Shown here one piece after another: positions 1-64,000 of a DNA stretch of 64,000 nucleotides; position 1 is the first letter of the stretch, and every line of letters begins with the position of its first letter. The notes below the pieces were generated by a model. That model was not told where the DNA came from. It made no database searches and saw only the letters and a list, made by a program, of their open reading frames with translations. Location of the stretch: positions 1 through 64,000 of the IMG/VR virus record IMGVR_UViG_3300022871_000011. One strand, given 5' to 3'. Source of the stretch: a virus. The position numbers and the translations under genes were made by a program.

Positions 1-127
1 TACTATGCGGTTTGTAATAATCTACTATAAAGGAATAAAATATGAGTAGAATTCAGCCAGACAGACCGGGTTATAATGGCTACGTATGCGAAGGCATAAC
101 GTATGACATTATAGACCCTATAGACTG
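1..127. repeat. 127-bp direct repeat, copy 1
   Basis: Bases 1-127 are identical to 868-994, and the identity runs off the left edge of the window. The unit contains the end of one serine-rich gene, a ribosome binding site and the first 28 codons of the next one. Its presence at base 1 implies that another paralogue with the same C-terminus lies just upstream of the window. Confidence 0.9.
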
Positions 128-884
128 CGAGGGCAATGAGTATGAGCAGCTACCGCCTCTCATCAAAGGGTCAGTTGCTGTGGTGCCTTGGTATAAAATG
201 CAGAAAATAGACGTAGACCCCCGACTAACGGCGATAGACCAGACCTGTAACATTAATTTTGATCCGTTCACAGGGACCTTTGTTGACTTATACACAGCTG
301 TTGAGGATAACGGGTATGAGGGCATCATATCCCAGGATTGCTATGATTCAGATGAGCGGTTTGCTGATGGTTTTATGTCCCCTAATCCTTTCTTTCTTAC
401 GTGCATGTGTGGTAATGCAAGGGAAGCAGAAGGAGGTACGAGTAGCAGTAGCAGCTCCAGTAGCAGTAGCAGTAGCTCAAGTAGCTCAAGCTCCAGCAGT
501 AGCAGTTCAACCAGCTCCAGTTCAAGTAGTTCAAGTAGTTCAAATAGTTCCAGCTCAAGTAGCTCCAGCTCAAGTAGCTCAAGCTCCAGCAGTAGCAGTT
601 CAACCAGCTCCAGTTCAAGTAGTAGTAGTAGTAGTTCAAGTAGTTCAAGTAGTTCTGAACCTCCGTTTGTATCTGGGTGGTATCTCACGGAGGACAACTG
701 GTATTATGATTCAAATTGTACAAATTTTGATTATACGTATTTGGTGTGTGGGTATTTTACCTCTGATGTATGGTGGGATGTTTGTCGGGGAGACCCTGGA
801 GACCCTTTTTTCGGTTCATCTTGGCACGTACTATCAGGCCCCCATAGTGAGGCGGTTTGTAATAATCTACTATGCGGTTTGTAA
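42..884 (+). CDS. Serine-tract virion surface protein A (paralogue of 909-2354)
   Basis: 280 aa. Function unrecognised; probably an appendage or fibre-associated structural protein because the next gene downstream is a tail fibre. Residues 1-130 form a normal-composition domain opening with MSRIQPDRPGYNGYVC. Residues about 132-206 are nearly uninterrupted serine, broken only by Thr and Asn. The last 74 residues are aromatic and Cys-containing (FVSGWYLTEDNWYY). Serines use AGT/AGC/TCA mixed, so the tract is kept at protein level. AAAGG precedes the ATG. The first 28 codons are identical to the next gene, and the stop codon lies in a 22-bp tandem repeat. Serine tracts of this sort usually act as flexible spacers; that role is inferred. 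Confidence 0.8.
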   Translation: MSRIQPDRPGYNGYVCEGITYDIIDPIDCEGNEYEQLPPLIKGSVAVVPWYKMQKIDVDPRLTAIDQTCNINFDPFTGTFVDLYTAVEDNGYEGIISQDCYDSDERFADGFMSPNPFFLTCMCGNAREAEGGTSSSSSSSSSSSSSSSSSSSSSSSTSSSSSSSSSSNSSSSSSSSSSSSSSSSSSSTSSSSSSSSSSSSSSSSSEPPFVSGWYLTEDNWYYDSNCTNFDYTYLVCGYFTSDVWWDVCRGDPGDPFFGSSWHVLSGPHSEAVCNNLLCGL

Positions 885-895
885 TAATCTACTAT
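852..895. repeat. 22-bp tandem duplication at the gene A/B junction
   Basis: Two back-to-back identical 22-bp units (852-873 and 874-895) encode the last residues of gene A, its stop codon, and the leader of gene B. The second unit also begins the long repeat shared with bases 1-127. This looks like the footprint of an unequal recombination that copied a serine-gene cassette. Confidence 0.85.
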
Positions 896-994
896 AAAGG
901 AATAAAATATGAGTAGAATTCAGCCAGACAGACCGGGTTATAATGGCTACGTATGCGAAGGCATAACGTATGACATTATAGACCCTATAGACTG
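868..994. repeat. 127-bp direct repeat, copy 2
   Basis: Identical to 1-127 base for base. The sequences diverge at once after codon 28 of each gene, which gives a sharp recombination boundary between a conserved N-terminal cap and a variable body. Confidence 0.9.
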
Positions 995-2354
995 TACCGT
1001 TAACTTCTATGAGTTGTTGCCCCCAAACATAACAGGGAGCCAGACTAATGCCTCATACGAAGATCTGTCTGCTTTGGAGACCGATCCTACTCTGGAAGCT
1101 ATACATGAAGCCTGCGATCTAAGCTTCAATCCCTTCACAGGTACCTTCATAGATATGTATCAGCGCTTTATTGATAACACACTGGATCATTATATAGCTG
1201 ATGATTGTTATGAAACCACAACCTCAGTATATGGCCAGGGCTTCTTAGGGCCTAAACCTATGACAGGTGTAACAGGTGATTGTGGTTGTGGTAATACAGT
1301 AGCACCGCCAGTAGCGCCTCCGAAACCATGGGGTGACAGTAGCAGTAGTAGTGAAGATGCTGATTATAGCACAAGCTCCAGCCTAGGTTTCACAAGCTCA
1401 AGTAGTAGCCTTGGTTTAACAAGTTCAAGTAGTAGCTCAAGTAGTAGTCTAGGGTTAACAAGCAGTTCAAGTAGTAGTAGCCTCGGTTTCACAAGCTCAA
1501 GTAGTAGCCTCGGTTTCACAAGTTCAAGCAGCAGCCTAGGTTTAACCAGTAGTAGCAGTTCAAGCAGCAGCTTAGGTTTAACAAGTTCAAGTAGTAGTTC
1601 AAGCAGCAGCCTAGGTTTAACAAGTAGCAGCAGCAGCCTAGGTTTAACCAGTTCAAGTAGTAGTTCAAGTAGCAGTTCAAGCAGCAGTAGTTCAAGCAGC
1701 AGCCTAGGTTTAACCAGTAGCAGCAGCAGCTTAGGTTTAACAAGTTCAAGTAGTAGTTCAAGTAGCAGTTCAAGCAGCAGTAGTTCAAGCAGCAGCCTAG
1801 GTTTAACCAGTAGCAGCAGCAGCCTAGGTTTAACCAGTAGCAGCAGCAGCTTAGGTTTAACAAGTTCAAGTAGTAGTTCAAGCAGCAGCCTAGGTTTAAC
1901 AAGCTCAAGTAGCAGTTCAAGCAGCAGTAGTTCAAGCAGTAGTAGTTCAAGCAGTAGTCTTGGTCTAACGAGTAGCAGTAGTAGCTCAAGCAGCAGCTTA
2001 GGTTTAACAAGTTCAAGTAGTAGTTCAAGCAGTAGTCTTGGTCTAACGAGTAGCAGTAGTAGCTCAAGCAGCAGCTTAGGTTTAACAAGTTCAAGTAGTA
2101 GTTCAAGCAGCAGCTTAGGTTTAACAAGTTCAAGTTCAAGTAGTAGTTCAAGCAGCAGCTTAGGTTTAACAAGTAGCAGTAGTTCAAGCAGCTCAAGCAG
2201 TAGTCTTGGTCTAACCAGTTCAAGTAGCAGTTCAAGCAGCCTCGGGTTAACAAGCAGCAGTAGCAGTAGCAGTGTGCTTGATACTTATGGGGTCGTTGCG
2301 AGCACTATCCCGGTCGTTATGGGTGGAAATTACGTAGTGCACAGTGTACCTTAA
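909..2354 (+). CDS. Serine-tract virion surface protein B with SLGLT repeats
   Basis: 481 aa. Function unrecognised; inferred virion appendage protein. The first 28 residues are identical to protein A, then a related domain to about residue 140 (GDCGCGN). Residues about 155-460 are serine tracts interrupted about 23 times by SLGLT or SLGFT, giving a periodic low-complexity fibre. The final 25 residues (DTYGVVASTIPVVMGGNYVV) are hydrophobic and non-repetitive, perhaps an assembly or cap segment. It starts 24 bases after the stop of gene A with the same ribosome binding site. The repeat array is likely to change length by slippage or recombination. Confidence 0.8.
   Translation: MSRIQPDRPGYNGYVCEGITYDIIDPIDCTVNFYELLPPNITGSQTNASYEDLSALETDPTLEAIHEACDLSFNPFTGTFIDMYQRFIDNTLDHYIADDCYETTTSVYGQGFLGPKPMTGVTGDCGCGNTVAPPVAPPKPWGDSSSSSEDADYSTSSSLGFTSSSSSLGLTSSSSSSSSSLGLTSSSSSSSLGFTSSSSSLGFTSSSSSLGLTSSSSSSSSLGLTSSSSSSSSSLGLTSSSSSLGLTSSSSSSSSSSSSSSSSSSLGLTSSSSSLGLTSSSSSSSSSSSSSSSSSSLGLTSSSSSLGLTSSSSSLGLTSSSSSSSSSLGLTSSSSSSSSSSSSSSSSSSSLGLTSSSSSSSSSLGLTSSSSSSSSSLGLTSSSSSSSSSLGLTSSSSSSSSSLGLTSSSSSSSSSSSLGLTSSSSSSSSSSSLGLTSSSSSSSSLGLTSSSSSSSVLDTYGVVASTIPVVMGGNYVVHSVP
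1375..2270. repeat. Coding minisatellite encoding Ser-n-SLGLT units
   Basis: About 23 imperfect copies of a unit coding S-L-G-L/F-T followed by 5 to 18 serines. The unit core is CCTAGGTTTAAC or close variants, with AGT/AGC/TCA serine codons between. Spacing varies from 10 to 24 codons, all in frame. No spacer diversity of the CRISPR type is present. Confidence 0.9.
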
Positions 2355-2371
2355 TAAATAACGGAGATACA

Positions 2372-3766
2372 ATGACAGTTGAATTAAATACACTAGCTCC
2401 TTTAAAATGGGTCGCAGATTATAGCGGTGCAGCTCCTACAATAGATAGTACCGACGATGCACTTGTAGGGGACTTTGCAGTAGATACCTCTAACGATGCA
2501 ATATGGTATTGCAGAGACAACACAGCAGCAGCCGCTGTATGGTCTGGACTGAAACCTATATGGATTGAATCAGGCTCAGACATAAACTTTAATACAGGAA
2601 ACGTTAGTATAGGTACTGCGTTTGGTTCACCGTATGCTCAAGCTGATGATTTTGTAGTTTATGGTGCAGGAGACTGTGGTATTACTCTTATGGGTGGTAA
2701 AACCTCAGCTGATACATCTCATTTATTTTTTGGGGATATTGACGGTGCAGGGGTAGGCAGTATTACTTATACCCATTTTGCAGATGAAATGACATTTAGA
2801 GTTAATGGGTCTGAAAGCATGCGCATCGACTCAAGCGGGGATGTGGGGATTGGATACACAACTCCAAGTAATTTTTCAGCCAGTGGCGCAACTCAACTAG
2901 TAGTGGGTGGTGGTTCGGGGAATGAAGGAATTACCATCTTCAGTGGAACCACGGGGACCGGTTCTATTGCTTTTGCAGATGGAACAACAACGACCCAAGG
3001 ATATGAGGGGCTGATTACCTATAATCATAATACAAATTACATGGGCTTGTGGACTAATCATGTTGAAAGAATGAGAATCGACTCAAGCGGGGATGTGGGG
3101 ATTGGCGGGACTCCTGGCCACGCTTTAGACATTTGGGATGGTGCAATAGGATTAGTTATCGGTGCTCAAAATGCCACAAAGAACAGGACTAATTCTACAT
3201 CTAAAGTTTCGCGCATAGGGATGCCTCATTATACACTTGCAGAAGAACCCGTTGCTGTATTAAGTTGCATCTCAGGGTCGGCATCTAACATAATTAATAT
3301 AGGTGGTGCGTCTGTTTTAATGAACACTGCAACCGATATTAAATTCTATACTAGTGCTACAAATACAACGGTAACTGGAACACAAAGAATGGCCATCGCC
3401 TCAAACGGCGCAGTTAATATAGTAGGCGCATTAACTGCCGCATCCTACTCAGATAACACCCCTTTCTTTTCAGGTGATGCAATAACTGAGATTATGAAAG
3501 TCAAAGGTAAAGACGGGGAACTTGACCATAAAACTCTACCAACTTTTGCAAGGATCACCAAAACAGAAAAGGTAAAAGACAAAGACGGAAAAATTGAAAA
3601 GGATGTAGACGGAAAAGACAAGGTAAAAATCACAGAACACAGAGATTTAGGTGCTATGATTTCAATTTTAACTAAAGGTATGCAAGAGCAACAGACTTTA
3701 ATTACGGCTCAGGCGCAGACAATAAATAACCAGGACGATAGAATAAAAGCACTAGAAAGTGTATAA
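2372..3766 (+). CDS. Tail fibre protein with S74-like C-terminal chaperone region
   Basis: 464 aa, start supported by CGGAGA upstream. The central part repeats the phrase MRIDSSGDVGIG (near residues 150 and 231), typical of phage tail fibres and host-recognition needles. The C-terminal 110 residues (SDNTPFFSGDAITEIM, GELDHKTLPTFARI, RDLGAMISILTKGMQEQQ, then a coiled coil) resemble the intramolecular chaperone segments of endosialidase/S74-type fibres. I could not confirm an autocleavage Ser/Lys pair. The Lys/Asp-rich insert at about residues 395-425 is unusual. It follows the serine-tract genes and precedes two small paralogues, consistent with a tail-tip operon. Confidence 0.8.
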   Translation: MTVELNTLAPLKWVADYSGAAPTIDSTDDALVGDFAVDTSNDAIWYCRDNTAAAAVWSGLKPIWIESGSDINFNTGNVSIGTAFGSPYAQADDFVVYGAGDCGITLMGGKTSADTSHLFFGDIDGAGVGSITYTHFADEMTFRVNGSESMRIDSSGDVGIGYTTPSNFSASGATQLVVGGGSGNEGITIFSGTTGTGSIAFADGTTTTQGYEGLITYNHNTNYMGLWTNHVERMRIDSSGDVGIGGTPGHALDIWDGAIGLVIGAQNATKNRTNSTSKVSRIGMPHYTLAEEPVAVLSCISGSASNIINIGGASVLMNTATDIKFYTSATNTTVTGTQRMAIASNGAVNIVGALTAASYSDNTPFFSGDAITEIMKVKGKDGELDHKTLPTFARITKTEKVKDKDGKIEKDVDGKDKVKITEHRDLGAMISILTKGMQEQQTLITAQAQTINNQDDRIKALESV

Positions 3767-3779
3767 CCAAAAGGAGAGC

Positions 3780-3953
3780 ATGATGGGAAAGGAAGTTAAG
3801 AGGATGTCAATCGCAACAGAGGTACTACAGGCAACGCTGAACTACATTAGCGCACAACCCTATAACCAAGTTGCTAATTTACTTAATGAGATTCAAAAGG
3901 ATGCTAAACCGATTGAAGAAGTAAAGAATAACAAGGAGAAATCAAATGAGTGA
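3780..3953 (+). CDS. Small protein, paralogue of 3946-4128
   Basis: 57 aa counted from the ATG at 3780, chosen because AAGGAG sits just before it (an upstream start at 3759 would overlap the fibre gene and lacks a site). Hypothetical. It shares the pattern R-M-S-x5-LQ-x-A and PYNQVANLLNEIQKD with its neighbour, so the two arose by tandem duplication. Mostly helical and charged at the C-terminus. Similar short proteins commonly sit beside tail fibres in marine and environmental phages, but no function is known to me. Confidence 0.75.
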   Translation: MMGKEVKRMSIATEVLQATLNYISAQPYNQVANLLNEIQKDAKPIEEVKNNKEKSNE

Positions 3954-4128
3954 CGACAAGAAGGAAACCCCGGCCGTAGAGAAAAAACAACAACCTGTAA
4001 GAATGTCCGTGTCTCAGCCCCTATTGCAAGGCGCAATAGACATCCTTCAAACACTACCTTTTAGTCAAGTTGCTGATGTATTGTTAGCCCTTCAAAAAGA
4101 TATCAAGGTATCAACAGGGGACAAGTAG
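3946..4128 (+). CDS. Small protein, paralogue of 3780-3953
   Basis: 60 aa; overlaps the previous gene by 8 bases and has AAGGAG upstream of its ATG. Hypothetical. Contains RMSVSQPLLQGAIDIL and FSQVADVLLALQKD, matching the previous protein position by position. A charged Lys/Glu N-terminal extension of about 18 residues distinguishes it. Possibly an oligomeric helper or minor tail component; this rests on position only. Confidence 0.75.
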   Translation: MSDDKKETPAVEKKQQPVRMSVSQPLLQGAIDILQTLPFSQVADVLLALQKDIKVSTGDK

Positions 4129-4157
4129 AGCTATAGTGTATAAAAATAGGAGGAACT

Positions 4158-6353
4158 ATGCCTTACAAAGACATACCTAAGAAACAACCTCATTTATTTG
4201 AGGTTGAACCAGCTATCTATCAATTAGATGATGACCGTGTACAAGGGCTCCGTACAGGCGAAATTACCCAAACAGAATTCATGCGCCTAATGAAACAAGA
4301 AGACCCTTGGGAACTTAGGCAGGGTAAACTGCACCTTGTTACCGAAAAGGAGAATGAGGACCGCAAAGTAATGTTTACGAACCAGCGTAGGATGGCCCTC
4401 AAGAAAACTGGAGGGCTAACAGGCTCAGCTATCAGTGACGACCCTGCAAACTTTAAGAGGGCCTATCCAGAAGTAGCCATTGAGATCGACCGCGTAATGA
4501 GGGAGATCAAAGCTGAAGCGTGCGTAGGGTGTGCAGCCAATCAGAAGATGATACCAATCCTTGAACAGATACTTAAAGCAGAGACTCAAGGTAGAGACCT
4601 TACTATGCTTAAGAATCTAACCCCCCTTACACTCAAGAAACTGAGGGGTGGAGACATCGATGCAGAGGTAGATGTTGCACCAATAGAATATCCTCCTATG
4701 TTTACTAAGACTGTTATCCCTAAGCTACAGGAGCCTGTGGACGTGCCGGTCAAGCCCGACATTAAGAATTTTAAAAAGATCTCGAAGCTCTCCGTTACCC
4801 CGGAAGATTTCTGGGCAGCAGGACCACAGATCCTGGCAGTATATCCTGAACTGACCGAGTACTGGGAGCAGGTAATGACCAAGGCCAATAAAGCCAGCTG
4901 CAGTAGCTGTGTCCGTAAGCGGTATAAGAAACGAATACTAGATAGAATTAAAGCACTTGACCCAGAGGGTAGAGAGGTAGCTCCTCTGACAGCTGTTCTG
5001 GGTACCCGTTTTGTACGACTACTGACTAAGAGCGAAAAGAAAGGCACCGAGGCAATGGCGGCACCCATGCCACCATCTGATACGGGTAATGGCCCCCGCC
5101 CAAGCTGTGTTGATTGTGCTCGTAAGCATGTAGCCCAGGCTATTGTACTCCTAGGAGAGGCCCAGCTAGGCTACCCCGATCATAAGTGGTTGGCAGTAGG
5201 GCACTTAGCCGAAGCATCCGAAGAGATGCTCGGGGACTACCCTGAGATAGCAGCCGACATACGTACAGCTAGGCTCCTTGTAATGGAAGAAGACGTATCC
5301 ACCCCTGATTTGATGGATTTATTCCCCTTATTAGGCGCTGAAGTGTCCCTCTTCGCTCCCGGGGGCTCGCGTGCGCCTCAAAAAAAACTCATTTTAAAGA
5401 ACCACCAAAGCCCTGGCGACATAGTTATGATGACAGCGGCGGTCCGGGACTTTAAAAAGGCCTTTCCTGCCTACGATATAGATGTCAGAACCTCAGCGGA
5501 CCCTTTGTGGGAGAATAACCCCTATTTAACACCTCTTGACGAGTCTGATCCTGATGTGGAGAGCATTGTTATGAATTATCCGCTCATACACAGAAGCAAT
5601 GAAGGCCCACATCACTTCATAAACGGGTTTCGTATGTTCCTTGAAGACCATTTAGGGCTTAAAATACCCGCCGGACCCCTCAAAGGCGATATACACATCT
5701 CAGATGAGGAGAAAGGTTGGATATCACAAATAGAACAGGAAACAGGAAAGGATCAGCCTTACTGGGTTATTGCGGCCGGTGGCAAAACAGATTATACATG
5801 CAAGTTATGGGATCCCTCACGCTATCAGGCCGTCGTTGATGCTATGAACAAGATGGGCATACTATGTGTACAGATAGGTGAAGATGACGAGGGGCATATA
5901 CAACAACCCCTTGAAAATGTAGTTAATTTAATAGGCAAGACCGACCTTAGAGAGTTTATAAGGGTTATATATCATTCTTCAGGGGTCATATGCCCTGTAA
6001 CGTTCCCTATGGTAGCAGCTATAGCGGTGGAGGCTAGACCCGACAGATGCCTCAAACACCGCCCGTGTGTCGTTATTGCAGGAGGTAGAGAACCGGCACA
6101 ATGGCAGGCCTATCCTGGCCATGCATTCCTACACACTCAGGGAAAGCTATCATGTTGTGACCAGGGTGGGTGCTGGAGAAGTCGTATTATACCCCTCGGC
6201 GACGGTGACTCCAAGGATAGTGATCTTTGTGAGAATCCTGTGAAGCTTCGTAATGGTAATACTATACCTAAATGTCTCGATATGATCACACCGAAGGAGG
6301 TACTCCGACATGTCAAAGAATACACAGCCGGTTTTAAGGCCAGTCAAGGTTGA
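4158..6353 (+). CDS. GT9-like (heptosyltransferase-type) glycosyltransferase with N-terminal CxxC modules
   Basis: 731 aa, ATG preceded by AGGAGG. Residues about 410-720 look like a GT-B fold of the GT9/heptosyltransferase type: KKLILKNHQSPGDIVMMTAA, a central YWVIAAGGKTDYTCKLW, and the LIGKTDLREFIRVIYHSSG segment that contacts nucleotide-sugar in the family. The N-terminal 400 residues carry three Cx2C motifs (C122/C125, C248/C251, C317/C320), each beginning a helical module. The third, CVDCARKH...GYPDHKWLAVGHLAEA, is a recurrent phage module of unknown role. It probably transfers a sugar to a virion or cell-surface glycan; donor and acceptor are unknown. The next gene starts inside its 3' end. 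Confidence 0.75.
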   Translation: MPYKDIPKKQPHLFEVEPAIYQLDDDRVQGLRTGEITQTEFMRLMKQEDPWELRQGKLHLVTEKENEDRKVMFTNQRRMALKKTGGLTGSAISDDPANFKRAYPEVAIEIDRVMREIKAEACVGCAANQKMIPILEQILKAETQGRDLTMLKNLTPLTLKKLRGGDIDAEVDVAPIEYPPMFTKTVIPKLQEPVDVPVKPDIKNFKKISKLSVTPEDFWAAGPQILAVYPELTEYWEQVMTKANKASCSSCVRKRYKKRILDRIKALDPEGREVAPLTAVLGTRFVRLLTKSEKKGTEAMAAPMPPSDTGNGPRPSCVDCARKHVAQAIVLLGEAQLGYPDHKWLAVGHLAEASEEMLGDYPEIAADIRTARLLVMEEDVSTPDLMDLFPLLGAEVSLFAPGGSRAPQKKLILKNHQSPGDIVMMTAAVRDFKKAFPAYDIDVRTSADPLWENNPYLTPLDESDPDVESIVMNYPLIHRSNEGPHHFINGFRMFLEDHLGLKIPAGPLKGDIHISDEEKGWISQIEQETGKDQPYWVIAAGGKTDYTCKLWDPSRYQAVVDAMNKMGILCVQIGEDDEGHIQQPLENVVNLIGKTDLREFIRVIYHSSGVICPVTFPMVAAIAVEARPDRCLKHRPCVVIAGGREPAQWQAYPGHAFLHTQGKLSCCDQGGCWRSRIIPLGDGDSKDSDLCENPVKLRNGNTIPKCLDMITPKEVLRHVKEYTAGFKASQG

Positions 6354-6996
6354 GCACTACACGGATGAGTTTGGCATAATACACCAGAAAGACCCGATAA
6401 TCATGCAGTATACCCCGGGCTACATTGAGCAGCTCTACAGTGATGATGCGCGCCAGATGGATATGCAGCGTATACGTATGGAGTATGTGCAGGACGTGCT
6501 TGGAGTTACGTATACCCACCAAGCAGATTGTTTAGAGATAGGGCCTGGTAGGGGTTACTTTATGCAATTTGCCAAAGGATCTCTAGGGAGTTTAGAGGGT
6601 TATGATATAGTTGATAGCCTTTATAGCACTGTGACTCAGCAGGAAGCTCTTAGTAGGCAGTGGGACATCCTTTTCATGTATGATGTTATCGAGCACCTAC
6701 CCTCCCTCACTGACCTTTTTAAATATAAGTTTAAATACGCAGTGCTCTCGGTGCCTGGGTTACCTCCTTTGCACTACAAAGGCCCTGACCCTACAGCAGA
6801 ACTAGAAAGGCTGGGGTGGCACCACTATAAACCGAACGAACATCTTCATTATTTTGACCCTTGTAGTTTTAAAAGGTTCTCGGACGCTAATAAGTTCCGC
6901 CTTCTTCGAAGTTCTAACCCAGAGGATGCGTTAAGATCCCACGAGGGAGTCCATCCTAATATAATAACATATACTATTGAGAATTTAAATGACTAA
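6310..6996 (+). CDS. Class I SAM-dependent methyltransferase
   Basis: 228 aa. Motif I is LEIGPGRGYFM near residue 75 (SAM-binding glycine loop), and YDVIEHLPSL near residue 122 matches the post-motif region of methyltransferase types 11/12, which act on small molecules or sugars. A GAAGGAGG site lies 8 bases before the ATG, inside the end of the glycosyltransferase gene (44-base overlap), so translation is coupled. The context among sugar-transfer enzymes suggests a glycan or metabolite substrate rather than DNA; no DNA-methylase signature (NPPY/DPPY) is present. Confidence 0.8.
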   Translation: MSKNTQPVLRPVKVEHYTDEFGIIHQKDPIIMQYTPGYIEQLYSDDARQMDMQRIRMEYVQDVLGVTYTHQADCLEIGPGRGYFMQFAKGSLGSLEGYDIVDSLYSTVTQQEALSRQWDILFMYDVIEHLPSLTDLFKYKFKYAVLSVPGLPPLHYKGPDPTAELERLGWHHYKPNEHLHYFDPCSFKRFSDANKFRLLRSSNPEDALRSHEGVHPNIITYTIENLND

Positions 6997-7750
6997 ACTA
7001 GTAACCATGGATTGCAAATCATCATACAGGTTATCCAGTATGAAGCGGGCGGGGCATCACGCGATTATACGCTGGTTGATGGGGAACTTTAATCCTGCTG
7101 ATATAGTTGTGCATAAGAATGGCGTTGAAGAAACCCTAGATGATCATAATCCCTATATACTACCAATAAATACACGTTTTAATAACAATGGTAACCAGGT
7201 TCGTAGGTTAAGAGGCAAGTTTTTGGCTGATTCTTATATCTATAATTATGAAGAAAAGTCTCCGAAACGAATATTAAATATAGAAAGCTACTCTAAAAAC
7301 GATAGTGAACTCTGTGACATAGTAGTGATTAGAGATCCATATAATATGATAGCTAGCCGGCTGGAATGTAATTTTATAGATAACCAAGAAGCTAACTTAC
7401 CTAAAACCGTAGCTTTGTGGTTAGAATATGCTGATGTTTACCTAAACCATAAGCAGGAAAATCTTATTTGTATTAATTTTAATGCCTGGTTTAGGGATAA
7501 AACATACAGACAGACTATATGTGCTCAAATGGGGTTATCCTTTTTAGATAGGTCGAGGGCTGAGGTGGCCCGGGCGGGTGGTGGTAGTTCCTTTGACGGG
7601 TTAACTTACGACGGTAAGGCACATCAGATGGATGTATTAAACCGTTATAAACATTACATGACTAATGCTCTTTATAAAAAATATGTATTAACTAATCCTG
7701 ATATTAAGGAGCTCTCCCACAGGATATTTGGAGAAATAATTAATGCTTGA
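6989..7750 (+). CDS. Sulfotransferase-like P-loop protein
   Basis: 253 aa; overlaps the methyltransferase by 8 bases. RAGHHAIIRWLMGNF near residue 18 resembles the 5'-phosphosulfate-binding loop of sulfotransferases (a variant with Gly-His-His), and VVIRDPYNMIASRLE near residue 112 resembles the 3'-phosphate-binding segment (RDPxNxxxSR). The order and spacing fit a PAPS-dependent sulfotransferase fold; a nucleotide kinase-like relative cannot be excluded. In this operon it would be expected to sulfate a glycan. The second half has no landmarks I recognise. Confidence 0.6.
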   Translation: MTKLVTMDCKSSYRLSSMKRAGHHAIIRWLMGNFNPADIVVHKNGVEETLDDHNPYILPINTRFNNNGNQVRRLRGKFLADSYIYNYEEKSPKRILNIESYSKNDSELCDIVVIRDPYNMIASRLECNFIDNQEANLPKTVALWLEYADVYLNHKQENLICINFNAWFRDKTYRQTICAQMGLSFLDRSRAEVARAGGGSSFDGLTYDGKAHQMDVLNRYKHYMTNALYKKYVLTNPDIKELSHRIFGEIINA

Positions 7751-8603
7751 CACTATCTCATTTATAACACTTGCTGATGATGGGTACCTCCCGGGGGTCT
7801 TTACATTGTGTCATAGTATTCGTCGCTGGTATCGTGACATCCCTATCCATGTATGGTATCTCATAAAGGATCCAGCCAACTTAGCTAGGCTGAAGGAGTT
7901 CCAGCAGGTGCACAATAATATAATACTACATGATGCTAACCCTTATAAACAGGGCCGTAAGGAGTGGTACCTTAAGCCTGACATAATAGAGGCAACAGAT
8001 ACGGAGTCGTTCATATTTATGGACGCGGACGTATTGTTAACCTATAAGATTCCATCAGTATTTGATACTATAGAAGAGGGTTTTTTGTGGGGCTGCCGCT
8101 CGGGCAACCGGATACCCGCAAAGAATCAAGGGTTAACTAGCGTGCTACGGAGGGTAAAGCCTACTTCGCTAAATAGAGAACACTCACTACTAACCTCAGG
8201 TATTTTTGGTTGTAATAAGGAATTACACAAGAACATCTTAGATAAATTTAGAGCCGGTTGCGCAGATGAGGCGTTCAGGAAAACTGTTTTTGGTGATATG
8301 CATATTCTTAATTACCATATAGCAGTAAACAATTGGTGGCCCAAAGTACACTATTGTTCAGATAATTCTATCTATGGGACCATATTATGTGATATGGAGG
8401 CTACACGCTTTAAAGATGGACTATTTATAGTGTGTAAAGCTCATTCTAAGGGTATAATACGTATTACACATTACAACGGATCCAAGCCTTGGACCGAATC
8501 TGGACGATTAATGCCTAAGCGGAAGCTTAATACCAACTCCATCCAATTATGGGATAATGTCAACGCAAGTGTCCAGGCAGGGAACTCTTTTTGGGTGCCT
8601 TAA
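7743..8603 (+). CDS. GT8-like glycosyltransferase (GT-A fold)
   Basis: 286 aa. FMDADVLL near residue 92 gives the DxD metal/nucleotide-sugar motif. SGIFGCNKELHK near residue 157 and ITHYNGSKPW near 240 match the conserved acceptor-side and H-x-x-G-x-K-P-W elements of the glycogenin/GT8 group. It probably transfers a hexose to a glycan or protein. It overlaps the preceding gene by 8 bases, completing a four-gene glycan cassette. No signal peptide or membrane segment is visible, so it should act in the cytoplasm. Confidence 0.75.
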   Translation: MLDTISFITLADDGYLPGVFTLCHSIRRWYRDIPIHVWYLIKDPANLARLKEFQQVHNNIILHDANPYKQGRKEWYLKPDIIEATDTESFIFMDADVLLTYKIPSVFDTIEEGFLWGCRSGNRIPAKNQGLTSVLRRVKPTSLNREHSLLTSGIFGCNKELHKNILDKFRAGCADEAFRKTVFGDMHILNYHIAVNNWWPKVHYCSDNSIYGTILCDMEATRFKDGLFIVCKAHSKGIIRITHYNGSKPWTESGRLMPKRKLNTNSIQLWDNVNASVQAGNSFWVP

Positions 8604-8636
8604 GGCCTTAAATAGGGGTATTTTAGCCTTGTTAAA

Positions 8637-8684
8637 CCCCTTTAAACCCCTTTAAAACCCCTTAAAACCCCTTATTTTACCCCC
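8637..8684 (-). other. Potential G-quadruplex array
   Basis: On the minus strand there are five runs of four or five G (complementing 8637-8640, 8647-8650, 8658-8661, 8668-8671, 8680-8684) separated by 6-8 T/A bases. This is the layout of telomere-like G4 sequences. It would sit downstream of the leftward serine-tract gene in its transcript. It may assist termination or mark a DNA-processing site; neither is shown. Confidence 0.55.
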
Positions 8685-8713
8685 AAAAACACCGAAAATA
8701 GGCCTTTTTTCTT

Positions 8714-8730
8714 GGCATTATATACTAGAA
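8714..8730 (+). promoter_or_regulatory. 17-mer shared with 56361-56377
   Basis: GGCATTATATACTAGAA occurs here and, identically, at 56361. In both places AAAATAGGC lies upstream (10 and 22 bases away). TATATACTAG has the AT-rich look of a promoter -10 region, but no consensus -35 is evident. Both copies lie in gene-free spacers. Confidence 0.45.
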
Positions 8731-8904
8731 CAATAGAGTCTATAACTACGTTGTTCGGGGTTACTTTTTTTTCGCTATGAGCTGACCTAAATGGTGATAA
8801 GGATCTGTTTAGGTGGAATATTAAACACGTCAAAATGCGTATCGAAGACTGACATAATGTCGTCTCTTGAAGAAGTCGATTAATACAAGGCTCGTAGTGA
8901 ATTT

Positions 8905-9861
8905 TTAAGTACTGCTACTGCTCTCTGAGCTACTCTCGCTGCTATTAGAGCTACTGCTACTTTCGCTAGTATAACTGCTACTGCTATCACTGCTCTGACT
9001 TGTGCTACTGCTGCTATAAGCCCCGGCTGCTGTGCTACTGGAACTTTCGTTCTCAACCCACCCGCCGCTGCTCTCGCTACCGCTGCTATCAGTCTTGGTA
9101 CTCTCACTAGAGAAGCTACTGGAGCTTGTTAGGCTTGTGCTACTGCTGGAGTTACTACTAAGTGTGCTGCTACTATCACTGCTCTCACTACTGGAGAGAG
9201 AACTTCTGCGACTGCTCTCACTGGCACTACTATCAGATCTACTGGTCGGTGTGCTTTCTGAGCTGCTTAAGGATGTTGCACTACTTGTGCTGTCACTACT
9301 GGAGCTTAAGCTACTTGAGCTTGAACTACTAAGTGAGCTACTGCTGCTGCTAGATGCTAGGCTTCTAAGAGCTTCACTGCTGCTACTATTACTGGAGCTA
9401 CTGTCTGAGCTACTGGAACTATCATATACTGTGTAGTTGAAGTTAACAGTTTCGTCTTCATATAACTCGTCAAGCTTATCTTTATTATTAAGGAGGTATT
9501 GTATGTCCTGTTTGATTATATCCCATGTGGTGTCCATGACATCTACACTGCGGAATACCAGGTCGATATATGTTAGACGGAAGAATGGGATATCCCCTAC
9601 AGGCTCATTTTTTGGATAGTCTGCCATGTCGCTCGTCGAAGCAATATTGCAGAACTTATCATCCGGCACTATTTCTCCTGGTAAACTTGGGAATCTTTGG
9701 TAAACCATCACCTCGGGTTCCATTCCGACATGTTCAGATATCCATGCCCTCAACCGGTGTGTTCCCTCGGGCTGTAGTCGAGTTATTTTTGATTTAAGTT
9801 GTAAGCCGTATGATGACATATTTTTTAACCTCTCTATAGTGTTATCCTTAATATACGTCAT
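8905..9861 (-). CDS. Serine-tract protein C
   Basis: 318 aa, leftward. Residues 1-150 are an ordinary mixed alpha/beta domain (ITRLQPEGTHRLRAWISEH, FFRLTYIDLVFRSVDVMD). Residues 150-318 are serine tracts mixed with Glu, Thr, Asp and Leu, ending in SSSST. Unlike proteins A and B it has no N-terminal MSRIQP cap and no SLGLT repeats, so the low-complexity tail probably arose separately or was acquired. An internal ATG at 9819 has a better ribosome binding site (GAGAGG) and may be the true start, giving 304 aa. Function unknown; likely a virion protein. Confidence 0.7.
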   Translation of the reverse strand: MTYIKDNTIERLKNMSSYGLQLKSKITRLQPEGTHRLRAWISEHVGMEPEVMVYQRFPSLPGEIVPDDKFCNIASTSDMADYPKNEPVGDIPFFRLTYIDLVFRSVDVMDTTWDIIKQDIQYLLNNKDKLDELYEDETVNFNYTVYDSSSSSDSSSSNSSSSEALRSLASSSSSSSLSSSSSSSLSSSSDSTSSATSLSSSESTPTSRSDSSASESSRRSSLSSSESSDSSSTLSSNSSSSTSLTSSSSFSSESTKTDSSGSESSGGWVENESSSSTAAGAYSSSSTSQSSDSSSSYTSESSSSSNSSESSSESSSST

Positions 9862-9997
9862 ATGTGAGGACTTGTAAAGCGTACCACATGATTATATATT
9901 AACTTATCATGGGACGCAGACCTTATACAACTGAATATTTTATTAAACAAGCCACACAGATTCATGGCTTAAAGTTCAATTAGACTCAATAATTGAA

Positions 9998-10315
9998 TCA
10001 CTTAAGCTTTGACTTACACGGTCCAATATTAAGTTGTATAGGGCCTGTTATACTATAGTGCTTGCTCAATGCTTCATATACAAGATCTGACTTACCGTTA
10101 CGTATAGCCCTCAGAAGACCAGCCCCTATAGAGGGCGCCAGGTAACCGGGCTTGAGTTTCTGCTTCCTGCACTTGGAGCAACCACGTTTACCCATGGATC
10201 TTTTATATAGGTCACGTACCCCGCTCATTTCAGGCAACTGGTAGATAGCTGGAATCTGAAGTATATTAATAGAGTCAGAATCTGTTATGGTATTTGAGGG
10301 TTGTATTGTTGACAT
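9998..10315 (-). CDS. Hypothetical protein with a CxxC motif
   Basis: 105 aa, leftward, start preceded by GGAG. GKRGCSKCRKQKLKPGYLAP near residue 44 carries one Cx2C followed by basic residues, similar in style to the CxxC modules of the GT9-like protein. No further recognisable feature. A promoter-like element (TTTGTAAAG plus TATATTA) lies about 30-45 bases upstream on the same strand. Function unknown. Confidence 0.65.
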   Translation of the reverse strand: MSTIQPSNTITDSDSINILQIPAIYQLPEMSGVRDLYKRSMGKRGCSKCRKQKLKPGYLAPSIGAGLLRAIRNGKSDLVYEALSKHYSITGPIQLNIGPCKSKLK

Positions 10316-10343
10316 TGCGCTTCATCTCCATTATAGTATTTAA

Positions 10344-10361
10344 TAATATACCCTTTACAAA
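10344..10361 (-). promoter_or_regulatory. Promoter-like motif TTTGTAAAG-2-TATATTA
   Basis: Read leftward, TTTGTAAAG, GG, TATATTA precedes the gene starting at 10315. The same two blocks, with no spacer, precede the rightward gene at 18803. Two copies upstream of separate genes suggest a phage-specific promoter or activator site. Confidence 0.4.
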
Positions 10362-10379
10362 CATAGGATACAAAAAATT

Positions 10380-11414
10380 ATGAACACACTAGCTGATGTT
10401 TACGGGGATGCTTCATACAAAGGTTTTATGAAGATTGCCCAAGAAGTAGAGATTCCAGCCTTTGTCAAAGAAGGATCTCTTGACTCGGACGCTTTCAACA
10501 CGTACAGCCCTGACGCTTTCGGGGACCCTTCTCAGCGCAAGTACCCAATCGATAATAAATCGAATACGTGGGTCTCCAGAGAATTTTTCGAAAGAGAAAA
10601 GGTTATGTATGACCCTCAGATGCGCGATGTGATTGAACAGCGCATACAGAAAGCAGCCTCCTTCTGGAAACTGCCTGAGTCCGTAAAGATCGCTGCACCA
10701 GATGAAGAGTATCATCCAGTGTCTGCTATGCATGGCAATAAGAAGATCTTCGAGACTAAGATCAGCCGCCCACAACATTATAAAGAAGCAGCCGAACATC
10801 TGATCAATAACAAGAGCAAGATGACATATGAGATGAGGCGCACGTTTGCACGTGACCTACTCAACACACCTGAAGAGCTGCGTATGGACTTAGACAAAGA
10901 AGCATCCGAATACTTAGAGAAGGCGGCCGGTTATGGCATGGCCACTAATGTAACACTCATGGAAGGTATCATGAGCCGCGTTGCTCACTTATATAGAACT
11001 TACCCTGAGCTCTCTGACAAACTCGTCAAAGCAGCAAAGGAACTCAAAGACATGGACTATACACCAGCCACCCTTGATAGGGTTGCGGGTATGCTTGATG
11101 TCGTTGATAGAGCCGTTGAACTGCATCGTTACTATGATAACGGACATAAGACTCCTGAGGAATCTGTGTTTACTATCACTGAGAAGACTGCACGTGACTT
11201 CACTGAAGAAGCCGTCAGACTCTCTACAGGTAACGTTATCAGCAAGACAGCCCTACTGAACAAGAAATCAATGGTAGATGAATTCTTTGAAAACTACATG
11301 GGCGAAATGCCTTATGAGTCTGACCAAGAAATGATCGAGATTGTAGCATCCCTGCCTCGTGATGATGCAGAAGCACTTGAGAGTTCAGTATCACTTAAAG
11401 GAATAAAGATATAA
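10380..11414 (+). CDS. Probable virion structural protein, unidentified
   Basis: 344 aa. Acidic, mostly helical. The N-terminus has AFGDPSQRKYPIDNKSNTWV, a segment type (D-x-x-R-x-[FY]P-...-A/S-x-T) that recurs in phage structural or inhibitor-like proteins of unknown role. Later residues are regular helices with EKAARDF/EEAV patterns. It starts a two-gene rightward unit that ends at a strong terminator and lies between tail and terminase genes, which is why I infer a structural job. I do not recognise a specific family. Confidence 0.6.
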   Translation: MNTLADVYGDASYKGFMKIAQEVEIPAFVKEGSLDSDAFNTYSPDAFGDPSQRKYPIDNKSNTWVSREFFEREKVMYDPQMRDVIEQRIQKAASFWKLPESVKIAAPDEEYHPVSAMHGNKKIFETKISRPQHYKEAAEHLINNKSKMTYEMRRTFARDLLNTPEELRMDLDKEASEYLEKAAGYGMATNVTLMEGIMSRVAHLYRTYPELSDKLVKAAKELKDMDYTPATLDRVAGMLDVVDRAVELHRYYDNGHKTPEESVFTITEKTARDFTEEAVRLSTGNVISKTALLNKKSMVDEFFENYMGEMPYESDQEMIEIVASLPRDDAEALESSVSLKGIKI

Positions 11415-12074
11415 ATGTATCCCGAATCAGTAGCAGAGAAGCTACGGGATCCTGCACTGTTCTGTTCCTCTGTTCTGATTTTGCTTATAGATAACTTCGG
11501 CACGGAGGTACTGGACTGGGAACCGGAAGCTATATACCTTGAGTTGGAAGACACCTTCAAGGTAAAGGTCACCAGATTGCTGGCTGATAAGATTAACGCA
11601 GCCTGCGCATTAATGTCGACCGATTTATACCACAAGTCACTAGAGGGCTTCTGTACTATTAACTCCGCCTTCAACTTCAAGACAGTATCCGATTCAGACT
11701 TTAACTTCTGCACCCTTGAGGATATCATGTGGGGTTTAACAGAAGCACGTATGCTAGAAGGCCCGGCAATGTTCGACGAGGCAGAGTTCTCCCATGACAT
11801 TGCACGCTACACAGCAGAGCTTCTATCTGTAGAGGGTATAACCAAACCTCCGGAACTAATGAAGTATGCAGAGTATGAACCCGGTGAACTAGATCAGCGC
11901 AGCCTTACGTTGGCTGGTGATGCTATGGCAGCAGAGGCATACTGGGGCAGACAAGAAGAAGAACGCGTTAAGCTAGAAGAATTGGCTACTAAAAACTTAG
12001 AGGCGCTGTTAGAAGAAGTTACAACACTTCCCCTTAAAAATGGTAAAGCATCTCTTCCTGAGAATTTTAAATAA
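11415..12074 (+). CDS. Hypothetical protein, probably structural or assembly
   Basis: 219 aa; the ATG follows the previous stop codon directly, so translation is coupled. Acidic and helical, with an N-terminal hydrophobic stretch (LFCSSVLILLIDNFGTEVL, residues 15-33) that is too polar for a clear membrane helix. The C-terminal 40 residues are Glu/Leu-rich and likely coiled coil. No catalytic motif. It is the last gene before an intrinsic terminator. Its fixed pairing with the 344-aa protein suggests a shared role. Confidence 0.6.
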   Translation: MYPESVAEKLRDPALFCSSVLILLIDNFGTEVLDWEPEAIYLELEDTFKVKVTRLLADKINAACALMSTDLYHKSLEGFCTINSAFNFKTVSDSDFNFCTLEDIMWGLTEARMLEGPAMFDEAEFSHDIARYTAELLSVEGITKPPELMKYAEYEPGELDQRSLTLAGDAMAAEAYWGRQEEERVKLEELATKNLEALLEEVTTLPLKNGKASLPENFK

Positions 12075-12087
12075 ACAACAGCTACCT

Positions 12088-12123
12088 TAAACCCTCCTCT
12101 GCTTCGGCGTTGGAGGGTTTTTT
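12088..12123 (+). terminator. Rho-independent terminator
   Basis: AACCCTCC (12089-12096) pairs with GGAGGGTT (12111-12118) around a GC-containing loop and is followed by a T-run. It closes the 10380-12074 unit, 14 bases after the stop codon. Confidence 0.85.
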
Positions 12124-12135
12124 ATTAGGAGTAGT

Positions 12136-12369
12136 ATGGACGATATACAAAAACATGGTTCGATCTATTTAAAAAGAGTAAGAAAGGAGGATGCTACTTG
12201 CATTGGCTGTTACTTCCATCAAAATAGAGACGTAGAGGAATGCCCAGTGCCTAGGCACATGTCATGTTACAATGCCGCCAATTACGCGTGTATCTGGGTG
12301 GAGATGGATAACCTATATGGGGACCTATTAACAGTAAAGGAGTTAACAGATGGTAATAAAAAAGGATAA
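12136..12369 (+). CDS. Small Cys-rich protein 1 (LLKVKELTD-tail family)
   Basis: 77 aa with AGGAG upstream. Cys pattern ATCIGCYF...ECPV...MSCYN...YACIW suggests a zinc-stabilised mini-domain of a kind common in phages (C-x2-C-x-F ... C ... C ... [YF]-x-[FW]). The C-terminal DLLTVKELTDG matches the tails of the proteins ending at 12619 and 13846. Codons for VKEL supply the AAAGGAG ribosome binding site for the next gene, whose ATG at 12350 lies within this gene. Function unknown. Confidence 0.7.
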   Translation: MDDIQKHGSIYLKRVRKEDATCIGCYFHQNRDVEECPVPRHMSCYNAANYACIWVEMDNLYGDLLTVKELTDGNKKG

Positions 12370-12619
12370 GAAGGGGAGGCGCTATAAGCTTGTAACAGGT
12401 CCTATAACAGGAGTACCTACTTGTGTTAAATGTGCCTGGGGCGGTACCCTAACCTGCGCCCGTGATTCAAAGGAGTGGCTGCATATGTGTACGGACAGCG
12501 ACCTCCAACAACAACATGCCCTTCCCGGAGCATATACGCTTTTCTGGGAACGGATGGATGACTTATATGATGATCTACTTAAAGTAAAGGAGCTTACAGA
12601 TGAAAGTAACAAACATTGA
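12350..12619 (+). CDS. Small Cys-rich protein 2 (LLKVKELTD-tail family)
   Basis: 89 aa. Starts inside gene 1 of the family using the AAAGGAG at 12336-12342. Basic N-terminus (KKDKKGRRYK), then PTCVKCAWGGTLTCA and HMC as probable zinc ligands, then DDLYDDLLKVKELTD. The same tail codons carry the ribosome binding site for the sialidase-like gene, which begins at 12600. Likely a metal-stabilised small protein; partner and role unknown. Confidence 0.7.
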   Translation: MVIKKDKKGRRYKLVTGPITGVPTCVKCAWGGTLTCARDSKEWLHMCTDSDLQQQHALPGAYTLFWERMDDLYDDLLKVKELTDESNKH

Positions 12620-13562
12620 GGAGATCAAACCTCCCACAATAGCCTGCCACGCGGCAGCCATAGAATATAACGGAGACGAACCCATCTATGCATGGTTCGG
12701 AGGCTCGCGCGAAGGTGCGGGAGATGTTAGAATCTATATACAGTATAAAGGTAAGGTACATCCTCTGCGCATGAGCCTGGATTGTGCACTACCGGCATGG
12801 AACCCTGTATTCATGAGAATGCATGACCAGCTTTATATGTTTTTTAAAGTAGGAACATTCTGTGACAGTTGGCAGACCTTCCTATTAGAGATTAGCTTTG
12901 CTGACGATAGTATCTGTTTAGGTAAAACTATAATGATGCCTGCTGGGTTTAATGGCCCTGTTAAGACTGCCCCTGTAGTAATGGGTAATATAGCATATAT
13001 GGGATCATCTGTAGAGACCCATTTTAAATGGACATCCTATACAGAGACCGCTATCCTTAATGATGGTAAGTGGTTCTTTCACCGGGGCGACCCTATTGGA
13101 GTATTCAGTACACACCCATTCAAAGGTTTAATACAACCTGCACTGTGGATGGAGGGTACCGTACTGCACGCAATGTTCCGTAGTAGTAAGGAGTCAGGAT
13201 ACATATGGCACGCTATGCAGGATGATGATGGTAACTGGCGCCCCGCTATGGCTACACATATACCTAATCCTAATAGCGGTATAGATGTTGTACAGCATAG
13301 TAATGGTAAGCGTTACCTTATATATAATCCATCAGCCGAGGCAAGGACACCGCTGAACATAGCGGAGTTCGAATTGAATAAGGCTGGTAACCCTGAACTT
13401 TTGAAAGTTGTGGAGATAGAAGCAGTGTCGAATGCACAAGCGTGGAACATTGGCACACCAGAGGTTTCTTATCCATATGGAATAGAAGCACCTAACGGCG
13501 ATATAACAGTGGTCTATACCCATAGGCGTAAAACTATTAAATGTGCTACTGTGGTACCTTAA
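12600..13562 (+). CDS. BNR-repeat sialidase-like protein
   Basis: 320 aa, six-bladed propeller candidate of the BNR_2/exo-alpha-sialidase-like group. Landmarks: CHAAAIEYNGDEPIYAWFGG near residue 16, EGAGDVRIYI, ALPAWNPVF near 62, a GPVKTAPVVMGN near 120, NPNSGIDVV near 222, and VSYPYGIEAPNGDITVVYTHRR near the C-terminus. The family cleaves or binds glycans; substrate here unknown. There is no signal peptide and no fibre module, so it may act inside the cell or be carried on the particle by a partner. It starts inside the upstream Cys-rich gene (20-base overlap) using that gene's embedded ribosome binding site. Confidence 0.8.
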   Translation: MKVTNIEEIKPPTIACHAAAIEYNGDEPIYAWFGGSREGAGDVRIYIQYKGKVHPLRMSLDCALPAWNPVFMRMHDQLYMFFKVGTFCDSWQTFLLEISFADDSICLGKTIMMPAGFNGPVKTAPVVMGNIAYMGSSVETHFKWTSYTETAILNDGKWFFHRGDPIGVFSTHPFKGLIQPALWMEGTVLHAMFRSSKESGYIWHAMQDDDGNWRPAMATHIPNPNSGIDVVQHSNGKRYLIYNPSAEARTPLNIAEFELNKAGNPELLKVVEIEAVSNAQAWNIGTPEVSYPYGIEAPNGDITVVYTHRRKTIKCATVVP

Positions 13563-13591
13563 AACGTCCACACGGGCATTCTAGGAGGATG

Positions 13592-13846
13592 ATGAAGATA
13601 CTAAAGAAAACACTTGTAGAAATAAGAGGAATAACAGTATATGCAGTATACTTTGAGATGGGGACAAGGGAGACTTATCCTTGTGACATATGTTGCTTTG
13701 AGCCAGACGCCCCTCCCCCTGCCGGTAGTGATCAGAGTAGACGCTGCCCTCATTCGGATGGTGAGTGTCCTACTCAAACATACTTCGAAGCACTGGACCC
13801 TCTACACGCAGATTTATTAAAAGTAAAGGAGATAACAGATGGCTGA
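13592..13846 (+). CDS. Small Cys-rich protein 3 (LLKVKELTD-tail family)
   Basis: 84 aa from the ATG at 13592, which follows AGGAGG more sensibly than the upstream start at 13541. YPCDICCFEP, RCPHSDGECP give a cluster of five to six Cys. The tail LHADLLKVKEITDG is nearly the same as in the other family members, and its codons carry AAAGGAG for the gene starting at 13839. Function unknown. Confidence 0.7.
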   Translation: MKILKKTLVEIRGITVYAVYFEMGTRETYPCDICCFEPDAPPPAGSDQSRRCPHSDGECPTQTYFEALDPLHADLLKVKEITDG

Positions 13847-14183
13847 CAAAGAACAAGCAGAGGCGAAGCAGTTATATACGGCTCGCAAAAGTCACTTAGA
13901 TGTTCCTGTTGGTTCTTTTAATCTATTAACACACCAATGGGAGCCTTCAAGAACACATAAAGAATGGCAGCCGTGTTGTACGGCTATCCAAGGGTCGGAG
14001 AGTCAGGAGGGGTATATGTTTACCCACTGCATGTCTTCCCGACATATAGGCCACAAGTGTGGTTTAGAAGGCAAGGAACTATTAGAGTTCGTTGATTACA
14101 CCGAATGCCAAGCATTTGATGATGAACTAGCAAAAGGAGATATCTATGACGACGAAGAGATCGAAAAGTGCTGCGATGCTTAG
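13839..14183 (+). CDS. Hypothetical protein with Cys/His residues
   Basis: 114 aa. EWQPCCTAI, FTHCMSSRHIGHKCG could bind a metal. The tail FDDELAKGDIYDD is encoded by CTAGCAAAAGGAGAT, which gives the ribosome binding site of the next gene (ATG at 14146); the same arrangement recurs at 63541-63560. It begins in the tail of the Cys-rich gene upstream. Function unknown. Confidence 0.65.
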   Translation: MADKEQAEAKQLYTARKSHLDVPVGSFNLLTHQWEPSRTHKEWQPCCTAIQGSESQEGYMFTHCMSSRHIGHKCGLEGKELLEFVDYTECQAFDDELAKGDIYDDEEIEKCCDA

Positions 14184-14661
14184 GCATGTTTATCATGTCG
14201 GGTGGTGCAGGCTATACAGATTGAAGAGAAACTTGTCCAAGCTTTCTAGAAAAGAGTTTGATCCTGTTTTTCTAAAATACCTTGCTGACCGGTGGTGGGT
14301 TAATGAAACAGCACTGCAGGAGCATATAGAGCTGGAGCATGTGTCTCAAAAGCTCAGCTATGGTTACGACGATGAGGAGGAGGGCATCCACTATTCCAAG
14401 AAGTTGTTCCCTATGCCCTCATGGGCAGTGGACCGATGTAATAGGTTCGATAGGGGTGGCCTGATAGAGGACACTTGCGAGCACGGAGTGGGACACCCTA
14501 ACGCCTTTTGGCTGGAGTTTAATGCCTTGGTAAATGAGTGGAACGGCACACCAGAGCGTAGTAGGCATGATGGCACACACGGCTGCGATGGCTGCTGTAG
14601 GCATGAGGATACCCGTAAAAGAAAAGGAGACCCGCCATGGAGGCCTACCCAGACCCCTTAA
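14146..14661 (+). CDS. Hypothetical protein
   Basis: 171 aa. A basic N-terminal third (RSKSAAMLRHVYHVGW, RLKRNLSKLSRKEF) is followed by an acidic region (YGYDDEEEGIHYSK) and a His/Cys-rich C-terminal part (DTCEHGVGHPNAFW, HDGTHGCDGCCRHED) that could bind zinc. It overlaps both neighbours, typical of the compressed accessory genes here. I do not recognise the family. Confidence 0.55.
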   Translation: MTTKRSKSAAMLRHVYHVGWCRLYRLKRNLSKLSRKEFDPVFLKYLADRWWVNETALQEHIELEHVSQKLSYGYDDEEEGIHYSKKLFPMPSWAVDRCNRFDRGGLIEDTCEHGVGHPNAFWLEFNALVNEWNGTPERSRHDGTHGCDGCCRHEDTRKRKGDPPWRPTQTP

Positions 14662-14873
14662 AAGATGATGCATACACCAATGCACATATGATGCTGGATG
14701 AGCTGGTGAGTATTCGAAGGAAGCACACCATTATAAGAATAGCCCTGGAGCAGGCCTCATCTAAAGGTGATTCAATGCCTGTTCAGGGTTGGAACACGGA
14801 GGCCCTCATAACAGGGGCCATGGGCAGGGGTGAGCCTTGTCTACCAGCTGGGCTCCTAGATGAGCTTACTTAA
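14637..14873 (+). CDS. Hypothetical protein
   Basis: 78 aa, with AAAAGGAG shortly before the ATG inside the upstream gene. Helical N-terminal half (HMMLDELVSIRRKHTIIRIALEQ), then a Gly/Pro-containing end. Last gene of the rightward accessory run; its TAA overlaps the TAA of the leftward gene that ends at 14870, so transcripts converge here. Function unknown. Confidence 0.6.
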   Translation: MEAYPDPLKDDAYTNAHMMLDELVSIRRKHTIIRIALEQASSKGDSMPVQGWNTEALITGAMGRGEPCLPAGLLDELT

Positions 14874-15181
14874 AGCTCGCGCTTGTCAGGGTCTTCGTTC
14901 TTTTTAAGACGTTGTTCCTTGGCCTCGCCGACGCGCTCAATAATGTCCTTAACGATGTCCATCATGACTTTGGCATCTTTTACCTTTTCTAGCTTGGAAG
15001 CTATTACAACAAGCACCTCTGCTCGTTCGATGGCTTCCTCGATAGAAAGGATCTTGGTTTCGACTGGGTTACCAATCTCTTTAATACCGTCTTTACGTTT
15101 GCCTGTGTCATAGACCTCCAGGACAACATTACCGTTCTTGGCTGTTACGCCCTTAATGTTCGACATGTGTTGGGATTCCAT
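14870..15181 (-). CDS. Small helical protein downstream of terminase
   Basis: 103 aa, leftward, GGAGG five bases before the ATG. An N-terminal beta-like stretch (KNGNVVLEVYDTG) is followed by long Lys/Glu-rich helices that look like coiled coil (IEEAIERAEVLVVIASKLEKVKDAKVMMDIVKDIIE). It follows TerL by 12 bases and is surely co-transcribed with it. It could be a packaging accessory protein; a small terminase subunit would usually precede TerL and carry an HTH, which I do not see. Confidence 0.6.
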   Translation of the reverse strand: MESQHMSNIKGVTAKNGNVVLEVYDTGKRKDGIKEIGNPVETKILSIEEAIERAEVLVVIASKLEKVKDAKVMMDIVKDIIERVGEAKEQRLKKNEDPDKREL

Positions 15182-15193
15182 AATATCCTCCGG

Positions 15194-18100
15194 TTACCAA
15201 ACTACTTTCTCTGGATCAGTCGGGGCCGCTAAGGCCAGCTGCTGTTCCGTTATTGTAAACTTATCCTTGACAGTGTTCATGTCAGGGTACGATTGACGTG
15301 TGTGCCATATGGCCGAACACGCATAATTTAAAGCATGGGCAAAGTCATCACTCTTTTTGGGAGCTTTGCCTATAAGATACATAATACCGCCTCTGGGTAA
15401 TTCCCGGGGCATCTCTACAAGGTTAAGTAGATCATCCAGTACTATCTTGGATTCGTCATCATAGAACGGCAGTGAGATCTTATGTGCCCTTAACATAGCG
15501 CACATAACAGCCAAGCTCCGTGCTTTATCGATGCTGTAAGAGAACCGGGTACCGTTACCTGTAGGTGGGTTATAGGTTATAACATCTTTGTTGGTGCTGC
15601 TAACGTATGTGTAAGGTATGATCTGATGATCGGGCAAACCTGCCTGTCTCATCAAGGATTCCCTAACATAACCTGCGCCACCATAATCATGTGCCATATA
15701 GACACACTGAAACTTGCGGAACTGATCCATGATATACATGGACTCTTCTTCAGGGCTCATACCCATGGGGAGCCTCTCAGAGTATAAGTTATCTACTACA
15801 TCTGTACCGTTACGGAAACCCACGACGGCTAATGCAGTGTAGCTCTCTGATAAGTCTCCGCCACCACTCCAGTCAACACCCATAACATAACCGGAATACT
15901 GGTTGCGCAACTTAATTGTAGCAGCCATATCATTCTTATGTTTACCGGCCGCTGAGATTAAGTCGGCTTGTGATAATAGTTTAACGTTTTCATCGCAAGG
16001 CACCCCCAGTACCTCGTTATAGAATTTAGCCTTAGAGTAGGACCCGGGACCTTCCATTTTACCGAGTAGGGCCTGCCACTTAGCTTTAATCCCATAATGA
16101 AGAGGATGTGTTACCTGGCAGAAATGATAACCAGCATGCGTGGCAGCCAAGTCAGGCCGTGCATGTACATAGTAACCCCGGCGCCCATCTAAGGTGCCCC
16201 CGCATTTGGCACATATAATAGTTTTCTTACCCAGCATCTTAATCAGGTCCTGCTCAATCGATGCTATATTCTTTTTACGACAGTGACTACAAGGGATACA
16301 CCACTCCGCCATACTACTGTCGTTCCACACCACTGCAAGTGTTCCATCCGACGTCTTAGGCGTACCGGTATATTGCTGGAAACCGAAGTACCTATTTGCA
16401 CTTGTTGTTTCGAATAAAATTGGGAGGAAATCGTAGTCAATGTCTTGGCAATTAAGGCTTTGCACATTATTTGCAAGAATATAATTATGCGTTCCGACCA
16501 CCTCTATATCGTAAACAGGCTGCACAGCTGTAACCTCTATTTTAGATATTCTGCTAAGGGTTACGCCTGCTCCAGCTTCCTTGCACGGTAACGCCGCTGG
16601 TTGTCCCTCAACTTTAACTTCTGACACACCTCGGCCTGGCAGACGGTGCTTGTCTTCTTGTAGAGGGGTTCCCCGCAGTACCTGCAATGGCCTGTTGGCC
16701 CTTTCGCCAGTATTTTGCGCTTGTGCCGGGCATTCGTTATAAGGCGCTGTCTTTCTTTCTCTGCAGGGTCGTTGGCAAGCCTCTCTTTCCTGCGTTGGTC
16801 CGACCGGGCATTCTGTTCTTTTACTTTGTCGGGGTTGTTCTTGCGCCACTCTTTTGTGTGCACTGCCTCTGCTTTGTGGTCCCTGCGTGCGTTGGCCTTG
16901 TCCAGCCGATCTCTGTAGCGTCCCTGGTCCTTCTTTAATTTTGCATAATACCGTTTGCGCTCCGACTGTAGACTTGCTTCGTATGCCGGGTCTCCCTTTA
17001 GCGATGTCCGCTTGTCGCGTTTGCGTTCGTTTACAAGGTCCCTGTTGCGTTCCAGGTAGGCTGCTGCATGCTTTCTTCCCATTGCCCTGCTGTACACTAG
17101 GTCCTTGTAGTAACAGCGCCTGGCTATTATCCTGGATTGTTCCGGGTTGGCACGGCGCCACTCCGCGGACTTCTCCATTATGTATTCTTTGTTTTCTTCG
17201 TAATATTCGTGTTTGACTATGTGATCGTACTCCTCTTTGCATGCACCCTCGCATACCCATGCTCCCTTGGTTAGCTCTGCCCCGCACATTAAGCAACGGT
17301 GTTCTATACGGTTTATCTTGTAAGCCATCGGTGCAGGCATGTAAGGTGCTATCAACGGTATCAGGGTTATTGTGCCCTTCGCAGTTATGTATAGCAGAGG
17401 GTACGTGAAGACTTCCCCGTCCCTCGTTTTGTTCACCATATACACTTTGCTCTCCACACCATACTTGGCCATTAGCCATGTAGATAGCAGGTCCACTTCC
17501 TCCGGGCTGAACCCGTGAGTCGATATGCTCACAGTCCTGCGTCCGCTGTCCAGACATCCGTCGTCCCCTATCCACCACGCTATCCCCTCGGGGGTCAGCT
17601 GTGAGAGCCACTCCGTGTTCACTAGCTTGTGATGCCCGTCCGGGCATGTTAGGGTGAAGATATAGTGAAACACTGAGAGGGCCTGCGTCCTCCAGACACT
17701 CGACCATTCTCCGTAACCCCCGTTCTTGATCTTGTAAGGTGCTCTGGTGGCGTACTCTGCTAACAGGGCGTACTTCTCCAGGTTGTATTGGTGCTGGCAC
17801 CACCCGTGATTTGAGCGGTAACATACAGTCTGCTTGGCTGCGCTGCTTACCTGCATTGAGCCATCCCCTAGCATCGTACCCAGTAACAGCTGCTTCTGTG
17901 ATGCCGTCAAAGTCTCCGGTTTGTTTTGCATACTCATAATTTATTACCTCCGATAATCGTACAGGGCCTATAGATGTGGGGAATGAATGATCACCCGTAC
18001 ACTCTATTGTTTCACCTGTCTCTAGTGTAACTTTAAAACACAGCCGCTCCCCGTGATAGGAAGCATCCTTTGCTGCGATACTATTTAACACTGTACCATC

Positions 18101-18700
18101 ATTGTTGAAAGAATGCAAGTACTCACCTGCTTTAACTTCACAGACCTTTTTGGATGAAAAAGTCACTCCGTCATAACTCGTTGATATTAAAGTATTTGCG
18201 CTGAGGCTCTCGTCAATTGCGACACATGAGATTGAGGATATGCCCCTCACACGATCGGGATTTAGGTAGCAATATTCTAGGAATATCATAGACCCAGAAT
18301 GGAACTCTTTCGTGTAGAATTTACCCACCTCCTGGTCCGACATCATATCGCTCTTTATGAGAGAGTGTTTAAGAAGAGGCCTCAGGATGGTAGCATTATA
18401 GCGGGCCAACTGGTCAGCACGGGGCTCGATTATAAGTGTATGGAAGCCTTTGTAGTAGTGGGCCCTTAAAATAGCCTGTGCACTTAGGCTCAGACTTTTT
18501 CCTACTTGCCGTGAGCAGCAATATACAACAGATCTAGGTTGTTCAAATTCGAAGAATGGTGCCATCTGATAATGGAGGTCAGTTGACATATGTTCTTCAC
18601 CTATTTTGAACACAGGTAAGAGAGGTGCAAAGGATGTAACCCACCCCTCATCTACAGCGCGGAAGTATTCCGCAATGAATTGATTCGTATTAAGACCCAA
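15194..18700 (-). CDS. Terminase large subunit precursor containing an intein
   Basis: 1168 aa precursor, leftward. The ATPase part shows Walker A CCSRQVGKS (residues 61-69) and Walker B SCVAIDE (158-164). The nuclease part shows MGVDWSGGGDLSES, MAHDYGGAG and SDDFAHALNYA, the acidic metal-binding segments of TerL. Between Walker B and CQDIDYDFLPILFET sits a 586-residue intein (DNA 16451-18208). Removing it gives a 582-aa TerL with an uninterrupted VAIDE-CQDID motor motif, normal for the family. TerL packages DNA into the procapsid, cutting concatemers and driving translocation with ATP. The middle of the intein in this frame is low-complexity and overlaps a different gene. Confidence 0.9.
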   Translation of the reverse strand: MGLNTNQFIAEYFRAVDEGWVTSFAPLLPVFKIGEEHMSTDLHYQMAPFFEFEQPRSVVYCCSRQVGKSLSLSAQAILRAHYYKGFHTLIIEPRADQLARYNATILRPLLKHSLIKSDMMSDQEVGKFYTKEFHSGSMIFLEYCYLNPDRVRGISSISCVAIDESLSANTLISTSYDGVTFSSKKVCEVKAGEYLHSFNNDGTVLNSIAAKDASYHGERLCFKVTLETGETIECTGDHSFPTSIGPVRLSEVINYEYAKQTGDFDGITEAAVTGYDARGWLNAGKQRSQADCMLPLKSRVVPAPIQPGEVRPVSRVRHQSTLQDQERGLRRMVECLEDAGPLSVSLYLHPNMPGRASQASEHGVALTADPRGDSVVDRGRRMSGQRTQDCEHIDSRVQPGGSGPAIYMANGQVWCGEQSVYGEQNEGRGSLHVPSAIHNCEGHNNPDTVDSTLHACTDGLQDKPYRTPLLNVRGRANQGSMGMRGCMQRGVRSHSQTRILRRKQRIHNGEVRGVAPCQPGTIQDNSQALLLQGPSVQQGNGKKACSSLPGTQQGPCKRTQTRQADIAKGRPGIRSKSTVGAQTVLCKIKEGPGTLQRSAGQGQRTQGPQSRGSAHKRVAQEQPRQSKRTECPVGPTQEREACQRPCRERKTAPYNECPAQAQNTGERANRPLQVLRGTPLQEDKHRLPGRGVSEVKVEGQPAALPCKEAGAGVTLSRISKIEVTAVQPVYDIEVVGTHNYILANNVQSLNCQDIDYDFLPILFETTSANRYFGFQQYTGTPKTSDGTLAVVWNDSSMAEWCIPCSHCRKKNIASIEQDLIKMLGKKTIICAKCGGTLDGRRGYYVHARPDLAATHAGYHFCQVTHPLHYGIKAKWQALLGKMEGPGSYSKAKFYNEVLGVPCDENVKLLSQADLISAAGKHKNDMAATIKLRNQYSGYVMGVDWSGGGDLSESYTALAVVGFRNGTDVVDNLYSERLPMGMSPEEESMYIMDQFRKFQCVYMAHDYGGAGYVRESLMRQAGLPDHQIIPYTYVSSTNKDVITYNPPTGNGTRFSYSIDKARSLAVMCAMLRAHKISLPFYDDESKIVLDDLLNLVEMPRELPRGGIMYLIGKAPKKSDDFAHALNYACSAIWHTRQSYPDMNTVKDKFTITEQQLALAAPTDPEKVVW
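16451..18208 (-). mobile_element. Intein inserted in TerL Walker B
   Basis: 586 codons. It begins with Ser1 (SLSANTLIST, block A), has GETIECTGDHSFPT (block B, TxxH), and ends with VYDIEVVGTHNYILANN...SLN followed by Cys+1 of the C-extein (blocks F and G). The penultimate residue is Leu instead of the usual His, seen in a minority of active inteins. Splicing domains occupy roughly the first 95 and last 35-40 residues. The DNA between them carries a LAGLIDADG gene in the +1-shifted frame, while the intein frame stays open through it. Confidence 0.85.
16561..17937 (-). CDS. LAGLIDADG homing endonuclease nested out of frame in the TerL intein
   Basis: 458 aa, fully inside the intein DNA but in a different frame from TerL. 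It has its own GGAGG site, an in-frame TAA just upstream of the ATG, and its own stop, so it is a separate gene. LLLGTMLGDGSMQ (residue 17) and IAWWIGDDGCLD (about residue 118) are the two LAGLIDADG helices with the catalytic acidic residues. The C-terminal 240 residues have a Cys pair motif (CLMCG...CEGAC), repeated basic RRANPEQ/RKNNPDKV helices typical of DNA-binding tails of phage endonucleases, and a final CRYCGEP...CQAEVC zinc site. It should cut intein-less terL alleles and spread the intein. Confidence 0.85.
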   Translation of the reverse strand: MSMQNKPETLTASQKQLLLGTMLGDGSMQVSSAAKQTVCYRSNHGWCQHQYNLEKYALLAEYATRAPYKIKNGGYGEWSSVWRTQALSVFHYIFTLTCPDGHHKLVNTEWLSQLTPEGIAWWIGDDGCLDSGRRTVSISTHGFSPEEVDLLSTWLMAKYGVESKVYMVNKTRDGEVFTYPLLYITAKGTITLIPLIAPYMPAPMAYKINRIEHRCLMCGAELTKGAWVCEGACKEEYDHIVKHEYYEENKEYIMEKSAEWRRANPEQSRIIARRCYYKDLVYSRAMGRKHAAAYLERNRDLVNERKRDKRTSLKGDPAYEASLQSERKRYYAKLKKDQGRYRDRLDKANARRDHKAEAVHTKEWRKNNPDKVKEQNARSDQRRKERLANDPAEKERQRLITNARHKRKILAKGPTGHCRYCGEPLYKKTSTVCQAEVCQKLKLRDNQRRYRARKLEQA

Positions 18701-18763
18701 ACGTTCCTCCTAAGTGCTTCGACAGCACACAAACTTATTATTTAATTTATTCGCATAAAGATG

Positions 18764-18780
18764 TTTTGTAAAGTATATTA
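18764..18780 (+). promoter_or_regulatory. Promoter-like motif TTTGTAAAG-TATATTA
   Basis: Lies 23 bases before the ATG at 18803 in the divergent gap after TerL. The same blocks precede the leftward gene at 10315. Likely start of the rightward accessory operon; transcription start not determinable here. Confidence 0.45.
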
Positions 18781-18802
18781 GCATAAAATACAGGAATTGC
18801 AA

Positions 18803-19024
18803 ATGCCGAGTCAGAGCTCAAGAGAAGCACTCAAGCGTAAAAAGCTTGATTTTAATGAATTGAATAATGATTCTGCCGGTCCTTATAAGACCCGCGGACT
18901 CATTTCCCATGACCGACCGTTTGAGGAGACGGTAGCACTACGACCTATTGACACAGTCAAGGATCGTGGGGCGACTTTACCTCTGGACGATGGCGAGTGG
19001 AACGATTCATCTTCCAGCTCATGA
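18803..19024 (+). CDS. Hypothetical protein with Ser tail
   Basis: 73 aa from the ATG at 18803. Polar and charged throughout: SSREALKRKKLDFNELNND, then FEETVALRPIDTVKDRG, ending WNDSSSSS. No domain recognised. First gene of the rightward run divergent from TerL, placed behind a promoter-like motif. Function unknown. Confidence 0.55.
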   Translation: MPSQSSREALKRKKLDFNELNNDSAGPYKTRGLISHDRPFEETVALRPIDTVKDRGATLPLDDGEWNDSSSSS

Positions 19025-19074
19025 CACCCTCTTCAACATACACGGAGGTGTAAGTGTGAAATCGAAGAAGGATT

Positions 19075-19386
19075 ATGAAGGCTGAAAAGTATCTCTCAGA
19101 GGGCGGAGGTTTAGCCCTTATGGTTATTAGTGGCTTATTGCTGCTATTCTTGTTATGGGTAAGCCCTATAGCTGCAAGTTGTGCTGGCTTCGCCACCATG
19201 ATATTAATACTACTCCCCCGCCTCTCCGCTAACCCGGAAACAGGTTCAGGTGTAGGTATTATAGCAGGGCTACCGGTTATCGTAGGGTTATGCGTACACC
19301 CGGTGGTGTTCTGTGTAGCTGTATTGGCAACTTGGTGGTTAATCGTAGGACTTTCTCAGAGCCTAACCGACTCAGATTCCCCGTAA
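19075..19386 (+). CDS. Small integral membrane protein
   Basis: 103 aa. Three hydrophobic segments (about residues 12-30, 33-48 and 60-93, the last long enough for two passes) joined by short polar loops, with a charged N-terminus (MKAEKY). The size and topology resemble holins, but no lysis enzyme lies beside it in this window, so a holin role is only a possibility. AAGG lies just upstream of the ATG. Could equally be a superinfection-exclusion or host-membrane protein. Confidence 0.6.
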   Translation: MKAEKYLSEGGGLALMVISGLLLLFLLWVSPIAASCAGFATMILILLPRLSANPETGSGVGIIAGLPVIVGLCVHPVVFCVAVLATWWLIVGLSQSLTDSDSP

Positions 19387-19443
19387 CAAACACGCTGTCG
19401 AGCACCGTGGAGGATTTCTTTAATTTATTAAACCGGAGATAGA

Positions 19444-19656
19444 ATGACTAATTTATTAATTTTAAGTTCGAAAGATGAGGCTGACACTGTCAGTTCTAAG
19501 GTAATGGCTAACCATGACATCGTCATACAGGCCATCGAAGACACAGGGATGTATACAATCCTGAAGAGCAGAGGCAAGACCAGGCGAGCAAAGATGAACT
19601 GGCCTGATGTATGTAAACTGCGAGTAAAGCTTGAGACAGAAATTGCAGAGGCCTAA
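19444..19656 (+). CDS. Hypothetical protein
   Basis: 70 aa with CCGGAGATAG upstream of the ATG. Small alpha/beta protein with basic middle (KSRGKTRRAKMNWPDVCKLR). No family recognised. It precedes a 160-base gap with a strong hairpin. Confidence 0.55.
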   Translation: MTNLLILSSKDEADTVSSKVMANHDIVIQAIEDTGMYTILKSRGKTRRAKMNWPDVCKLRVKLETEIAEA

Positions 19657-19757
19657 AAACCTGCATCTCCTTCTCATACTCTTCCTCTTAACCTAATATT
19701 ACAAAAGAATTGAATATTTATTCTAAATATCCCCTTCTTCTGTAGAGATTGAAACAG

Positions 19758-19783
19758 ACGCACCAGCTTTTCGGCTGGTGCGT
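19758..19783 (+). terminator. Strong GC hairpin, possible terminator
   Basis: ACGCACCAGC (19758-19767) pairs perfectly with GCTGGTGCGT (19774-19783) around TTTTCG. No T-run follows, so it may be a factor-dependent terminator, a processing site or an RNA stability element ahead of the gene at 19820. Confidence 0.5.
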
Positions 19784-19819
19784 TGAGCTACACATTTGTA
19801 TTACTGAAAAGGAGGTTTA

Positions 19820-20104
19820 ATGTCTATACAAAAGTATAACGCTACACTCAACAGAGTATCAGCATCGTTTGCAAAAATATCAAAGCTTATTGACAACCAC
19901 GTTGATAAGTACACCATGCACAAGAAATGGGATTGCTGGTTTAGACTCCATGATGCATTCAGGAAGAAGTATCATATCAGAGCCTACAGCAGATCAAAAC
20001 GCGATAACATGGATATCATGTTCGCAATAGCCTTAGCCCCTGAAGGCAACGGTAAAGGTATGTTAAATGAACTCGAACAGCTCGCAACGGAGATGTTCAC
20101 CTAA
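19820..20104 (+). CDS. Hypothetical protein
   Basis: 94 aa, ATG preceded by AAAAGGAGG. Basic, helical (HKKWDCWFRLHDAFRKKYHIRAYSRSKRDN) with Trp and aromatic residues that suggest a nucleic-acid or protein-binding surface. No family recognised. It opens a new cluster after the hairpin at 19758-19783. Confidence 0.6.
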   Translation: MSIQKYNATLNRVSASFAKISKLIDNHVDKYTMHKKWDCWFRLHDAFRKKYHIRAYSRSKRDNMDIMFAIALAPEGNGKGMLNELEQLATEMFT

Positions 20105-20119
20105 CCAACAAGGAGTATT

Positions 20120-20404
20120 ATGTCAGAACTAATGTACACACAGTTAATCGGAGTCACAGCAGGCATGGGCCCAGGAATCATAATTGGTTTCATACTGTGT
20201 GCTATCCTGCTTCAGCGGGCTATCATACACAGTACCATGCATGCATTGATGCTTTCGCAGAAGGGCGGGCCGGCACCAGGAGGAGGCCCTACAGAGGACG
20301 GAGAGCAATTAAAAGTTAAAAGCCTGCATGAGATCCACGTAGAGGGTAAACGTAAACAGGAGGCTACTAAGAATGACGCACAGGACAAACCACAAGAAGG
20401 CTAA
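20120..20404 (+). CDS. Single-pass membrane protein
   Basis: 94 aa with AAGGAG upstream. One transmembrane helix (about residues 8-32, IGVTAGMGPGIIIGFILCAILLQ), then a Gly/Pro stretch and a charged, lysine-rich C-terminal tail likely in the cytoplasm. Its last codons overlap the start of the next gene. Spanin-like or regulatory membrane roles are possible; nothing decides between them. Confidence 0.6.
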   Translation: MSELMYTQLIGVTAGMGPGIIIGFILCAILLQRAIIHSTMHALMLSQKGGPAPGGGPTEDGEQLKVKSLHEIHVEGKRKQEATKNDAQDKPQEG

Positions 20405-20771
20405 ACCAATCAGATCGATTGTTATACCTACTGACTTGGATAGAGGGAAGTTAGTACCAGTGACGTGGTACCCTGATGCAGAGATCTATGAGTGTGGTGG
20501 TGACTTCTATCGTAGGAACTATGATTTTAGATCAATCGACGAGTACGCAGGCAGATGTGAGACCTGTGATATGTGCGAGGAAAATACAGGGCTCACAAAC
20601 ACACTCTGTAAAACCGCGCCTCGTAACAAGACTGATTTAGGTATAAAGGACTGCTCGAAGCAGCCACTCTTCAATATGAAGCTGATGGATGAAATTCACG
20701 CAGAACTGTTAAAGGTATCAACAATACCAGAAAAGGATAATAAAGATGAGAACAATAACAAAGATCCATGA
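20373..20771 (+). CDS. Cys-rich protein 4, distant member of the LLKVKELTD-tail family
   Basis: 132 aa. Basic N-terminus, then RCETCDMCEENTG ... TLCK ... KDCSK with five or six Cys in a zinc-type cluster, and the tail LMDEIHAELLKVSTIPEKD, which aligns with DDLYDDLLKVKELTD of the proteins ending at 12619 and 13846. Here the ribosome binding site of the following gene (AAAAGG) lies after rather than inside the tail motif. Overlaps both neighbours. Function unknown. Confidence 0.6.
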   Translation: MTHRTNHKKAKPIRSIVIPTDLDRGKLVPVTWYPDAEIYECGGDFYRRNYDFRSIDEYAGRCETCDMCEENTGLTNTLCKTAPRNKTDLGIKDCSKQPLFNMKLMDEIHAELLKVSTIPEKDNKDENNNKDP

Positions 20772-21531
20772 TTACTACGATGGTTTGATGCGAAGCGATG
20801 AAGACGATAAAATAGTTTTCATGCGAAACACCAGTGAGGTTCCCTTTGCGGAACTGGATATAGATACGAAGAGAACGCAGCATTATAAGCACTGGCATGG
20901 AAGCGCGGCTCGTTTTGACTACTTCCTTACAGCCAATGATGATGAAGTCCGTAGATGGGATGGTAAGGTACACTCCTCTGAGAGCTTCGTAGTGGGCTTT
21001 TGCGGTAAGATCTATACCGGACTACGCGTTAAGAGGACTAATGGTCTCTGCGTTACCGCACAAGGCTATAAGAAAACAAATGAGATCCTGTACGGAGACG
21101 ATATGATTGAGTACCTGGAACATATCAGTGCTGATGACTGTGAGAACCATAGTAAATCGCACTGGCCCTGGCAGTTCACGCATTACGCAGGAACTGCGGC
21201 TAAGATACGAGACGCAATGACGCTTATGGAGAATGGACCACTTAAGGAGCTATTTATCAGATACCGGGTGCCTTACTTTGTGATGGAGGATTATGTGAAG
21301 TGTACTCTATTGCCGGTATTGAAGGACTACCAGTTCTACAGGGTATTTGACGCTTATCAGACTTATCAGGAGGTCCGGATGTTTGTAGAGGGCAACCTTG
21401 CACAGGATACTCAAGTCGTAGTACCTGTAGGCGGAGATTTAATAGTCCGCGATAGTAAGGGCTTCGACAAACACAGCTTCCGTAAGGACAAGCAGGATAA
21501 GAAACAAAAAAGGAGAAAACATAGAACATGA
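20746..21531 (+). CDS. Conserved phage protein of unknown function
   Basis: 261 aa. Opens with TKIHDYYDGLMRSDEDDKIVF, a beginning I associate with a conserved hypothetical protein in large phages (ITxxxDYYD). Residues 80-160 include VVGFCGKIYTGLRVKR and HWPWQFTH. The last 25 residues are strongly basic (RKDKQDKKQKRRKHR), perhaps for nucleic acid binding. The stop overlaps the next start (ATGA). Role unknown. Confidence 0.6.
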   Translation: MRTITKIHDYYDGLMRSDEDDKIVFMRNTSEVPFAELDIDTKRTQHYKHWHGSAARFDYFLTANDDEVRRWDGKVHSSESFVVGFCGKIYTGLRVKRTNGLCVTAQGYKKTNEILYGDDMIEYLEHISADDCENHSKSHWPWQFTHYAGTAAKIRDAMTLMENGPLKELFIRYRVPYFVMEDYVKCTLLPVLKDYQFYRVFDAYQTYQEVRMFVEGNLAQDTQVVVPVGGDLIVRDSKGFDKHSFRKDKQDKKQKRRKHRT

Positions 21532-21833
21532 GTAATATGCAGAAAGACTGGGAAGCTGACCTTATGACTGAGTCCAAAGAGGATCTCATAGAAATGGTCA
21601 AGCATTTCCAGGAAATAGCGCTGGGTACATATGACCCAGACAAAGAGGAAGAGAACTATATGCTGGGGGTGGCTGTTAACATGTTCACCACACTAGCAAG
21701 TTGTATTCACAGGGGCGGTACCATTGAGTACCACGACGAGACAGCTAAATGGAACTGTGTCGAACTTGCCGATGTTATAACTAACTGGGAAGTTAAGTAC
21801 ACCCGTGATAACATAAGGATGAAAGAGAAGTAA
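21528..21833 (+). CDS. Hypothetical acidic protein
   Basis: 101 aa; four-base ATGA overlap with the preceding gene and an AAAGGAG about 13 bases upstream. Acidic N-terminus with helices, then a hydrophobic helix (MLGVAVNMFTTLASCIH). Its stop codon lies only six bases before the first tRNA-like RNA, so the RNAs may be processed from the same transcript. Function unknown. Confidence 0.6.
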   Translation: MSNMQKDWEADLMTESKEDLIEMVKHFQEIALGTYDPDKEEENYMLGVAVNMFTTLASCIHRGGTIEYHDETAKWNCVELADVITNWEVKYTRDNIRMKEK

Positions 21834-21839
21834 TATCAT

Positions 21840-21988
21840 ACGTTGGTAGCTAATAGGGTTAAGCGCTCGCATTTCAAGCGAGGTCAGAATAGACCGTACA
21901 CCTGGTTAGGTTTATTCCCAAAATTAGGAACGGTATGCGCATACCGGTTCTATGGGTGATGGTAGTTCGAATCTATCCCAACGTGCCA
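21840..21988 (+). tRNA. Oversized tRNA-like RNA 1, anticodon TTC (Glu)
   Basis: Acceptor ACGTTGG (21840-21846) pairs with CCAACGT (21978-21984), followed by G and an encoded CCA. D-arm at 21849-21864 contains GGG. Anticodon arm CTCGC-ATTTCAA-GCGAG (21866-21882) reads UUC. T-arm GGTAG-TTCGAAT-CTATC (21961-21977) is canonical. Between anticodon arm and T-arm there are 78 bases instead of 4-5 (or about 20 in class II tRNAs); they include the perfect hairpin GGTATGC/GCATACC (21932-21945) and a GGTC/GACC hairpin. A canonical tRNA cloverleaf with a large variable-region insertion is the best description; whether the insert is removed is unknown. Confidence 0.65.
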
Positions 21989-21998
21989 TTTTATTTAA

Positions 21999-22194
21999 GG
22001 TCCTGTAGCTGATATTGGGTTAGCGGCTGGGTGTTGCCTTTGTCATAAGGCACCAGTGTCAGATCGGCAAGAAACATAGCCAACCGGTTGGTTATACGAA
22101 AAGCCTATCGGCCAAAATTTATGCAGGAAGCGCAGGAACAGTGCGGAATGTGTAATGGGCGTATAAGGAGGTTCGATTCCTTCTGGGATCACCA
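21999..22194 (+). tRNA. Oversized tRNA-like RNA 2, anticodon unresolved
   Basis: Acceptor GGTCCTG (21999-22005) pairs with TGGGATC (22184-22190, with G-U pairs), then A and CCA. D-arm 22008-22024 contains TTGGG. T-arm GGAGG-TTCGATT-CCTTC (22167-22183) is canonical. GCTGG (22026-22030) pairs with CCAGT (22053-22057) as an anticodon stem, but the loop is 22 bases and holds an inner TGCCTT/AAGGCA hairpin with TGTCAT at its tip, which would read GTC (Asp) if used. A further 109 bases, including ATAGCCAACC/GGTTGGTTAT (22076-22095), separate this arm from the T-arm. Total 196 bases, over twice normal. Confidence 0.55.
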
Positions 22195-22200
22195 GTTTTT

Positions 22201-22455
22201 GAGTAGAGCGGGTGACATCCGCGAGTCGTGGTTACTACAGCCCCCTACATCCCGATTGAGCGGCCCAAAAAAATATCGGAAGACGGCCGAGGCGCTCAGG
22301 GGTGATAAATAAAGGAAGAAGGTGGAGGGATCTATGGCCTATGTAACGGGTTTAATAGCGTTTGCATAGATCGTCATGAAGCCAAGGCCTATGGAGGGGT
22401 TACAAACCTCCGGCCGCTGCCGTAGTTCGAGAAGCCACTTTAACCCGCTCTGCTC
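22201..22455 (+). ncRNA. Structured RNA 3, closed by a 9-bp terminal helix
   Basis: AGAGCGGGT (22205-22213) pairs with ACCCGCTCT (22443-22451), flanked by GAG/CTC across one mismatch. Internal perfect helices: GTGGTT/AGCCAC (22228, 22433), TGAGCG/CGCTCA (22257, 22293), GATCTATG/CATAGATC (22329, 22365) and GGCC-x3-GGAGG/CCTCC-GGCC (22386-22415). The outer helix plus a small GAC/GTC arm mimic an acceptor and D-arm, but no T-arm pairs and the 3' end reads GCTC rather than CCA. It is not a recognisable RNase P, tmRNA or group I intron. Family unknown. Confidence 0.55.
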
Positions 22456-22475
22456 ATTTTTAACAAAGGAGATAC

Positions 22476-22835
22476 ATGTACAAAGTAATGCATTATAAAC
22501 ACCCAGACGAAGCCAAACTCATACAGCGTATGTTTGTTTGGAAGGGGTATGGGTGCCCTATGAACGAAGACGGGGTAATGGTCCGCCGCGATACAAACGG
22601 CAAGGATGCAGCACTCCTCTACAAGCACAGAACAGTTGTGGCTGTAGGCTTCTTCGAGTCAGTTGAATATTTAAAGAAGATCGAAGGACTGAGTGATGAG
22701 GTACAAAGTATACCGGTGAGACCTGCAAGGGTACCACCTAAACCTCGGCCAAAGCCAGAGGTCAGTCCCATTACAAAGGTCGACAAGCCCGCCGATCCTT
22801 TTGATGTTAACAAACTAAACGGGCCAGGATTTTAA
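22476..22835 (+). CDS. Hypothetical protein with Pro/Lys-rich tail
   Basis: 119 aa, AAAGGAG five bases before the ATG. Residues 1-70 form a small beta-rich domain (RMFVWKGYGCPMNEDGVMVRR, TVVAVGFFESVEYL); residues 80-119 are a proline and lysine-rich tail (RPARVPPKPRPKPEV). First protein gene after the RNA block. Function unknown. Confidence 0.6.
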   Translation: MYKVMHYKHPDEAKLIQRMFVWKGYGCPMNEDGVMVRRDTNGKDAALLYKHRTVVAVGFFESVEYLKKIEGLSDEVQSIPVRPARVPPKPRPKPEVSPITKVDKPADPFDVNKLNGPGF

Positions 22836-22844
22836 GGAGGATGT

Positions 22845-23099
22845 ATACCAGAATCAAAATCAACGGACAAATTAAGAATACTCACAGGTTATACAGAAGA
22901 ATTAACCGACGCCATAATAGCGACAGGTCTTGAGAGCATTAACAGGGTGATTGAATCAATTGAAATCACCTGGGAGTCTGTCACTATCTGTGGTGCTGAC
23001 AGTATGCCCTGCCCGGGTCTTAAGATTGTATTTAGAGACGGCAATGTAACAGAGAAAACCGTAAGAGACGAAAAGGAGAACTTTGCAGAAATAACATGA
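22845..23099 (+). CDS. Small protein with no standard start codon (possible AUA start)
   Basis: 84 codons open from ATA at 22845 to TGA at 23099, which overlaps the next ATG. The composition is protein-like: TEELTDAIIATGLESINRVI, SIEITWESVTICGADSMPC, GLKIVFRDGNVTEKTVRDE. AAGGAGG ends four bases before the ATA. The ATG at 22841 on the same ribosome binding site is in another frame and stops after 29 codons. Explanations: AUA initiation, a +1 shift early in translation, or a one-base error in the sequence. Function unknown; located directly before sbcD. Confidence 0.5.
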   Translation: MPESKSTDKLRILTGYTEELTDAIIATGLESINRVIESIEITWESVTICGADSMPCPGLKIVFRDGNVTEKTVRDEKENFAEIT

Positions 23100-24148
23100 T
23101 AATATTTGCAGCAGACATACACCTGACACCTAGAGCCTGGACTAACCGCTGGTCTATAGAGGGCGATGCCTTCTATGCACTCCAGCAGATCCAGGACTAT
23201 GTGAAAGGTAAGAAATGCTCAGGCATAGTACTGGGCGGAGACACAACAGACAGCAACACACCGGATGCAGCAACACTGTACCACCTGTCTGAGTTTATGC
23301 ACAAGATGACGGTCATGGGTATACCTGTGTACTTCATCAACGGGCAGCATGACAGAGGCGCTTATGGTCACTCCATTCTGGAAACCTATGGCGCCAAACA
23401 TATTGACCAGGAGATTATTCAACTGGAAGGTAAAACATATTATGGCCTGTCATACAGGTCTCGTTCAGATCTACTTACTGCACTTGCTGATGTCCCGGAA
23501 TGTGATTTCCTGGTAATGCACTGTGCGTTTAAACACCTGTTAAGCTTCGAAGGAGCATGGCAGCTGGAGCCTTCAGACATCCCTGAATACGTATCAAATG
23601 TATTGGTTGGAGACATCCATGTACAGGACGTATCAGCGTTTGATAAGCTCAAGATATACAGCCCTGGTTCTACTTATGCCTGCAACTCGGCAGAGATAAA
23701 ACAGAAGCATGGGTTTTACACTATCGATAAGACAGATATTAAACATCATCTATTAAAGACTCGGACGTTTACTACACTCTCTGTGGAGGACACATCTCGA
23801 GACGAAGTCATGAAAGAACTGGAAGCTATTAATAAGAAAGCTGTTAAGGCAGCATTGCCTCCTGTAGTCTTTGTGAAAATGACGAAAGATGACACTTTAG
23901 CGTTTGACAAATTCGATAAGATCGTTATTGTAAGAATAGACGCAGCATTGGAACTTGTTGATGTGTCAGATCTACAGATAGACGCTGTCAAAAGCCTCAA
24001 TCTGAAAGCTTCCTTACCTGCTGCAGTGGACCGCAAGAAAGATCCAGAACTTTATGATTTCTTAGAAGGGCTACTCGACTCTGCTTCGGCGGGGGAGTAT
24101 ATCTCTGACTGGGTTACTAAAGAGGGTGTTAAGCTTGTGGAGAAATAG
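23096..24148 (+). CDS. sbcD: SbcD/Mre11-type nuclease (gp47-like)
   Basis: 350 aa. Metallophosphoesterase motifs in order: IIFAADIHL (D-x-H, residue 2), GIVLGGDTTD (GD, about 44), INGQHDRG (replacing GNHD, about 80), LVMHCAFKH (about 135) and LVGDIHVQD (GD/GxH variant, about 166). A C-terminal region of about 150 residues would bind the SbcC partner, encoded at 25925. With SbcC it forms the exonuclease-endonuclease that trims DNA ends for recombination in T4-like replication. Start overlaps the preceding stop (ATGA). The GNHD to GQHD change retains the His and Asp ligands. Confidence 0.85.
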   Translation: MIIFAADIHLTPRAWTNRWSIEGDAFYALQQIQDYVKGKKCSGIVLGGDTTDSNTPDAATLYHLSEFMHKMTVMGIPVYFINGQHDRGAYGHSILETYGAKHIDQEIIQLEGKTYYGLSYRSRSDLLTALADVPECDFLVMHCAFKHLLSFEGAWQLEPSDIPEYVSNVLVGDIHVQDVSAFDKLKIYSPGSTYACNSAEIKQKHGFYTIDKTDIKHHLLKTRTFTTLSVEDTSRDEVMKELEAINKKAVKAALPPVVFVKMTKDDTLAFDKFDKIVIVRIDAALELVDVSDLQIDAVKSLNLKASLPAAVDRKKDPELYDFLEGLLDSASAGEYISDWVTKEGVKLVEK

Positions 24149-24163
24149 TCTAACGCGTTAGAC
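24148..24163. promoter_or_regulatory. 16-bp perfect palindrome GTCTAACGCGTTAGAC
   Basis: Perfect inverted repeat that begins at the last base of the sbcD stop codon and precedes clpP by 24 bases. The central 14 bases recur at 55201-55214. A dyad this long at two loci suggests an operator or another protein-binding site; as RNA it would form a short stem without a loop, so a DNA role is more likely. Confidence 0.55.
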
Positions 24164-24187
24164 AAAATAAATAAAAGGAGATATAAG

Positions 24188-24778
24188 ATGATAAACACAC
24201 CCATACCGATGGTCGTAGAGAACTCAGAACAGGGTCCTAGAGGGTGGGATATCTTTTCCCGTCTGATGAAAGACAGAGTTATAATGCTTTCAACACCCAT
24301 CGACGATATGGTATCGAATGTCATAGTAGCACAATTACTGTACTTGCAATCTGAGGACCCTTCTGCGGATATCGATATGTATATCAATAGTCCGGGCGGA
24401 ACAGTCTCAGCAGGTATGGCCATTTATGATACTATGCAGATCCTTGGTTGTGATATTAAGACATACGGTATAGGCCAGGCCGCGAGCATGGGAGCACTGC
24501 TCCTAGCAGCTGGTGCACCCGGTAAACGTTTTGTCATGCCTAATGCACGTGTTATGATTCATCAGCCCCTCGGCGGAGCTGCAGGACAAGCCACTGATAT
24601 TGAAATCCATACGAAGGAAATTCTTAGAATTAAGGATGACCTGAATAAGATTATGGTGAAGCATACCGGCCAGACTATGAAGAAGGTAAAGCATGATTCG
24701 GATCGTGACTTCTTTATGTCCGCGGAGGAAGCCAAGAAGTATGGCATTGTGGATGAGGTCCTAACTAATCTAAAATAG
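24188..24778 (+). CDS. clpP: ClpP-type serine protease
   Basis: 196 aa, AAAGGAG upstream. Complete catalytic set: Ser100 in [11 protein letters not shown], His125 in [10 protein letters not shown], and Asp in the [14 protein letters not shown] segment (170-174); also [17 protein letters not shown] and the C-terminal YGIVDEV. Length and sequence match housekeeping ClpP rather than the divergent ClpP-fold head-maturation proteases. It would form the tetradecameric proteolytic chamber and need a host or phage AAA+ unfoldase; none of the Clp type is in this window. It lies between recombination genes, downstream of a palindromic site. Confidence 0.9.
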
Positions 24779-24786
24779 GAGGAGCT

Positions 24787-25503
24787 ATGTTGCTCAATTC
24801 AAAAAGAGAAACTGTATCGTCTTGCACTAACTACGGAGATTCTAACTGTCCTCTATGCGATGACAAGTTATCCGCTAAGGTATGCAAGGACAGGGTTAGT
24901 CACTGGGCTCACTATCCATGTGCACATGATAAGAACCCTGATGGGCAGATAGAGAAGCCTAAGTGCATGCACTTTGAATCAGAATGGCATCTGCGTATGA
25001 AGCTTGCTTACATGACGTTTAATGGATGGGACATTGAAGTGCCTATCAAGATGAACGGCGTGAAGTATCTAGTAGACGCAGTGAACCTTAAGACTAAGGT
25101 AGCACGTGAGTTTGTACATACGTTAAACCCACAGCTGATAGAGAAGCATAAAACGCTTAAAGAGAAACGTCCGGACAATGTGATGTGGATATACGATGGC
25201 GAGATGTTTGCCAGTGCATACCGCAGACGGAAGTTCTCTGATAAAGGTACATACTTTCAGAAGATGTTAAAACCAACAGCACGACGTCTCTATGCCGTAA
25301 CAGGCGGCCTTATCCATTTTGATGGCAAGATGTATAAGAAGGGTTCGTTTGGTGATTGCTGGTTTGAACAGACTGGTAGGGCTACACGGGAGATCCTTAA
25401 AAGGTATGAAGCTATCGACTTTACTAATGTCGAGAACAACCCGGAAGTAATACGTGACTTGGTATCCGACGAGGCTATCAAGCAATTTGTTAAAAAACTA
25501 TGA
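24787..25503 (+). CDS. CoiA-like (competence-type) nuclease family protein
   Basis: 238 aa, AGGAGG before the ATG. SNCPLCDDKLSAKVCKDR is a zinc-type Cys segment, followed by SHWAHYPCAH and ESEWHLRMKLAYM, the order found at the N-terminus of CoiA proteins. Residues 90-130 (KYLVDAVNLKTKVAREFVHTL) fit the D...E-x-[QVH] core of a PD-(D/E)xK nuclease, though only loosely. In bacteria CoiA promotes recombination of incoming DNA. Here it sits between the SbcD and SbcC genes, which supports a DNA repair or recombination role. Confidence 0.6.
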   Translation: MLLNSKRETVSSCTNYGDSNCPLCDDKLSAKVCKDRVSHWAHYPCAHDKNPDGQIEKPKCMHFESEWHLRMKLAYMTFNGWDIEVPIKMNGVKYLVDAVNLKTKVAREFVHTLNPQLIEKHKTLKEKRPDNVMWIYDGEMFASAYRRRKFSDKGTYFQKMLKPTARRLYAVTGGLIHFDGKMYKKGSFGDCWFEQTGRATREILKRYEAIDFTNVENNPEVIRDLVSDEAIKQFVKKL

Positions 25504-25510
25504 GGTAAAG

Positions 25511-25891
25511 ATGGAAAAGAGATTAACACACTTGAAGCTCAGGAGAGCAATCAAGAACAATAAGAAACTTATTATGACTGGTATATACCAGCCGGGTACA
25601 CTCCATAAGAATATGAGTGACGAGGCTTATCATGAATCCAGGGCTGCCATGTATGACATGTACCCGGAGGCTAAGTCTATCTTCAAGTTTGTGGCAGATA
25701 TGACGGAGCGTAAGACATATAATCCTACGTATCCTTTGAGTGTTCTTAAGCACTTGATCGAAGAGAAATGCGGTGAGGAACTGGTAGACGGAGTTGTGAT
25801 TGCTACTATGCTAGCGCGTGGTTTCAAATGCAACCTTGACATCAGGGACCCACTGTTCAACGTAAGCAGCGCATCACCAGCCCTACAATAG
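25511..25891 (+). CDS. Hypothetical protein
   Basis: 126 aa from the ATG at 25511 (GAGG upstream); an earlier in-frame start would run into the previous gene. Helical, basic N-terminus (KRLTHLKLRRAIKNNKKL), then AYHESRAAMYDMYPEAKSIF and a LIEEKCGEELVDGVVIATML helix. No family recognised. It lies between the CoiA-like gene and sbcC, so it may be part of the recombination module. Confidence 0.6.
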   Translation: MEKRLTHLKLRRAIKNNKKLIMTGIYQPGTLHKNMSDEAYHESRAAMYDMYPEAKSIFKFVADMTERKTYNPTYPLSVLKHLIEEKCGEELVDGVVIATMLARGFKCNLDIRDPLFNVSSASPALQ

Positions 25892-25924
25892 GGTTGGCGC
25901 TTTGCGTCTTAACAGGAGGCTTGA

Positions 25925-27967
25925 ATGCTGAAAATAAATCGTATTGTTATTGAGAACTTTTGCCAACATGAGAAGGTTGACTTATCTTTAAATGCTGGTA
26001 TAGTATCATTAACAGGTGTGAATGGCGCCGGTAAGAGCAATCTTATCCGAGCACTATTCTACGGACTCACAGGCGAGGTCCTGGGGTCTGACAAGCGCGA
26101 GGATCTATTGCGCTGGGGCTCTTGTGAAGGGTCCGTTACACTATACGTCACCGATGGTGAACACGATTTTAATATCATCAGAACTATACACAATGGAAAA
26201 CATAAACTAAATTCAACTAAATACGGCAAGCTCAGTAAGAAATCAGAAGTAAATGAGTTAATTTCTTCCCTCATCGGACTCGATGTTAAGCTTCTCGGAC
26301 AGGTAGTATTCGTACCACAAGGTAAACTTGATGATCTGCTCAAAACAGAACATAGTGATCGCGTACGTACCTTCAATAGATTGTTTGGATTAGATGCTGC
26401 AGAGAAACACCGCGATGTATTGCAGGCGTTTAAAGGCAAGATCATCAACTATCCAGACAGAGAAGCAGAGGTCAAAGAAGATGTGGAGAAAGTAGCTGAA
26501 TGCAAAGAACTACTAGATCACGTGAAAAAAGAACAAACAGAGATTAGTGAGATCATGGAAGGTCTCGAGACACAGCGCCCGCTCTTCGAGAGTGCATTGC
26601 TTGCACCCTCCTATGAAGAAGTCCATAAACTCTTGGACGAGAAGACGGAAGCACACAGGCTATTGGATGTACAGTTAGGTGAAAAACAAATCGAACTGGA
26701 AACCATGCCTGAACAAGCTGTCCAAATCTCTGAAGAAGAGACTCGCAGAGCCCATGCGGCTACTAACCTTAATATCCTGCACGAACAATGTGTAGCTGTA
26801 CATGATTCCCTCGAAGCCTTCGACAGACAGGTTCCAAAGTTGGAGCCTCGCGTACACACGGAAGACCAGATAAAACAGACCCAGGACAGGCTGACTGATT
26901 TTCAGAAGAAGTACGACTTAGCGAAGGAAGGCAAGTGCCAGGAATGTGAACAGCCCTACATAATGACTCCGGAGGATATCCAGACTCTTACAGGCCTACT
27001 GAATAACACTAAGGATGAGTATAGGAAACTCACTGATGTAGAATCACAGTACAAGGCTACAGAGGCTAGGTATACCCTAGAGTATGAGGCATGGGCAGAA
27101 GGACAGCGTCATGTGATGGCTGAGAAGGAGGCCCTTGAGAAGCAGTACGAGGATGCACAGGAATTGGCTAAGGGCTTTGATCTAGAAGCATATAATGAGA
27201 AACGCAACCAACTTGATGAATATCATAAATTCGCTATGGTCAGACAACAGCTCCAAGCTGATATAATGGCTATTAAACCAGCGATGGGCAAGGTGGTTGC
27301 AGAAATAGAGATGGCAGCACAGCAGCAGGAGGCTGCAGTTACTGTTGAGATTAAGAAGCGAGCTGAGGACGTGCTCACTAAGATGAACGTCTTCTCAGAG
27401 CGCAGGACAGCACTCGAGTTGCAGGAAGCATCACTGAACACAGCCCTTATTATGAGTCAGGATCGTCTGACTAAGGCTCAAGCAGAGAATGCAGCACACG
27501 AGAGTAACACGAAGGCTACAATACTATTCGAAAGGGCTAGAGAAGTACTACACCCTGACATGCTGCCTAAGATGACAGCTAGACAGGCTATCGGGTGCTT
27601 TAATAAGCTTATCGGTAAGTATCTTGCCTTATTCCATACACCGTTCACACTTAAGTTGAACAATGATATGGACTTTAGATGTGGGTTCTCCGGTAAGGAA
27701 GACGCATCTATCACAGCCTTGTCAGGGGGTCAGCGAGTAGTCGCAGCACTGACAACACGTTTCGCACTTATGGAGATGTTAACATATGGTTGTGGCTTAC
27801 TTGTACTAGATGAACCTACCGCATATCTGGACACTGATAATATCCGTGCCCTCTTAGATGTGCTTAAAGAAGCGAGCGCACATGTAGAGTCACATGGAAT
27901 AACTGTGATTGTACCTACCCACGAAGAGGTAGTAGCGACAGCTTGTACGGAGGCGATTACTGTATGA
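25925..27967 (+). CDS. sbcC: SbcC/Rad50-type ATPase (gp46-like)
   Basis: 680 aa, AGGAGG upstream. Walker A GVNGAGKSN near residue 33; a long central coiled coil interrupted by CQEC (about residue 338), the Cx2C zinc hook that joins two molecules; ABC signature TALSGGQRVVAAL near 597; Walker B LLVLDEPTAYLDTDN near 622. These are diagnostic of the SMC-like subunit of the SbcCD/Mre11-Rad50/gp46-47 complex. It pairs with the SbcD homologue encoded 1.8 kb upstream to resect DNA ends for recombination-dependent replication. Its stop overlaps the helicase start (ATGA). Confidence 0.9.
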   Translation: MLKINRIVIENFCQHEKVDLSLNAGIVSLTGVNGAGKSNLIRALFYGLTGEVLGSDKREDLLRWGSCEGSVTLYVTDGEHDFNIIRTIHNGKHKLNSTKYGKLSKKSEVNELISSLIGLDVKLLGQVVFVPQGKLDDLLKTEHSDRVRTFNRLFGLDAAEKHRDVLQAFKGKIINYPDREAEVKEDVEKVAECKELLDHVKKEQTEISEIMEGLETQRPLFESALLAPSYEEVHKLLDEKTEAHRLLDVQLGEKQIELETMPEQAVQISEEETRRAHAATNLNILHEQCVAVHDSLEAFDRQVPKLEPRVHTEDQIKQTQDRLTDFQKKYDLAKEGKCQECEQPYIMTPEDIQTLTGLLNNTKDEYRKLTDVESQYKATEARYTLEYEAWAEGQRHVMAEKEALEKQYEDAQELAKGFDLEAYNEKRNQLDEYHKFAMVRQQLQADIMAIKPAMGKVVAEIEMAAQQQEAAVTVEIKKRAEDVLTKMNVFSERRTALELQEASLNTALIMSQDRLTKAQAENAAHESNTKATILFERAREVLHPDMLPKMTARQAIGCFNKLIGKYLALFHTPFTLKLNNDMDFRCGFSGKEDASITALSGGQRVVAALTTRFALMEMLTYGCGLLVLDEPTAYLDTDNIRALLDVLKEASAHVESHGITVIVPTHEEVVATACTEAITV

Positions 27968-29153
27968 GTCACTACACATTAAAACGTAACGGAGCACTTT
28001 ACTCAATATCACCATGGGATCCTTTGCTGGGTCCATTGATGACCTATACGCTCCGTGAATTTGAATTCGCTGCACACAAGGCGAAACCAACATTCACTGA
28101 AGAAGAATTATATAGCGTACAACCAGATGGACAGACAGCAGTCTTCCCCTCAGGCCTCTATCAGCGGGTAGTTAAAAACCTAAAGAAGAGAGGACATACG
28201 TATGAAGTAGAAGATTACAGGGACTTGGCAGCTCTTATGCCGGCTCCTGATTTCACAAAAGTAGACGAACTACGCAGAGGGCAGGATAAGATCCTCCTTG
28301 CAGTGGCCGGACAAGATGGTGGTCTTTTGGTAGGCGGTACAGGACTTGGTAAATCATTTTTGATAGTCCAGATCTGTAAAATGTATCCCGATCTGAAGAT
28401 CGTTGTAGTGTCCCCACGTAAACCTGTCGTAGAAACGCTTTACGAGGGCCTTACAGAAGCTTTAGGCTTCGTAGCGGTCGGACAGGTAGGTGGAGGCAAG
28501 GTGCAGACAGACAGGCGCGTAACGGTCTCTACGGTGAAATCTATATTAAAGGCCCCTATACAGGATTGTGACCTACTCTTATTTGATGAGGTACATGCTG
28601 TAGGGCGAAACCAAATAGGCGACAAACTGGCCTATGTAGCGAAGGGTAGAAAGTTTGGATTTACTGCAACCCCGGAAGGACGTGGTGACAACGCAGAGCT
28701 GGTCATTGAAGCTTTATTCGGACCAATACTCGTTGACATACCGTATGAGGATGCTATAAAGGATGGACTGGTAACACCTATTGAGGTGCATAAGTATCCA
28801 GTAAGGTCCTCGGCTGCCTTTAATACCGACGGTGCAATTGTAACTAAAAAACGTCATGGATATTGGCGCAATACATCTAGAAATGAGACGATGGCTGCTG
28901 TAGCTCGCATGTACCCTGAAGATGAACAGGTACTTATTATGGTCGAGACACTAGAGCATGCTATCTATTTACATAAGTTATTACCCGAGTTCTCAGTTGT
29001 ACACTGTGGCGGGGCTAATAAAAAGACAACTATAGGAGGAGTATCCACTGGTAAATATCGTATGGACGATAAACGCCTTGGGTACTTACGACGACAGTTC
29101 TCTAAAGGAGAGCTAAAAAAGGTGATTTCGACAACCACCTGGCGGGAAGGGGT
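27964..29153 (+). CDS. SF2 DNA helicase, exon 1
   Basis: First 396 codons plus two bases of a 471-aa helicase once the intron is removed. Walker A LVGGTGLGKSF near residue 125, DEVH box LLFDEVHAVG near 206, motif III GFTATPEGR near 230, and motif V TTTWREGV at the exon end. It resembles phage UvsW/Rad25-type annealing and branch-migration helicases. The ATG at 27964 overlaps the sbcC stop. Exon 1 ends after GGGGT at 29153. Without splicing, translation reads about 38 intron codons and stops at 29268, giving a protein lacking motif VI. Confidence 0.85.
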
Positions 29154-30245
29154 AATTTTGAATTTGCTCCGTATATTGGAAACAATATATGATAATGCTT
29201 TTAATTGCTGGAAACTCTTGCTCAGCACAGGGTGCACCAAGACAATCAGCAGCGAAGTTTTAGTTTGATAGATTGACAAGAACCACAACATGGAGTATGT
29301 TATTAATAACGACAAGAAATAACAACCATGGAGATAGTATGAAATTTACACATGAGATCGGAGATATTATAAGAGACCACGAGATACTCGCAGTAGTGCC
29401 TAATAAGCGTTATGCTTATTCAAAACAAAAAGGCAAAACGGTAGGTATAAATGACCCGAGAGTCTCTCTAAGGTGCAGCTGCTGCGGATATGAAAAAACC
29501 GTACACGGCACAAGACTTAAATATATCAGCTGTGATCATGGGCCCTGCCACCCACGTTTTGTGGACATAGCAGGCCACCGCTTTGGTAAGTTAGTTGCCC
29601 TCGAGTATGTAAATACAGAGGAGGACAAGAACCGGCAGTGGAAGTGGCTTTGTAAGTGTGACTGCGGTGCTACTGAGATAATCTCCAGAGGATCCCTTAT
29701 GGCAACTAAGAAGAGTTGCAGGAACTGTATGTATGGCAGAGTAGGGGACCATAATAGATTACCAAAGGAGCAGGCAGCATGGAATAGATTAGAAAGAGAG
29801 TATATAAGAAATGCAGGCAATAGAGGATATGCTTGGGAATTAACGACAACTCACTTTCGTATTTTATGCGAAGCGTCATGCTATTACTGTGGAACCCCTC
29901 CTCTTCTGAGAGAGCATAGAAATATGATTTGTAACGGAATAGATCGATTGGATAATACCAAAGGGTATACCATTGATAATTCTGTGCCTTGTTGTAAGAT
30001 ATGTAACCTGATGAAGAGGGACTATACTAAGGATGGTTTTATTAGCCACCTCTTTAAAATAGTGCAATATCAAACTAAAGAACGTTCATCGACTATCCCG
30101 GAAGGGAGTACACCTAAGCAGGTGGAAATGGAGCAAACCCTAGCAGGTAATGCTGAGGGTTAAGATATAGTCAGATCTCATGGGTGACCATGAGCAGCAC
30201 CTAGAGGTGCGGATTAAGCCTAGCGAGCTTGGTTGAACATAAATG
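29154..30245 (+). mobile_element. Group I intron in the SF2 helicase gene
   Basis: 1092 bases. The 5' exon end GGGGU pairs with GCUCC in the intron (P1, ending in the required U-G pair). ATATTG-GAAA-CAATAT forms P2. AATTGCTGGAAACTC is a typical P3/P4 core stretch, and AAGATATAGTC at 30162-30172 a typical P7 element. The intron ends in G at 30245. Joining 29153 to 30246 restores EGVDFPNLAVLIRADGM, a perfect motif V. It carries an HNH gene. Confidence 0.85.
29339..30163 (+). CDS. Intron-encoded HNH homing endonuclease 1
   Basis: 274 aa from the ATG at 29339 (GGAG upstream). Residues 45-140 hold Cys pairs (CSCCG, CKCDCG, CRNC) around GHRFGKLVALEY, a DNA-binding module frequent in phage HNH enzymes. 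Residues 195-235 carry the HNH core: CYYCG, NGIDRLDNTKGYTIDN, CCKICNLMKRD. It would cut intron-less helicase alleles and copy the intron there. Its stop codon lies next to the P7 segment of the intron, so the gene occupies a peripheral loop. Confidence 0.85.
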   Translation: MKFTHEIGDIIRDHEILAVVPNKRYAYSKQKGKTVGINDPRVSLRCSCCGYEKTVHGTRLKYISCDHGPCHPRFVDIAGHRFGKLVALEYVNTEEDKNRQWKWLCKCDCGATEIISRGSLMATKKSCRNCMYGRVGDHNRLPKEQAAWNRLEREYIRNAGNRGYAWELTTTHFRILCEASCYYCGTPPLLREHRNMICNGIDRLDNTKGYTIDNSVPCCKICNLMKRDYTKDGFISHLFKIVQYQTKERSSTIPEGSTPKQVEMEQTLAGNAEG

Positions 30246-30471
30246 AGATTTCCCGAATTTAGCCGTTTTAATAAGGGCCGACGGTATGACCAGCCCAATC
30301 GCCAGCAATCAGATCCCGGGTAGACTGTCGCGTTTAGCAGATGGTAAAACCTGTGGGATACTAGTTGACATGGGAGATGAGTTCTCTACGTGGTCCGAAC
30401 GAAGGGCTAAGGAGAGACACGCCATCTATCGTAAGACAGGCTGGAGAGTTGTTAACAAGGAGCTAACTTGA
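30246..30471 (+). CDS. SF2 DNA helicase, exon 2
   Basis: Last 75 codons of the helicase. After splicing the frame reads DFPNLAVLIRADGM, then SPIASNQIPGRLSRL (motif VI with the arginine finger), and a charged tail ending VVNKELT. The exon has no start of its own before motif VI. The stop overlaps the TTG start of the next gene. Confidence 0.85.
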
Positions 30472-30989
30472 ACATAGAAGTAAGAGAAACAATAAGAGAT
30501 GTGGCCAGGTTCTACTTCGGTAACGAAGCGCTGGGCTGGGATAAATCCCTTGAGGCACTAGGCAAACGTCTGGATGCTATTCAGGTCTCTTATTATGAAT
30601 ACTTTGCTTATTTGATTAACAAGTATGCTGATACGGCGCGGTATAGAAACACGCGCACTAGTGAACGAATATTTGATAGATTCGCAGACTACAAGAAAGA
30701 CCTGATCCGACACGCAGAACTGAATGCGTACTTGGACATAGAGAACTTTGAGGCCCACATCAATTTGAAGGAGGAACCGAAAGATATCCTCTTAGATGAG
30801 ACTGTGGAACTCACACCTCTATTTAAGTACGTTATGGCTTTAACACTGGGACTCTACGGTATAGCACCGCAGTTCCAGGATAAGGCTGTGCTTCAGCTAA
30901 AGGAGAACACGGAGTACTTCCGGACGTTCGCCAAGTTTCGACATGTATTTCCTGTAAAACAGGAGGAAATCATAAGTGACAAGACATGA
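30468..30989 (+). CDS. Hypothetical protein of the replication module
   Basis: 173 aa. TTG start at 30468, supported by AAGGAG five bases upstream. Helical throughout, with many Tyr and Arg residues (YYEYFAYLINKYADTARYRNTR). It lies between two helicase genes and its end overlaps the start of the DnaB-like gene, so a helicase-loader or primosome role is conceivable, but there is no motif to prove it. Confidence 0.6.
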   Translation: MNIEVRETIRDVARFYFGNEALGWDKSLEALGKRLDAIQVSYYEYFAYLINKYADTARYRNTRTSERIFDRFADYKKDLIRHAELNAYLDIENFEAHINLKEEPKDILLDETVELTPLFKYVMALTLGLYGIAPQFQDKAVLQLKENTEYFRTFAKFRHVFPVKQEEIISDKT

Positions 30990-32418
30990 GAATACGTTAC
31001 TACTGATGTGTCTGGCCCATCATGATAAGCTTCTCCAGGAGGCTATCACTAAGACTGGGACACACCCTCTGTTTGATAATCTTGTGGATCCTTGCTCTAC
31101 TTTCATATGGACAGTATTGAGAGACTGTAGGATGGACACCAACAGTTACCCAACTAGACCATTGATAGAACTTGAAGTTAATGGCAGGCTTGACATGATG
31201 TTAGGCTTCGAAGACAGCTTTAAGGAGCAGGTACGAGATACGGTCAACAACATATATTCTATAGGCAAGGAGAATACATCCGTGGAAATCGGACGTACGT
31301 TCCTTGAAGCAGCACTGCAGGAATTATTGACAAGTGACTGGGCGGATAAGATCCACCAGTTGGGTACCATCGACGAGATGCGTAAGTACGTCAATGAAGT
31401 TACAGCCGATATGGCATCTCTGGCATGCGACGGACAGGCTTTGTCTAAGCCGTTGCAGAACCCGGAAGCCTATCTAGTTAGGAAAGTACGCTCTATCTTC
31501 GGAGTGCGTGTACTGGACTTAGCGACAGGTGGAGGCCTAGCACCGGGAGAAGTCCTGGGATTGCTTGGACCCACAGGTGGTGGTAAGACTGTGTTAGCTG
31601 TAGGAATGTTATGCGAGCGAGCCTTAAGAGGTAAGCACGTAATGTTGGCATCGTATGAGCAGAAGACCGAAGGTGATGTCATGGAAAGGATTTGTACTTA
31701 CATGACTAAAGAGAATATTGATAACTTCAGAGACAAAGCCTATGCGGAACTAGACCAGGACCTAAAGGATAAGGTTGAGGAACAGAAGTCCAAGTATGGC
31801 CAGTTCGTAACAGTTCTAGACCTGGCTCAGGGTAACCGAGGTACAGGCGGAGCAGAAGAAGTGACACAATATATCGAAGAACAGATAGAGGCTGGAGAGA
31901 AACCTACGTTGGTCATTATTGACTGGCTTGGGTCCATGATCCAGAGATATCTCGCCGAGAACGGCCTAGCAAGTGATCAATACAGACACGTTGGACATCA
32001 GTTCATTGATAAATTAAGCGGCCACGCCCGCCAACACGGCTACAGTGTGGTTATAAATCATCAGCTGCGTACGGATGCAGCCAGAAGCAGTGCTTATAGC
32101 AAACCTAAGGTTACTGATGCTTTCGAGTTCAGGGCCTTCTCATTCTTTATGGATGGGTGCTTATGCCTCGGTACTCTGGATACAGATACTAAGGTAGGGT
32201 GGCTGTGTATGGATAAGTTCCGTCGTGGTGCAACTAATGACTTAATGGTTAGGCTGGACGGAGAGCATGTGCGCTTCGAACCCGCTACAGGATATGTAAC
32301 AGACCACAGAGGTAAGTTCATTGAGGCAGAGGCAGCACCGCCTGATGTTGATGAGGAAATACAGAATAGTAAAACAACAATAAATGAGGAGTTGCAGCAA
32401 GCATATAAAACAACATGA
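30976..32418 (+). CDS. DnaB-like replicative helicase (SF4)
   Basis: 480 aa, GTG start with AGGAGG nine bases upstream. N-terminal helical domain of about 170 residues, then a RecA-type motor: LGLLGPTGGGKTVLAVGML (Walker A, near 200), ASYEQKTE after it, PTLVIIDWLGSM (Walker B, near 313), VVINHQLRTDA near 357 (H4-like sensor) and DKFRRGATNDLMVRL near the C-terminus. It should form the hexamer that unwinds DNA at the fork with the primase encoded next. The C-terminal tail is acidic. Confidence 0.85.
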   Translation: MTRHENTLLLMCLAHHDKLLQEAITKTGTHPLFDNLVDPCSTFIWTVLRDCRMDTNSYPTRPLIELEVNGRLDMMLGFEDSFKEQVRDTVNNIYSIGKENTSVEIGRTFLEAALQELLTSDWADKIHQLGTIDEMRKYVNEVTADMASLACDGQALSKPLQNPEAYLVRKVRSIFGVRVLDLATGGGLAPGEVLGLLGPTGGGKTVLAVGMLCERALRGKHVMLASYEQKTEGDVMERICTYMTKENIDNFRDKAYAELDQDLKDKVEEQKSKYGQFVTVLDLAQGNRGTGGAEEVTQYIEEQIEAGEKPTLVIIDWLGSMIQRYLAENGLASDQYRHVGHQFIDKLSGHARQHGYSVVINHQLRTDAARSSAYSKPKVTDAFEFRAFSFFMDGCLCLGTLDTDTKVGWLCMDKFRRGATNDLMVRLDGEHVRFEPATGYVTDHRGKFIEAEAAPPDVDEEIQNSKTTINEELQQAYKTT

Positions 32419-33521
32419 GAAATGTGCAACTATACAATGCGTTAGTTCGCGTCTTCAAAGAAGTAAGAATCGCGAACGAGGACGAAGCAGCAGTGTTCAG
32501 AGCCCCGAGGCTTTCAGCAGTGCAGAATCGTTTGAAGAACAAGTATAAGGATCGTAAAGACCTTATGCCTGAACGTGTCTTTGGTGGCGAACAATACCAA
32601 GTATGCTGCCCTTATTGTGGTGATAACAGGTATAGGCTATATATAAGTCATGCCTGGGATCGTCATATGAAAGATGAGGATGGTAAGATGATCTATGCCG
32701 GCAAGAGAGCTATGTGTCATAATGAGCAGTGTCTGGATAACTTGGATAACTTCCGTAATTTGGATGCCAAGCTACTACAGAACACTAACTCACAAGACTA
32801 TGTTCCCTTGGCCTGCTCTACTAATGTAGAAGCATTCAGGCATAGAACGGTACAGCTACCACCGGTGACACCTTTAAATGACCCGAGCGTCCCAGAGGAC
32901 ATTCAGGCATACGTAACAAATAGAGGCTACGACTTAGATGAGTTGACTAATGGATGGGGAGTAGGTGTCGGTGACATCTGGTTCTATCCTAAGCCTTCAT
33001 TAATATTTCCTATTGTACAGAATGGCGTGCGTAAATGTTGGCAGGCTAGGTACACAGGAGAAGACTTTAAAGCTTTGGGTAAACCAAAGTACTATTGGCC
33101 TACAGGCGTCAAGAAGTCCTGGTTACTCTACAACATGGATATGGCTAAGCTGTATCCGGGTGTAGTACTGACCGAGGGGGTCCTAGACGCGATCAAAATT
33201 GGCCCTGTGGGGACGTGCATGTTCGGAAAAATTCCGTCGGCTCACCAAGAGCAGCTATTAGCTACGCACTGGAAAAACAGTACGTTAGTATGGATTCCGG
33301 ATGAAGATGATCCGCAAAGTATTAAGACTGCGGAGGAATATACAGAGAAGTGGAACAGAAAAGGACTCTTCAGGGAAGGTGCACACGTCGTACGTCTTCC
33401 TAGCGGAGACCCGGGTGACCACTCTAGGAGGGATTTGTGGAATTTGATTGTGGACAAAGCGCCATCACTGTCCAGGTTCGCGGACGGACGTACCCAGTCA
33501 GAATCTGGAATGGTAGGGTAG
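32415..33521 (+). CDS. DnaG-type primase (zinc and TOPRIM domains)
   Basis: 368 aa; ATGA overlap with the helicase gene. QVCCPYCGDNRYRLYISH (residues 55-75) and CHNEQCLD form the CHC2-type zinc finger. The TOPRIM half has LTEGVLDAIKIG (conserved Glu, near 253), CMFGKIPSAHQ and VWIPDEDDPQS (DxD, near 292). There is no RNA-polymerase-core extension beyond what is needed, so it is a compact phage primase. It makes RNA primers for the polymerase encoded next, whose GTG start lies inside this gene. Confidence 0.85.
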   Translation: MRNVQLYNALVRVFKEVRIANEDEAAVFRAPRLSAVQNRLKNKYKDRKDLMPERVFGGEQYQVCCPYCGDNRYRLYISHAWDRHMKDEDGKMIYAGKRAMCHNEQCLDNLDNFRNLDAKLLQNTNSQDYVPLACSTNVEAFRHRTVQLPPVTPLNDPSVPEDIQAYVTNRGYDLDELTNGWGVGVGDIWFYPKPSLIFPIVQNGVRKCWQARYTGEDFKALGKPKYYWPTGVKKSWLLYNMDMAKLYPGVVLTEGVLDAIKIGPVGTCMFGKIPSAHQEQLLATHWKNSTLVWIPDEDDPQSIKTAEEYTEKWNRKGLFREGAHVVRLPSGDPGDHSRRDLWNLIVDKAPSLSRFADGRTQSESGMVG

Positions 33522-35209
33522 ATACCCCGCTTGATGGAACTGAATTTGGAGTTGACACGGAGACGCTCTTAATTGAGGGTCCTGTCAAGCTACCGGATAT
33601 GGTAATCATGCAGGTGTTTAATGGTATATCGGTTGACATTGTAACGTGGGATAAGGTTGATCTTTATCTCAGGCTACTGGAGAAGCACAACAAGGAGAAG
33701 ATCCTATTGTACTTCCTTAATGCACCATTTGATATACGTGTGATCAATAGCACGACTCTACACAGAATGTTGGCTAACGATCAAGTAATAGATGTAGGCT
33801 CACGCCATCGTCTTTATAAGTTAGCAACGCAGGGGTACTTCGAAGAACCTGTATCACTGGCTAACCTGTGTCGTCTGTACTTGCACCAGGAGCTAGATAA
33901 GCCTGAGGATATCAGGATGGGCTTCACACGTGATATGGTACTAACAGCAGCGGATGTAAGATATGCAGCATTGGATGCTGTAGTGACACTGCTGATAGCG
34001 AGAGAGATGCCCGAGCAACCAACTGAAGCCTTACAGGCTAAAGCCGACCTTGTACTGGACCTAATAAAAGCAGCCGGTATTAAGGTAGACAAACCAGCTT
34101 GGGATGCTCATAAGCAGAGTATGCAGGACCGTTATGTAGTAGCAGCAGATGTCTTGAGAACCCACGGGTTCGAACCAGACTCCAATGCTAATAAGCCTGG
34201 TACATTACTAGGTAAGTTCTGTAGTGCCATGGGTATCGATGCCCCACCCAAGGTATGGTCAGTGACTAAGCTCAAAGGTATACTATATGTAATGTATGCA
34301 GAGAGCGGAGGCACATTAGAGCATGCCTGTAGTGAACTGAAGATAGCAATGCCAGCCATTGTGGATAAGAAGTTCAAGATGACTAAGAAGAACACCCAGG
34401 ACTTGACTGCTTGTTTAGCCAAGCATGACATGGTGGATCTTATAAGCACACGCAAGAGTAGGCCCTTTACTAAGGTGCTCCTACTCATGGCGGAGCTCAT
34501 GAAAGAAGGCAATACCTATAAGGCTGTAATGGCTGAGACAAGTAAGCAGTACAATGCTGCAGGTGGGTGGGAGGATGACTCCGCTTTTAAAGGCCCCACT
34601 GCATTTGTACAAGACCATCTTAAGAAGCTGCAAGCTGTGCATGGTATAACATTCGCAGAGACACCCGGCGGTAAGATCAAGATGAGCAAGGATGAAGCCT
34701 GGCGTCTTGAGTCAAAGGGTATCAAGGACGAGTTCCTAGAAGCCTACATAGACTATAAGCATATCGAGAAGATCCTCGGTACATATCTTAATGATGAGTT
34801 TATTTATACGGACGGCCGAGTTCATGCCAGATTTAATATCATGGTAAAAACGGGCCGCACGAGTTGTTCAAAACCCAATCTTCAAAACCTGCCTAAGGCA
34901 GACGGCATCCGGGAACTGTTTACAGTTGAGGATGGTAAAGTCATGGTTAGTATTGATTATAATCAGCTGGAACTATGTTCTCTAGCACAACACTGCCATA
35001 AGGAGTATGGTGTAAGTCGTATGAGAGAACTAATAAATGCTGAGATTGATTTACATAGTTGGTTCGCGGGGAGGAAGCTTAGGCATATCACCCCAGAGAA
35101 TGACTATGATGGAACCGAGGTGTCCAGAGTAGGCCTCCTACCTATCCTTAAGAATATAAAGGATACAGAGGATGGAGAACGAAGTAAGGCAAAAGCAGCG
35201 AACTTCGGT
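33437..35209 (+). CDS. polA: Family A DNA polymerase, exon 1
   Basis: First 591 codons of a 768-aa polymerase. GTG start chosen because AGGAGG lies five bases upstream, inside the primase gene. 3'-5' exonuclease: FGVDTET (ExoI, near 37), FLNAPFDIRVI (ExoII, near 93), YAALDAVVTLL (ExoIII, near 176). Polymerase: GRTSCSKPNLQNLP, motif A MVSIDYNQLELCSLA near 510, and the first half of motif B, RSKAKAANFG, at the exon end. No 5'-3' nuclease domain, as in T7-type polymerases. Exon ends at GGT (35209). Confidence 0.9.
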
Positions 35210-36139
35210 CAAAACTGCTTGCTTTTGCCTAAGGAACGTAGTATAGTAGCATAAACTATAGGAGTTATGCTATGAAGAAATGTTTATTTTGTGGGAAAGG
35301 GCCGGTAGCAATAAAATACTGTTCTACGTTATGTAAGAGCAGATACCGGTCGAAACATGTGAGGTATGATAAAGTGTGTGAGTTTTGTGAAAAAGAGTTT
35401 GACACAACAACTAAAGCAACTAGATTCTGTTCCACGAGTTGTGCAGGGAAAGGAACCCCTGTGCCTCTTAAGACATTAATCTGTGTTGATTGTGGTGAAG
35501 AGTTCGAATTCAAAGGCCGCACTAAAAAGCTACGCTGTGGCACTTGCTGGTCCGCCAAGAGATCAGAGCAATCCATGACATATAGATGCCAGAAGGACGC
35601 CTCCATTAAAAGGGGCGCAGGCAGTGGAGGGGCTCAGTTTGCTGAGGCCAATCACATGTGGAACTCCACAGCTAAGTATCATAGGCATGATGGCTATCAC
35701 TACGACTACAGAGCCCGGTGCTTTAAACACTGGATCAAAGCGTGTGTTGTATGTGATAAAGAGGAAGGGCTCATAGATGTTCACCATGTAAACGGTGATA
35801 GGGAGGATGTCTCTTTTGGGAATCTTGTCCCACTATGCCGCAAGTGCCACTCACAGGTACACAAGATAAATAAAGAGCTGGGCTACGATAAGTATGAAGA
35901 AGCCCTATTTGACCACCTATGGAAGGAAGGCCGAAGTAAAATCGCGGAATTAAGCGGGAACCCTACGTCCGATGATAAGGGAATCCGAACCGAAGGCTAA
36001 ACTAAGTTTAGTCAGGGGCAGAGCATAGAAGATGAAATAATTCTTCCACGAGGCCGCGACACAGTAATGTGAAAAGATATGCCGAGCTGCGGTGAAAGCC
36101 GTAGAAGTAGAGGATAAAAAGCCTTTACGATAACAATTG
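35210..36139 (+). mobile_element. Group I intron A in polA motif B
   Basis: 930 bases. Exon end CUUCGGU pairs with GCCUAAG (one mismatch, terminal U-G) as P1. The intron ends in G at 36139. Splicing joins AKAANFG to FPGGMGVNRF, the usual motif B of phage polymerases (AKAANFGFPGG). The HNH gene sits close to the 5' end; the catalytic core must lie mostly in 36001-36139, and an ACTAA...TTAGT pairing at about 36001-36012 is visible there. Confidence 0.8.
35272..36000 (+). CDS. Intron-encoded HNH homing endonuclease 2
   Basis: 242 aa. Start codon lies within the AGCATAA/TTATGCT hairpin that also holds GGAG, so translation may be restrained by folding. N-terminal half has three Cys-pair units (CLFCGKG...CSTLC, CEFCEKEF...CSTSC, CVDCGEEF...CGTC), probably zinc ribbons for DNA binding. 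The HNH core is CVVCDKEEGLIDVHHVNGDR ... FGNLVPLCRKCHSQVH near residues 163-208. Expected to cleave intron-less polA near the motif B codons. Confidence 0.85.
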   Translation: MKKCLFCGKGPVAIKYCSTLCKSRYRSKHVRYDKVCEFCEKEFDTTTKATRFCSTSCAGKGTPVPLKTLICVDCGEEFEFKGRTKKLRCGTCWSAKRSEQSMTYRCQKDASIKRGAGSGGAQFAEANHMWNSTAKYHRHDGYHYDYRARCFKHWIKACVVCDKEEGLIDVHHVNGDREDVSFGNLVPLCRKCHSQVHKINKELGYDKYEEALFDHLWKEGRSKIAELSGNPTSDDKGIRTEG

Positions 36140-36392
36140 TTTCCAGGTGGTATGGGCGTAAATAGATTCTTAAATGAATCATGGAAGAACGGGATGTATG
36201 ATATGACATACGAGGAAGCACAGGAGCTACGCTCTGCGTGGTTTGATGCCTTCCCCGAAATGGAATTTCATATGAATCCATCGACGTGCTCGGCACCTAA
36301 TGGAGGGGCTGACACAAACATTTATGTGGGACATTCCTTAGCAGGAACATCACGTAAGTATTGCTCGTATAATAGTGCGTGCAATTATCCGT
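36140..36392 (+). CDS. polA: Family A DNA polymerase, exon 2
   Basis: 84 codons plus one base lying between two introns. Encodes FPGGMGVNRFLNESW and continues through PNGGADTNIYVGHSLAGTSRK to SACNYP. It carries the second half of motif B and the fingers-to-palm linker. It joins to exon 3 through the split Phe codon of NYPFQSLAATGAK. Confidence 0.85.
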
Positions 36393-37344
36393 TAAATTGT
36401 AGCGGATAAAAAATGAGGTGAATTCATGGGAAGCCAACTTGACAAATTAGCTTGTAACACGTATTGTAGTTACAAGCTGAAGGTGATCATGAGCCAAGCT
36501 GCACAGGGATGTGTGGAAGGTGCAACGACTAGTCTGTACAATCTAGACCAGATGATGGGAGACCACGAGCGCCTCACCCGGGTAAAGTATACCCGGTGAT
36601 GATATAGTCTGAACTATTACAAATGTCAAGGAGTTAATTAGCATGAAATGTCAGAAAAGGAACGAGAAGTAAGTCGCGAACGAGGTAGAAAGTATAGAGA
36701 AAACATGTCTGAAGAGCAGAGGACACGTAAAAGCGATCGCGACAAACAAAACCGAAGAGCTGCTAAGAAGGAAAGACTTACACTGAACAAGACTTTGTTT
36801 AAGAAGGGTAAGAGAATCTGTAGCAGATGTTATGACAAGAAAGTACTCTCGGCATACTCGACCAAAGGGAACAGCCCCTCCAATTATAATAAGATATGTG
36901 ATAGTTGTTTAATAAAGCTCTATCAAACTATCTCTTATTCTCCGGAGGTCTTGACCCCTAAATTCTGGCGTAAAAAAGCATATAGCTGTAATGGAGGGTT
37001 TATATCCCGTCAAAAGCGACGGGGAATCGACACAGCTATACAGACATTAGGCACCCAAAAGATAACAGGAGAAGAACTCCTAAAATTATTTGAGTGCCAG
37101 AATAGGCTTTGCTTATACTGCCATACAGATTTATCTGACGGGCAGTTTCAACTAGACCATAGAACTCCGATTAACGGAGGAGGAAAACATGGTATAGAAA
37201 ATATAGACATAGTTTGTGCTGACTGTAATATGCTTAAATTTGATAAAGACCCTGAGTATTTCAAGGGCTTCATCGGATCATATGCTAAACGTATACTCCA
37301 AGTAATAGAATTACAGGATAAAGAGCCTGTAAGATAACACAATG
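36393..37344 (+). mobile_element. Group I intron B in polA
   Basis: 952 bases. Exon end AUCCGU pairs perfectly with GCGGAU (P1, terminal U-G). GGTGCAACGACTAG and GATGATATAGTC (36598-36609) look like the P3/P7 core. Nearly all of the core precedes the HNH gene, which runs to within seven bases of the 3' splice site. The intron ends with G at 37344. Joining gives NYPFQSLAATGAK, the expected polymerase sequence. Confidence 0.85.
36648..37337 (+). CDS. Intron-encoded HNH homing endonuclease 3
   Basis: 229 aa. Highly basic N-terminus (SRERGRKYRENMSEEQRTRK, repeated RR/KK), a Cys pair unit (CSRCYDKK...CDSC), then the HNH core CLYCHTDLSDGQFQLDHRTP ... NIDIVCADCNMLK near residues 161-205. AAGGAG lies 14 bases before this ATG and fits an out-of-frame ATG at 36643 better, so initiation may be inefficient or by re-initiation. 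Located in the 3' peripheral loop of the intron. Confidence 0.8.
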   Translation: MSEKEREVSRERGRKYRENMSEEQRTRKSDRDKQNRRAAKKERLTLNKTLFKKGKRICSRCYDKKVLSAYSTKGNSPSNYNKICDSCLIKLYQTISYSPEVLTPKFWRKKAYSCNGGFISRQKRRGIDTAIQTLGTQKITGEELLKLFECQNRLCLYCHTDLSDGQFQLDHRTPINGGGKHGIENIDIVCADCNMLKFDKDPEYFKGFIGSYAKRILQVIELQDKEPVR

Positions 37345-37625
37345 TTCAATCACTCGCCGCCACAGGAGCAAAGGTTGCACTTTGGGATCTGATGCGGAAC
37401 GGGTACAAAATCGTTAACTTTATTCATGATGAAGTATTGCTTGAAGTAGATCGGGAGGGTCTGCACGAGAATGTTCTACGTGCACAGCAAATCATGGTAG
37501 ACGCGATGAAGTTCATACTACCGGACGTCCGTATTGGAACGGAAGCGGCAGCTATGACACACTGGTATAAGGGCGCTAAACCCTTATTCGATGAACACGG
37601 CAAACTCACTTTGTGGGTGCCATAA
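37345..37625 (+). CDS. polA: Family A DNA polymerase, exon 3
   Basis: Last 93 codons. Encodes QSLAATGAKVALWDLM and motif C NFIHDEVLLEVDRE with the palm catalytic His-Asp-Glu, ending GKLTLWVP. Total spliced length 768 aa, close to other exonuclease-plus-polymerase phage enzymes. It replicates the phage genome with the helicase and primase encoded just upstream. Confidence 0.85.
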
Positions 37626-37660
37626 CAACTAGATCATAGAGATCAGGAGCAAATACCAAT

Positions 37661-38953
37661 ATGGTAATGCGAAAAACACACAATGCAGGACGTCTGTCCC
37701 GCATGATCAACCCAGCCCTCGACGCAGAAGGGAAATACTTGTACGCTAAATGGGCCGTAAGAAGCCCCAACAGCAAGGGTCCTGTCGAATTCAGGATCTT
37801 CCCCCAAGTTATCGATGGCGAAATTATCCCTCAATATATAGACACTGACGTCTATAAGGACAATGGCGAAGAGTATATCTCTGACGCTGCCTTAGTCACA
37901 GAAGCCTGTGTATGTTGGGGAGAGAACTACCACACATTTCTTAGCCCAGAACCGAGTGTACTCAGAGCGGCAGGCCTCCCGTCTACCCCTGCGTATACAA
38001 TGTACTGGCAGCTATACAACCTTAAAGAAGACAGACCTACGGAATGTCCTGCTGCTATCCATGCACTCTTCAAATATGAAAGAGGCAAGGGATCACAGCT
38101 GCAGAGACCCAATGAGATCCTGCTCTTCCAAGGTGTATTACTAGAACATGGTGGTAAGAAAACTACTGATAAAGATGGTAATGAGAAACCTTGGTTTCCA
38201 GTACTGTTACAGATTAACCAAGCCACAGCTCGTAAGAGTCTGTTGGAAGGTTTAGCCACACCTAAGGATTCATCTAAAGCGTTGTCCGTAACGAACAACA
38301 ACATGGGTAATCTCCTAGGATTGGATGGATGCAGTCTCCGTATTGAGCCTAGAATGGTCAAGACGCAGACAGGCGATCAAACACACTACTTCACTTCCGC
38401 TGGGCCACAAATGGTACTTGCCGACGAACAGGTTAAAAATAACTTTGTTCCTTGGGAAGACTTACTCCATTTCCCGGAAATTGGGCAGAATATTACTTAT
38501 ATAGCAGATGCGATTGGAGCAGAAGCTACCGTATTGGGCTTGGAGAATACTCCATACAAACCCTACGTTCCAGAGGATGTCAAAGCACGAGCAGCTAGAC
38601 TGTCAGCACCTACACAAGTAGCAGTGCCTGCAGCCATACCAGCAGTAGCTCCGGCCCCCGCAGTGCAAGCTGTACCGGGACCGATAACTGCACCTGCAAC
38701 TTTGCCACCTGCCGCTCCAGCACCTGCGCCGGTAGCAGCTGCCCCAGCCCCTACTCCAGCTCCTGCACCAGCAGCAGCACCGGTTGTAGCCGCTCCGGCA
38801 CCAGCACCTGCGAACACATTATCCCTTGACGAAGCCGTGTCACCGGACGAACCTGCACTGGAGCCTTTCGCTCCGGACAAGGACATCGTTCCAGATCAGA
38901 AAGCCCTCATGGACTCTCTGAATAGTGCACAAGGCAAGTTAGAAGGTAAATAA
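37661..38953 (+). CDS. Possible single-stranded DNA-binding protein with Pro/Ala linker
   Basis: 430 aa. Residues 1-300 form a globular region (YAKWAVRSPNSKGPVEFRIF, LQINQATARKSLLEG, YFTSAGPQMVLADE) with no motif I can name. Residues about 307-390 are an almost pure Ala/Pro linker. The C-terminus is acidic (DEAVSPDEPALEPFAPDKD). A globular domain, flexible linker and acidic tail placed between polA and recA is the layout of phage SSBs, hence the suggestion; direct evidence of an OB fold is lacking. A second ATG at 37667 could be the start. Ends at a terminator. Confidence 0.45.
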   Translation: MVMRKTHNAGRLSRMINPALDAEGKYLYAKWAVRSPNSKGPVEFRIFPQVIDGEIIPQYIDTDVYKDNGEEYISDAALVTEACVCWGENYHTFLSPEPSVLRAAGLPSTPAYTMYWQLYNLKEDRPTECPAAIHALFKYERGKGSQLQRPNEILLFQGVLLEHGGKKTTDKDGNEKPWFPVLLQINQATARKSLLEGLATPKDSSKALSVTNNNMGNLLGLDGCSLRIEPRMVKTQTGDQTHYFTSAGPQMVLADEQVKNNFVPWEDLLHFPEIGQNITYIADAIGAEATVLGLENTPYKPYVPEDVKARAARLSAPTQVAVPAAIPAVAPAPAVQAVPGPITAPATLPPAAPAPAPVAAAPAPTPAPAPAAAPVVAAPAPAPANTLSLDEAVSPDEPALEPFAPDKDIVPDQKALMDSLNSAQGKLEGK

Positions 38954-38959
38954 TACGGA

Positions 38960-38989
38960 GGCCGGGTCCTACGGGGCCCGGTTATTTTA
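38960..38989 (+). terminator. GC-rich hairpin terminator
   Basis: GGCCGGGTCC and GGGGCCCGGTT form a stem (one bulge) around TAC, followed by ATTTT. It lies just after the putative SSB stop and five bases before the recA-like ATG, so it may attenuate rather than stop downstream expression. Confidence 0.65.
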
Positions 38990-38993
38990 ACGT

Positions 38994-40142
38994 ATGAGCA
39001 AATCAGATGTAATGGAGCGAATGCTCCTAGAAGCGCAGAAGAAGTTCGGTAAGGAAGGATGTTATGTAGCACCCGACCATGCCCAGACACACTATGGTAT
39101 ACCCTTAGGTAATATGGCATTGGAGTATCTCCTATGCAGTACAATCTTACCCATGGAACGTATCATAGAATTATCAGGACCATTCGGTTCTGGTAAATCG
39201 TCATTGGGATATGACTTCTTGCGCCTCATTGCCGAGAACGGTGGACTCGGTAGTGTTGTAGAAACAGAGAACAAATCCGCTGCAGCCCTAATGGGCTCCA
39301 TACTAGGCGAACGAAACGCCGAATGTGTACGACTACACAGAGCCAAGTCTATGGACGATGGCCAAGCTCGTATCACACATGAACTGCTCACTTATCAGCA
39401 GGCCGTACCGGATAAGGATATACCTATGGGAGTCTTACTTGACTCGCTAGTAGGTAACAAGACAGAAGAAACTCAGAACAAGATCAACAAGGAAGGCTTC
39501 GCTGACAGAACGTTCAGTAAAGAGTCCCTTGTCATATCTTCTTACTTTGGGGCCTTGAGTGACAAGCTCATTGGTTACCCTATTGTGTTCATGTTCACTA
39601 ATCACGAGAAAGAGAAGATTAGTGATGGACCAATTTATGGATCTAAGATTAGAAACCCAGGAGGCTCAGCCCCTGACTTTCATAATACTTACCATATACG
39701 CTGTACTAAGATCGGGACCTTTAAGTCCAAGATCGACAATGGCTTTACGATGAAACTGAATACCAAGAAGAACTCTATGGGATCAGACAAGCGTAGCATT
39801 GAAGTAGATATGCGTTGGAAGTATGTAGAGAAAGACGATGAGTCAATGCACCAGGAAACCTGGTTTGACTGGGATAAAGCAACTGCAGAACTGCTAGCAG
39901 GAGATGAAGTACCACGTAGCGTAATAAAGGAAATTGTGCAGGTGACTAAGGTTACCAATGCTAAATTCAATTGCCCGACACTTAAGCTCAGTGGTGTAAC
40001 ACCTCAGGTAGTAGGCGCAGCTATAAACGCGGACCTTGACATATGCAAGAAGCTCAGAACAGCTCTGGGTATCTTCACATGGAGATCCATCGGTGTCTGT
40101 GAGGACCTGACGGCTAAACTAGAGAAGGCAGATGGCAAGTAA
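38994..40142 (+). CDS. RecA-like recombinase
   Basis: 382 aa. Walker A ELSGPFGSGKSS near residue 58, VVETENKSAAALM (acidic residue after strand 2) near 82, GVLLDSLVGNKTE (Walker B) near 145, and FMFTNHEKEKI ... PGGSAPDFHNTYHIRC near 195-225, matching the RecA/UvsX order. It promotes strand exchange in recombination-dependent replication, working with SbcCD and the RuvC-like resolvase. The ribosome binding site is weak, which fits regulation by the hairpin immediately upstream. Confidence 0.85.
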   Translation: MSKSDVMERMLLEAQKKFGKEGCYVAPDHAQTHYGIPLGNMALEYLLCSTILPMERIIELSGPFGSGKSSLGYDFLRLIAENGGLGSVVETENKSAAALMGSILGERNAECVRLHRAKSMDDGQARITHELLTYQQAVPDKDIPMGVLLDSLVGNKTEETQNKINKEGFADRTFSKESLVISSYFGALSDKLIGYPIVFMFTNHEKEKISDGPIYGSKIRNPGGSAPDFHNTYHIRCTKIGTFKSKIDNGFTMKLNTKKNSMGSDKRSIEVDMRWKYVEKDDESMHQETWFDWDKATAELLAGDEVPRSVIKEIVQVTKVTNAKFNCPTLKLSGVTPQVVGAAINADLDICKKLRTALGIFTWRSIGVCEDLTAKLEKADGK

Positions 40143-40641
40143 TCCACGCAACGTATTAAAATCATTTGACCGGCTAGACCAGCAGAAGAAGGAAGACGAT
40201 AGGGTTAAGTACCAATTAAAGGTAGTTAAGATCATCGCCAAATCCCTTAAGCTGGATCTCCGGCCTATTATGCATGAGTACAACTCCCTTAGGGATGACC
40301 GCCCCGAGCTCTTTATACAAGCTATAAAGGAAGCAACAGGTAGCGGATTCCCTGATGAGTTGTTTATCGAGAACGCTCATAAGACCAAGTTTGATGCTCT
40401 AGCCTTAAGGGGGCATGAGACATATTGGTTCACGAGGTTCTTGACTCTAGCGTCCGAGAATAATTTACCAGCGGCGGGATTGATCTTCCCCGTTATGGGT
40501 CGCAAAGACTGGATCATACACAACTTACCAGTAAGTCCCAAAGCGGGCAAAGTACGGCTGTTCATCCCATCGGATGTAAACAGCATCGATAATGTTCACA
40601 TAACCTCGTTAATTCAATTTTTAGAGGAGTACAGAAGATGA
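40132..40641 (+). CDS. Hypothetical protein downstream of recA
   Basis: 169 aa; starts within the recA-like gene (11-base overlap). Basic N-terminal helix region (RLDQQKKEDDRVKYQLKVVKIIAK), then a mixed region with HETYWFTRFLTLASEN and KVRLFIPSD. No domain recognised. Position suggests a recombination mediator or accessory, unproven. Its stop overlaps the next start. Confidence 0.55.
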   Translation: MASNPRNVLKSFDRLDQQKKEDDRVKYQLKVVKIIAKSLKLDLRPIMHEYNSLRDDRPELFIQAIKEATGSGFPDELFIENAHKTKFDALALRGHETYWFTRFLTLASENNLPAAGLIFPVMGRKDWIIHNLPVSPKAGKVRLFIPSDVNSIDNVHITSLIQFLEEYRR

Positions 40642-41414
40642 CAGAAGAAAAAACAACAGTAGTAGATGCAGAGATTGTAGAAGAAGTTGCAACTATAGAT
40701 GTCTACGAAGAGAACGGAATCAAATTATATGGTTCATATGATGAGTTTATTGAGCGTGCCAAAGGACGCTTTCTTCAGGAAGGCCAGGCCATGGTTTGGT
40801 CACGCTGGACACTAGGAGCACATGTTAAAGTTGTGCTGGAAGACTCTAGTTACGGTTCCCATAAGATGGCAGACTTAGAGGCTGACCTGGGTATGAAGAG
40901 TAAGACTCTCTACGCATGTAAGACTCTCTTCGAAACCTATGACAGAGACACCATGGAAGAGAAGGTTATGCCTAAGAACCTATCCTTTCGTGCACTTAAC
41001 TACATTGCCCGTGTGGATGATGAAGATAAGCGTGACGACTACATGGACCAGGTAGCCGCCGGCGAGATTAAGGCCGAGGATATACCACAGCTTGAGGCAG
41101 GGTTAACCGACGCTGAGTTAGAAGGTGGAGATGATACCACACCTGTAGCAGGTGAAGAGAAGAGTTCTGATGAGAAGGCTGCAACGGCTATCCGTAAAGC
41201 GGTAGGTGCTGTAGATGGACCATTGGATCTGATACTCAGTAACATCAACGCAGCAGAGACATGCCTGGGTGACTTGAATCTCCTGGCAGCTAATGATGAA
41301 CTGTATGATGCAGTGAGTGAAGAGCTCGAAGAGTTCCGTACCAAACTGTCTGACTTACAGCCAAAGATCGTGGCTCTCATTGACCGTTTAGACAAGACGA
41401 GCAATGTAGCATGA
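40638..41414 (+). CDS. Hypothetical acidic protein with HTH-like core
   Basis: 258 aa. Residues 25-160 resemble the helical core of DUF3102/ParB-HTH-like proteins: GRFLQEGQAMVWSRWTLG, ADLEADLGMKSKTLYACKTL, PKNLSFRALNYIARV. Residues 165-258 are acidic coiled-coil-like. It could be a DNA-binding regulator of the replication region. The resemblance is only to general pattern, so confidence in function is low. Confidence 0.55.
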   Translation: MTEEKTTVVDAEIVEEVATIDVYEENGIKLYGSYDEFIERAKGRFLQEGQAMVWSRWTLGAHVKVVLEDSSYGSHKMADLEADLGMKSKTLYACKTLFETYDRDTMEEKVMPKNLSFRALNYIARVDDEDKRDDYMDQVAAGEIKAEDIPQLEAGLTDAELEGGDDTTPVAGEEKSSDEKAATAIRKAVGAVDGPLDLILSNINAAETCLGDLNLLAANDELYDAVSEELEEFRTKLSDLQPKIVALIDRLDKTSNVA

Positions 41415-42202
41415 AATGTGGCGATATAACACCAGCTGGGGACGACCCGCCTAAGGGCGTCCCTCTTAAAAACCTCCTTAAGAAGGTTCAGAAGATGTAT
41501 GTACACTTCAGCGATTTCCTCGGTGAGAATTTTAAAGGCACGGTGGTACCCGCTCTATGTGATGAAATACGAGCGCGACTTGATTTAACATTCAATGACC
41601 TACCAGCTCTACGCTGCTCTTTGGAGGCAATGCTAGAGCCACAACAGGTATTGACAAAGTCCGTTCTGAAGATGATATTACTAAAGATGCTGCAGAATAA
41701 ACATTACTTTCTGCAGAACGAAACCATACCCAGATGGGCAGGTCAACCTCCTGTATGGACTGTAATTAAAGTGGAGAACGCTGATTACTTGACCATTAAG
41801 GAGATATCCTTCCTGAAGGTAGAGGCACATGCTTTAACAGGTAACCTGGCCGGAGAGATGCACCATGTAGTGCTACCTATTCGATATGTCAGATGGCTTG
41901 TAAAAGAGATGGGCTATCCTAGGTATGAACGTGCACACGAGAAAGAGATTGTAGGTATGGTATCCTGGGTACGCATGGAGACGACTAACCATGGCCGTAC
42001 AACATTCGGTAAGGCAAAGCCATCGAGTAGCCAGGAAGCATATAACAGAAAGCTTGCTCGCGCACGTATTGAGAAAGATTGTCCGTATAAGACTATGTCA
42101 TGCTATAACTGTCCTTTTGGATTAGAGCGGTGTGGCTTGGCTACACGGCAGAAGACAAAGGAGGATTCACATGAATTCAACAGTTCTAGCATTGGACCCT
42201 AG
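41411..42202 (+). CDS. Hypothetical protein with C-terminal Cys cluster
   Basis: 263 aa; ATGA overlap upstream. The middle is a mixed alpha/beta region (PPVWTVIKVENADYLTIKE), and the C-terminal part has DCPYKTMSCYNCPFGLERC, four closely spaced Cys that would bind zinc. The RuvC-like gene begins inside its 3' end. Probably part of the recombination cluster; function unknown. Confidence 0.55.
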   Translation: MKCGDITPAGDDPPKGVPLKNLLKKVQKMYVHFSDFLGENFKGTVVPALCDEIRARLDLTFNDLPALRCSLEAMLEPQQVLTKSVLKMILLKMLQNKHYFLQNETIPRWAGQPPVWTVIKVENADYLTIKEISFLKVEAHALTGNLAGEMHHVVLPIRYVRWLVKEMGYPRYERAHEKEIVGMVSWVRMETTNHGRTTFGKAKPSSSQEAYNRKLARARIEKDCPYKTMSCYNCPFGLERCGLATRQKTKEDSHEFNSSSIGP

Positions 42203-42740
42203 TTTCAGAAATACTGGTTATGCTATTATCGAGCTTACAGCGAACGCTGAGAAGGTTATTGAGACAGGCGTGATCAAGACCGAAAAGAACGATAAGACGC
42301 GTAAGGTGCGTGCTGCTGATCAAAGACTGGAACAAATCCAGGTATTGGTCACTGGTTTACGTACTCTTATTGCGAAACATAAACCCGCTATGATGGTGGC
42401 CGAGCTGCCGTCGTCAGGAGCAAAGAGCGCTAATGCAGCTGCAGCTATGGCTATAGCACAGGCAGTATGTGGCGCAGTAGTTGTATACGAAAACCTACCC
42501 TATGAATGGGTAACACCCACAGAGAACAAAAAGGCTCTCGCGGGCAAGAAGAACGCTTCCAAAGAAGAGATGATGGAAGCAGCCGTAAGATTATATCCAG
42601 CTCTACGTGCCAAGTACACCCATCAAAAGGGTCAGTACAAAGGTAGGCTAGTAGGGGAATTCGAACATATAGCTGATGCACTAGGTACCTTAGAGGTTAT
42701 CAAAAGCAACAGCCCTTTAATTAGAATGATTCGACCATAA
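42171..42740 (+). CDS. RuvC-like Holliday junction resolvase
   Basis: 189 aa from the ATG at 42171, chosen because GGAGG lies just upstream; the start at 42132 lacks a site. LALDPSFRNTGYAII gives the first catalytic Asp in RNase H-fold style, VAELPSSGAKSANAA the Glu, and FEHIADALGTLEV the last Asp. These match phage RuvC-like resolvases. It cuts branched recombination intermediates before packaging. It lies with recA, sbcCD and the helicases. Confidence 0.8.
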   Translation: MNSTVLALDPSFRNTGYAIIELTANAEKVIETGVIKTEKNDKTRKVRAADQRLEQIQVLVTGLRTLIAKHKPAMMVAELPSSGAKSANAAAAMAIAQAVCGAVVVYENLPYEWVTPTENKKALAGKKNASKEEMMEAAVRLYPALRAKYTHQKGQYKGRLVGEFEHIADALGTLEVIKSNSPLIRMIRP

Positions 42741-42749
42741 GGAGTTAAC

Positions 42750-43223
42750 ATGGAAGAGAACAAAATGATTCAGAGCATGCAGACACAGATCAAACTGTTA
42801 CTAATGGTAACTGGTGATAAGATATCGGAAGGTATGCTAGAGCAGGCTTTTGATGACGACGCTGACTTTCCTAAGTTGGAGTATCAATGGAAGGAATTCT
42901 ATGATGATATCATGGAAGGTGGTGTTGATGGGTTCTCTAAGCATTATGACGTAAGTGCAGTGACCACTTCTAAGTCAGAAGGGCCTATAATGGGAGCAAT
43001 GCAGCTGAAGCCGCTTAACCCGTTATCACTGGCTGTCATGGTAGGCGTACAAAGCCTAAGAGAGCAGATGGCAGATGAGCTTGGTACTACTGGTGGTCTT
43101 GAGATCATATCTAATCCTGTCAGGGATACTAAACCTGTAGTCGAGGAAGGCTATGTAACACTAACACCCGAAAGATGTCGGGAGATCGAATTTAATGTAG
43201 GAGACTACGATGGCAAAGAGTAA
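42750..43223 (+). CDS. Hypothetical protein
   Basis: 157 aa, AAGGAG upstream. Acidic, with an N-terminal amphipathic helix (MIQSMQTQIKLLLMVTGDKI) and a MGAMQLKPLNPLSLAVMVGVQ stretch. No family recognised. Its last codons contain the ribosome binding site and start of the next gene. Confidence 0.55.
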   Translation: MEENKMIQSMQTQIKLLLMVTGDKISEGMLEQAFDDDADFPKLEYQWKEFYDDIMEGGVDGFSKHYDVSAVTTSKSEGPIMGAMQLKPLNPLSLAVMVGVQSLREQMADELGTTGGLEIISNPVRDTKPVVEEGYVTLTPERCREIEFNVGDYDGKE

Positions 43224-43776
43224 AAAGGAGAACGCAAGTGTCAGAATCAGAAAAGCAGAATTCAGCGGGGCCGAAGACAAGTTCTACGCACCCGGTGATG
43301 ACATACGCAACTGCTGTATATCGCTTATACGTGGCGGGCTCGAAGCCGCTACTGCCCGCTTTCCTGAGCTTCAAGAAGAGCTTGGTAAGTGCGCTATTGT
43401 ACTTGCGAGATACTATCAGGAAGCCTTCTTAGCCGAGGATAAGATCCCGGCTCTTATGCACAAGCTGAATGAAGACCTTAAGGCTATCAGCCCTACAGCG
43501 TCTGAAGCATGCTTGGCGGAGGTAGCAAGATCTATGCTTACCTATTACGGTATAGCACAACGTGAGACAAGCGGCCACAAGGATCTAACGAAGCCGCAGG
43601 TAGAGAAAATAGCTGCCGTGGGTACATTGATGGGGCACTTCGACGAAGAGGACAGAAGGTCGTTCACTAAACTATTAGCGAACAACCGTATCTACCCAGA
43701 AGAGCTTGATCGGGAACCCATGGAAGGAGTGATCATTGAAAACGAGGATAGAAAAGATACAGAAGAAGCTAAATGA
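43210..43776 (+). CDS. Hypothetical helical protein
   Basis: 188 aa, AGGAG upstream. Almost all helical (ALMHKLNEDLKAISPTASEA, CLAEVARSMLTYYGIAQRE), acidic tail. No catalytic motif. Overlaps both neighbours. Unknown function in the replication neighbourhood. Confidence 0.55.
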   Translation: MAKSKKENASVRIRKAEFSGAEDKFYAPGDDIRNCCISLIRGGLEAATARFPELQEELGKCAIVLARYYQEAFLAEDKIPALMHKLNEDLKAISPTASEACLAEVARSMLTYYGIAQRETSGHKDLTKPQVEKIAAVGTLMGHFDEEDRRSFTKLLANNRIYPEELDREPMEGVIIENEDRKDTEEAK

Positions 43777-44527
43777 GTTCAGTGGACAGTGTTTCCTAGC
43801 GTGGCATAGCCCGTTCTTTAAACACGATCCATTTGTTAACTTAGAGAGTTCCTTTCTGGTTGTAGTAACGAAGAATCGCTTCGGAGACTATGTAGCCTGT
43901 CGATTCACAGGCACCCTAGAACAGAATGAGATAAAACACCAGCGGGTGCTGTTCGAGGGTGAAACCCTGGTACGTATTCGAAATGGCCCTCGGACCAATC
44001 TGGTCGTTAAACCATACCACTTACGTTATGAAGAAACTGCTGTAGTTGCCGGCCTTACCAAACAGGTAGAGTACGGCAAGGATCCAGCTAAGCTATTTCA
44101 TAACAGGGACGGTGATATCGACTTCTTAAAACAAATAGAGACTATGCTGTTCACTAACGCACTGGTACCTGTACAGACGCCTCCATATCCTGACCCTTAT
44201 AAGAAGGTAAGGGATCCGAAGCAAGTACAGCCACGTATCACAGGTGAGATGGTAACCAGGCTCCGAGAGCTGGGCACCGTGGACCCTGAGGACTCAGTAA
44301 CGGACAGCTTCTACAAAAACATCGAACACTTTTGTGAAAAGAAAGGAGGAAGTTTATTGTTCCCCATGAAACAGGTCAATGGAAGAGGCCTCACTGTATT
44401 AGACATGAGTTCCGTGGCAAATGAGACATTTCTCTTGCCCACAGAGCAGTTGGACTATAAGTCAGAGACCTTCCGAATGGACCTTGAACGGACGATCGAT
44501 AAAGAACAAGTCGAATGGAATTCTTAG
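43736..44527 (+). CDS. Hypothetical protein
   Basis: 263 aa with a TTG start at 43736, supported by AAGGAG eight bases upstream within the previous gene. Residues 15-110 look beta-rich (FLVVVTKNRFGDYVACRFTG, RVLFEGETLVRI), residues 150-190 are Pro and charge-rich, and the rest helical. No family recognised. It ends in the start of the DnaQ-fold gene. Confidence 0.55.
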   Translation: MKTRIEKIQKKLNEFSGQCFLAWHSPFFKHDPFVNLESSFLVVVTKNRFGDYVACRFTGTLEQNEIKHQRVLFEGETLVRIRNGPRTNLVVKPYHLRYEETAVVAGLTKQVEYGKDPAKLFHNRDGDIDFLKQIETMLFTNALVPVQTPPYPDPYKKVRDPKQVQPRITGEMVTRLRELGTVDPEDSVTDSFYKNIEHFCEKKGGSLLFPMKQVNGRGLTVLDMSSVANETFLLPTEQLDYKSETFRMDLERTIDKEQVEWNS

Positions 44528-45135
44528 AATTACTTGATAACTATGGTTACTCTGTCGAAGACTGTGCAGTAGTAACATTAGGGACAGACGGCTTAGATCC
44601 TAATTTCAGCAACTTAGTATGTGTCAGTATATTACCTGTAATGGGTGATGCAGCCCCTCAGACTATCTATGTCGAAGGGGCAGACATATACTCAAGTGCA
44701 CCTTACACGAGGGTAAACGAAACAACCTACCAGATTGAGTCTATATCCAGGAAGCTCGCAAGAGAACGCCTGTATGATATACTCAAGGACTACAAGATCT
44801 TAATAGGACACAATGCAGCAGGATTTACACAGGATTTCTTGTGTACATTCGATAAGCGTTATCGCGAGCATATCCTACTAGATACTTGGATACTTGCCCG
44901 TTACTATTACCAGCAGTGCCCGGATATTGTAGGGAAGTCACCGACTCTCCCAAGGTATCAAAAAGCCATTGCTAGATTAGATTTTGATGGACATAGAAGA
45001 TGGAGGTTGGAGGATCTTTGCCAGTTTGATCCTGGCGATTATTATAATATACCAGAACGAAATGCAGTACGCACTAAGACACTTTTCATATATCTGTTGG
45101 GTAGGGAAGCCCCCATTCCCCGTGATCTATGTTAG
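44515..45135 (+). CDS. DnaQ/RNase T-fold protein lacking catalytic residues
   Basis: 206 aa. Overall order follows DnaQ-like 3'-5' exonucleases: CAVVTLGTDGLDP at residue 17 (ExoI position), ILIGHNAAGFTQDFL near 101 (ExoII), RWRLEDLCQF near 165 and RNAVRTKTLFIYLL near 184 (ExoIII position). The acidic ligands expected in D-x-E, N-x-x-FD and H/Y-x3-4-D are replaced. It is therefore probably a binding or structural relic of a nuclease. Its 3' end overlaps a leftward gene by 50 bases. Confidence 0.6.
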   Translation: MEFLELLDNYGYSVEDCAVVTLGTDGLDPNFSNLVCVSILPVMGDAAPQTIYVEGADIYSSAPYTRVNETTYQIESISRKLARERLYDILKDYKILIGHNAAGFTQDFLCTFDKRYREHILLDTWILARYYYQQCPDIVGKSPTLPRYQKAIARLDFDGHRRWRLEDLCQFDPGDYYNIPERNAVRTKTLFIYLLGREAPIPRDLC

Positions 45136-45391
45136 GCTTAGGTTTTGGTTTGAATATTGGTGGTTTTGTGGTATCCGACTTAAAAGTCGTAGTGGAGATT
45201 CGAGGTTTGTCGTAGTATCGATTGTATATGGTTGAGGAGAGGTGTGACGGCATAGCTGTCATATCTAAAGCTTCGAAGGCTCCGCTTAGTTTCTTGCGCT
45301 TCTTCTTGCACACCTTGCAGAAGCGATTAGAAGCTGATGAACTTCGGAACATCTTTCTACAACCTAAACATTGTCGCTGCTTCTCTGACAA
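45086..45391 (-). CDS. Small zinc-ribbon protein
   Basis: 101 aa, leftward, using a TTG at 45391 that has AGGAG seven bases upstream (a longer frame starts at 45415). RQCLGCRKMFRSSSASNRFCKVCKKKRKK is the phage/prophage zinc-ribbon pattern CxxC-x2-F-x(8-9)-R-x-C-x2-C. The rest is polar and Pro-rich. Such proteins are common in phages and probably bind nucleic acid; precise role unknown. It lies antisense to the 3' end of the DnaQ-fold gene. Confidence 0.65.
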   Translation of the reverse strand: MSEKQRQCLGCRKMFRSSSASNRFCKVCKKKRKKLSGAFEALDMTAMPSHLSSTIYNRYYDKPRISTTTFKSDTTKPPIFKPKPKPNIDHGEWGLPYPTDI

Positions 45392-45459
45392 AATATATCT
45401 CCTGGTTAATATCACAATATATAGTGTTAAATGTAAATGTCAAGCGAGGTTTCAATTAA

Positions 45460-45963
45460 ATGACAAAAGAAGGAACAATCGAAGAAGTAATGAAGAAGGC
45501 TACAGTGGGTTATAACCCCGAGACCAGTCCACAACCAGCCCCTCCGGTAGAGTACACTGAACCGTCACCCCCTATGCCCGCAACATCCCTTACAGACTTC
45601 ACTGAGGCCCTCAAAGAGCTTCAGTATGCTACCACAGCTATGGAAAAGACTTCTGCTCTTAAGAAGTTATCCCATACTGCTGAAAGTAAGATGACTGATA
45701 TAGTGGGACAGACGAATAGAGAGTTCAGAAGCCTGCAGGCAGGTAATCCCGATAAGAAGCAGTTCGCGGTAAACGGCTGTATCTTTAGAGGGTATACACG
45801 ACCTGCTACATATAAGTACTCGGAAGAGATCCAGGCTAAGGATGCCGAGGTCAAGCTTATGAAAGCGGCGGCTAAGAAAGACGGATCAGCGGTAATAACA
45901 AAGGTAGCTGCAGACATAGATAAGGATAAAACCTTTGGACTGTCTGTAGTACCTGTTACCTAG
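45460..45963 (+). CDS. Hypothetical protein
   Basis: 167 aa, GAGG upstream; divergent from the zinc-ribbon gene. A Pro-rich N-terminal segment (PETSPQPAPPVEYTEPSPPM) leads into a helical and then beta-containing domain (FAVNGCIFRGYTRPATYKY). No family recognised. Its stop overlaps the end of the leftward gene at 45960. Confidence 0.55.
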   Translation: MTKEGTIEEVMKKATVGYNPETSPQPAPPVEYTEPSPPMPATSLTDFTEALKELQYATTAMEKTSALKKLSHTAESKMTDIVGQTNREFRSLQAGNPDKKQFAVNGCIFRGYTRPATYKYSEEIQAKDAEVKLMKAAAKKDGSAVITKVAADIDKDKTFGLSVVPVT

Positions 45964-46481
45964 TCCATGATATAATCGAGGAGCACGTTGTTACGTTTGA
46001 CTGACTCAATTGTTGTTTGACGGTCATACGTAGCGCGTAGCTCGTCGTATCTATCACCAGGTACTTTGGTGAGTATACCCTTTACATTGGTGAATATGTC
46101 ACCAGAGGTTCTATTGCGTATATAGGTGTGATCCGGCTCACAACCATACAAAGCATAGGTTCCTTTCCATGTAAGCAGGGTACTCAAGTCGCCAAGGTTG
46201 GCATCAGGCCAGTAATCAACCCAGTCAACAGCTACTAGTAGTTTATTGCCTGGTTTTTTATTCTTTGGCATACGTAGCCATACCTCACCGAACTGAAAGC
46301 AGTTAGTATTACATTCAAGGAGTTCAGCGTGAAATATCTTCACGTCTATTTCCTTGGGTATAATTAGAGAAACTGCCGCCTCTTCGACGAGGTCCTTTTT
46401 GACTTTAGCATTCTCAATAGGGAATGCAGACGCCGGAAAGCCCTTTAAGGCTTTATCTTTTTCCAGTCTGTAACAGTGCAT
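45960..46481 (-). CDS. Hypothetical protein (leftward)
   Basis: 173 aa counted from the ATG at 46481; a TTG at 46514 could extend it by 11 residues. Contains VSLIIPKEIDVKIFHAELL, LLVAVDWVDYWPDANLGDL and AYDRQTTIESVKRN-like polar end. No recognised domain. It is divergent from the gene at 46570 across a short AT-rich promoter-like gap (46515-46569) and converges on the previous gene. Confidence 0.55.
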   Translation of the reverse strand: MHCYRLEKDKALKGFPASAFPIENAKVKKDLVEEAAVSLIIPKEIDVKIFHAELLECNTNCFQFGEVWLRMPKNKKPGNKLLVAVDWVDYWPDANLGDLSTLLTWKGTYALYGCEPDHTYIRNRTSGDIFTNVKGILTKVPGDRYDELRATYDRQTTIESVKRNNVLLDYIMD

Positions 46482-46569
46482 GTATAAACATAACCTGATT
46501 ATTAAGGATTGCAAGTGTGTATCATTAATATACTATAACAATATGTTGTAGTCAACAAAGGAGACAAAC

Positions 46570-47142
46570 ATGGATGAAGTTAAAATGCCAGGGCTAGTAG
46601 GTCTTGGAGACATCCTTGGAGACGTCATCTTAGACCTTTATAAAGAGGGTCCTAAGGGTGTAGTCGAAAAGGTAACGAAAGCCCAGTATTCTGCGTATGT
46701 GTGTATCACATATACAAAGACACCCGGCGGATTTACAATTCAGGGACAGCTGCAGATGATTGAAAAGCTGCTATGCCCTATCTATCAATCCAGAGGGAGT
46801 TCAGGGTCGTACGTAGACGGAATCGTACTCAGAGCCCTTACCACACACGCTCAATATGACCGTGCAGGTAAGTCGCTTAAACGAAAAACAGAGCAATTCT
46901 ATCATACTGATGGAGATGCCCTGGAATTTATGAAGTTTGTTAAGGTAAGGGACTACAAGCCTCCTTGCCTGGTGTATGCAAAGTTGGACGACGAGAGTCG
47001 TGACAAGCTGCTCGATAGAGATGCGGGCTTATGGGAGGACTACACTCTAATGGCCGAGCGAGAGTTAAGACAACGCTGCAGGTCGTGGAAACAGTCCAGT
47101 AAACCTAAAAAGAGGACTATTAATGGGAGCGAAAGCGCCTGA
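46570..47142 (+). CDS. Hypothetical protein
   Basis: 190 aa, AAAGGAG upstream. Residues 1-60 include GLVGLGDILGDVILDLY and a beta segment; the C-terminal 40 residues are basic (RELRQRCRSWKQSSKPKKR). No family recognised. The small membrane protein gene starts within its last codons. Confidence 0.55.
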   Translation: MDEVKMPGLVGLGDILGDVILDLYKEGPKGVVEKVTKAQYSAYVCITYTKTPGGFTIQGQLQMIEKLLCPIYQSRGSSGSYVDGIVLRALTTHAQYDRAGKSLKRKTEQFYHTDGDALEFMKFVKVRDYKPPCLVYAKLDDESRDKLLDRDAGLWEDYTLMAERELRQRCRSWKQSSKPKKRTINGSESA

Positions 47143-47272
47143 TGATTTCATGGTGTGGGGCATTGCCCTTGCCATAGGCTGTGTTTTCTTATATTGTCTT
47201 CCAAAGATTATTCTAGTGATAGCCATTGCCGGTCTGGTAATGGGCTTTGCTACAATAGGGAGCGGAAAATGA
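47123..47272 (+). CDS. Very small membrane protein
   Basis: 49 aa. ATG at 47123 with AGAGG upstream, stop overlapping the next ATG (ATGA). About residues 9-43 form one long or two short transmembrane helices (MVWGIALAIGCVFLYCL, IILVIAIAGLVMGFATI). Coupling to both neighbours supports that it is real. Function unknown. Confidence 0.6.
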   Translation: MGAKAPDDFMVWGIALAIGCVFLYCLPKIILVIAIAGLVMGFATIGSGK

Positions 47273-47976
47273 GTAATAAGTTAAAACCATCAGCTGACAG
47301 AAAGGTATGGGCCTATAACAATCAAAAGAACACTTTTGGTTTATTGCCCGGACCGGAAGGTACTTGCCCTGGAGCCACAATGGGTCCCGGCGGATGCCGT
47401 ACAGTAGTAGGGAAGAATAGACCCGACTGCTACGTTTATAGACTTATGTCGATCTTTAAAGGTGTAAGAAATGTACTGGAACATAATACGAAACTTCTTA
47501 GAGAGGCAACTCCCGAGGAACAGATTGAGCTATTGAACGCTGAGATAGAAAGGTTCAAAAATGTACACAAGAACGGAGTACTTGCTGCTGATAAATACCG
47601 CTTGCATTGGGCAGGTGATATATTTAACAGACAGTATGCTGAGTCCTTGCGTGCAATGATGCTTACCCATTCGGATATACAGTTCTGGACATACACCCGT
47701 ACGTTCGATGTAATCGATGTATTTAAAGATGTAGATAACCTTAAATTGTATCTATCACTAGACGACTGCAATGCGCAGGAAGGTCTGGATATATACAACA
47801 AGCAGAAGTGGAGTAACCTCCATCTATGTTACCTAGGCGATGATAAACCCCCTGAAGAGGTAGGCTCTTTTATAGCCTGTCCTGTAGATGAGGGTACTAT
47901 AGCGCTTGAGGGAGCTTGCCAAAAGTGTAAGCTATGTTTAAGGGGTCACAACATCTGGTTTAAAACAAAAAGATAA
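47269..47976 (+). CDS. Gp88-like phage protein
   Basis: 235 aa; start at the ATG at 47269 (ATGA overlap) rather than further upstream. TFGLLPGPEGTCPGATMGPG...CYVYRL matches the opening TCPG...C-Y pattern of the Gp88 family, LHWAGDIFNRQYAESL the conserved GD segment, QFWTYTRTFD the Y-T-[KR] segment, and CQKCKLCLRG the C-terminal Cys set. The family is widespread in actinobacterial and other phages; its biochemical role is not established, but the Cys pattern suggests metal or Fe-S binding. Confidence 0.65.
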   Translation: MSNKLKPSADRKVWAYNNQKNTFGLLPGPEGTCPGATMGPGGCRTVVGKNRPDCYVYRLMSIFKGVRNVLEHNTKLLREATPEEQIELLNAEIERFKNVHKNGVLAADKYRLHWAGDIFNRQYAESLRAMMLTHSDIQFWTYTRTFDVIDVFKDVDNLKLYLSLDDCNAQEGLDIYNKQKWSNLHLCYLGDDKPPEEVGSFIACPVDEGTIALEGACQKCKLCLRGHNIWFKTKR

Positions 47977-47994
47977 ATAGTATTAATTAAAAAG

Positions 47995-48018
47995 AATCCT
48001 GCACACGGCGGGGTTTTT
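47995..48018 (+). terminator. Rho-independent terminator
   Basis: AATCCTGC pairs with GCGGGGTT-side bases (8 bp with G-U pairs, loop ACACG) and runs into TTTTT. It follows the Gp88-like gene and precedes the MoxR operon. Confidence 0.75.
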
Positions 48019-48044
48019 GTTATCCAAACAAGGAGACGATGACA

Positions 48045-49412
48045 ATGGCTAGTAGTAAAATGCAAAGTAGTTTCGACGTACTTGAAGTAAACCATGAACG
48101 CTTAACTGAAGAACTGATTGATTCCATGGACAGCCGTGTGCCTCTGTATATTTGGGGACCTCCAGGAATTGGTAAATCAGTTGTATGTAATGAGGTTGCT
48201 AAAAATGCAGCCAAGAAGAAGGGTAAATTCTATATTGACTGGAACCGTGCTCCTCGCGCCATTAAACACGCTTTGCGTGACGGTGAATTGGGTTCGGAAC
48301 TTCTCCAGCTGATGATTAAACCCGAGCCTCCGAAGACTAAAACCACCAAACCCGGTGAAAAACCTGCGAAGGTTGAACATAGTCACAACCCTGCGGATGA
48401 TATCCCGTCTGCTCTCGTAAGCGGCCTTATGGTTGCTAGCAACGAAAGAATGGCCAAAGATTTCATTGCAAAGAAGAAGTCCGCTACTGTAGCAGACTGT
48501 TTCATCTTTGCTGATTACAGGCTCTCACAGAGAGATCCTTCTGATATCAATGGTCTTCCCTCCATCAACAGCCGCGACTACGTCGAATGGCGTCCGACCC
48601 TGTTGTTCTCTGTGCTCTCTATGCCAGAGGCTGATGGTATGTTATTCTTTGATGAAATTCCTCAGGCCATGCCGGTTGTACAGAATGCAGCGTATCAGCT
48701 CATTCAGGACCGTTGCTGTGGTGAGATTTCCTTCTCAGATAAGATCGTTGTAATCGCGGCCGGTAACCGTCTCACTGACGGTGGTAACCAGTTCCAGATC
48801 CCTCCAGCACTTGCTAACAGGTTCACACATGTGGAACTGATGGCTCCGACCATTGAGAAATGGGCTGACTGGGGTATTGATCACAATGTTGACTCCCGTA
48901 TTATTGCGTTCTTGCGCTTCAAGCCCTCTTACCTGATGGACTCTATGGATGACGTCCGGAAGAAAAGAGCTATGGCTTGGTGTTCACCTCGCTCTTGGGA
49001 GAAAGCATCTGATAAGATCAAAGGGTTCTCTGGTGCCGGTGAGAAGTCATTCGACCGTATCTATGGTAAGGTTGCAATGGCTTGTGGTAAAGCTAGAGCT
49101 ACGGAATTTCGTGGCTTTATCAAAACCACTGTGTCTTTGAATATCAAAGATATCCTCGCGCACCCGGAAAAAGCAAAGAGCTTCGAGATCGGTATCAAAT
49201 GGGCCCTTATCTCTGCGGTTAGTGAATACTACCGTGAAGACAAGAAGTTCCTGGATGATATCCTCGGGCTCTGTCGCCACCTCTCTGCCGACTTCAGTGT
49301 GTCTATGCTGCGTATGATGCGTCGCTATGACCGTACTCAGTTCGCTACCCGTCTTGCTAAATGTAAGAACAAGGAAGTTGTACTGGACTACATGAAGTAC
49401 TTCGAGGATTAA
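48045..49412 (+). CDS. MoxR-type AAA+ ATPase
   Basis: 455 aa from the ATG at 48045 (AAGGAG nine bases upstream; another ATG lies at 48039). Walker A YIWGPPGIGKSVV near residue 38, PSINSRDYVEWRPT before it leads to Walker B GMLFFDEIPQA near 205, sensor I VIAAGNRLTDGG near 242, and the arginine-finger region PPALANRFTHVEL. This is the MoxR arrangement. MoxR ATPases work with VWA-domain partners in protein or metal-centre maturation; a VWA gene follows one gene later, giving a phage-encoded pair. Confidence 0.85.
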   Translation: MASSKMQSSFDVLEVNHERLTEELIDSMDSRVPLYIWGPPGIGKSVVCNEVAKNAAKKKGKFYIDWNRAPRAIKHALRDGELGSELLQLMIKPEPPKTKTTKPGEKPAKVEHSHNPADDIPSALVSGLMVASNERMAKDFIAKKKSATVADCFIFADYRLSQRDPSDINGLPSINSRDYVEWRPTLLFSVLSMPEADGMLFFDEIPQAMPVVQNAAYQLIQDRCCGEISFSDKIVVIAAGNRLTDGGNQFQIPPALANRFTHVELMAPTIEKWADWGIDHNVDSRIIAFLRFKPSYLMDSMDDVRKKRAMAWCSPRSWEKASDKIKGFSGAGEKSFDRIYGKVAMACGKARATEFRGFIKTTVSLNIKDILAHPEKAKSFEIGIKWALISAVSEYYREDKKFLDDILGLCRHLSADFSVSMLRMMRRYDRTQFATRLAKCKNKEVVLDYMKYFED

Positions 49413-49413
49413 G

Positions 49414-49683
49414 TTGAGTTTTCAAGGAATAATTGAGTGCGAACATTGCCGCGTCCACGACATAGCTCTGGACCGCGGTGATGGCGTGCCCTTCCCTTGG
49501 TATACCCTTGGGTATCCTGATGGCCCCTTATTAAGGGGTCCTCTACATTTTTGTAGTGCGGAGTGTCTTATGCTATTTCTTTATAGAAAGGAAAAGAATG
49601 CAAACACCGCAAATACTGCGATGCGAGATGCTTTAATAAAACTCAGTGCCGAAATAATAACAGAAGGAGGCAATAATGCCTAG
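49414..49683 (+). CDS. Small zinc-finger protein between MoxR and VWA genes
   Basis: 89 aa with a TTG start; GAGG lies six bases upstream in the end of the MoxR gene. IECEHCRVHD ... HFCSAECLMLFL gives Cx2C and Cx3C pairs for one zinc site. The C-terminal helix is polar. Its ribosome binding and overlap with the next gene (8 bases) show it is part of the MoxR-VWA operon, so it may be an adaptor for the pair. Confidence 0.6.
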   Translation: MSFQGIIECEHCRVHDIALDRGDGVPFPWYTLGYPDGPLLRGPLHFCSAECLMLFLYRKEKNANTANTAMRDALIKLSAEIITEGGNNA

Positions 49684-51061
49684 AACAGTAATGACAGCTG
49701 AAGAGAAGCTGCACAAAGCTAAGATTAAGCTGCAGGAACTACATCCATTCTTTGCATATTTAATTATGCATATGGGTGCTACCGTTGATGAAGACTGCCC
49801 AACGATGGGTGTCGACAAAAAGGGTAACCTGTGGTACAATCCGGCGTATGTAGAATCTTTATCAGATTCCCTATTAAGAAGTTGTTTAGCACATGAGATC
49901 TCTCATGTTATCCTTGCTCATCTGGCTCGCTATCATAAAGATTGGCAGCCTGACATTGGTAACATTGCAGCAGATATCGTAGCTAATGACTTGCTTGATA
50001 CAGAGGGCTTTGAATTGGATTCCAATTGGATTGTCCCGCGTAACCATGAATATGCCTTCCAGGGTAAGAAAGGTGCCGTCGTAATTGATGACATCGATAA
50101 CAAGTCCATGGAAGAGATCTATGGTATCCTGGAAGCTAACGTCGATATGAAACCTCAGCCTAAATGTGGTACATGCAACGGAACAGGTCAGGTATCTCAG
50201 GATCCCGGAGACTCCGATGGCGAGGGTGATGGAGACGGAGACGGACAGGGTCAAGGTAACAAGCCTTGCCCACAATGTAATGGCTCAGGTAACAGTGCCC
50301 AAGGTCAAGTACCTGGTATGAAAGGTAAATCCCAGGACCAGCATAGGTTCGGAGAAGATAAGGATGAACAGTCAGACTCATTGGATAAAGATAGTGAACT
50401 ACCTGATGAGTGGAAGTTCAAAATTGCTGAAGCTGCTGCGTTCGCGAAGCAACGTGGTCGCCTATCTGGTAATCTGAGTGGCATGGTCGGTGAAATGATC
50501 GAATCAAAGGTTGATTGGCGCTCACAGCTACTGAAGTACATAAGTGCTATGCTGCCATATGATTTTACCTGGTCCAGGCCTTCTCGTAAGTCGGCTTCAC
50601 TTGGTATATATCTGCCTGCGGTTCTGAAGGAGTACCTGGAAGTCGTTGTACATATCGACACATCCGGATCTATCTGTGGTGAGACTCTTAAGGAGTTCCT
50701 AGGAGAGGTCAAGGGTATTCTGACACAGTTCGAAGCAGTTAGGATGACATTGATCATCTGTGACTGTGAGATCCACCAGGTCTATGACCTGACACCGGAC
50801 AATGTACCTGAACTCGAAGAGATGCCTATAGGAGGCCGTGGCGGTACAGCTCACAGGCCTGTCGTAGATTGGATTAATGAAAACAAACAAACAGCACGTA
50901 TCTTTATATCCCTTACGGATGGTTACAGTGACATCGAAAGTTGTTACGATGACCTCCCATTTGGCTGCGACCGTCTTATCTTATTAGATAGAGACAGCGG
51001 TGACATGGAAGCACGTATGGAGCCTTATGGAGAGGTGATCTGTTTAGGAGATCAGAGCTAA
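49676..51061 (+). CDS. VWA-domain protein with HExxH metallopeptidase-like domain
   Basis: 461 aa. N-terminal HEISHVILAHLARY (near residue 73) is a zinc HExxH motif of the DUF2201 type. Residues 160-210 hold two DnaJ-like units CGTCNGTGQ and CPQCNGSGN around an Asp/Gly-rich loop. The C-terminal VWA-like domain starts with EVVVHIDTSGSICGETL (DxSGS MIDAS) near 317 and includes ISLTDGYSD near 415. Such proteins partner with MoxR ATPases; MIDAS loops bind a substrate via a metal. Substrate unknown. Confidence 0.8.
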   Translation: MPRTVMTAEEKLHKAKIKLQELHPFFAYLIMHMGATVDEDCPTMGVDKKGNLWYNPAYVESLSDSLLRSCLAHEISHVILAHLARYHKDWQPDIGNIAADIVANDLLDTEGFELDSNWIVPRNHEYAFQGKKGAVVIDDIDNKSMEEIYGILEANVDMKPQPKCGTCNGTGQVSQDPGDSDGEGDGDGDGQGQGNKPCPQCNGSGNSAQGQVPGMKGKSQDQHRFGEDKDEQSDSLDKDSELPDEWKFKIAEAAAFAKQRGRLSGNLSGMVGEMIESKVDWRSQLLKYISAMLPYDFTWSRPSRKSASLGIYLPAVLKEYLEVVVHIDTSGSICGETLKEFLGEVKGILTQFEAVRMTLIICDCEIHQVYDLTPDNVPELEEMPIGGRGGTAHRPVVDWINENKQTARIFISLTDGYSDIESCYDDLPFGCDRLILLDRDSGDMEARMEPYGEVICLGDQS

Positions 51062-51062
51062 G

Positions 51063-51389
51063 TTGACCACGGAACCCAAAGTTCCAGTTGAAGTGGTCGG
51101 AGAGCACGAACCCGAAGGAGTCCAGGTGGCGTATTACCGTCACCCGGATGACTTCGAGGTTTTCTTCGGCGAGGAAAAAGACACAGAAGATTTATACTGT
51201 GTGGTAATTATACCTTCTAAGAATAGGAGGATATATCAAGGCAAGAAGGCTACTTACGGCTTCTATAAGTCTATGCAGACGATAGAGAAGATGATAGCAG
51301 TGCAACCATTAGTAGGGGACAAAGTAGACCGGCTTAGAGTATTTGAATTTGATAAGAAGCTGGCTGAGTCCGAACCCGGAGGTGAATAA
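51063..51389 (+). CDS. Hypothetical protein
   Basis: 108 aa, TTG start directly after the previous stop, with GGAG about 13 bases upstream. Beta-rich (EGVQVAYYRHPDDFEVFFGEE, YCVVIIPSKNRRIYQGKKA). No family recognised. Likely co-translated with the VWA protein. Confidence 0.55.
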   Translation: MTTEPKVPVEVVGEHEPEGVQVAYYRHPDDFEVFFGEEKDTEDLYCVVIIPSKNRRIYQGKKATYGFYKSMQTIEKMIAVQPLVGDKVDRLRVFEFDKKLAESEPGGE

Positions 51390-51949
51390 TGGGGTGTGAC
51401 ATCCATATTTTTATAGAAAGAGAGGTAGGGGACACATGGATACCCTTACGTAAGTATGATGCGTTCTATGCAAAGCATCCAGAGTGGGGATATGAGATAT
51501 TCTCATTGGATGGGTGGTATAGCGGTCGCAATTATGAGCTTTTCGGGATATTAGCCGCTGTAAGGCGTGAACCCGAGAACATAATAGATGTCCCAAGAGG
51601 GTTACCTGCTGATTGCTCGGAGGGGGTAAAGGAAAGGAGCGATGAATGGGGCACTGATGCCCATAGTCACTCACACTTTACACTGGCAGAGCTGGTAGCG
51701 TTCGATTGGACTAGCAATAAGATTCAAATGGAGGGAGTAGTAAGCTCTAAAGCTGCTAAAGCCTATAAGAATAAAGGTATACCGCCGACGAGGTGGTCTG
51801 CTTGGTCGGCTGACGTAAACGATGAGGAGCGGCTTGAGTGGGAGATAACCGCCGAGTCTTATTGCGCTGAGTTTATGAGTTTAATAGAGGATTTAAAAAC
51901 ACTGGGTAACCCAGATAAAGTTCGAATCGTGTTTTGGTTCGATAATTAG
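51389..51949 (+). CDS. Conserved phage protein, MGCDIH family
   Basis: 186 aa, GGAGG upstream. Opens with MGCDIHIFIEREVGDTW and has SGRNYELFGILAAVRRE, VPRGLPADCSEGVKE, DAHSHSHFTLAEL and a final VRIVFWFDN. This is the recognisable order of a widespread phage protein of unknown function, with conserved Cys, Asp and His at the N-terminus and a central HSxS that could bind a metal. Neighbours do not reveal its role. Confidence 0.7.
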   Translation: MGCDIHIFIEREVGDTWIPLRKYDAFYAKHPEWGYEIFSLDGWYSGRNYELFGILAAVRREPENIIDVPRGLPADCSEGVKERSDEWGTDAHSHSHFTLAELVAFDWTSNKIQMEGVVSSKAAKAYKNKGIPPTRWSAWSADVNDEERLEWEITAESYCAEFMSLIEDLKTLGNPDKVRIVFWFDN

Positions 51950-51965
51950 GAGGTATGAGTACTTA

Positions 51966-53126
51966 ATGGCTCGTTATTTTGGTAATTTTATAAGTAGGAT
52001 ACCCTTTCTGCGTGAAGCAGAGAGTGATTTGCGCCTACTAGTGTCCAAAGGAAATCTAGTAGCTGGATTAATTTATCCGTTGCTGGGCTGGGCATATAAT
52101 AAGGAACATTTTATAGGAGTATTCGAGACTGACCTAGGGGTCAACTGTTTCGAGATCACTTCGAAGGACAGCGAGAAGAAAAAGAATCTTAATAAATATG
52201 ATCTTGTACAGACTGCTGTAGAACTAGGTCAAGTAGCCACTACAGGCTATAATGGACCAACATCATTTTGTCAACTTAATATACAACAGGTACCATATGA
52301 TTTATTCCTTGATGCCGAGGCAACGGCTGACTTCGACGGCTACTTTATAAATAAGAAGCGCGTAGAGAAGATTGTAGCCAGGAATAAAAAGAGATGTGAT
52401 ACAATAGTCAAGGACTTTAATATACTTGCACAGACAGGCACACAGTGCTTTGATCTGGATAAGAGCCGTAACGGTTATGGGAGCCACGGTATGACAATAT
52501 TATCGCCTTTTCATATACTGTTACAACACAAGGAATACCCACACGTACTGTATAATATCGCATCACCGGATATGCTGTATAAGCAACCGCAGCTTGAACT
52601 GCTGCAGGCTTTTACTAAGGATAAGTCACCCTCCTCCAAGTTTATGGCAATGGTTGAGGACAAGCGTTTAATGCTTCAGTATGATGATCCTATAACATCA
52701 GGTGATGATGGTTACTATCATTCGTCAGACCTGAATGGTACGACTACATATGGTATACCACTAGATGCGGCTGCTATACATGATATAGTTAAGCCTATAT
52801 ACAGGACTATGTTTTCAAATATAACTCCTTCTCGGAAGCCCGTGGTGGCATTGCCATCATATTGGAGGCGCTTATCGTTTCTGTCCCGATTTAAGAATGA
52901 ACGGCTCGCGGGGTCCCAGATACAACTGGATAGTAACCGCATGTTCCGAACTTCTACATCAGGCGAAGAGGCATCTACTGTTGCCACAGAATTCCTTAAA
53001 AGGGTAGACGAAGGTAAGCTTGGAACACCTGACTGCGTCGTCCTAGACGATAGCATCAACGTGGATGAGCTAATAGACGAGTGTCGCATCTATGAATTAA
53101 CAGGTGCACTTGGAGGTATAGGATGA
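51966..53126 (+). CDS. Hypothetical protein
   Basis: 386 aa. AGGAGG lies 13 bases before the ATG. No recognised motif. Contains RIPFLREAESDLRLLVSKGN, SHGMTILSPFHILLQHKEYPH, and RRLSFLSRFKNERLAGSQIQ. Its last codons overlap the next start. It opens a four-gene translationally coupled run (to 55205). Confidence 0.55.
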   Translation: MARYFGNFISRIPFLREAESDLRLLVSKGNLVAGLIYPLLGWAYNKEHFIGVFETDLGVNCFEITSKDSEKKKNLNKYDLVQTAVELGQVATTGYNGPTSFCQLNIQQVPYDLFLDAEATADFDGYFINKKRVEKIVARNKKRCDTIVKDFNILAQTGTQCFDLDKSRNGYGSHGMTILSPFHILLQHKEYPHVLYNIASPDMLYKQPQLELLQAFTKDKSPSSKFMAMVEDKRLMLQYDDPITSGDDGYYHSSDLNGTTTYGIPLDAAAIHDIVKPIYRTMFSNITPSRKPVVALPSYWRRLSFLSRFKNERLAGSQIQLDSNRMFRTSTSGEEASTVATEFLKRVDEGKLGTPDCVVLDDSINVDELIDECRIYELTGALGGIG

Positions 53127-54040
53127 AACTAGACGATGTATTAAAAGTATTGAACATTGACCTGAATAATCATTATTTAGGCAATAAGTGTTCAGTTATG
53201 ACAACCTACTATGATAAGATCGATGTGCTGGCATACTGTCAGACTTACACCGATGCTATGATCATATTCGTTAGAGGCTCAAGAGCATGTGCTTTCCTTT
53301 TACGAATGATACCCACACCGGGTAGCATGCATGATGGCTTTCAGCCAATCACAGCTGGCGTATCATCCAGTTGGTGTATAGACATAGGTAGGATGACTAT
53401 TAAAAAGAAAGAAGACATAGAGGCTATCTTGACGCATATGAGACGGGTTGGAGATCATCCACTCGGTACGTGCTTTGAAGAAGACTATGCAGAAGAGAAG
53501 CTATATGCAGAGGGTAAGATTATGCCTAAGAAGAAATTCCTAGGTGAGGTCGTACTTAAGAGGTGGTCAAAAGCTCACCCGAGGAAATCAGGAAATTTAT
53601 ATGAACCACTGACACCTGTTAGACATACCGGTGACCCTTTCCCTTTTGATAGGGCAAGCAACTCAAGAGGTGGAAACAGAGAAAACACCCAGTTGTATGG
53701 ATTCTTTCTATGTAAGAACGGTAACGTAATCGTATATGAGAGGTATGGTAGCTACGGCGGCAATACTTATACAAAGGCGGTTACTGGTGATGAGTTTCCA
53801 CAAGGCCCGGGCACTATGGTTAATCTGCATAATGCATTGATAGCCTATGAACGAGCAGCAGAAGGACAGCTATTCTGCAATATTGACAGATGGCATGAGA
53901 ATATATACGAAGCCACTAAGAGCTTCGAACTACCGGATGAGGCATATGATAAATTCCGTACCCAGGTTCTATGCAAAGAACTTGATGGTGCACACAGCAC
54001 ATATATGCCTAAAGAAACATATTGGATACCTAAGCAATAA
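53123..54040 (+). CDS. Hypothetical protein
   Basis: 305 aa, GGAGG upstream, ATGA overlap. Alpha/beta composition with DAMIIFVRGSRACAFLLRMI, SWCIDIGRMTIKKKEDIEAI and ENTQLYGFFLCKNGNVIVYERYG split by loops. I do not recognise the family. Coupled to the glycosylase-like gene downstream. Confidence 0.55.
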   Translation: MKLDDVLKVLNIDLNNHYLGNKCSVMTTYYDKIDVLAYCQTYTDAMIIFVRGSRACAFLLRMIPTPGSMHDGFQPITAGVSSSWCIDIGRMTIKKKEDIEAILTHMRRVGDHPLGTCFEEDYAEEKLYAEGKIMPKKKFLGEVVLKRWSKAHPRKSGNLYEPLTPVRHTGDPFPFDRASNSRGGNRENTQLYGFFLCKNGNVIVYERYGSYGGNTYTKAVTGDEFPQGPGTMVNLHNALIAYERAAEGQLFCNIDRWHENIYEATKSFELPDEAYDKFRTQVLCKELDGAHSTYMPKETYWIPKQ

Positions 54041-54705
54041 TGAAAAGAGTCTTAAAAGACTCTCTCAGCAAAGCGTTCGACTCAATACAGGACGACAGGT
54101 ATCAAGAATATCTCCAACACTTCATGGCCATAGCGCCACAGGACAGTGAAGAGGTATTCAAGCGATTTTTGTTCAGCTTCCTTAGTGTCCAGATCAACTG
54201 GGAACTAAATGTTAAGCTGTACCAGGAACTAGAGAATTACGATTGGTCACGTGGTGAGGAACCCATTAAACAGCTCTTCATAAAAGAGGGTGTAGGCTTC
54301 CAGAATACCAGGCCGCGATTTATACATGACTTCGCAACGAAGTTCCATGAGGACTCTAAGCCCCTTCTAAGAGGTGAAGAGACCTGGCAGGCGTATAGAG
54401 CACGCCTCAATAGGACAGTATGCGGCCTCGCAATAGCGAAGCTTAGCTTTACTGCCGAGATGTACTCGCCTGACCAATCCAGCATCGTATGCCTTGATAG
54501 GCATATGCTGAGGGAAGTCTTTCTCATAGAGAAGACTAAGTATGGGATCAGTTGCAACGTTACGAACTATAAGAAATATGAGCAGATGTGGGTAAAGGAA
54601 AGCCAGGCACGGGGCATGGCACCTGCAATTGCTAGGTTACTATACTGGGATCAGTACATGGGTTATGAAGATAGCTTGTTCTGGTCCAAGGTGTTTGTTG
54701 AATGA
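54040..54705 (+). CDS. Helical phage protein, possibly HhH-GPD glycosylase-like
   Basis: 221 aa. All-helical. GLAIAKLSFTAEMYSPDQSS followed by IVCLDRHMLREVF resembles the G-x-x-KA-x-F...[VI]-x-C-[IL]-D-x-H segment of HhH-GPD-like proteins found in phages, in which the Asp is catalytic in base excision. The helix-hairpin-helix itself is not clear, so this is a tentative call. Overlaps both neighbours. Confidence 0.45.
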   Translation: MKRVLKDSLSKAFDSIQDDRYQEYLQHFMAIAPQDSEEVFKRFLFSFLSVQINWELNVKLYQELENYDWSRGEEPIKQLFIKEGVGFQNTRPRFIHDFATKFHEDSKPLLRGEETWQAYRARLNRTVCGLAIAKLSFTAEMYSPDQSSIVCLDRHMLREVFLIEKTKYGISCNVTNYKKYEQMWVKESQARGMAPAIARLLYWDQYMGYEDSLFWSKVFVE

Positions 54706-55205
54706 GTAGAGAGAACTATCTCGAAACAAGCGGCACCTATAGGGCAATGCCTTATTGGGTTGTCGTTTCTCCCACTATGGGATATAGATGTGGCTACGTC
54801 GGTATACCCGACTGCATACATACTAAGTGGAATGAACTAGCCACTATCGAGGAAGATGGTGAGGAGTTAGCAGGTACAGATCATATATACGAAGCAGGCA
54901 TAAACTGCCATGGTGGTGTCACATTCGAAACACAAATGAAAGGTGATGCAGATTGGTACGAATGCTTTGAGGGTATGATGATAGGCTTTGACTGCGCACA
55001 TGCGTGGGATGGCACTGACCCTGAACTGTTAAGTGACAACGGTCTGGAACTAGGACACAGAATGAAGGGTGAAGTACGTACCAAGGACTTCTGTATAGCA
55101 GAATGTGAGAGCATCATTGACCAGCTATGGAGCGGGCCAAGTGGAGATGAGATGAAAGGTGTACTCACAGAACTTGAGTATCAATTAAAAAAGGAGAATA
55201 TCTAA
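54702..55205 (+). CDS. Conserved phage hypothetical protein
   Basis: 167 aa, ATGA overlap. PYWVVVSPTMGYRCGYVGIP at residue 17, GINCHGGVTFE and MIGFDCAHAWDGTDPE form a pattern I associate with a conserved phage family (RCGYVxxP ... HGGxT ... GFDCAH). Conserved Cys, His and Asp suggest metal binding or hydrolase activity, unproven. Its stop codon lies within the palindrome at 55201-55214. Confidence 0.6.
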   Translation: MSRENYLETSGTYRAMPYWVVVSPTMGYRCGYVGIPDCIHTKWNELATIEEDGEELAGTDHIYEAGINCHGGVTFETQMKGDADWYECFEGMMIGFDCAHAWDGTDPELLSDNGLELGHRMKGEVRTKDFCIAECESIIDQLWSGPSGDEMKGVLTELEYQLKKENI

Positions 55206-55214
55206 CGCGTTAGA
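55201..55214. promoter_or_regulatory. 14-bp palindrome, second copy of the 24148 site
   Basis: TCTAACGCGTTAGA, with the following C also shared with the site at 24148-24163. It overlaps the stop codon of the preceding gene and lies eight bases before the next ATG at 55223, so a bound protein would sit directly ahead of the methyltransferase gene. Confidence 0.55.
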
Positions 55215-55222
55215 CTATTTAA

Positions 55223-55756
55223 ATGAGTAGAGAACTATTAAATGATAAGTACTGCGTAAGATGCGGTAAAACGAGTGCCACACCATACCTGCAGAAATAC
55301 ACCTATCTCTTTACAGAGAAGGAGGGCTGGCAGGGACAGAAAATAGTGGACATTGGGTGTGGTAACGGACGTAATAGCGAGCACATGAAAGCAGTAGGGT
55401 TCACAGATGTAAACCCGTTGGACATGAAGCCCGACTACGGCGTTGCCATGACACTGGGTGAGGATAAGATGCCCATAGCAGACGGGTCAGCTGATATTAT
55501 ATTAGCCAACTACGTCCTTATGTTCCTGAATCATCGGGAATTTAATCAGGTAATAGATGAAATCAAACGAATAGCAGCCCCGGGTGCATACTTAATGTAT
55601 GAGCTCTACGCTGCTAAAGATAGCCACTGTCCAACCAAACATGAGCTCATCCAATGCAGAGACGGCGTAGCCGCCAAGCTAGGATGGACTAAGGTACGGT
55701 ATGCACAGGAACATTGTATCCTAAAGAATAACAATCGGGTAGACGCCTGGTCCTAG
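55223..55756 (+). CDS. Class I SAM-dependent methyltransferase
   Basis: 177 aa. CVRCGKTSATPYL at the N-terminus is a Cys pair; IVDIGCGNGRNSEHMKAVG near residue 42 is motif I, and ADIILANYVLMFLNH near 90 the motif II region. Type 11-like, so a small-molecule, sugar or protein substrate is more probable than DNA. The N-terminus MSRELLN resembles the MSRENYL start of the gene before it. It lies right after a palindromic site. Confidence 0.75.
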   Translation: MSRELLNDKYCVRCGKTSATPYLQKYTYLFTEKEGWQGQKIVDIGCGNGRNSEHMKAVGFTDVNPLDMKPDYGVAMTLGEDKMPIADGSADIILANYVLMFLNHREFNQVIDEIKRIAAPGAYLMYELYAAKDSHCPTKHELIQCRDGVAAKLGWTKVRYAQEHCILKNNNRVDAWS

Positions 55757-55767
55757 GAGGACAACGA

Positions 55768-55809
55768 ATGAAAATGCTTGTATATTATATATGGAGTCAA
55801 GCACCTTAA
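55768..55809 (+). CDS. Possible 13-residue peptide
   Basis: AGGAGG precedes an ATG that opens 13 codons (MKMLVYYIWSQAP). The strong ribosome binding site and position in the gap before 55822 suggest either a real micropeptide or a leader that couples translation of the next gene. No further support. Confidence 0.3.
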   Translation: MKMLVYYIWSQAP

Positions 55810-55821
55810 CACAGGATTAGT

Positions 55822-56172
55822 ATGATCTTCGAAGACATCGATAAAGCCGGCGCCGCATTCACTATGGCATTTGATTACATGGAATGGATATGGACCGACG
55901 ATGACGGGCATTCTTTTAGGCCCCGCTTAGATGACGTAATACATACGCTTGTTAATATGAGAGACTCCCTACTGGACGACGATGGTAAGCATGACTTCAT
56001 CAAGTCACAGGGTCTTATGGTAGATGTAACAGACAGTGGTACCATAGTGTACAGGCTTGAGCCTGATTTAGAGCATGCATATAGATTACTGCACTCTAAC
56101 AACACCGGTGCTAAGTTTGAATGGTTCGGAGAACGCGAAGATGATGTAGATGATTTCCCTTGGGAGAAATAA
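55822..56172 (+). CDS. Hypothetical acidic protein
   Basis: 116 aa, AGGA upstream. Acidic, with Trp-rich MAFDYMEWIWTDDDGHSF and a tail GEREDDVDDFPWEK. No family recognised. Ends at a hairpin at 56175-56202. Confidence 0.55.
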   Translation: MIFEDIDKAGAAFTMAFDYMEWIWTDDDGHSFRPRLDDVIHTLVNMRDSLLDDDGKHDFIKSQGLMVDVTDSGTIVYRLEPDLEHAYRLLHSNNTGAKFEWFGEREDDVDDFPWEK

Positions 56173-56174
56173 GA

Positions 56175-56202
56175 AAGCCCCGGTGTGGACGACCAGGGGC
56201 TT
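56175..56202 (+). terminator. GC hairpin, likely terminator
   Basis: AAGCCCC (56175-56181) pairs with GGGGCTT (56196-56202), with GGT/ACC extending the stem. It comes three bases after the stop codon. No T-run follows on this strand. Confidence 0.6.
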
Positions 56203-56426
56203 AAAGAGAGAGGAGTAACGTGTAATGAAACACGTACTTGTTGAGTGTCTCCCATACATTACCACCATATGTTGTGGTTATCAAACTACTATACGTAGTA
56301 TAGTTCAATTTTTATGCTCTAAATATCTTCAAAATAGGCTGGAAATGACCACTTTATTGTGGCATTATATACTAGAAAGAAGTACTAGCTGCTATTTTTT
56401 TAACCCTTAACACAAAGGAGACGATT
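56203..56426 (+). other. Intergenic region with promoter-like 17-mer
   Basis: About 220 bases without a credible gene. Holds an AACCACAACATATGG-type inverted stretch near 56255-56280, TCTAAATATC near 56318, AAAATAGGC at 56332, and the 17-mer shared with 8714-8730 at 56361-56377, about 50 bases before the GTG start at 56427. Confidence 0.5.
56361..56377 (+). promoter_or_regulatory. 17-mer shared with 8714-8730
   Basis: GGCATTATATACTAGAA, identical to the copy at 8714, again downstream of AAAATAGGC. Here it precedes a rightward small gene, consistent with a promoter -10 region or a regulator site. Confidence 0.45.
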
Positions 56427-56576
56427 GTGAGCAATGACAAATTGAGGAAACATGCCGAAAGGCTACGGTCCAAACTGGAGAGACCTAAGGATCTATCCAG
56501 CTCAGACTATTATTACACACTTCACGAAGCGAAATGTGTAGCAAGACAAATTAAGAGAAGTAATCGAAGGGGGTGA
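56427..56576 (+). CDS. Small basic protein
   Basis: 49 aa, GTG start with AAAGGAG upstream (AAGGAG ends about six bases before). Strongly basic helical peptide (LRKHAERLRSKLERPKD, RQIKRSNRRG) likely to bind nucleic acid. The end overlaps the convergent LAGLIDADG gene by 26 bases. Function unknown. Confidence 0.5.
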   Translation: MSNDKLRKHAERLRSKLERPKDLSSSDYYYTLHEAKCVARQIKRSNRRG

Positions 56577-56967
56577 AAAACTCATCCTCCATTTGAGCAC
56601 GAAGACCTAGTTGCTGTTTAGAATACTTACCATTACGGGGAGTACTTTTTAAATAGTATTTTAAAATGATAGACATCCTGTGTTTTTTACTTCTCTCTTT
56701 GATATAAGGGAAGAGAAGTACACAGGCATTATAAGCTCGCCTGTGGGAGATAGACCACACAAAGGCAGGCTTATGGTGTGCTTGATATGTTTTTTGTGTT
56801 CTTATGCAGCCCCCAAAGTGCTCTGCAAGGAATTCTAAAAGACCTCTATCTGTGTTAGTCATGGATATTATTACTGTCTTGTTGCTCTCGGCACTGCGGC
56901 GCATGAATGTTATTGTTCCCTCGCCGTCAAAAAGACCAGCAGCATATGCTAGTTCTATCTTTTTCAT
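56551..56967 (-). CDS. Free-standing single-motif LAGLIDADG endonuclease
   Basis: 138 aa, leftward, opposite to surrounding genes. LAYAAGLFDGEGTITF near residue 6 is a LAGLIDADG helix with the acidic residue (G-E-G variant), followed by SMTNTDRGLLEFLAEHFGG and a WSISHRRAYNACVLL core as in the LAGLIDADG_1 family; one motif per chain means it acts as a homodimer. GGAG lies upstream of the start. It lies just before tRNA-like RNA 4 and a CCA-adding enzyme, which may be near its target or an insertion site. Confidence 0.8.
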   Translation of the reverse strand: MKKIELAYAAGLFDGEGTITFMRRSAESNKTVIISMTNTDRGLLEFLAEHFGGCIRTQKTYQAHHKPAFVWSISHRRAYNACVLLFPYIKERSKKHRMSIILKYYLKSTPRNGKYSKQQLGLRAQMEDEFFTPFDYFS

Positions 56968-57001
56968 AACTTATATTCTCCTTTATATTATTGGACCATG
57001 G

Positions 57002-57007
57002 TATAAT
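57002..57007 (+). promoter_or_regulatory. Possible -10 box (TATAAT)
   Basis: A consensus TATAAT lies 17 bases before the 5' end of tRNA-like RNA 4, in the divergent gap after the leftward LAGLIDADG gene. No clear -35 box at the standard distance. Confidence 0.4.
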
Positions 57008-57023
57008 ACAAAGGATTACTTGA

Positions 57024-57158
57024 GGGGGCGAAGCGAATCGATTGCTTAGCGAGCAAGTTATCCGGCGTGGTAGCCCACACGGACAAATGCTTTAGACGTA
57101 ACCGTGGATGACCCAAGCGTTAATCAAGACCAGGGCTCGCAGCCCTGCGCCTCCACCA
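57024..57158 (+). ncRNA. tRNA- or tmRNA-like RNA 4 with encoded CCA
   Basis: GGGGGCG (57024-57030) pairs with CGCCTCC (57148-57154), then A and CCA. Directly before it CAGGG-CTCGCAG-CCCTG (57131-57147) occupies the T-arm position but lacks TTCGA. TCCG-x2-GTGG...CCAC-x-CGGA (57061-57083) is a long hairpin. The outer pair GGGGGCG/CGCCTCCACCA is the classic terminal helix of tmRNAs, but 135 bases is far too short for one and no convincing tag reading frame is seen. A TATAAT at 57002-57007 sits just upstream as a possible promoter. It ends 35 bases before the CCA-adding enzyme gene. Confidence 0.45.
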
Positions 57159-57192
57159 ACACCTCCAACCACTAACTATGAAAGGATATATT

Positions 57193-58557
57193 ATGAACGA
57201 TCTAGTATTAAAGCTCGTCGAACAAGCCGAGCTCAAACATTGGCAAGTCCTACTCGTAGGAGGCGCCGTAAGGGATCAGTTCTTTGAAAAAGCTGAAGAA
57301 GTAAAGGACTATGATCTAGAATTCTACGGCCCAACAGCTGAAGAGCTAGAAGAGTTCCTAAGTAAAATAGGAAACGTCAAAGCAGTTGGCAAAAGCTTTG
57401 GTGTTTATAAGTTAACAGTAGATGATATTGATCTTGATGTGTCCTTACCTAGAAGGGAGAACAAAGTAGGTGTAGGGCACAAGGGTTTTGTAATTGAAGC
57501 GGACGGGAGCATGACTCCTGAGGAAGCCGCTACTCGAAGAGACTTCACTATGAATGCCATCGCAATGAACGTGCGAAGTGGTGAGGTCCTGGATTACTTT
57601 AAAGGCTTGAATGACATCAAGGACAGGATACTTAAGCACACATCGGATCGGTTCATTGAGGACCCACTGAGAGTGCTACGTGGTTTCCAGTTCTGTGGTC
57701 GTTTTGGTCTGTCCGCGGATAAGTCAACGTTAGAGCTGTGCGAACAGCTACTCCCACAATACACCGAGCTACCAAAGGAACGTGTATGGATGGAGTGGGA
57801 GAAATGGGCCGATAGATCTACCAAGCCCTCTTTTGGGTTAAAGTTCCTTAAGAAGACAGGTTGGCTAGAGCTCTACCCTGAGCTATATGACCTGGTAGGA
57901 CTGGAACAAGACGCGTTGTGGCATCCTGAAGGGGATGTATTTACACATTCGTGTCAATCCTGCGATGCTATGGTTAAGCTATGTGATGAGGGTGGTAAGA
58001 AGGGTAGGGACCGTCAGGTTCTTATGTTTGCCATACTCTGTCATGACTTAGGCAAGGTTGTAACGTCAGAGATCAATGATCAAGGCCGTATAATTTCCAG
58101 AGGCCACCCTGAAGCGGGTGAGGAGTACACCAGGCTATTTCTTAATAGTATAGGTGCACCCCAGGAAGTTATCGAGAGGGTTATACCTCTGGTCGTTAAT
58201 CATATGATGCACTTATCAGAACACTCGACCAAGTCGGTCAGGCGTTTGTCCATTAGATTAGGGAAAGCCAATATCGATGAGCTTGCTTATGTGATAACGG
58301 CGGACTCACGTGGACGTGGAAGTTTATCAAAGAATGAAGTACCCGGATTAGCTGAACTGATTAGACTGGCCAAAGAGGTAAAGGTTCAGACCTTTGCCCC
58401 TAAGCCTATCTTAAAGGGTAGACACCTTATGGACCTCGGTCAAGCGGCCGGACCTGATATGGGTAAACACCTTGAGAGAGCCTACCAAGCACAGCTAGAT
58501 GGATTCTTCTCCACAGAGACCACAGCAATACAGTGGTTTGTGGATCACACAAAATAA
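57193..58557 (+). CDS. CCA-adding enzyme / poly(A) polymerase family with HD domain
   Basis: 454 aa from the ATG at 57193 (AAAGGA upstream). LLVGGAVRDQFF near residue 18 and KDYDLEFYG (DxD, near 38) form the class II nucleotidyltransferase head; TRRDFTMNAIAMNV near 118 and EDPLRVLRGFQFCGRFGL near 155 are the conserved body motifs; LCHDLGKVVTSE near 285 and HPEAGEEYTRLFL begin the HD domain of bacterial-type enzymes. It adds or repairs the 3' CCA of tRNAs. Its position immediately after a CCA-ended RNA suggests a functional link to the phage tRNA-like RNAs. Confidence 0.9.
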   Translation: MNDLVLKLVEQAELKHWQVLLVGGAVRDQFFEKAEEVKDYDLEFYGPTAEELEEFLSKIGNVKAVGKSFGVYKLTVDDIDLDVSLPRRENKVGVGHKGFVIEADGSMTPEEAATRRDFTMNAIAMNVRSGEVLDYFKGLNDIKDRILKHTSDRFIEDPLRVLRGFQFCGRFGLSADKSTLELCEQLLPQYTELPKERVWMEWEKWADRSTKPSFGLKFLKKTGWLELYPELYDLVGLEQDALWHPEGDVFTHSCQSCDAMVKLCDEGGKKGRDRQVLMFAILCHDLGKVVTSEINDQGRIISRGHPEAGEEYTRLFLNSIGAPQEVIERVIPLVVNHMMHLSEHSTKSVRRLSIRLGKANIDELAYVITADSRGRGSLSKNEVPGLAELIRLAKEVKVQTFAPKPILKGRHLMDLGQAAGPDMGKHLERAYQAQLDGFFSTETTAIQWFVDHTK

Positions 58558-58578
58558 AAACTAAATAAGGAAATCAGA

Positions 58579-58935
58579 ATGATCTACCAACTGAATAAGG
58601 ATCAGACTCTTGAAGGGTCTGCAGAAGAAATCATTGAAGCTTTGTTGACAGACCACAGGGAGCACCTGTATCGTCATAACAAAGTTACACTGGTGAACCC
58701 CCAAAATGATGCAAAAGTGTACTACTACAAAGCTAAAACCAACTACTGCCCCACTTGTGGGATGGTACACGGTAGTCGCATACAATTGATTCCCAAAAAC
58801 CTGCCAAACTTCGAATCTTATTTCAATCCCGCCGTATGCACAATGTGCAGGCAGGGTGTGGGAACCGAAGTAGAGGATTGGATGAGGGAGTTCTTGGAGG
58901 ATGACCATGAAACACTGGCCGCCGCCAAAGGATGA
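58579..58935 (+). CDS. Small zinc-finger protein
   Basis: 118 aa, AAGGAAATC upstream. NYCPTCGMVHG (near 55) and VCTMCRQGVG (near 86) give two Cx2C pairs about 30 residues apart, a zinc ribbon. The rest is charged. Function unknown; follows the CCA-adding enzyme by 21 bases and may be cotranscribed with it. Confidence 0.6.
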   Translation: MIYQLNKDQTLEGSAEEIIEALLTDHREHLYRHNKVTLVNPQNDAKVYYYKAKTNYCPTCGMVHGSRIQLIPKNLPNFESYFNPAVCTMCRQGVGTEVEDWMREFLEDDHETLAAAKG

Positions 58936-59125
58936 GTATATGAAGGACCTCTTCACACTAGCGTTGCACAATAAACAGCATGAAGATGCTTTTGTACATC
59001 GTAGGGGGCGCACTATGCGTCCCTTGTGTGATGCGGCCGTACCGTTAGAATGGCAGACGTTGGAAGACGACGATGTTACTTGCCCCGTCTGCATAGCTAG
59101 ATTAAAGGAGTTTAAATACAAATAA
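58907..59125 (+). CDS. Hypothetical protein with C-terminal CxxC
   Basis: 72 aa from the second ATG (58907), six bases after TTGGAGG; an ATG at 58901 is too close to the site. DEYMKDLFTLALHNKQHEDAFV precedes DVTCPVCIARLKEFKYK, a short Cx2C end often seen in small phage proteins. Overlaps the previous gene by 29 bases. Function unknown. Confidence 0.55.
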   Translation: MKHWPPPKDEYMKDLFTLALHNKQHEDAFVHRRGRTMRPLCDAAVPLEWQTLEDDDVTCPVCIARLKEFKYK

Positions 59126-59203
59126 ATGGACAGCGGATTTGCACGGTTAGTTGATAATGTGTCCTACATGGTGTATCTTAGGTAAACAACTAAGAGGTAT
59201 ACT
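59126..59203 (+). other. Short frame and RBS-sequestering hairpin before LAGLIDADG gene
   Basis: ATG at 59126 opens 19 codons ending at TAG-adjacent TAA (59183-59185). Then GTATCTTAG pairs with CTAAG...TATAC across a short loop, burying the AAGAGG that serves the endonuclease gene at 59204. It may restrain endonuclease expression; the short frame could be a remnant of an interrupted gene. Confidence 0.35.
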
Positions 59204-60166
59204 ATGAAATGTGCAGATGTAGGTTCGTTGCTAGAGGAAACACCTCAAGCATATTATTGGATGGGTTTTTTGATGGCTGATGGTTATTTGTCCGCTAAGC
59301 GGGTTACGTTAACACTCGCTCTAGAGGATGAAGAGCATCTACGTAGGTTTGGTAATTTTATCAGGTACTCAGGCAGGCGTAAAGCGGAGGGTAATAGCCA
59401 GAGCATATCTGCTATGGATACGTGTCTAATTCCTAGATTAAAACGTAAGTTTGATCTAGATAAACAGAAAACGTATAAACCACCTGCTCAACTACCTGAT
59501 GTGCCGGATGACCTGTTGTTATCCCTTATTATAGGGTTTATTGATGGGGACGGATGCATCAGAGCCCAGACAGGACGAATAGACCCCGCGTTGACAGTTA
59601 AAGTACACGACTCGTGGCTCGATATAATGGAGGATATGAGTTGTTTTTTACACGAGAGAGCCGGATGCTCTACGGTACATGCCCGTATAAATAATGCTGG
59701 TTATGCGTTTTTTACTGTAACCAACTCTATCGTCTTAAAATATATTAAGAAGGGAGCACTAAGATTACAGCTACCGGTTTTGGCCCGTAAATGGGACAAG
59801 GTAGACTTGGCTCATGTGAGCAGGGCAGAGTTGGGCCTTACACGAGTGGGGCAGGTAAAAGAGGCCTCTGCTAGGGGTTTAAGCCTTCAGGAGATGGCTG
59901 ATACGTTGAATCTTAAGTATAACACAGTCTACATGATTTGTAGACGTAACGCTATCGCTATGAATAAAGATAAAGAAGTAAGGCAGGTGGAAACACTAGC
60001 CCACGAGGGTTTAACCATCAAACAAATCGCCGCGGAATTAAAACTAAACTACAAGGCTGTTTATCTGCGTTGTAAAAGACATTCAATCGCGGTTACAAGA
60101 GAGAGGAGAGATAAAAAAGCTAATGTCAAATCAGTACTGGAGCGCGGATCTTCACATCTCGCATAA
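59204..60166 (+). CDS. Free-standing double-motif LAGLIDADG endonuclease with HTH tail
   Basis: 320 aa. YYWMGFLMADGYLS (near residue 17) and LSLIIGFIDGDGCIR (near 106) are the two LAGLIDADG helices of a monomeric homing enzyme. Residues 205-310 contain two helix-turn-helix-like repeats (GLSLQEMADTLNLKYNTVYM and GLTIKQIAAELKLNYKAVYL) that resemble NUMOD-type DNA-binding modules. It overlaps the start of the phosphoesterase gene by 44 bases. It is not inside a recognisable intron or intein, so it probably homes as a free gene. Confidence 0.8.
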   Translation: MKCADVGSLLEETPQAYYWMGFLMADGYLSAKRVTLTLALEDEEHLRRFGNFIRYSGRRKAEGNSQSISAMDTCLIPRLKRKFDLDKQKTYKPPAQLPDVPDDLLLSLIIGFIDGDGCIRAQTGRIDPALTVKVHDSWLDIMEDMSCFLHERAGCSTVHARINNAGYAFFTVTNSIVLKYIKKGALRLQLPVLARKWDKVDLAHVSRAELGLTRVGQVKEASARGLSLQEMADTLNLKYNTVYMICRRNAIAMNKDKEVRQVETLAHEGLTIKQIAAELKLNYKAVYLRCKRHSIAVTRERRDKKANVKSVLERGSSHLA

Positions 60167-60728
60167 GAATGTGATAGGTCATAACAATCGACCTTTTTCA
60201 TGCATAGAGGAGCATGATCAGGCTATGATTGATAATATAAATAATACCTGCACACGTAAGGATACCCTTAATATTATAGGGGACTTCGCATGGAACGATC
60301 ACGGTAAATGGCTTGCTGCTATCAAATGTAAGAAGGTTCTCATCAGCGGGAGCCACGACAGGATGGCGCAGAAGTACCTGGATTGCTTCACTGCAGTGTA
60401 CGATATGAGAATAATGAAACATCAACATGAAATATTGGTGATGGCTCATTGCCCCTTCCGTACATGGGAACGTTCCCATTATGGTAGTGTACTCCTACAT
60501 GGCCACTGCCATGGTAGACTGGAGACCTGGAACCTGTCGTTTGATGTAGGCGTGGACACCCATGACTACAAGCCGTATGCATGGGATGAGCTCAAGCCTA
60601 TGATAGACAAACGCAGAGATGAGATGAGAGCAGCAGGTAGAGTCGTGACAGAGGATAGAACAGGTAAAGTCCTGTGGAGACAAGATGATGTCAGGTTCTG
60701 GAAAGATAAGTACGATAAGAAAGAATAG
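60123..60728 (+). CDS. Calcineurin-like metallophosphoesterase
   Basis: 201 aa, AGGAGAG upstream. YWSADLHISHKNVI (D-x-H, residue 6), LNIIGDFAWND (GD, near 50), VLISGSHDRM (GSHD in place of GNHD, near 74), VMAHCPFR (H, near 104) and LLHGHCHGRLE (GHxH, near 123) give a complete dinuclear metal site. Small phage phosphoesterases of this type act on nucleotides, phosphoproteins or RNA ends; substrate here unknown. C-terminal 60 residues are basic. Confidence 0.85.
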   Translation: MSNQYWSADLHISHKNVIGHNNRPFSCIEEHDQAMIDNINNTCTRKDTLNIIGDFAWNDHGKWLAAIKCKKVLISGSHDRMAQKYLDCFTAVYDMRIMKHQHEILVMAHCPFRTWERSHYGSVLLHGHCHGRLETWNLSFDVGVDTHDYKPYAWDELKPMIDKRRDEMRAAGRVVTEDRTGKVLWRQDDVRFWKDKYDKKE

Positions 60729-60787
60729 CTCGCCCTGAGCTTAGCAGGGTATAAGTAATATTTTTCACTAATAACAAAGGAGTGACC

Positions 60788-61060
60788 ATGTATCATTGCG
60801 ACAATTGTGGAGCACAAACACCATCAGGACAACGTGCTCTGAAGCATGCAGTTTCCAGGAAGAAAGAGTACCGCAACCATACCAAGAATGAAGCTAAGAA
60901 GCATACAGTCGGGTATGAGACAGAACGTGAGATGAAACTTTGCAGTAAGTGTAAGGACGATGTGGCAGCGGCTGATAAAGCGCATGAGGCCTTGGCCAGA
61001 GCGACGGAGCCCACACCACGTGAGATGACGGACTTTATAAATACACTTAACGAAATTTAG
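60788..61060 (+). CDS. Small zinc-ribbon protein
   Basis: 90 aa from the ATG at 60788, six bases after AAGGAG. MYHCDNCGAQTPSGQRALKH and LCSKCKDDVAAADKA supply two Cx2C pairs about 45 residues apart. Basic middle (SRKKEYRNHTKNEAKKH). Likely binds nucleic acid or protein; function unknown. Confidence 0.6.
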   Translation: MYHCDNCGAQTPSGQRALKHAVSRKKEYRNHTKNEAKKHTVGYETEREMKLCSKCKDDVAAADKAHEALARATEPTPREMTDFINTLNEI

Positions 61061-61071
61061 GGGGTGTAGGG

Positions 61072-61395
61072 ATGAAACCTCATATAGTAGACTTTCTAAG
61101 GAAGACCCTCAACAATGAGGCTGTTCCCGAAGAAGTACATAAAGACATCGTCGACCTCATGCTTGAAGAGCTGGGGTATGACGGCGTTGCAACAGGTGAA
61201 CGTTTCAGCTGCGTCCAACTGGTATCCGGAGATTGGATACCTGTTACGGCCTATGCTGAGATTAGCAGTCACATACTCGATGATAGTAAAATCGCAGCAA
61301 TCAAAGCATTGAGGGCCGCAACATCGTGGGGTCTTAAGGACTCTAAGGACTTTATCGAACGTTATTGGAATGAATTTAAAAAATCAGGAGATTAA
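61072..61395 (+). CDS. Protein with ribosomal L7/L12 C-terminal-like domain
   Basis: 107 aa. The C-terminal SKIAAIKALRAATSWGLKDSKDFIERYW strongly resembles the L7/L12 C-terminal domain core (KIxVIKxVRExTGLGLKEAKDLVE), which binds translation factors. The N-terminal half (VDFLRKTLNNEAVPEEVHKDI) is unrelated to L12 stalk-binding helices. Phage proteins with this domain may recruit or distract elongation factors; that is inference. GGAG-poor leader, GTAGGG before the ATG. Confidence 0.65.
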   Translation: MKPHIVDFLRKTLNNEAVPEEVHKDIVDLMLEELGYDGVATGERFSCVQLVSGDWIPVTAYAEISSHILDDSKIAAIKALRAATSWGLKDSKDFIERYWNEFKKSGD

Positions 61396-61396
61396 A

Positions 61397-62716
61397 ATGA
61401 AAATGTTTTTTACAAAGAAGTTCTCGAAGAAGGAATTGGCAGCTGAGATCTATGATGCTATCCATGATACAGCGGAGATCAAGGACAACATCGACAGTGA
61501 CACGAACCTCAAGCTGCTGAAGACTCAAGAAGATATGGGTATGTATGTCTGGAACGCCCTCGTTGAAGTAGGGATCTGGGATGGTTATAAGAATAGCTTT
61601 GAGGTTGACTTCGAAAACGTCAGCATGACTCATCGTGATTTCGGTGAAAAGGATTTCCTGGGCTTTCATACCCTGGAGAATGACTTGACCTACCTTGGTG
61701 TATGCTTCGGTGGTGATTGGGAGACTCCTGTATATGCGGCTATCTTCCACGGTGGAGGGGAGCTACATGTGGCTGTACCTATTGATGGTAATACGTATAA
61801 CACCAAGACTGGTGGTGCGTATGGTAACGATGCCCTTGCAGATGCCTCCAACATGACTCTAAGAGTTATGCAGGAGCAGTTCAAGGACATGACATGTGAT
61901 CACATTCCGGATGCAGCAGATGATACAGAGGATGCCCTTATTGATGTAGGGGAGCAGCTCTCTACTATGATTCATCCCCGTTGTGACCTGATGATTGCCG
62001 AGCTAAACCGTGACTTACTCTATTATGATGTTAAGGCGGAAGAAGGCCAGCAGGTTGAACTACCAGAGCTGGCTGATATCACTACCATGATCCACGGGTC
62101 TAAGCTTGCTGATAATCTATCAGAAGCCATCAATGAAGCAGCAGACGCCCGCTTCCACGAGGATGACGGTAACTATGCTTGTGATGGTGCACTGGAGTGC
62201 TCAACAGAGGCTGTGGAGGCCTGGGTAGAAGCAGAAGGTCTCCGTAAATGTGACGATAAGGCTACAGAAGACGAGAAGAAGGAAGAAGCAAAAGAGGTAG
62301 CAGCGGCTGTGCGTAAGCATTTCCGTGATAACCTACCTAATGCTTTTCCTCTGCCCATTATCACAGAAGACCGTGAGATTCTATTCAAGCCTGGTGCACA
62401 CCAGGACGACGATGCGGAAGGCGAGGCTCTGGAAGATACTACTATGCGTCAGCAGGTAGATAAGTTCAAGGAAGCCAATGATGTACAGCGCCGTTTAGCG
62501 TTGCACAGGCTAACTGCACAGATCGCACAGGAAACTAAAATGCTTGCTCAATTGAGTGAAGCCGACCTCGAGCTCCTTATGAAAGAAGCCACCGAGAAGG
62601 AAGACGCAGCAAAGGAGGCAGCAGATGATAAGGACGATGCAGCCGGACCCGATGCTGATTCGGACGAACCGGAAGCTACGAGTGGTAGTGAGGGCGGAGA
62701 CAAAGAGGCTGGGTGA
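61397..62716 (+). CDS. Large acidic protein of unknown function
   Basis: 439 aa from the ATG at 61397, eight bases after AGGAG. Residues 1-150 are alpha/beta (MGMYVWNALVEVGIWDGYKN, TYLGVCFGGDWETPVYAAIF), the middle is helical, and the last 60 residues are extremely acidic Asp/Glu/Ala (KEAADDKDDAAGPDADSDEP). Such tails occur in DNA mimics and ssDNA-binding or anti-restriction proteins, but no motif decides. The next gene starts within its 3' end. Confidence 0.6.
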   Translation: MKMFFTKKFSKKELAAEIYDAIHDTAEIKDNIDSDTNLKLLKTQEDMGMYVWNALVEVGIWDGYKNSFEVDFENVSMTHRDFGEKDFLGFHTLENDLTYLGVCFGGDWETPVYAAIFHGGGELHVAVPIDGNTYNTKTGGAYGNDALADASNMTLRVMQEQFKDMTCDHIPDAADDTEDALIDVGEQLSTMIHPRCDLMIAELNRDLLYYDVKAEEGQQVELPELADITTMIHGSKLADNLSEAINEAADARFHEDDGNYACDGALECSTEAVEAWVEAEGLRKCDDKATEDEKKEEAKEVAAAVRKHFRDNLPNAFPLPIITEDREILFKPGAHQDDDAEGEALEDTTMRQQVDKFKEANDVQRRLALHRLTAQIAQETKMLAQLSEADLELLMKEATEKEDAAKEAADDKDDAAGPDADSDEPEATSGSEGGDKEAG

Positions 62717-63341
62717 TACAACTTACTCAACCTTGTACGGACCGTCAGGCGCAATATTTATTTCGCCTGTTCGGTTTACTTCATATGAAAGCCTTGATGT
62801 GTATACCAAGGAAGTTTTCGGACTAAGTGCAAGTATACGTATGAGAAGTTTCGACGAAACAAAAAGGAGGTATGATATCAAAGACCTAAAGTATAAGAAT
62901 CCTCCGGACAAGTTGCCGGATGGCTCGCCCCGCCCAATGGGTGCACACGAATACTCCGAGCGAGAGCTTAGAGAGTTTGCCCTGCACCTAGCGGATAACA
63001 AGATCTTCAGTAGCAGGCACATAAGACCCGGTGAAGAGGATATGTTGAGTACTATCTTCATGCCCCTGATATTTCAAGGGCAACACTTTCGTGCTTACAT
63101 GATACGTGCGGAGATAACCACACTCTTTGAGTACATAGACAAGGCAGGACCACAGGGTATCAACGGATATCCTATGTTCACGTCGTTTCGATGTCTAACA
63201 GAAGAACAAAGCAAAAGGATGTTTAACTATTATGACGAAGCAGAAAAAGTCAGAGAAGCCTTCCTATCCGCTGGTGGATCAGGACAAGTGGTTAAAGAAG
63301 ATCCGGCTGAACAAAAAGTCAGTGCAGGAAAACCATCTTAA
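62682..63341 (+). CDS. Hypothetical protein
   Basis: About 219 aa, using a GTG at 62682; other in-frame starts (62625, 62688) are possible and none has a strong ribosome binding site. YGPSGAIFISPVRFTSYESL, GLSASIRMRSFDETKRRYD, GINGYPMFTSFRCLTEEQS. Alpha/beta, no recognised domain. Overlaps the acidic-protein gene in front and the next gene behind. Confidence 0.5.
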   Translation: MVVRAETKRLGDTTYSTLYGPSGAIFISPVRFTSYESLDVYTKEVFGLSASIRMRSFDETKRRYDIKDLKYKNPPDKLPDGSPRPMGAHEYSERELREFALHLADNKIFSSRHIRPGEEDMLSTIFMPLIFQGQHFRAYMIRAEITTLFEYIDKAGPQGINGYPMFTSFRCLTEEQSKRMFNYYDEAEKVREAFLSAGGSGQVVKEDPAEQKVSAGKPS

Positions 63342-63579
63342 GATATGTATCATGTGTACCGAGCATGGCTTGAACTATGCATGGACACAGAACCAGCTGG
63401 CGGATATGATGGATAAATTGGAGGGTTGCCGGCGCGATTCCGCTTCTAAGGAGTGGGACTTCGACTTCGGCAAAGAGGGTGAGCAATGTAAAGGTTGTGG
63501 GTTTGTAGCAGCACATGTTGCTTTGAACTTCTCAGATAAACTAGCAAAAGGAGATGACGATGGCGGCAATAATGAGTAA
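63232..63579 (+). CDS. Hypothetical protein with Cys pairs and RBS-bearing tail
   Basis: 115 aa. Basic N-terminus, KICIMCTEHGLNYAW and EGEQCKGCGFVAAH give two Cx2C pairs for zinc. The tail NFSDKLAKGDDDGG is encoded by CTAGCAAAAGGAGATGACG, which contains the ribosome binding site of the next gene; the gene ending at 14183 uses the same wording. Function unknown. Confidence 0.6.
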   Translation: MTKQKKSEKPSYPLVDQDKWLKKIRLNKKSVQENHLKICIMCTEHGLNYAWTQNQLADMMDKLEGCRRDSASKEWDFDFGKEGEQCKGCGFVAAHVALNFSDKLAKGDDDGGNNE

Positions 63580-64000
63580 AGCCAGAAGAATGGCCATATT
63601 AGGCCGCATTGGTGTCTATAATGACTTGGAGATGCACTTCAAGACAGGCTTGGCTGGGAAGGGCTATATACCCGCTAAGTTCATACCCAAAGACGCAGAA
63701 CGCTTTGCATGTGTAAGCCTTGATTATACAGTCAAGGAATCAGGTGCTAAAAGGCATTCACATTATGTTTTATTTAGATGGGTAGTAACCGAAGACGCAG
63801 AGGAGGCGAGGGAGCATTGGGTGGCACTAACACTCAAGCAGTGCCCGGATGAACCAGGCAGACCTGGACAGACTTGGCGTATGAAGGAAACTACACTCTC
63901 GGGCTGGTATTATGGTGTTTATAATGAACGCCTGAATAAAGAGCCCATTAAAGGAATAGAGGTCACAAAGCTACATATGAGGAAACGGGTACCTACCGAA
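63560..64000 (+). CDS. Hypothetical protein, truncated by window end
   Basis: 147 codons to the window edge, still open. ATG at 63560 follows AAAGGAG. MSKARRMAILGRIGVYNDLE, YIPAKFIPKDAERFACVSLD, SHYVLFRWVVTEDAEEAREH. No family recognised. It starts in the tail of the previous gene. Confidence 0.55.
   Translation, partial: MAAIMSKARRMAILGRIGVYNDLEMHFKTGLAGKGYIPAKFIPKDAERFACVSLDYTVKESGAKRHSHYVLFRWVVTEDAEEAREHWVALTLKQCPDEPGRPGQTWRMKETTLSGWYYGVYNERLNKEPIKGIEVTKLHMRKRVPTE

What the first reader, a model, noticed from the sequence alone, without database searches (positions are those of the whole stretch)
16561..17937. A complete homing endonuclease gene overprinted in another frame inside the TerL intein
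Normal large inteins carry the endonuclease fused in frame between splicing blocks. Here the LAGLIDADG enzyme is in the +1-shifted frame with its own GGAGG site, an in-frame TAA six bases before its ATG, and its own stop. The TerL/intein frame stays open for the same 458 codons although it encodes only low-complexity Gln/Arg/Gly/Pro/Ser text. That frame must stay open for TerL to be made, so two genes appear to be kept on one strand by selection. This would separate endonuclease expression from protein splicing.
Basis: partly seen in the sequence, partly recalled or inferred. Interest (0 to 1): 0.92.

Follow-up and report, generated by a model that had tools for sequence, protein, structure and literature searches.

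The report
Endonuclease gene overprinted inside an intein
A phage packaging gene carries a self-removing protein insert (intein) whose DNA-cutting enzyme is written in a shifted reading frame of the same DNA; the same arrangement turns up in other phages and in dozens of cyanobacterial replication genes, and sequence statistics show that both frames are kept by selection.

Summary
A 458-aa LAGLIDADG_2 homing endonuclease ORF (16561-17937, minus strand) lies +1-shifted inside the intein of a phage terminase (TerL). The TerL frame has no stop across it, although codon shuffling predicts about 14. It is not a one-off. Motif scans found the same architecture in 12 TerL inteins (window included), six phage helicase inteins (one in cultured phage FoX3, whose relatives carry the clean empty site) and about 45 distinct cyanobacterial DnaX inteins. 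The frame offset is constant within each lineage: +1 in TerL, +2 in DnaX/helicase. Host-frame stops are absent from every complete case, while the third frame and canonical in-frame homologues show the expected number. In DnaX, dN/dS in the overlap is about 0.2 in the endonuclease frame and 1.0-1.2 in the host frame, against 0.01-0.13 in the host frame on either side: the host frame is kept open but not conserved. The endonuclease probably starts at its own SD/ATG, and protein splicing discards the overprinted filler. Splicing, expression and cutting were not tested. The closest published case found (ShiLan out-of-frame HNH) is not an intein. Two papers that could hold priority could not be read.

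The parts
15194..18700 (-). TerL ORF with intein (1168 aa precursor, TTG start as called)
18209..18700 (-). TerL N-extein, ends at the Walker B motif (VAIDE)
   Evidence: sequence; homology of the spliced protein to phage terminases
16451..18208 (-). Intein in the TerL frame, 586 aa, Ser1 to Asn586, followed by Cys+1
   Evidence: TIGR01445, TIGR01443, PF14890; alignment with L017, L248, L266
17948..18208 (-). N-terminal splicing region including the block B TGDH motif
   Evidence: TIGR01445 21 bits (cut-off 24.5)
16451..16549 (-). C-terminal splicing region (DIEVVGTHNYIL...SLN|C); the usual penultimate His is Leu
   Evidence: TIGR01443 18.9 bits (cut-off 15.6)
17947..17951 (-). GGAGG Shine-Dalgarno-like site, written in intein codons for Ser-Glu-Val
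   Evidence: the same TTATCGGAGGT stretch with 9-nt spacing in L017
17941..17943 (-). In-frame TAA upstream of the endonuclease ATG
16561..17937 (-). Overprinted homing endonuclease gene, 458 aa plus stop, frame +1 relative to TerL
17380..17892 (-). LAGLIDADG_2 nuclease domain (residues 16-186), I-SceI/I-WcaI-like fold
   Evidence: PF03161 E=2e-21; Foldseek to 6x1j E=1e-13, TM 0.71 by target length
17218..17298 (-). Cysteine knuckle (CxxC...C), probable zinc-binding module
   Evidence: Invariant C215, C218, C233 in ten nested TerL endonucleases; weak PF09889
16705..17244 (-). Long basic helical tail of the endonuclease (residues 232-411)
   Evidence: AlphaFold2, pLDDT mostly above 80
15194..16450 (-). 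TerL C-extein, begins CQDIDYDF

Best explanation
This is an intein in which the homing endonuclease is not fused in frame between the splicing regions but is a complete gene of its own, nested out of frame in the linker. A ribosome making TerL reads N-extein, N-splicing region, about 460 codons of meaningless but open filler, C-splicing region and C-extein; protein splicing then removes the intein with the filler and joins TerL at its Walker B motif (inferred from motifs and homology). Another ribosome starts at the internal GGAGG/ATG and makes the 458-aa LAGLIDADG endonuclease as a free protein (inferred). The endonuclease would cut intein-less TerL alleles and so spread the cassette (inferred; in FoX3 the same architecture is a clean insertion between 99%-identical flanks). 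Selection acts on both frames: on the endonuclease frame for protein sequence, on the host frame only for absence of stops (shown, most fully in the DnaX homologues). It belongs to a recurrent class in phage TerL, phage helicases and cyanobacterial DnaX, with at least two origins judged by the different frame offsets.
For:: 0 host-frame stops versus 14.4 expected; 57:0 codon-ending avoidance, p=8e-10; the same layout in TerL, helicase and DnaX inteins with a lineage-constant offset and 0 host stops in every complete case; 58 distinct nested sequences with 0 stops versus 7.2 and 3.6 expected each; third frame and 111 in-frame or no-intein controls as expected, none stop-free; dN/dS 0.16-0.23 (endonuclease frame) and 1.04-1.19 (host frame) in the overlap, 0.01-0.13 in the host frame of the flanking regions; host frame stays open where the endonuclease has decayed; clean empty site in FoX2 and other FoX3 relatives; endonuclease frame folds, host-frame filler does not. 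L095, split version with own SD, other frames full of stops. TerL whole once the intein is removed.
Against: No direct evidence of translation, splicing or cutting. The window intein scores below the Pfam cut-off (31.4 vs 35.8 bits with the two ends joined), starts with Ser and lacks the usual penultimate His, so its splicing activity is not assured. Several relatives have no strong SD before the likely start (L067, L117, L248). No close relative or empty site of this particular TerL was found. dN/dS was measured on the DnaX group, not on the too divergent TerL group.
Confidence: 0.87

Rival explanations
1. Assembly or sequencing indels at both ends shifted an ordinary in-frame endonuclease out of frame.
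For: The window is a single metagenomic virus contig without close relatives.
Against: The same offset recurs in independent contigs (L017, L248, L266, L117 and others), in the cultured phage FoX3 and in dozens of cyanobacterial genomes. The endonuclease has its own SD, ATG and stop, and the stop avoidance in the other frame cannot come from an error.
Confidence: 0.01
2. The endonuclease is made as a TerL fusion by programmed ribosomal frameshifting rather than by internal initiation.
For: The start region is overlapped by actively translated TerL sequence; some relatives lack a strong SD.
Against: In the window an in-frame TAA lies 6 nt before the ATG and GGAGG sits 9 nt before it; the split relative L095 has its own GGAGG/ATG for the endonuclease.
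Confidence: 0.07
3. The insertion is a self-splicing RNA intron carrying an endonuclease gene, and the open TerL frame is incidental.
For: LAGLIDADG endonuclease genes are common in group I introns.
Against: No Rfam match at E up to 1 over 15000-18900; both ends match protein-splicing domains; an intron would not need an open host frame, yet stops are strictly avoided.
Confidence: 0.02
4. The host-frame filler has a function of its own as protein (for example a structured linker needed for splicing).
For: The host frame keeps some similarity between TerL inteins (24-35% identity over 86-175 aa).
Against: That similarity is largely expected as an echo of the conserved endonuclease frame. In DnaX, host-frame dN/dS in the overlap is 1.04-1.19; mini-inteins with the filler deleted exist with an open host frame; AlphaFold2 predicts no fold.
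Confidence: 0.04

Closest known systems
Canonical bifunctional LAGLIDADG inteins (here KLEP7 RNA-ligase intein L003, L005, L249)
   Same: Same splicing regions and same LAGLIDADG_2 endonuclease family placed between blocks B and F
   Different: There the endonuclease is in frame with the splicing domain (offset 0); here it is a separate shifted gene
ShiLan domain of mycobacteriophage methylases (PMC11855218)
   Same: Endonuclease hidden out of frame in an insertion that leaves the host frame open; patchy distribution
   Different: HNH enzyme, no splicing domain of any kind detected by its authors, so the insertion is thought to stay in the protein; no SD-led start
Fractured genes (split intein with a free-standing endonuclease between the halves; Dassa et al. 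2009, from memory)
   Same: Endonuclease is an independent cistron located inside the intein; locus L095 here has this form with a related endonuclease
   Different: In the window the host polypeptide is not split; both proteins share the same DNA in two frames
Synechocystis (Ssp) DnaX intein (PMC3443213)
   Same: Splicing of engineered short versions is demonstrated in the laboratory; DnaX inteins of other cyanobacteria found here carry the overprinted endonuclease
   Different: I could not identify the PCC 6803 gene itself; the nearest genome found (86% identical N-region) has only a short endonuclease remnant

Membership tests
Intein (protein-splicing element) | N-terminal splicing region with nucleophile at position 1 and block B TxxH | tested here: met
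   Ser1 after DE, TGDH in block B; TIGR01445 E=5e-4, 21 bits, slightly below its 24.5 cut-off; aligned with L017, L248, L266
Intein (protein-splicing element) | C-terminal splicing region ending in Asn, followed by Cys/Ser/Thr | tested here: met
   TIGR01443 18.9 bits, above the 15.6 cut-off; N|C junction; penultimate His replaced by Leu
Intein (protein-splicing element) | Removal restores a continuous host protein | tested here: met
   Spliced TerL covers at least 80% in one piece in 80 phage records, versus none unspliced; GpA_ATPase match spans the junction
Intein (protein-splicing element) | Self-excision with extein ligation | not testable with these tools
   Needs a splicing assay
LAGLIDADG_2 homing endonuclease | PF03161 domain and LAGLIDADG fold | tested here: met
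   E=2e-21, 77 bits vs cut-off 25; I-WcaI/I-SceI fold
LAGLIDADG_2 homing endonuclease | Cleavage of the empty allele and homing | not testable with these tools
   Only indirect: intein presence/absence in near-identical FoX phages
Canonical bifunctional intein | Endonuclease in frame with the splicing domain | tested here: not met
   Offset +1, own start and stop
ShiLan-type out-of-frame endonuclease insertion | Insertion without a splicing domain | tested here: not met
   Splicing regions present; the enzyme is LAGLIDADG, not HNH
Fractured gene / split intein | Host gene broken into separate ORFs around the endonuclease | tested here: not met
   TerL frame open throughout; met in L095
Self-splicing intron | Group I/II RNA structure | tested here: not met
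   no Rfam match at E up to 1 over 15000-18900

The most novel reading that the evidence does not exclude
Overprinted inteins are an unrecognised, widespread architecture with at least two origins. A free endonuclease gene settles out of frame in an intein linker, the essential host protein forces the second frame to stay open, and the arrangement persists over diverse phages and cyanobacteria, decaying to mini-inteins (DnaX) or turning into fractured genes (L095). It would give a route by which inteins gain and lose endonucleases without fusion, and a large natural set of same-strand overlapping genes in bacteria and phages.
Probability: 0.5. Interest if true: 0.88.

Novelty: new variant of a known kind. 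Interest (0 to 1): 0.8.

Why it matters
Inteins are usually described as either mini-inteins or splicing-endonuclease fusions (or split inteins). A further state, with the endonuclease as an independent overprinted gene, changes how intein homing cycles are modelled: expression can be uncoupled from splicing, frameshifts in the endonuclease also break the host gene while nonsense mutations need not, and endonuclease gain needs no in-frame fusion. It also provides a clean set of long same-strand overlapping genes with internal controls, including in a bacterial replication gene (dnaX), and it means that automatic annotation can hide endonucleases inside inteins that seem to have only a long unexplained linker.

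Tried and rejected
(1) Close relatives of the window endonuclease or TerL by peptide pattern in viral contigs: none. (3) Group I/II intron: no Rfam match. (4) Sequencing error: rejected by recurrence. (5) The codon-context test that is decisive for the window (NNT before AA/AG/GA) is uninformative for FoX3 because its host frame is the other shift; the permutation test was used instead. (6) An early idea, written in notebook entry 2, that endonuclease zinc fingers double-code intein block B in the helicase group: coordinates show that only about the first 45 endonuclease codons, before the fingers, overlap block B, so dropped. (7) Structure of the TerL-frame intein: low confidence (mean pLDDT 34), used only to show that the filler has no predicted fold.

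Full report
WHAT IS THERE. The minus-strand ORF 15194-18700 is a terminase large subunit interrupted at its Walker B motif by an intein (Ser at 18206-18208 to Asn at 16451-16453, Cys+1). N- and C-splicing regions are recognisable: TIGR01443 above its cut-off, TIGR01445 21 bits (cut-off 24.5), PF14890 2e-7 for the two ends joined, which is below the Pfam cut-off. Removing the intein turns a protein that no phage record matches over 80% of its length into one aligned in a single piece to 80 records at that coverage, and brings PF05876 just above its cut-off. Between the splicing regions, shifted +1, lies a complete 458-codon gene with GGAGG at 9 nt, an in-frame TAA 6 nt before the ATG, and its own stop. 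Its product is a LAGLIDADG_2 endonuclease (PF03161 2e-21) with a CxxC...C knuckle and a long basic helical tail. AlphaFold2 gives mean pLDDT 83.9, with I-WcaI and I-SceI as best PDB matches. Read in the TerL frame, the same DNA gives no predicted fold (pLDDT about 25-30).

IS IT MORE THAN CHANCE. Holding the endonuclease protein fixed and permuting its synonymous codons gives 14.4 +/- 2.9 stops in the TerL frame (minimum 5 of 3000); observed 0. The avoidance is visible codon by codon: where the next codon begins AA, AG or GA (the only places where a T-ending codon would create a TerL-frame stop), C/T-ending codons end in C 57 times and in T never, against 78:47 elsewhere, p=8e-10. The flanking TerL sequence shows no such bias.

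IT IS A CLASS. The only distant phage relatives by tblastn included Xanthomonas phage FoX3, whose helicase also contains an intein with the endonuclease out of frame. FoX2 is the empty allele: VLWDE|CHHLG, a clean 942-nt insertion, flanks differing by 2/321 and 11/1104 nt. FoX1, FoX2, FoX5, Murka and M29 match the helicase without the intein at 97-99%. IUPAC scans for the AWWxxDDG motif in IMG/VR and GTDB genomes and a class-wide cyanobacterial search (33 of 291 genomes with a match) then gave 12 TerL inteins (including the window; two pairs share an identical endonuclease domain), FoX3 plus five further helicase inteins (three of them on partial contigs) and about 45 distinct cyanobacterial DnaX inteins with this layout, all inserted next to a Walker B motif where I looked at the host sequence. 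The offset is constant within lineages: endonuclease frame +1 relative to the host in TerL, +2 in DnaX and helicase, 0 in 26 canonical inteins. A second motif typical of canonical inteins (WYMDDG) yielded no nested case. In the endonuclease tree the window sits in a TerL-only clade (97/84), DnaX and three helicase members form another (99/83), and three further TerL members and FoX3/L015 are separate. The differing offsets require at least two origins.

SELECTION ON BOTH FRAMES. Over the nuclease domain, all 58 distinct nested sequences have 0 host-frame stops, against 7.2 (TerL) and 3.6 (DnaX/helicase) expected per sequence. In the same sequences the third frame has the expected number (13.9 vs 13.5; 10.6 vs 11.1). 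Of 26 in-frame and 85 no-intein relatives none lacks stops in either other frame. In 29 equal-length DnaX inteins, median dN/dS in the host frame is 0.01 (N-extein), 0.13 (N-splicing region) and 0.08 (C-splicing region). In the overlap it is 1.04-1.19 in the host frame and 0.16-0.23 in the endonuclease frame (a simple pairwise count that ignores the overlap, so the absolute values are rough, the contrast is not). So the conserved protein switches frame inside the intein and back, and the host frame is only kept open. Where the endonuclease has decayed (stops in L257, L264, L283, L297, L310; partial deletions such as L299 and L321-L324; near-complete loss in L327-L330) the host frame remains open. 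In the sampled cyanobacteria about 50 of 390 genomes carry the DnaX intein N-region, all with an unbroken host frame across it, falling into endonuclease-sized and mini-intein-sized genes. Caveat: complete nested cases were collected by requiring both splicing regions in one frame, but not by requiring absence of stops; L095 and L015 lie outside that set.

A NATURAL CONTROL. In viral locus L095 the helicase is split: the N-intein part ends in a stop, the endonuclease follows with its own GGAGG/ATG, and the C-intein part starts with an ATG directly after the endonuclease stop. There the other two frames of the endonuclease hold 25 and 42 stops (this locus is AT-rich). Where the host protein no longer has to be read through, nothing keeps the second frame open.

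HOW IT MOST LIKELY WORKS. Shown: two frames under different selection, recurrence, and intein presence/absence in near-identical phages. Inferred: internal initiation at the SD/ATG (the SD is written in intein codons for Ser-Glu-Val and is conserved in L017); protein splicing removing the filler with the intein; homing by cleavage of intein-less alleles. Programmed frameshifting is less likely because of the TAA just upstream of the ATG. An RNA intron is unlikely.

KNOWN OR NEW. In the 5.4 million papers searched, the closest case is the ShiLan out-of-frame HNH insertion in mycobacteriophage methylases, whose authors found no splicing element (PMC11855218). The Synechocystis DnaX intein is a laboratory splicing tool (PMC3443213), and the passages read do not mention an overlapping endonuclease. 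Two sources that might already contain the idea could not be read: Liu & Hu 1997 on the DnaX intein (from memory) and the preprint 10.1101/2025.01.02.630785 on actinobacteriophage inteins. I therefore rate it a new variant of a known kind, with the priority of the class uncertain.

Noticed in passing
L095 (IMGVR_UViG_3300027896_004357), reverse-strand positions about 8600-9950: Apparent fractured helicase gene: N-extein plus N-intein ending in a stop, a free endonuclease with SD and Cys-rich fingers, then an ATG-started C-intein plus C-extein; predicts trans-splicing.
   Followed up: partly
cyanobacterial DnaX loci L250-L300 and L301-L350: DnaX inteins show all stages from intact overprinted endonuclease through nonsense-bearing and partly deleted forms to mini-inteins of about 140 codons, with the host frame always open.
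   Followed up: partly
NC_055837.1 26902-29268 (FoX3): The intein-containing helicase is annotated as head morphogenesis in RefSeq and as putative DNA helicase in GenBank MT161383; neither record lists the nested endonuclease under the match.
   Followed up: partly
L251, L252, L270, L278, L280, L282, L289: A separate clade of AWW-type LAGLIDADG_2 endonucleases in Bacillota genomes with no intein regions detected nearby; their context (intron or free-standing) was not examined.
   Followed up: no
L015 (IMGVR_UViG_3300049716_000014 stretch, positions 1-631): FoX3-like nested helicase intein whose host frame changes between block F and the last residues, by a recent indel or a sequence error.
   Followed up: no
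L005 2679-5859 and L116 3688-4930: Further intein-like regions without a LAGLIDADG_2 match: two short ones beside the canonical intein in the uncultured jumbo phage LR756508, and a second intein in L116 whose middle part was not identified.
   Followed up: no

Follow-up and report, generated by a model that had tools for sequence, protein, structure and literature searches.

A phage tRNA-like RNA with a 78-nucleotide insert in its variable region

The variable region of known tRNAs comprises 4–5 nt, or at least 10 nt in class II (PMC7609411), and engineered tRNAs that carry the Spinach aptamer in the V-loop show only marginal tRNA activity (PMC7590224). Archaeal tRNAs may carry introns at non-canonical sites, for which the archaeal splicing endonuclease is needed (PMC4033280). 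Bacteriophage T4 produces RNAC, an expressed RNA of unknown function whose gene is located beside tRNA genes (PMC9697503), and YrlA RNA has been proposed to act as a competitive inhibitor of an anticodon nuclease (PMC7790460).

The window analysed here, 64,000 bases long, is the first part of a 77,273-base IMG/VR virus record. Its source is a tailed phage that encodes a terminase, a DNA polymerase, a primase, a DnaB-like helicase, SbcCD, a ClpP-like head protease and a CCA-adding enzyme, and for which a comparison with phage records found no closely similar annotated record. The features of the window, including an intein with its own endonuclease ORF in the terminase gene and a group I intron followed by an endonuclease-like ORF, are listed in Table 1.

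Table 1. Positions of RNA genes and other features in the window
Feature	Position	Strand	Score or remark
Terminase large subunit gene	15194–18700	−	
Intein in terminase gene	about 16450–18208		absent from the closest relative, L277
LAGLIDADG_2 endonuclease ORF, 458 aa	16561–17937	−	within intein, other frame, same strand
RNA1, tRNA-like, anticodon UUC, encoded CCA	21840–21988	+	RF00005 41.0 bits; scanner 50.1
RNA1 acceptor stem, 5′ strand	21840–21846	+	ACGTTGG; 7 Watson-Crick pairs with 21978–21984
RNA1 D-arm	21849–21864	+	GCTAATAGGGTTAAGC (as RNA GCUAAUAGGGUUAAGC)
RNA1 anticodon arm	21866–21882	+	CTCGC-ATTTCAA-GCGAG; 5 Watson-Crick pairs; loop AUUUCAA
RNA1 variable region (insert)	21883–21960	+	78 nt
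Insert hairpin 1	21887–21917	+	predicted fold
Insert hairpin 2	21918–21955	+	predicted fold; perfect palindrome CGGTATGCGCATACCG at 21931–21946
RNA1 T-arm	21961–21977	+	GGTAG-TTCGAAT-CTATC; loop UUCGAAU
RNA1 acceptor 3′ strand, discriminator, CCA	21978–21988	+	CCAACGT; G73 (21985); CCA (21986–21988)
RNA2, tRNA-ended, 196 nt	21999–22194	+	scanner 34.6
RNA2 hairpin	22035–22052		GUC in loop
RNA2 T-arm	22167–22183		
RNA3, structured, 257 nt	22200–22456	+	14-bp closing helix, then TTTTT; no CCA; z −3.2
Group I intron	36359–36631	+	63.6 bits
HNH/endonuclease VII-like ORF	36648–37337		downstream of group I intron
tRNA nucleotidyltransferase (CCA-adding enzyme)	57178–58557	+	phrog_2244, E 7.8e-70

A complete cloverleaf around an insert

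RNA1 folds into a full cloverleaf with a 7-bp acceptor stem, 5-bp anticodon and T stems and 7-nt loops, and contains U8, A14, GG, U33, TTCRA and the 3′-terminal CCA; UA separates the acceptor stem from the D-arm and G separates the D-arm from the anticodon arm. The pairs of all four stems are intact (20/20), the D-stem consisting of three pairs and an A·A apposition, and position 15 is U rather than a purine, so that an earlier sequence-only reading of the locus was right that every arm is present and slightly generous in calling them canonical. The tRNA covariance model RF00005 (cut-off 29 bits), a check which that reading had proposed, scores 41.0 bits in an alignment that spans the insert (E 2.1e-6 for a searched region of 4.4 kb). 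A custom scanner gave 50.1, compared with about 35–53 for ordinary tRNAs of related phages and T4 and a maximum of 32.0 in 600 dinucleotide shuffles of the window. The match is thus beyond chance, and both the ends and the 78-base length given earlier for the insertion are exact.

Default ARAGORN and a whole-window cmscan both missed RNA1 because of the insert. ARAGORN with introns allowed, a check likewise proposed earlier, returned a tRNA-SeC with a 57-nt intron in the anticodon loop, which was rejected because it would break the perfect CTCGC/GCGAG stem. RNA1 freed of its insert was called as an ordinary tRNA-Glu(ttc). The anticodon is one of the two (UUC/CUC) expected of tRNA-Glu, but the D-arm is not of the Glu type, since related phage tRNA-Glu genes have GACGAATTGGTAGAGTC, TCTAGTTGGGCGGGA and similar sequences; the earlier name tRNA-Glu would therefore describe the anticodon and no other part of the molecule.

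In the predicted fold, the insert forms two hairpins and leaves the tRNA arms undisturbed, with modest z-scores (−2.1 for the insert and −2.7 for the whole of RNA1). The sequence-only reading had given it a single perfect hairpin. No second copy of the insert is present in the window or in any fetched locus, and its interpretation as a mobile repeat was rejected on this ground. An Rfam search matched no intron family to the insert, the group I intron being the only intron match in the window. The length of the variable region exceeds the tRNA range of about 4–24 nt, and the data support RNA1 as a genuine gene of tRNA-like type whose variable-region insert is without precedent, although a chimeric assembly is possible. 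To our knowledge, no bacterial tRNA is interrupted at the corresponding position.

Neighbouring RNAs and related phages

RNA1 begins 6 nt past the stop codon of the upstream gene and is separated by 10 nt from RNA2, and the spacing of RNA1 to RNA3 is that of a processed RNA array. RNA2, whose scanner score lies above those of all 600 shuffles, combines a 7-bp acceptor stem (GGTCCTG/TGGGATC, three of the pairs being G–U) with a D-arm and a T-arm and ends in A73 and CCA. The anticodon arm, about 110 nt away from the T-arm, is irregular, and the strand of RNA2 gave neither a tRNA match nor any other plausible Rfam match. No convincing separate promoter was found for the cluster. The adjoining genes match no known defence or anti-defence family, and a link of RNA1 to such a gene next door was rejected.

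Searches with the SbcC, ATPase, DNA polymerase and CCA-adding enzyme sequences as queries for close relatives yielded no useful kin; relatives were obtained with a terminase profile, with a helicase profile and in one metagenome-assembled genome contig, L277, which is the closest relative (terminase 54% identical). L277 is collinear with the window on both flanks yet lacks the 19.0–23.1 kb stretch that holds the RNA cluster, indicating that this stretch of about 4 kb is accessory. Other relatives carry ordinary tRNA arrays in the terminase region (L114, L117, L118, L123 and L130), and three of these also have tRNA-ended RNAs of 120–185 nt with an odd middle (L114:1081–1203, L117:16929–16753 and L123:17200–17016). 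Sequence from relatives totalling about 2.4 Mb yielded no further intact cloverleaf whose variable region bears a long insert; no homologue of RNA1 or RNA2 was detected in viral contigs with blastn, nhmmer or IUPAC patterns, and the RNA1–RNA3 region has no sequence match to any phage record, including T4. Two further scanner matches were set aside, one (L204:16475–16161) as two ordinary tRNA genes of a dense array pairing together and the other (L212:9132–9350) as a gene end joined to the tRNA domain of a Y RNA. RNA1 and the tRNA-ended RNAs, both those next to it and those of related phages, escape standard tRNA finders, so that a class of RNAs with borrowed tRNA ends may have gone uncounted in phage genomes.

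tmRNA is a bacterial RNA, and its presence in L114, in the terminase region, and in L209, elsewhere in its record, makes it probable that the hosts of the relatives are bacteria. Several further features were noted. A tRNA-Tyr-like RNA (L114:1531–1627, plus strand) has an acceptor stem, a T-arm, CCA, an anticodon arm with GUA and a variable region of ~28 nt, and lacks a D-arm. The sole ARAGORN tRNA in each of two stretches from two related phages (L200:5315–5388 and L216:10106–10180) has the anticodon CUA and is called tRNA-Pyl; these are possible amber suppressors. An RtcB RNA ligase is encoded by three related phages with tRNA arrays (L225 of G055, L226 of G058, and record G057). A long non-coding stretch (L102:5300–9000, minus strand) contains a small hairpin of the type AGCTGTAATCGGCT, which recurs in six or more copies separated by larger hairpins, and has no Rfam match of note, and a near-perfect inverted repeat with arms of about 75–85 nt (L101:8540–8790) lies immediately upstream of an SbcD gene.

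A recurring stem is found in four relatives (G044, G053, G073 and G074), and in three of them it has copies enclosing a circularly permuted tRNA. The idea that these permuted tRNA genes represent a new splicing system was rejected, since each is the tRNA domain of a YrlA-like Y RNA, a kind of RNA already known. Rfam names the stem and tRNA of G073 as YrlA, the best match (48.4 bits) being below the cut-off of 69. YrlA-like Y RNAs form multi-copy arrays at L204:16566–17610 (−), L212:9288–10713 (+), L199:137–571 (−) and L134:20590–20656 (−), some with the permuted tRNA domain and others with only a short loop. A stretch matching the TROVE (Ro) domain is present in G044, G053 and G073, and in G051 such a stretch lies about 2 kb from a single YrlA match; a phage Ro–Y RNA system is thus possible in these relatives.

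Readings of RNA1

The reading that we tentatively prefer, while giving it somewhat less than an even chance, takes RNA1 for a stable phage RNA of tRNA origin whose tRNA ends serve its processing and which keeps the insert. We infer its transcription, processing and insert retention, as well as any function, as follows. RNA1 would be transcribed together with the upstream gene, RNA2 and RNA3 and trimmed like a tRNA, with RNase P cutting at A1; the encoded CCA would form the 3′-end and could be kept intact by the CCA-adding enzyme of the phage. The insert would be retained as an extra two-hairpin domain projecting from the variable region; the tRNA part would confer stability and access to tRNA-binding proteins, and the insert a putative second binding function. 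This is consistent with the complete cloverleaf and its tRNA-like scores, the independent predicted folding of insert and arms, the array-like spacing, and the possession of a CCA-adding enzyme by the phage. RNA2 and the odd RNAs of L114, L117 and L123 also keep tRNA ends while the middle varies, and T4 RNAC, beside tRNA genes, likewise ends in a T-arm. Against it stand the absence of RNA1 from every relative found and of the whole cluster from the closest one, the modest fold z-scores, and the integrity of all 20 stem pairs, those of the anticodon arm included, an arm for which a pure scaffold would have no use. If full-length RNA1 is made and kept, it would show how much a variable region can grow in nature, and would bear on engineered tRNAs and on the use by phages of tRNA-shaped RNAs against or beside the host.

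The reading that ranks next, which we regard as rather unlikely, makes RNA1 a functional decoding tRNA (UUC), able to cope with a very large variable arm, by which the phage supplies or replaces a host tRNA. All arms, U33, A37, the T-loop, G73 and CCA are intact, ARAGORN accepts the insert-less body, GAA is common in this phage (36 per 1000 codons), and tRNAs of phage origin can save phages when a defence cuts tRNA (PMC11555353). However, GAG is nearly as common as GAA, the D-arm departs from those of tRNA-Glu genes in related phages, position 15 is U, and Spinach in the V-loop left marginal activity (PMC7590224).

The missing cluster in L277 and the failure of any relative found to share RNA1 or RNA2 would also suit a tRNA gene into which DNA was recently inserted and which now drifts as a pseudogene or evolutionary intermediate; RNA2, with no clean anticodon arm, would be a further decayed case. 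This is only a little less likely than a decoding tRNA. Against it, the acceptor, anticodon and T stems of RNA1 are free of mismatches, neither the window nor the fetched loci contain the insert as a repeat, and RNA2 keeps its acceptor, T-arm and CCA despite an altered middle. More doubtful still is the broader proposal that selection has maintained the insert as a second functional domain while the same phage RNA is charged, or bound, in the manner of a tRNA. RNA1 would then be a natural tRNA chassis with a two-hairpin cargo, or else the insert would represent a type of removable insertion new to the tRNAs of bacteria or their phages.

The sequence-only reading had offered an intron, a fused regulatory RNA and a decoy as candidate functions. 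As a decoy, RNA1 would occupy a host tRNA-cutting defence nuclease or tRNA enzyme. There is little to commend this: precedents exist in tRNA-targeting defences and in tRNA-based countermeasures of phages (PMC10264068, PMC11555353), and competitive inhibition of an anticodon nuclease has been proposed for YrlA (PMC7790460), but the genes next to RNA1 gave no match to known families of defence or anti-defence. Least likely of all is that the insert, placed at an unusual site (about 44/48), is an intron whose removal would give a normal 76-nt tRNA. In favour are the regular tRNA that results when the insert is taken out, the group I intron hosted by the phage and the RtcB of three relatives. However, 78 nt is below group I/II size and fits no known intron class, no intron family matches the insert, and this possibly incomplete record has no RtcB. 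Non-canonical tRNA introns are archaeal and need the archaeal splicing endonuclease, and the probably bacterial hosts would lack bulge-helix-bulge splicing.

Comparison with known systems

With ordinary tRNAs of class I and II (RF00005), RNA1 shares the acceptor, D-, anticodon and T-arms, the conserved bases, G73 and CCA, and differs in its variable region, whose 78 nt are predicted to form two hairpins, compared with 4–5 nt in class I and at least 10 nt in class II; this is in keeping with the earlier statement that no known tRNA class has such an arrangement. Archaeal tRNAs with non-canonical introns resemble it in being interrupted outside the anticodon loop, but depend on the archaeal splicing endonuclease, whereas the tmRNAs of the relatives point to bacterial hosts. 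YrlA (RF02553), which forms arrays in relatives of this phage, is similarly a tRNA mimic fused to another RNA domain; its tRNA part, however, is circularly permuted and the extra domain exits at the anticodon side. RNA1 is not permuted and this record has neither a YrlA match nor a TROVE protein, and YrlA therefore does not explain RNA1. T4 RNAC (species 1 RNA) is a late-expressed, 139-nt member of a phage tRNA cluster with a perfect T-arm near its 3′-end, and RNA1 has the same kind of layout, being a member of a tRNA-type array, 100–200 nt long, with a tRNA-like 3′-end. RNAC has no recognisable D-arm or anticodon arm and a weak acceptor stem, in contrast to the full cloverleaf and CCA of RNA1; the likeness is one of layout rather than sequence, and RNAC is the best precedent for RNA1.
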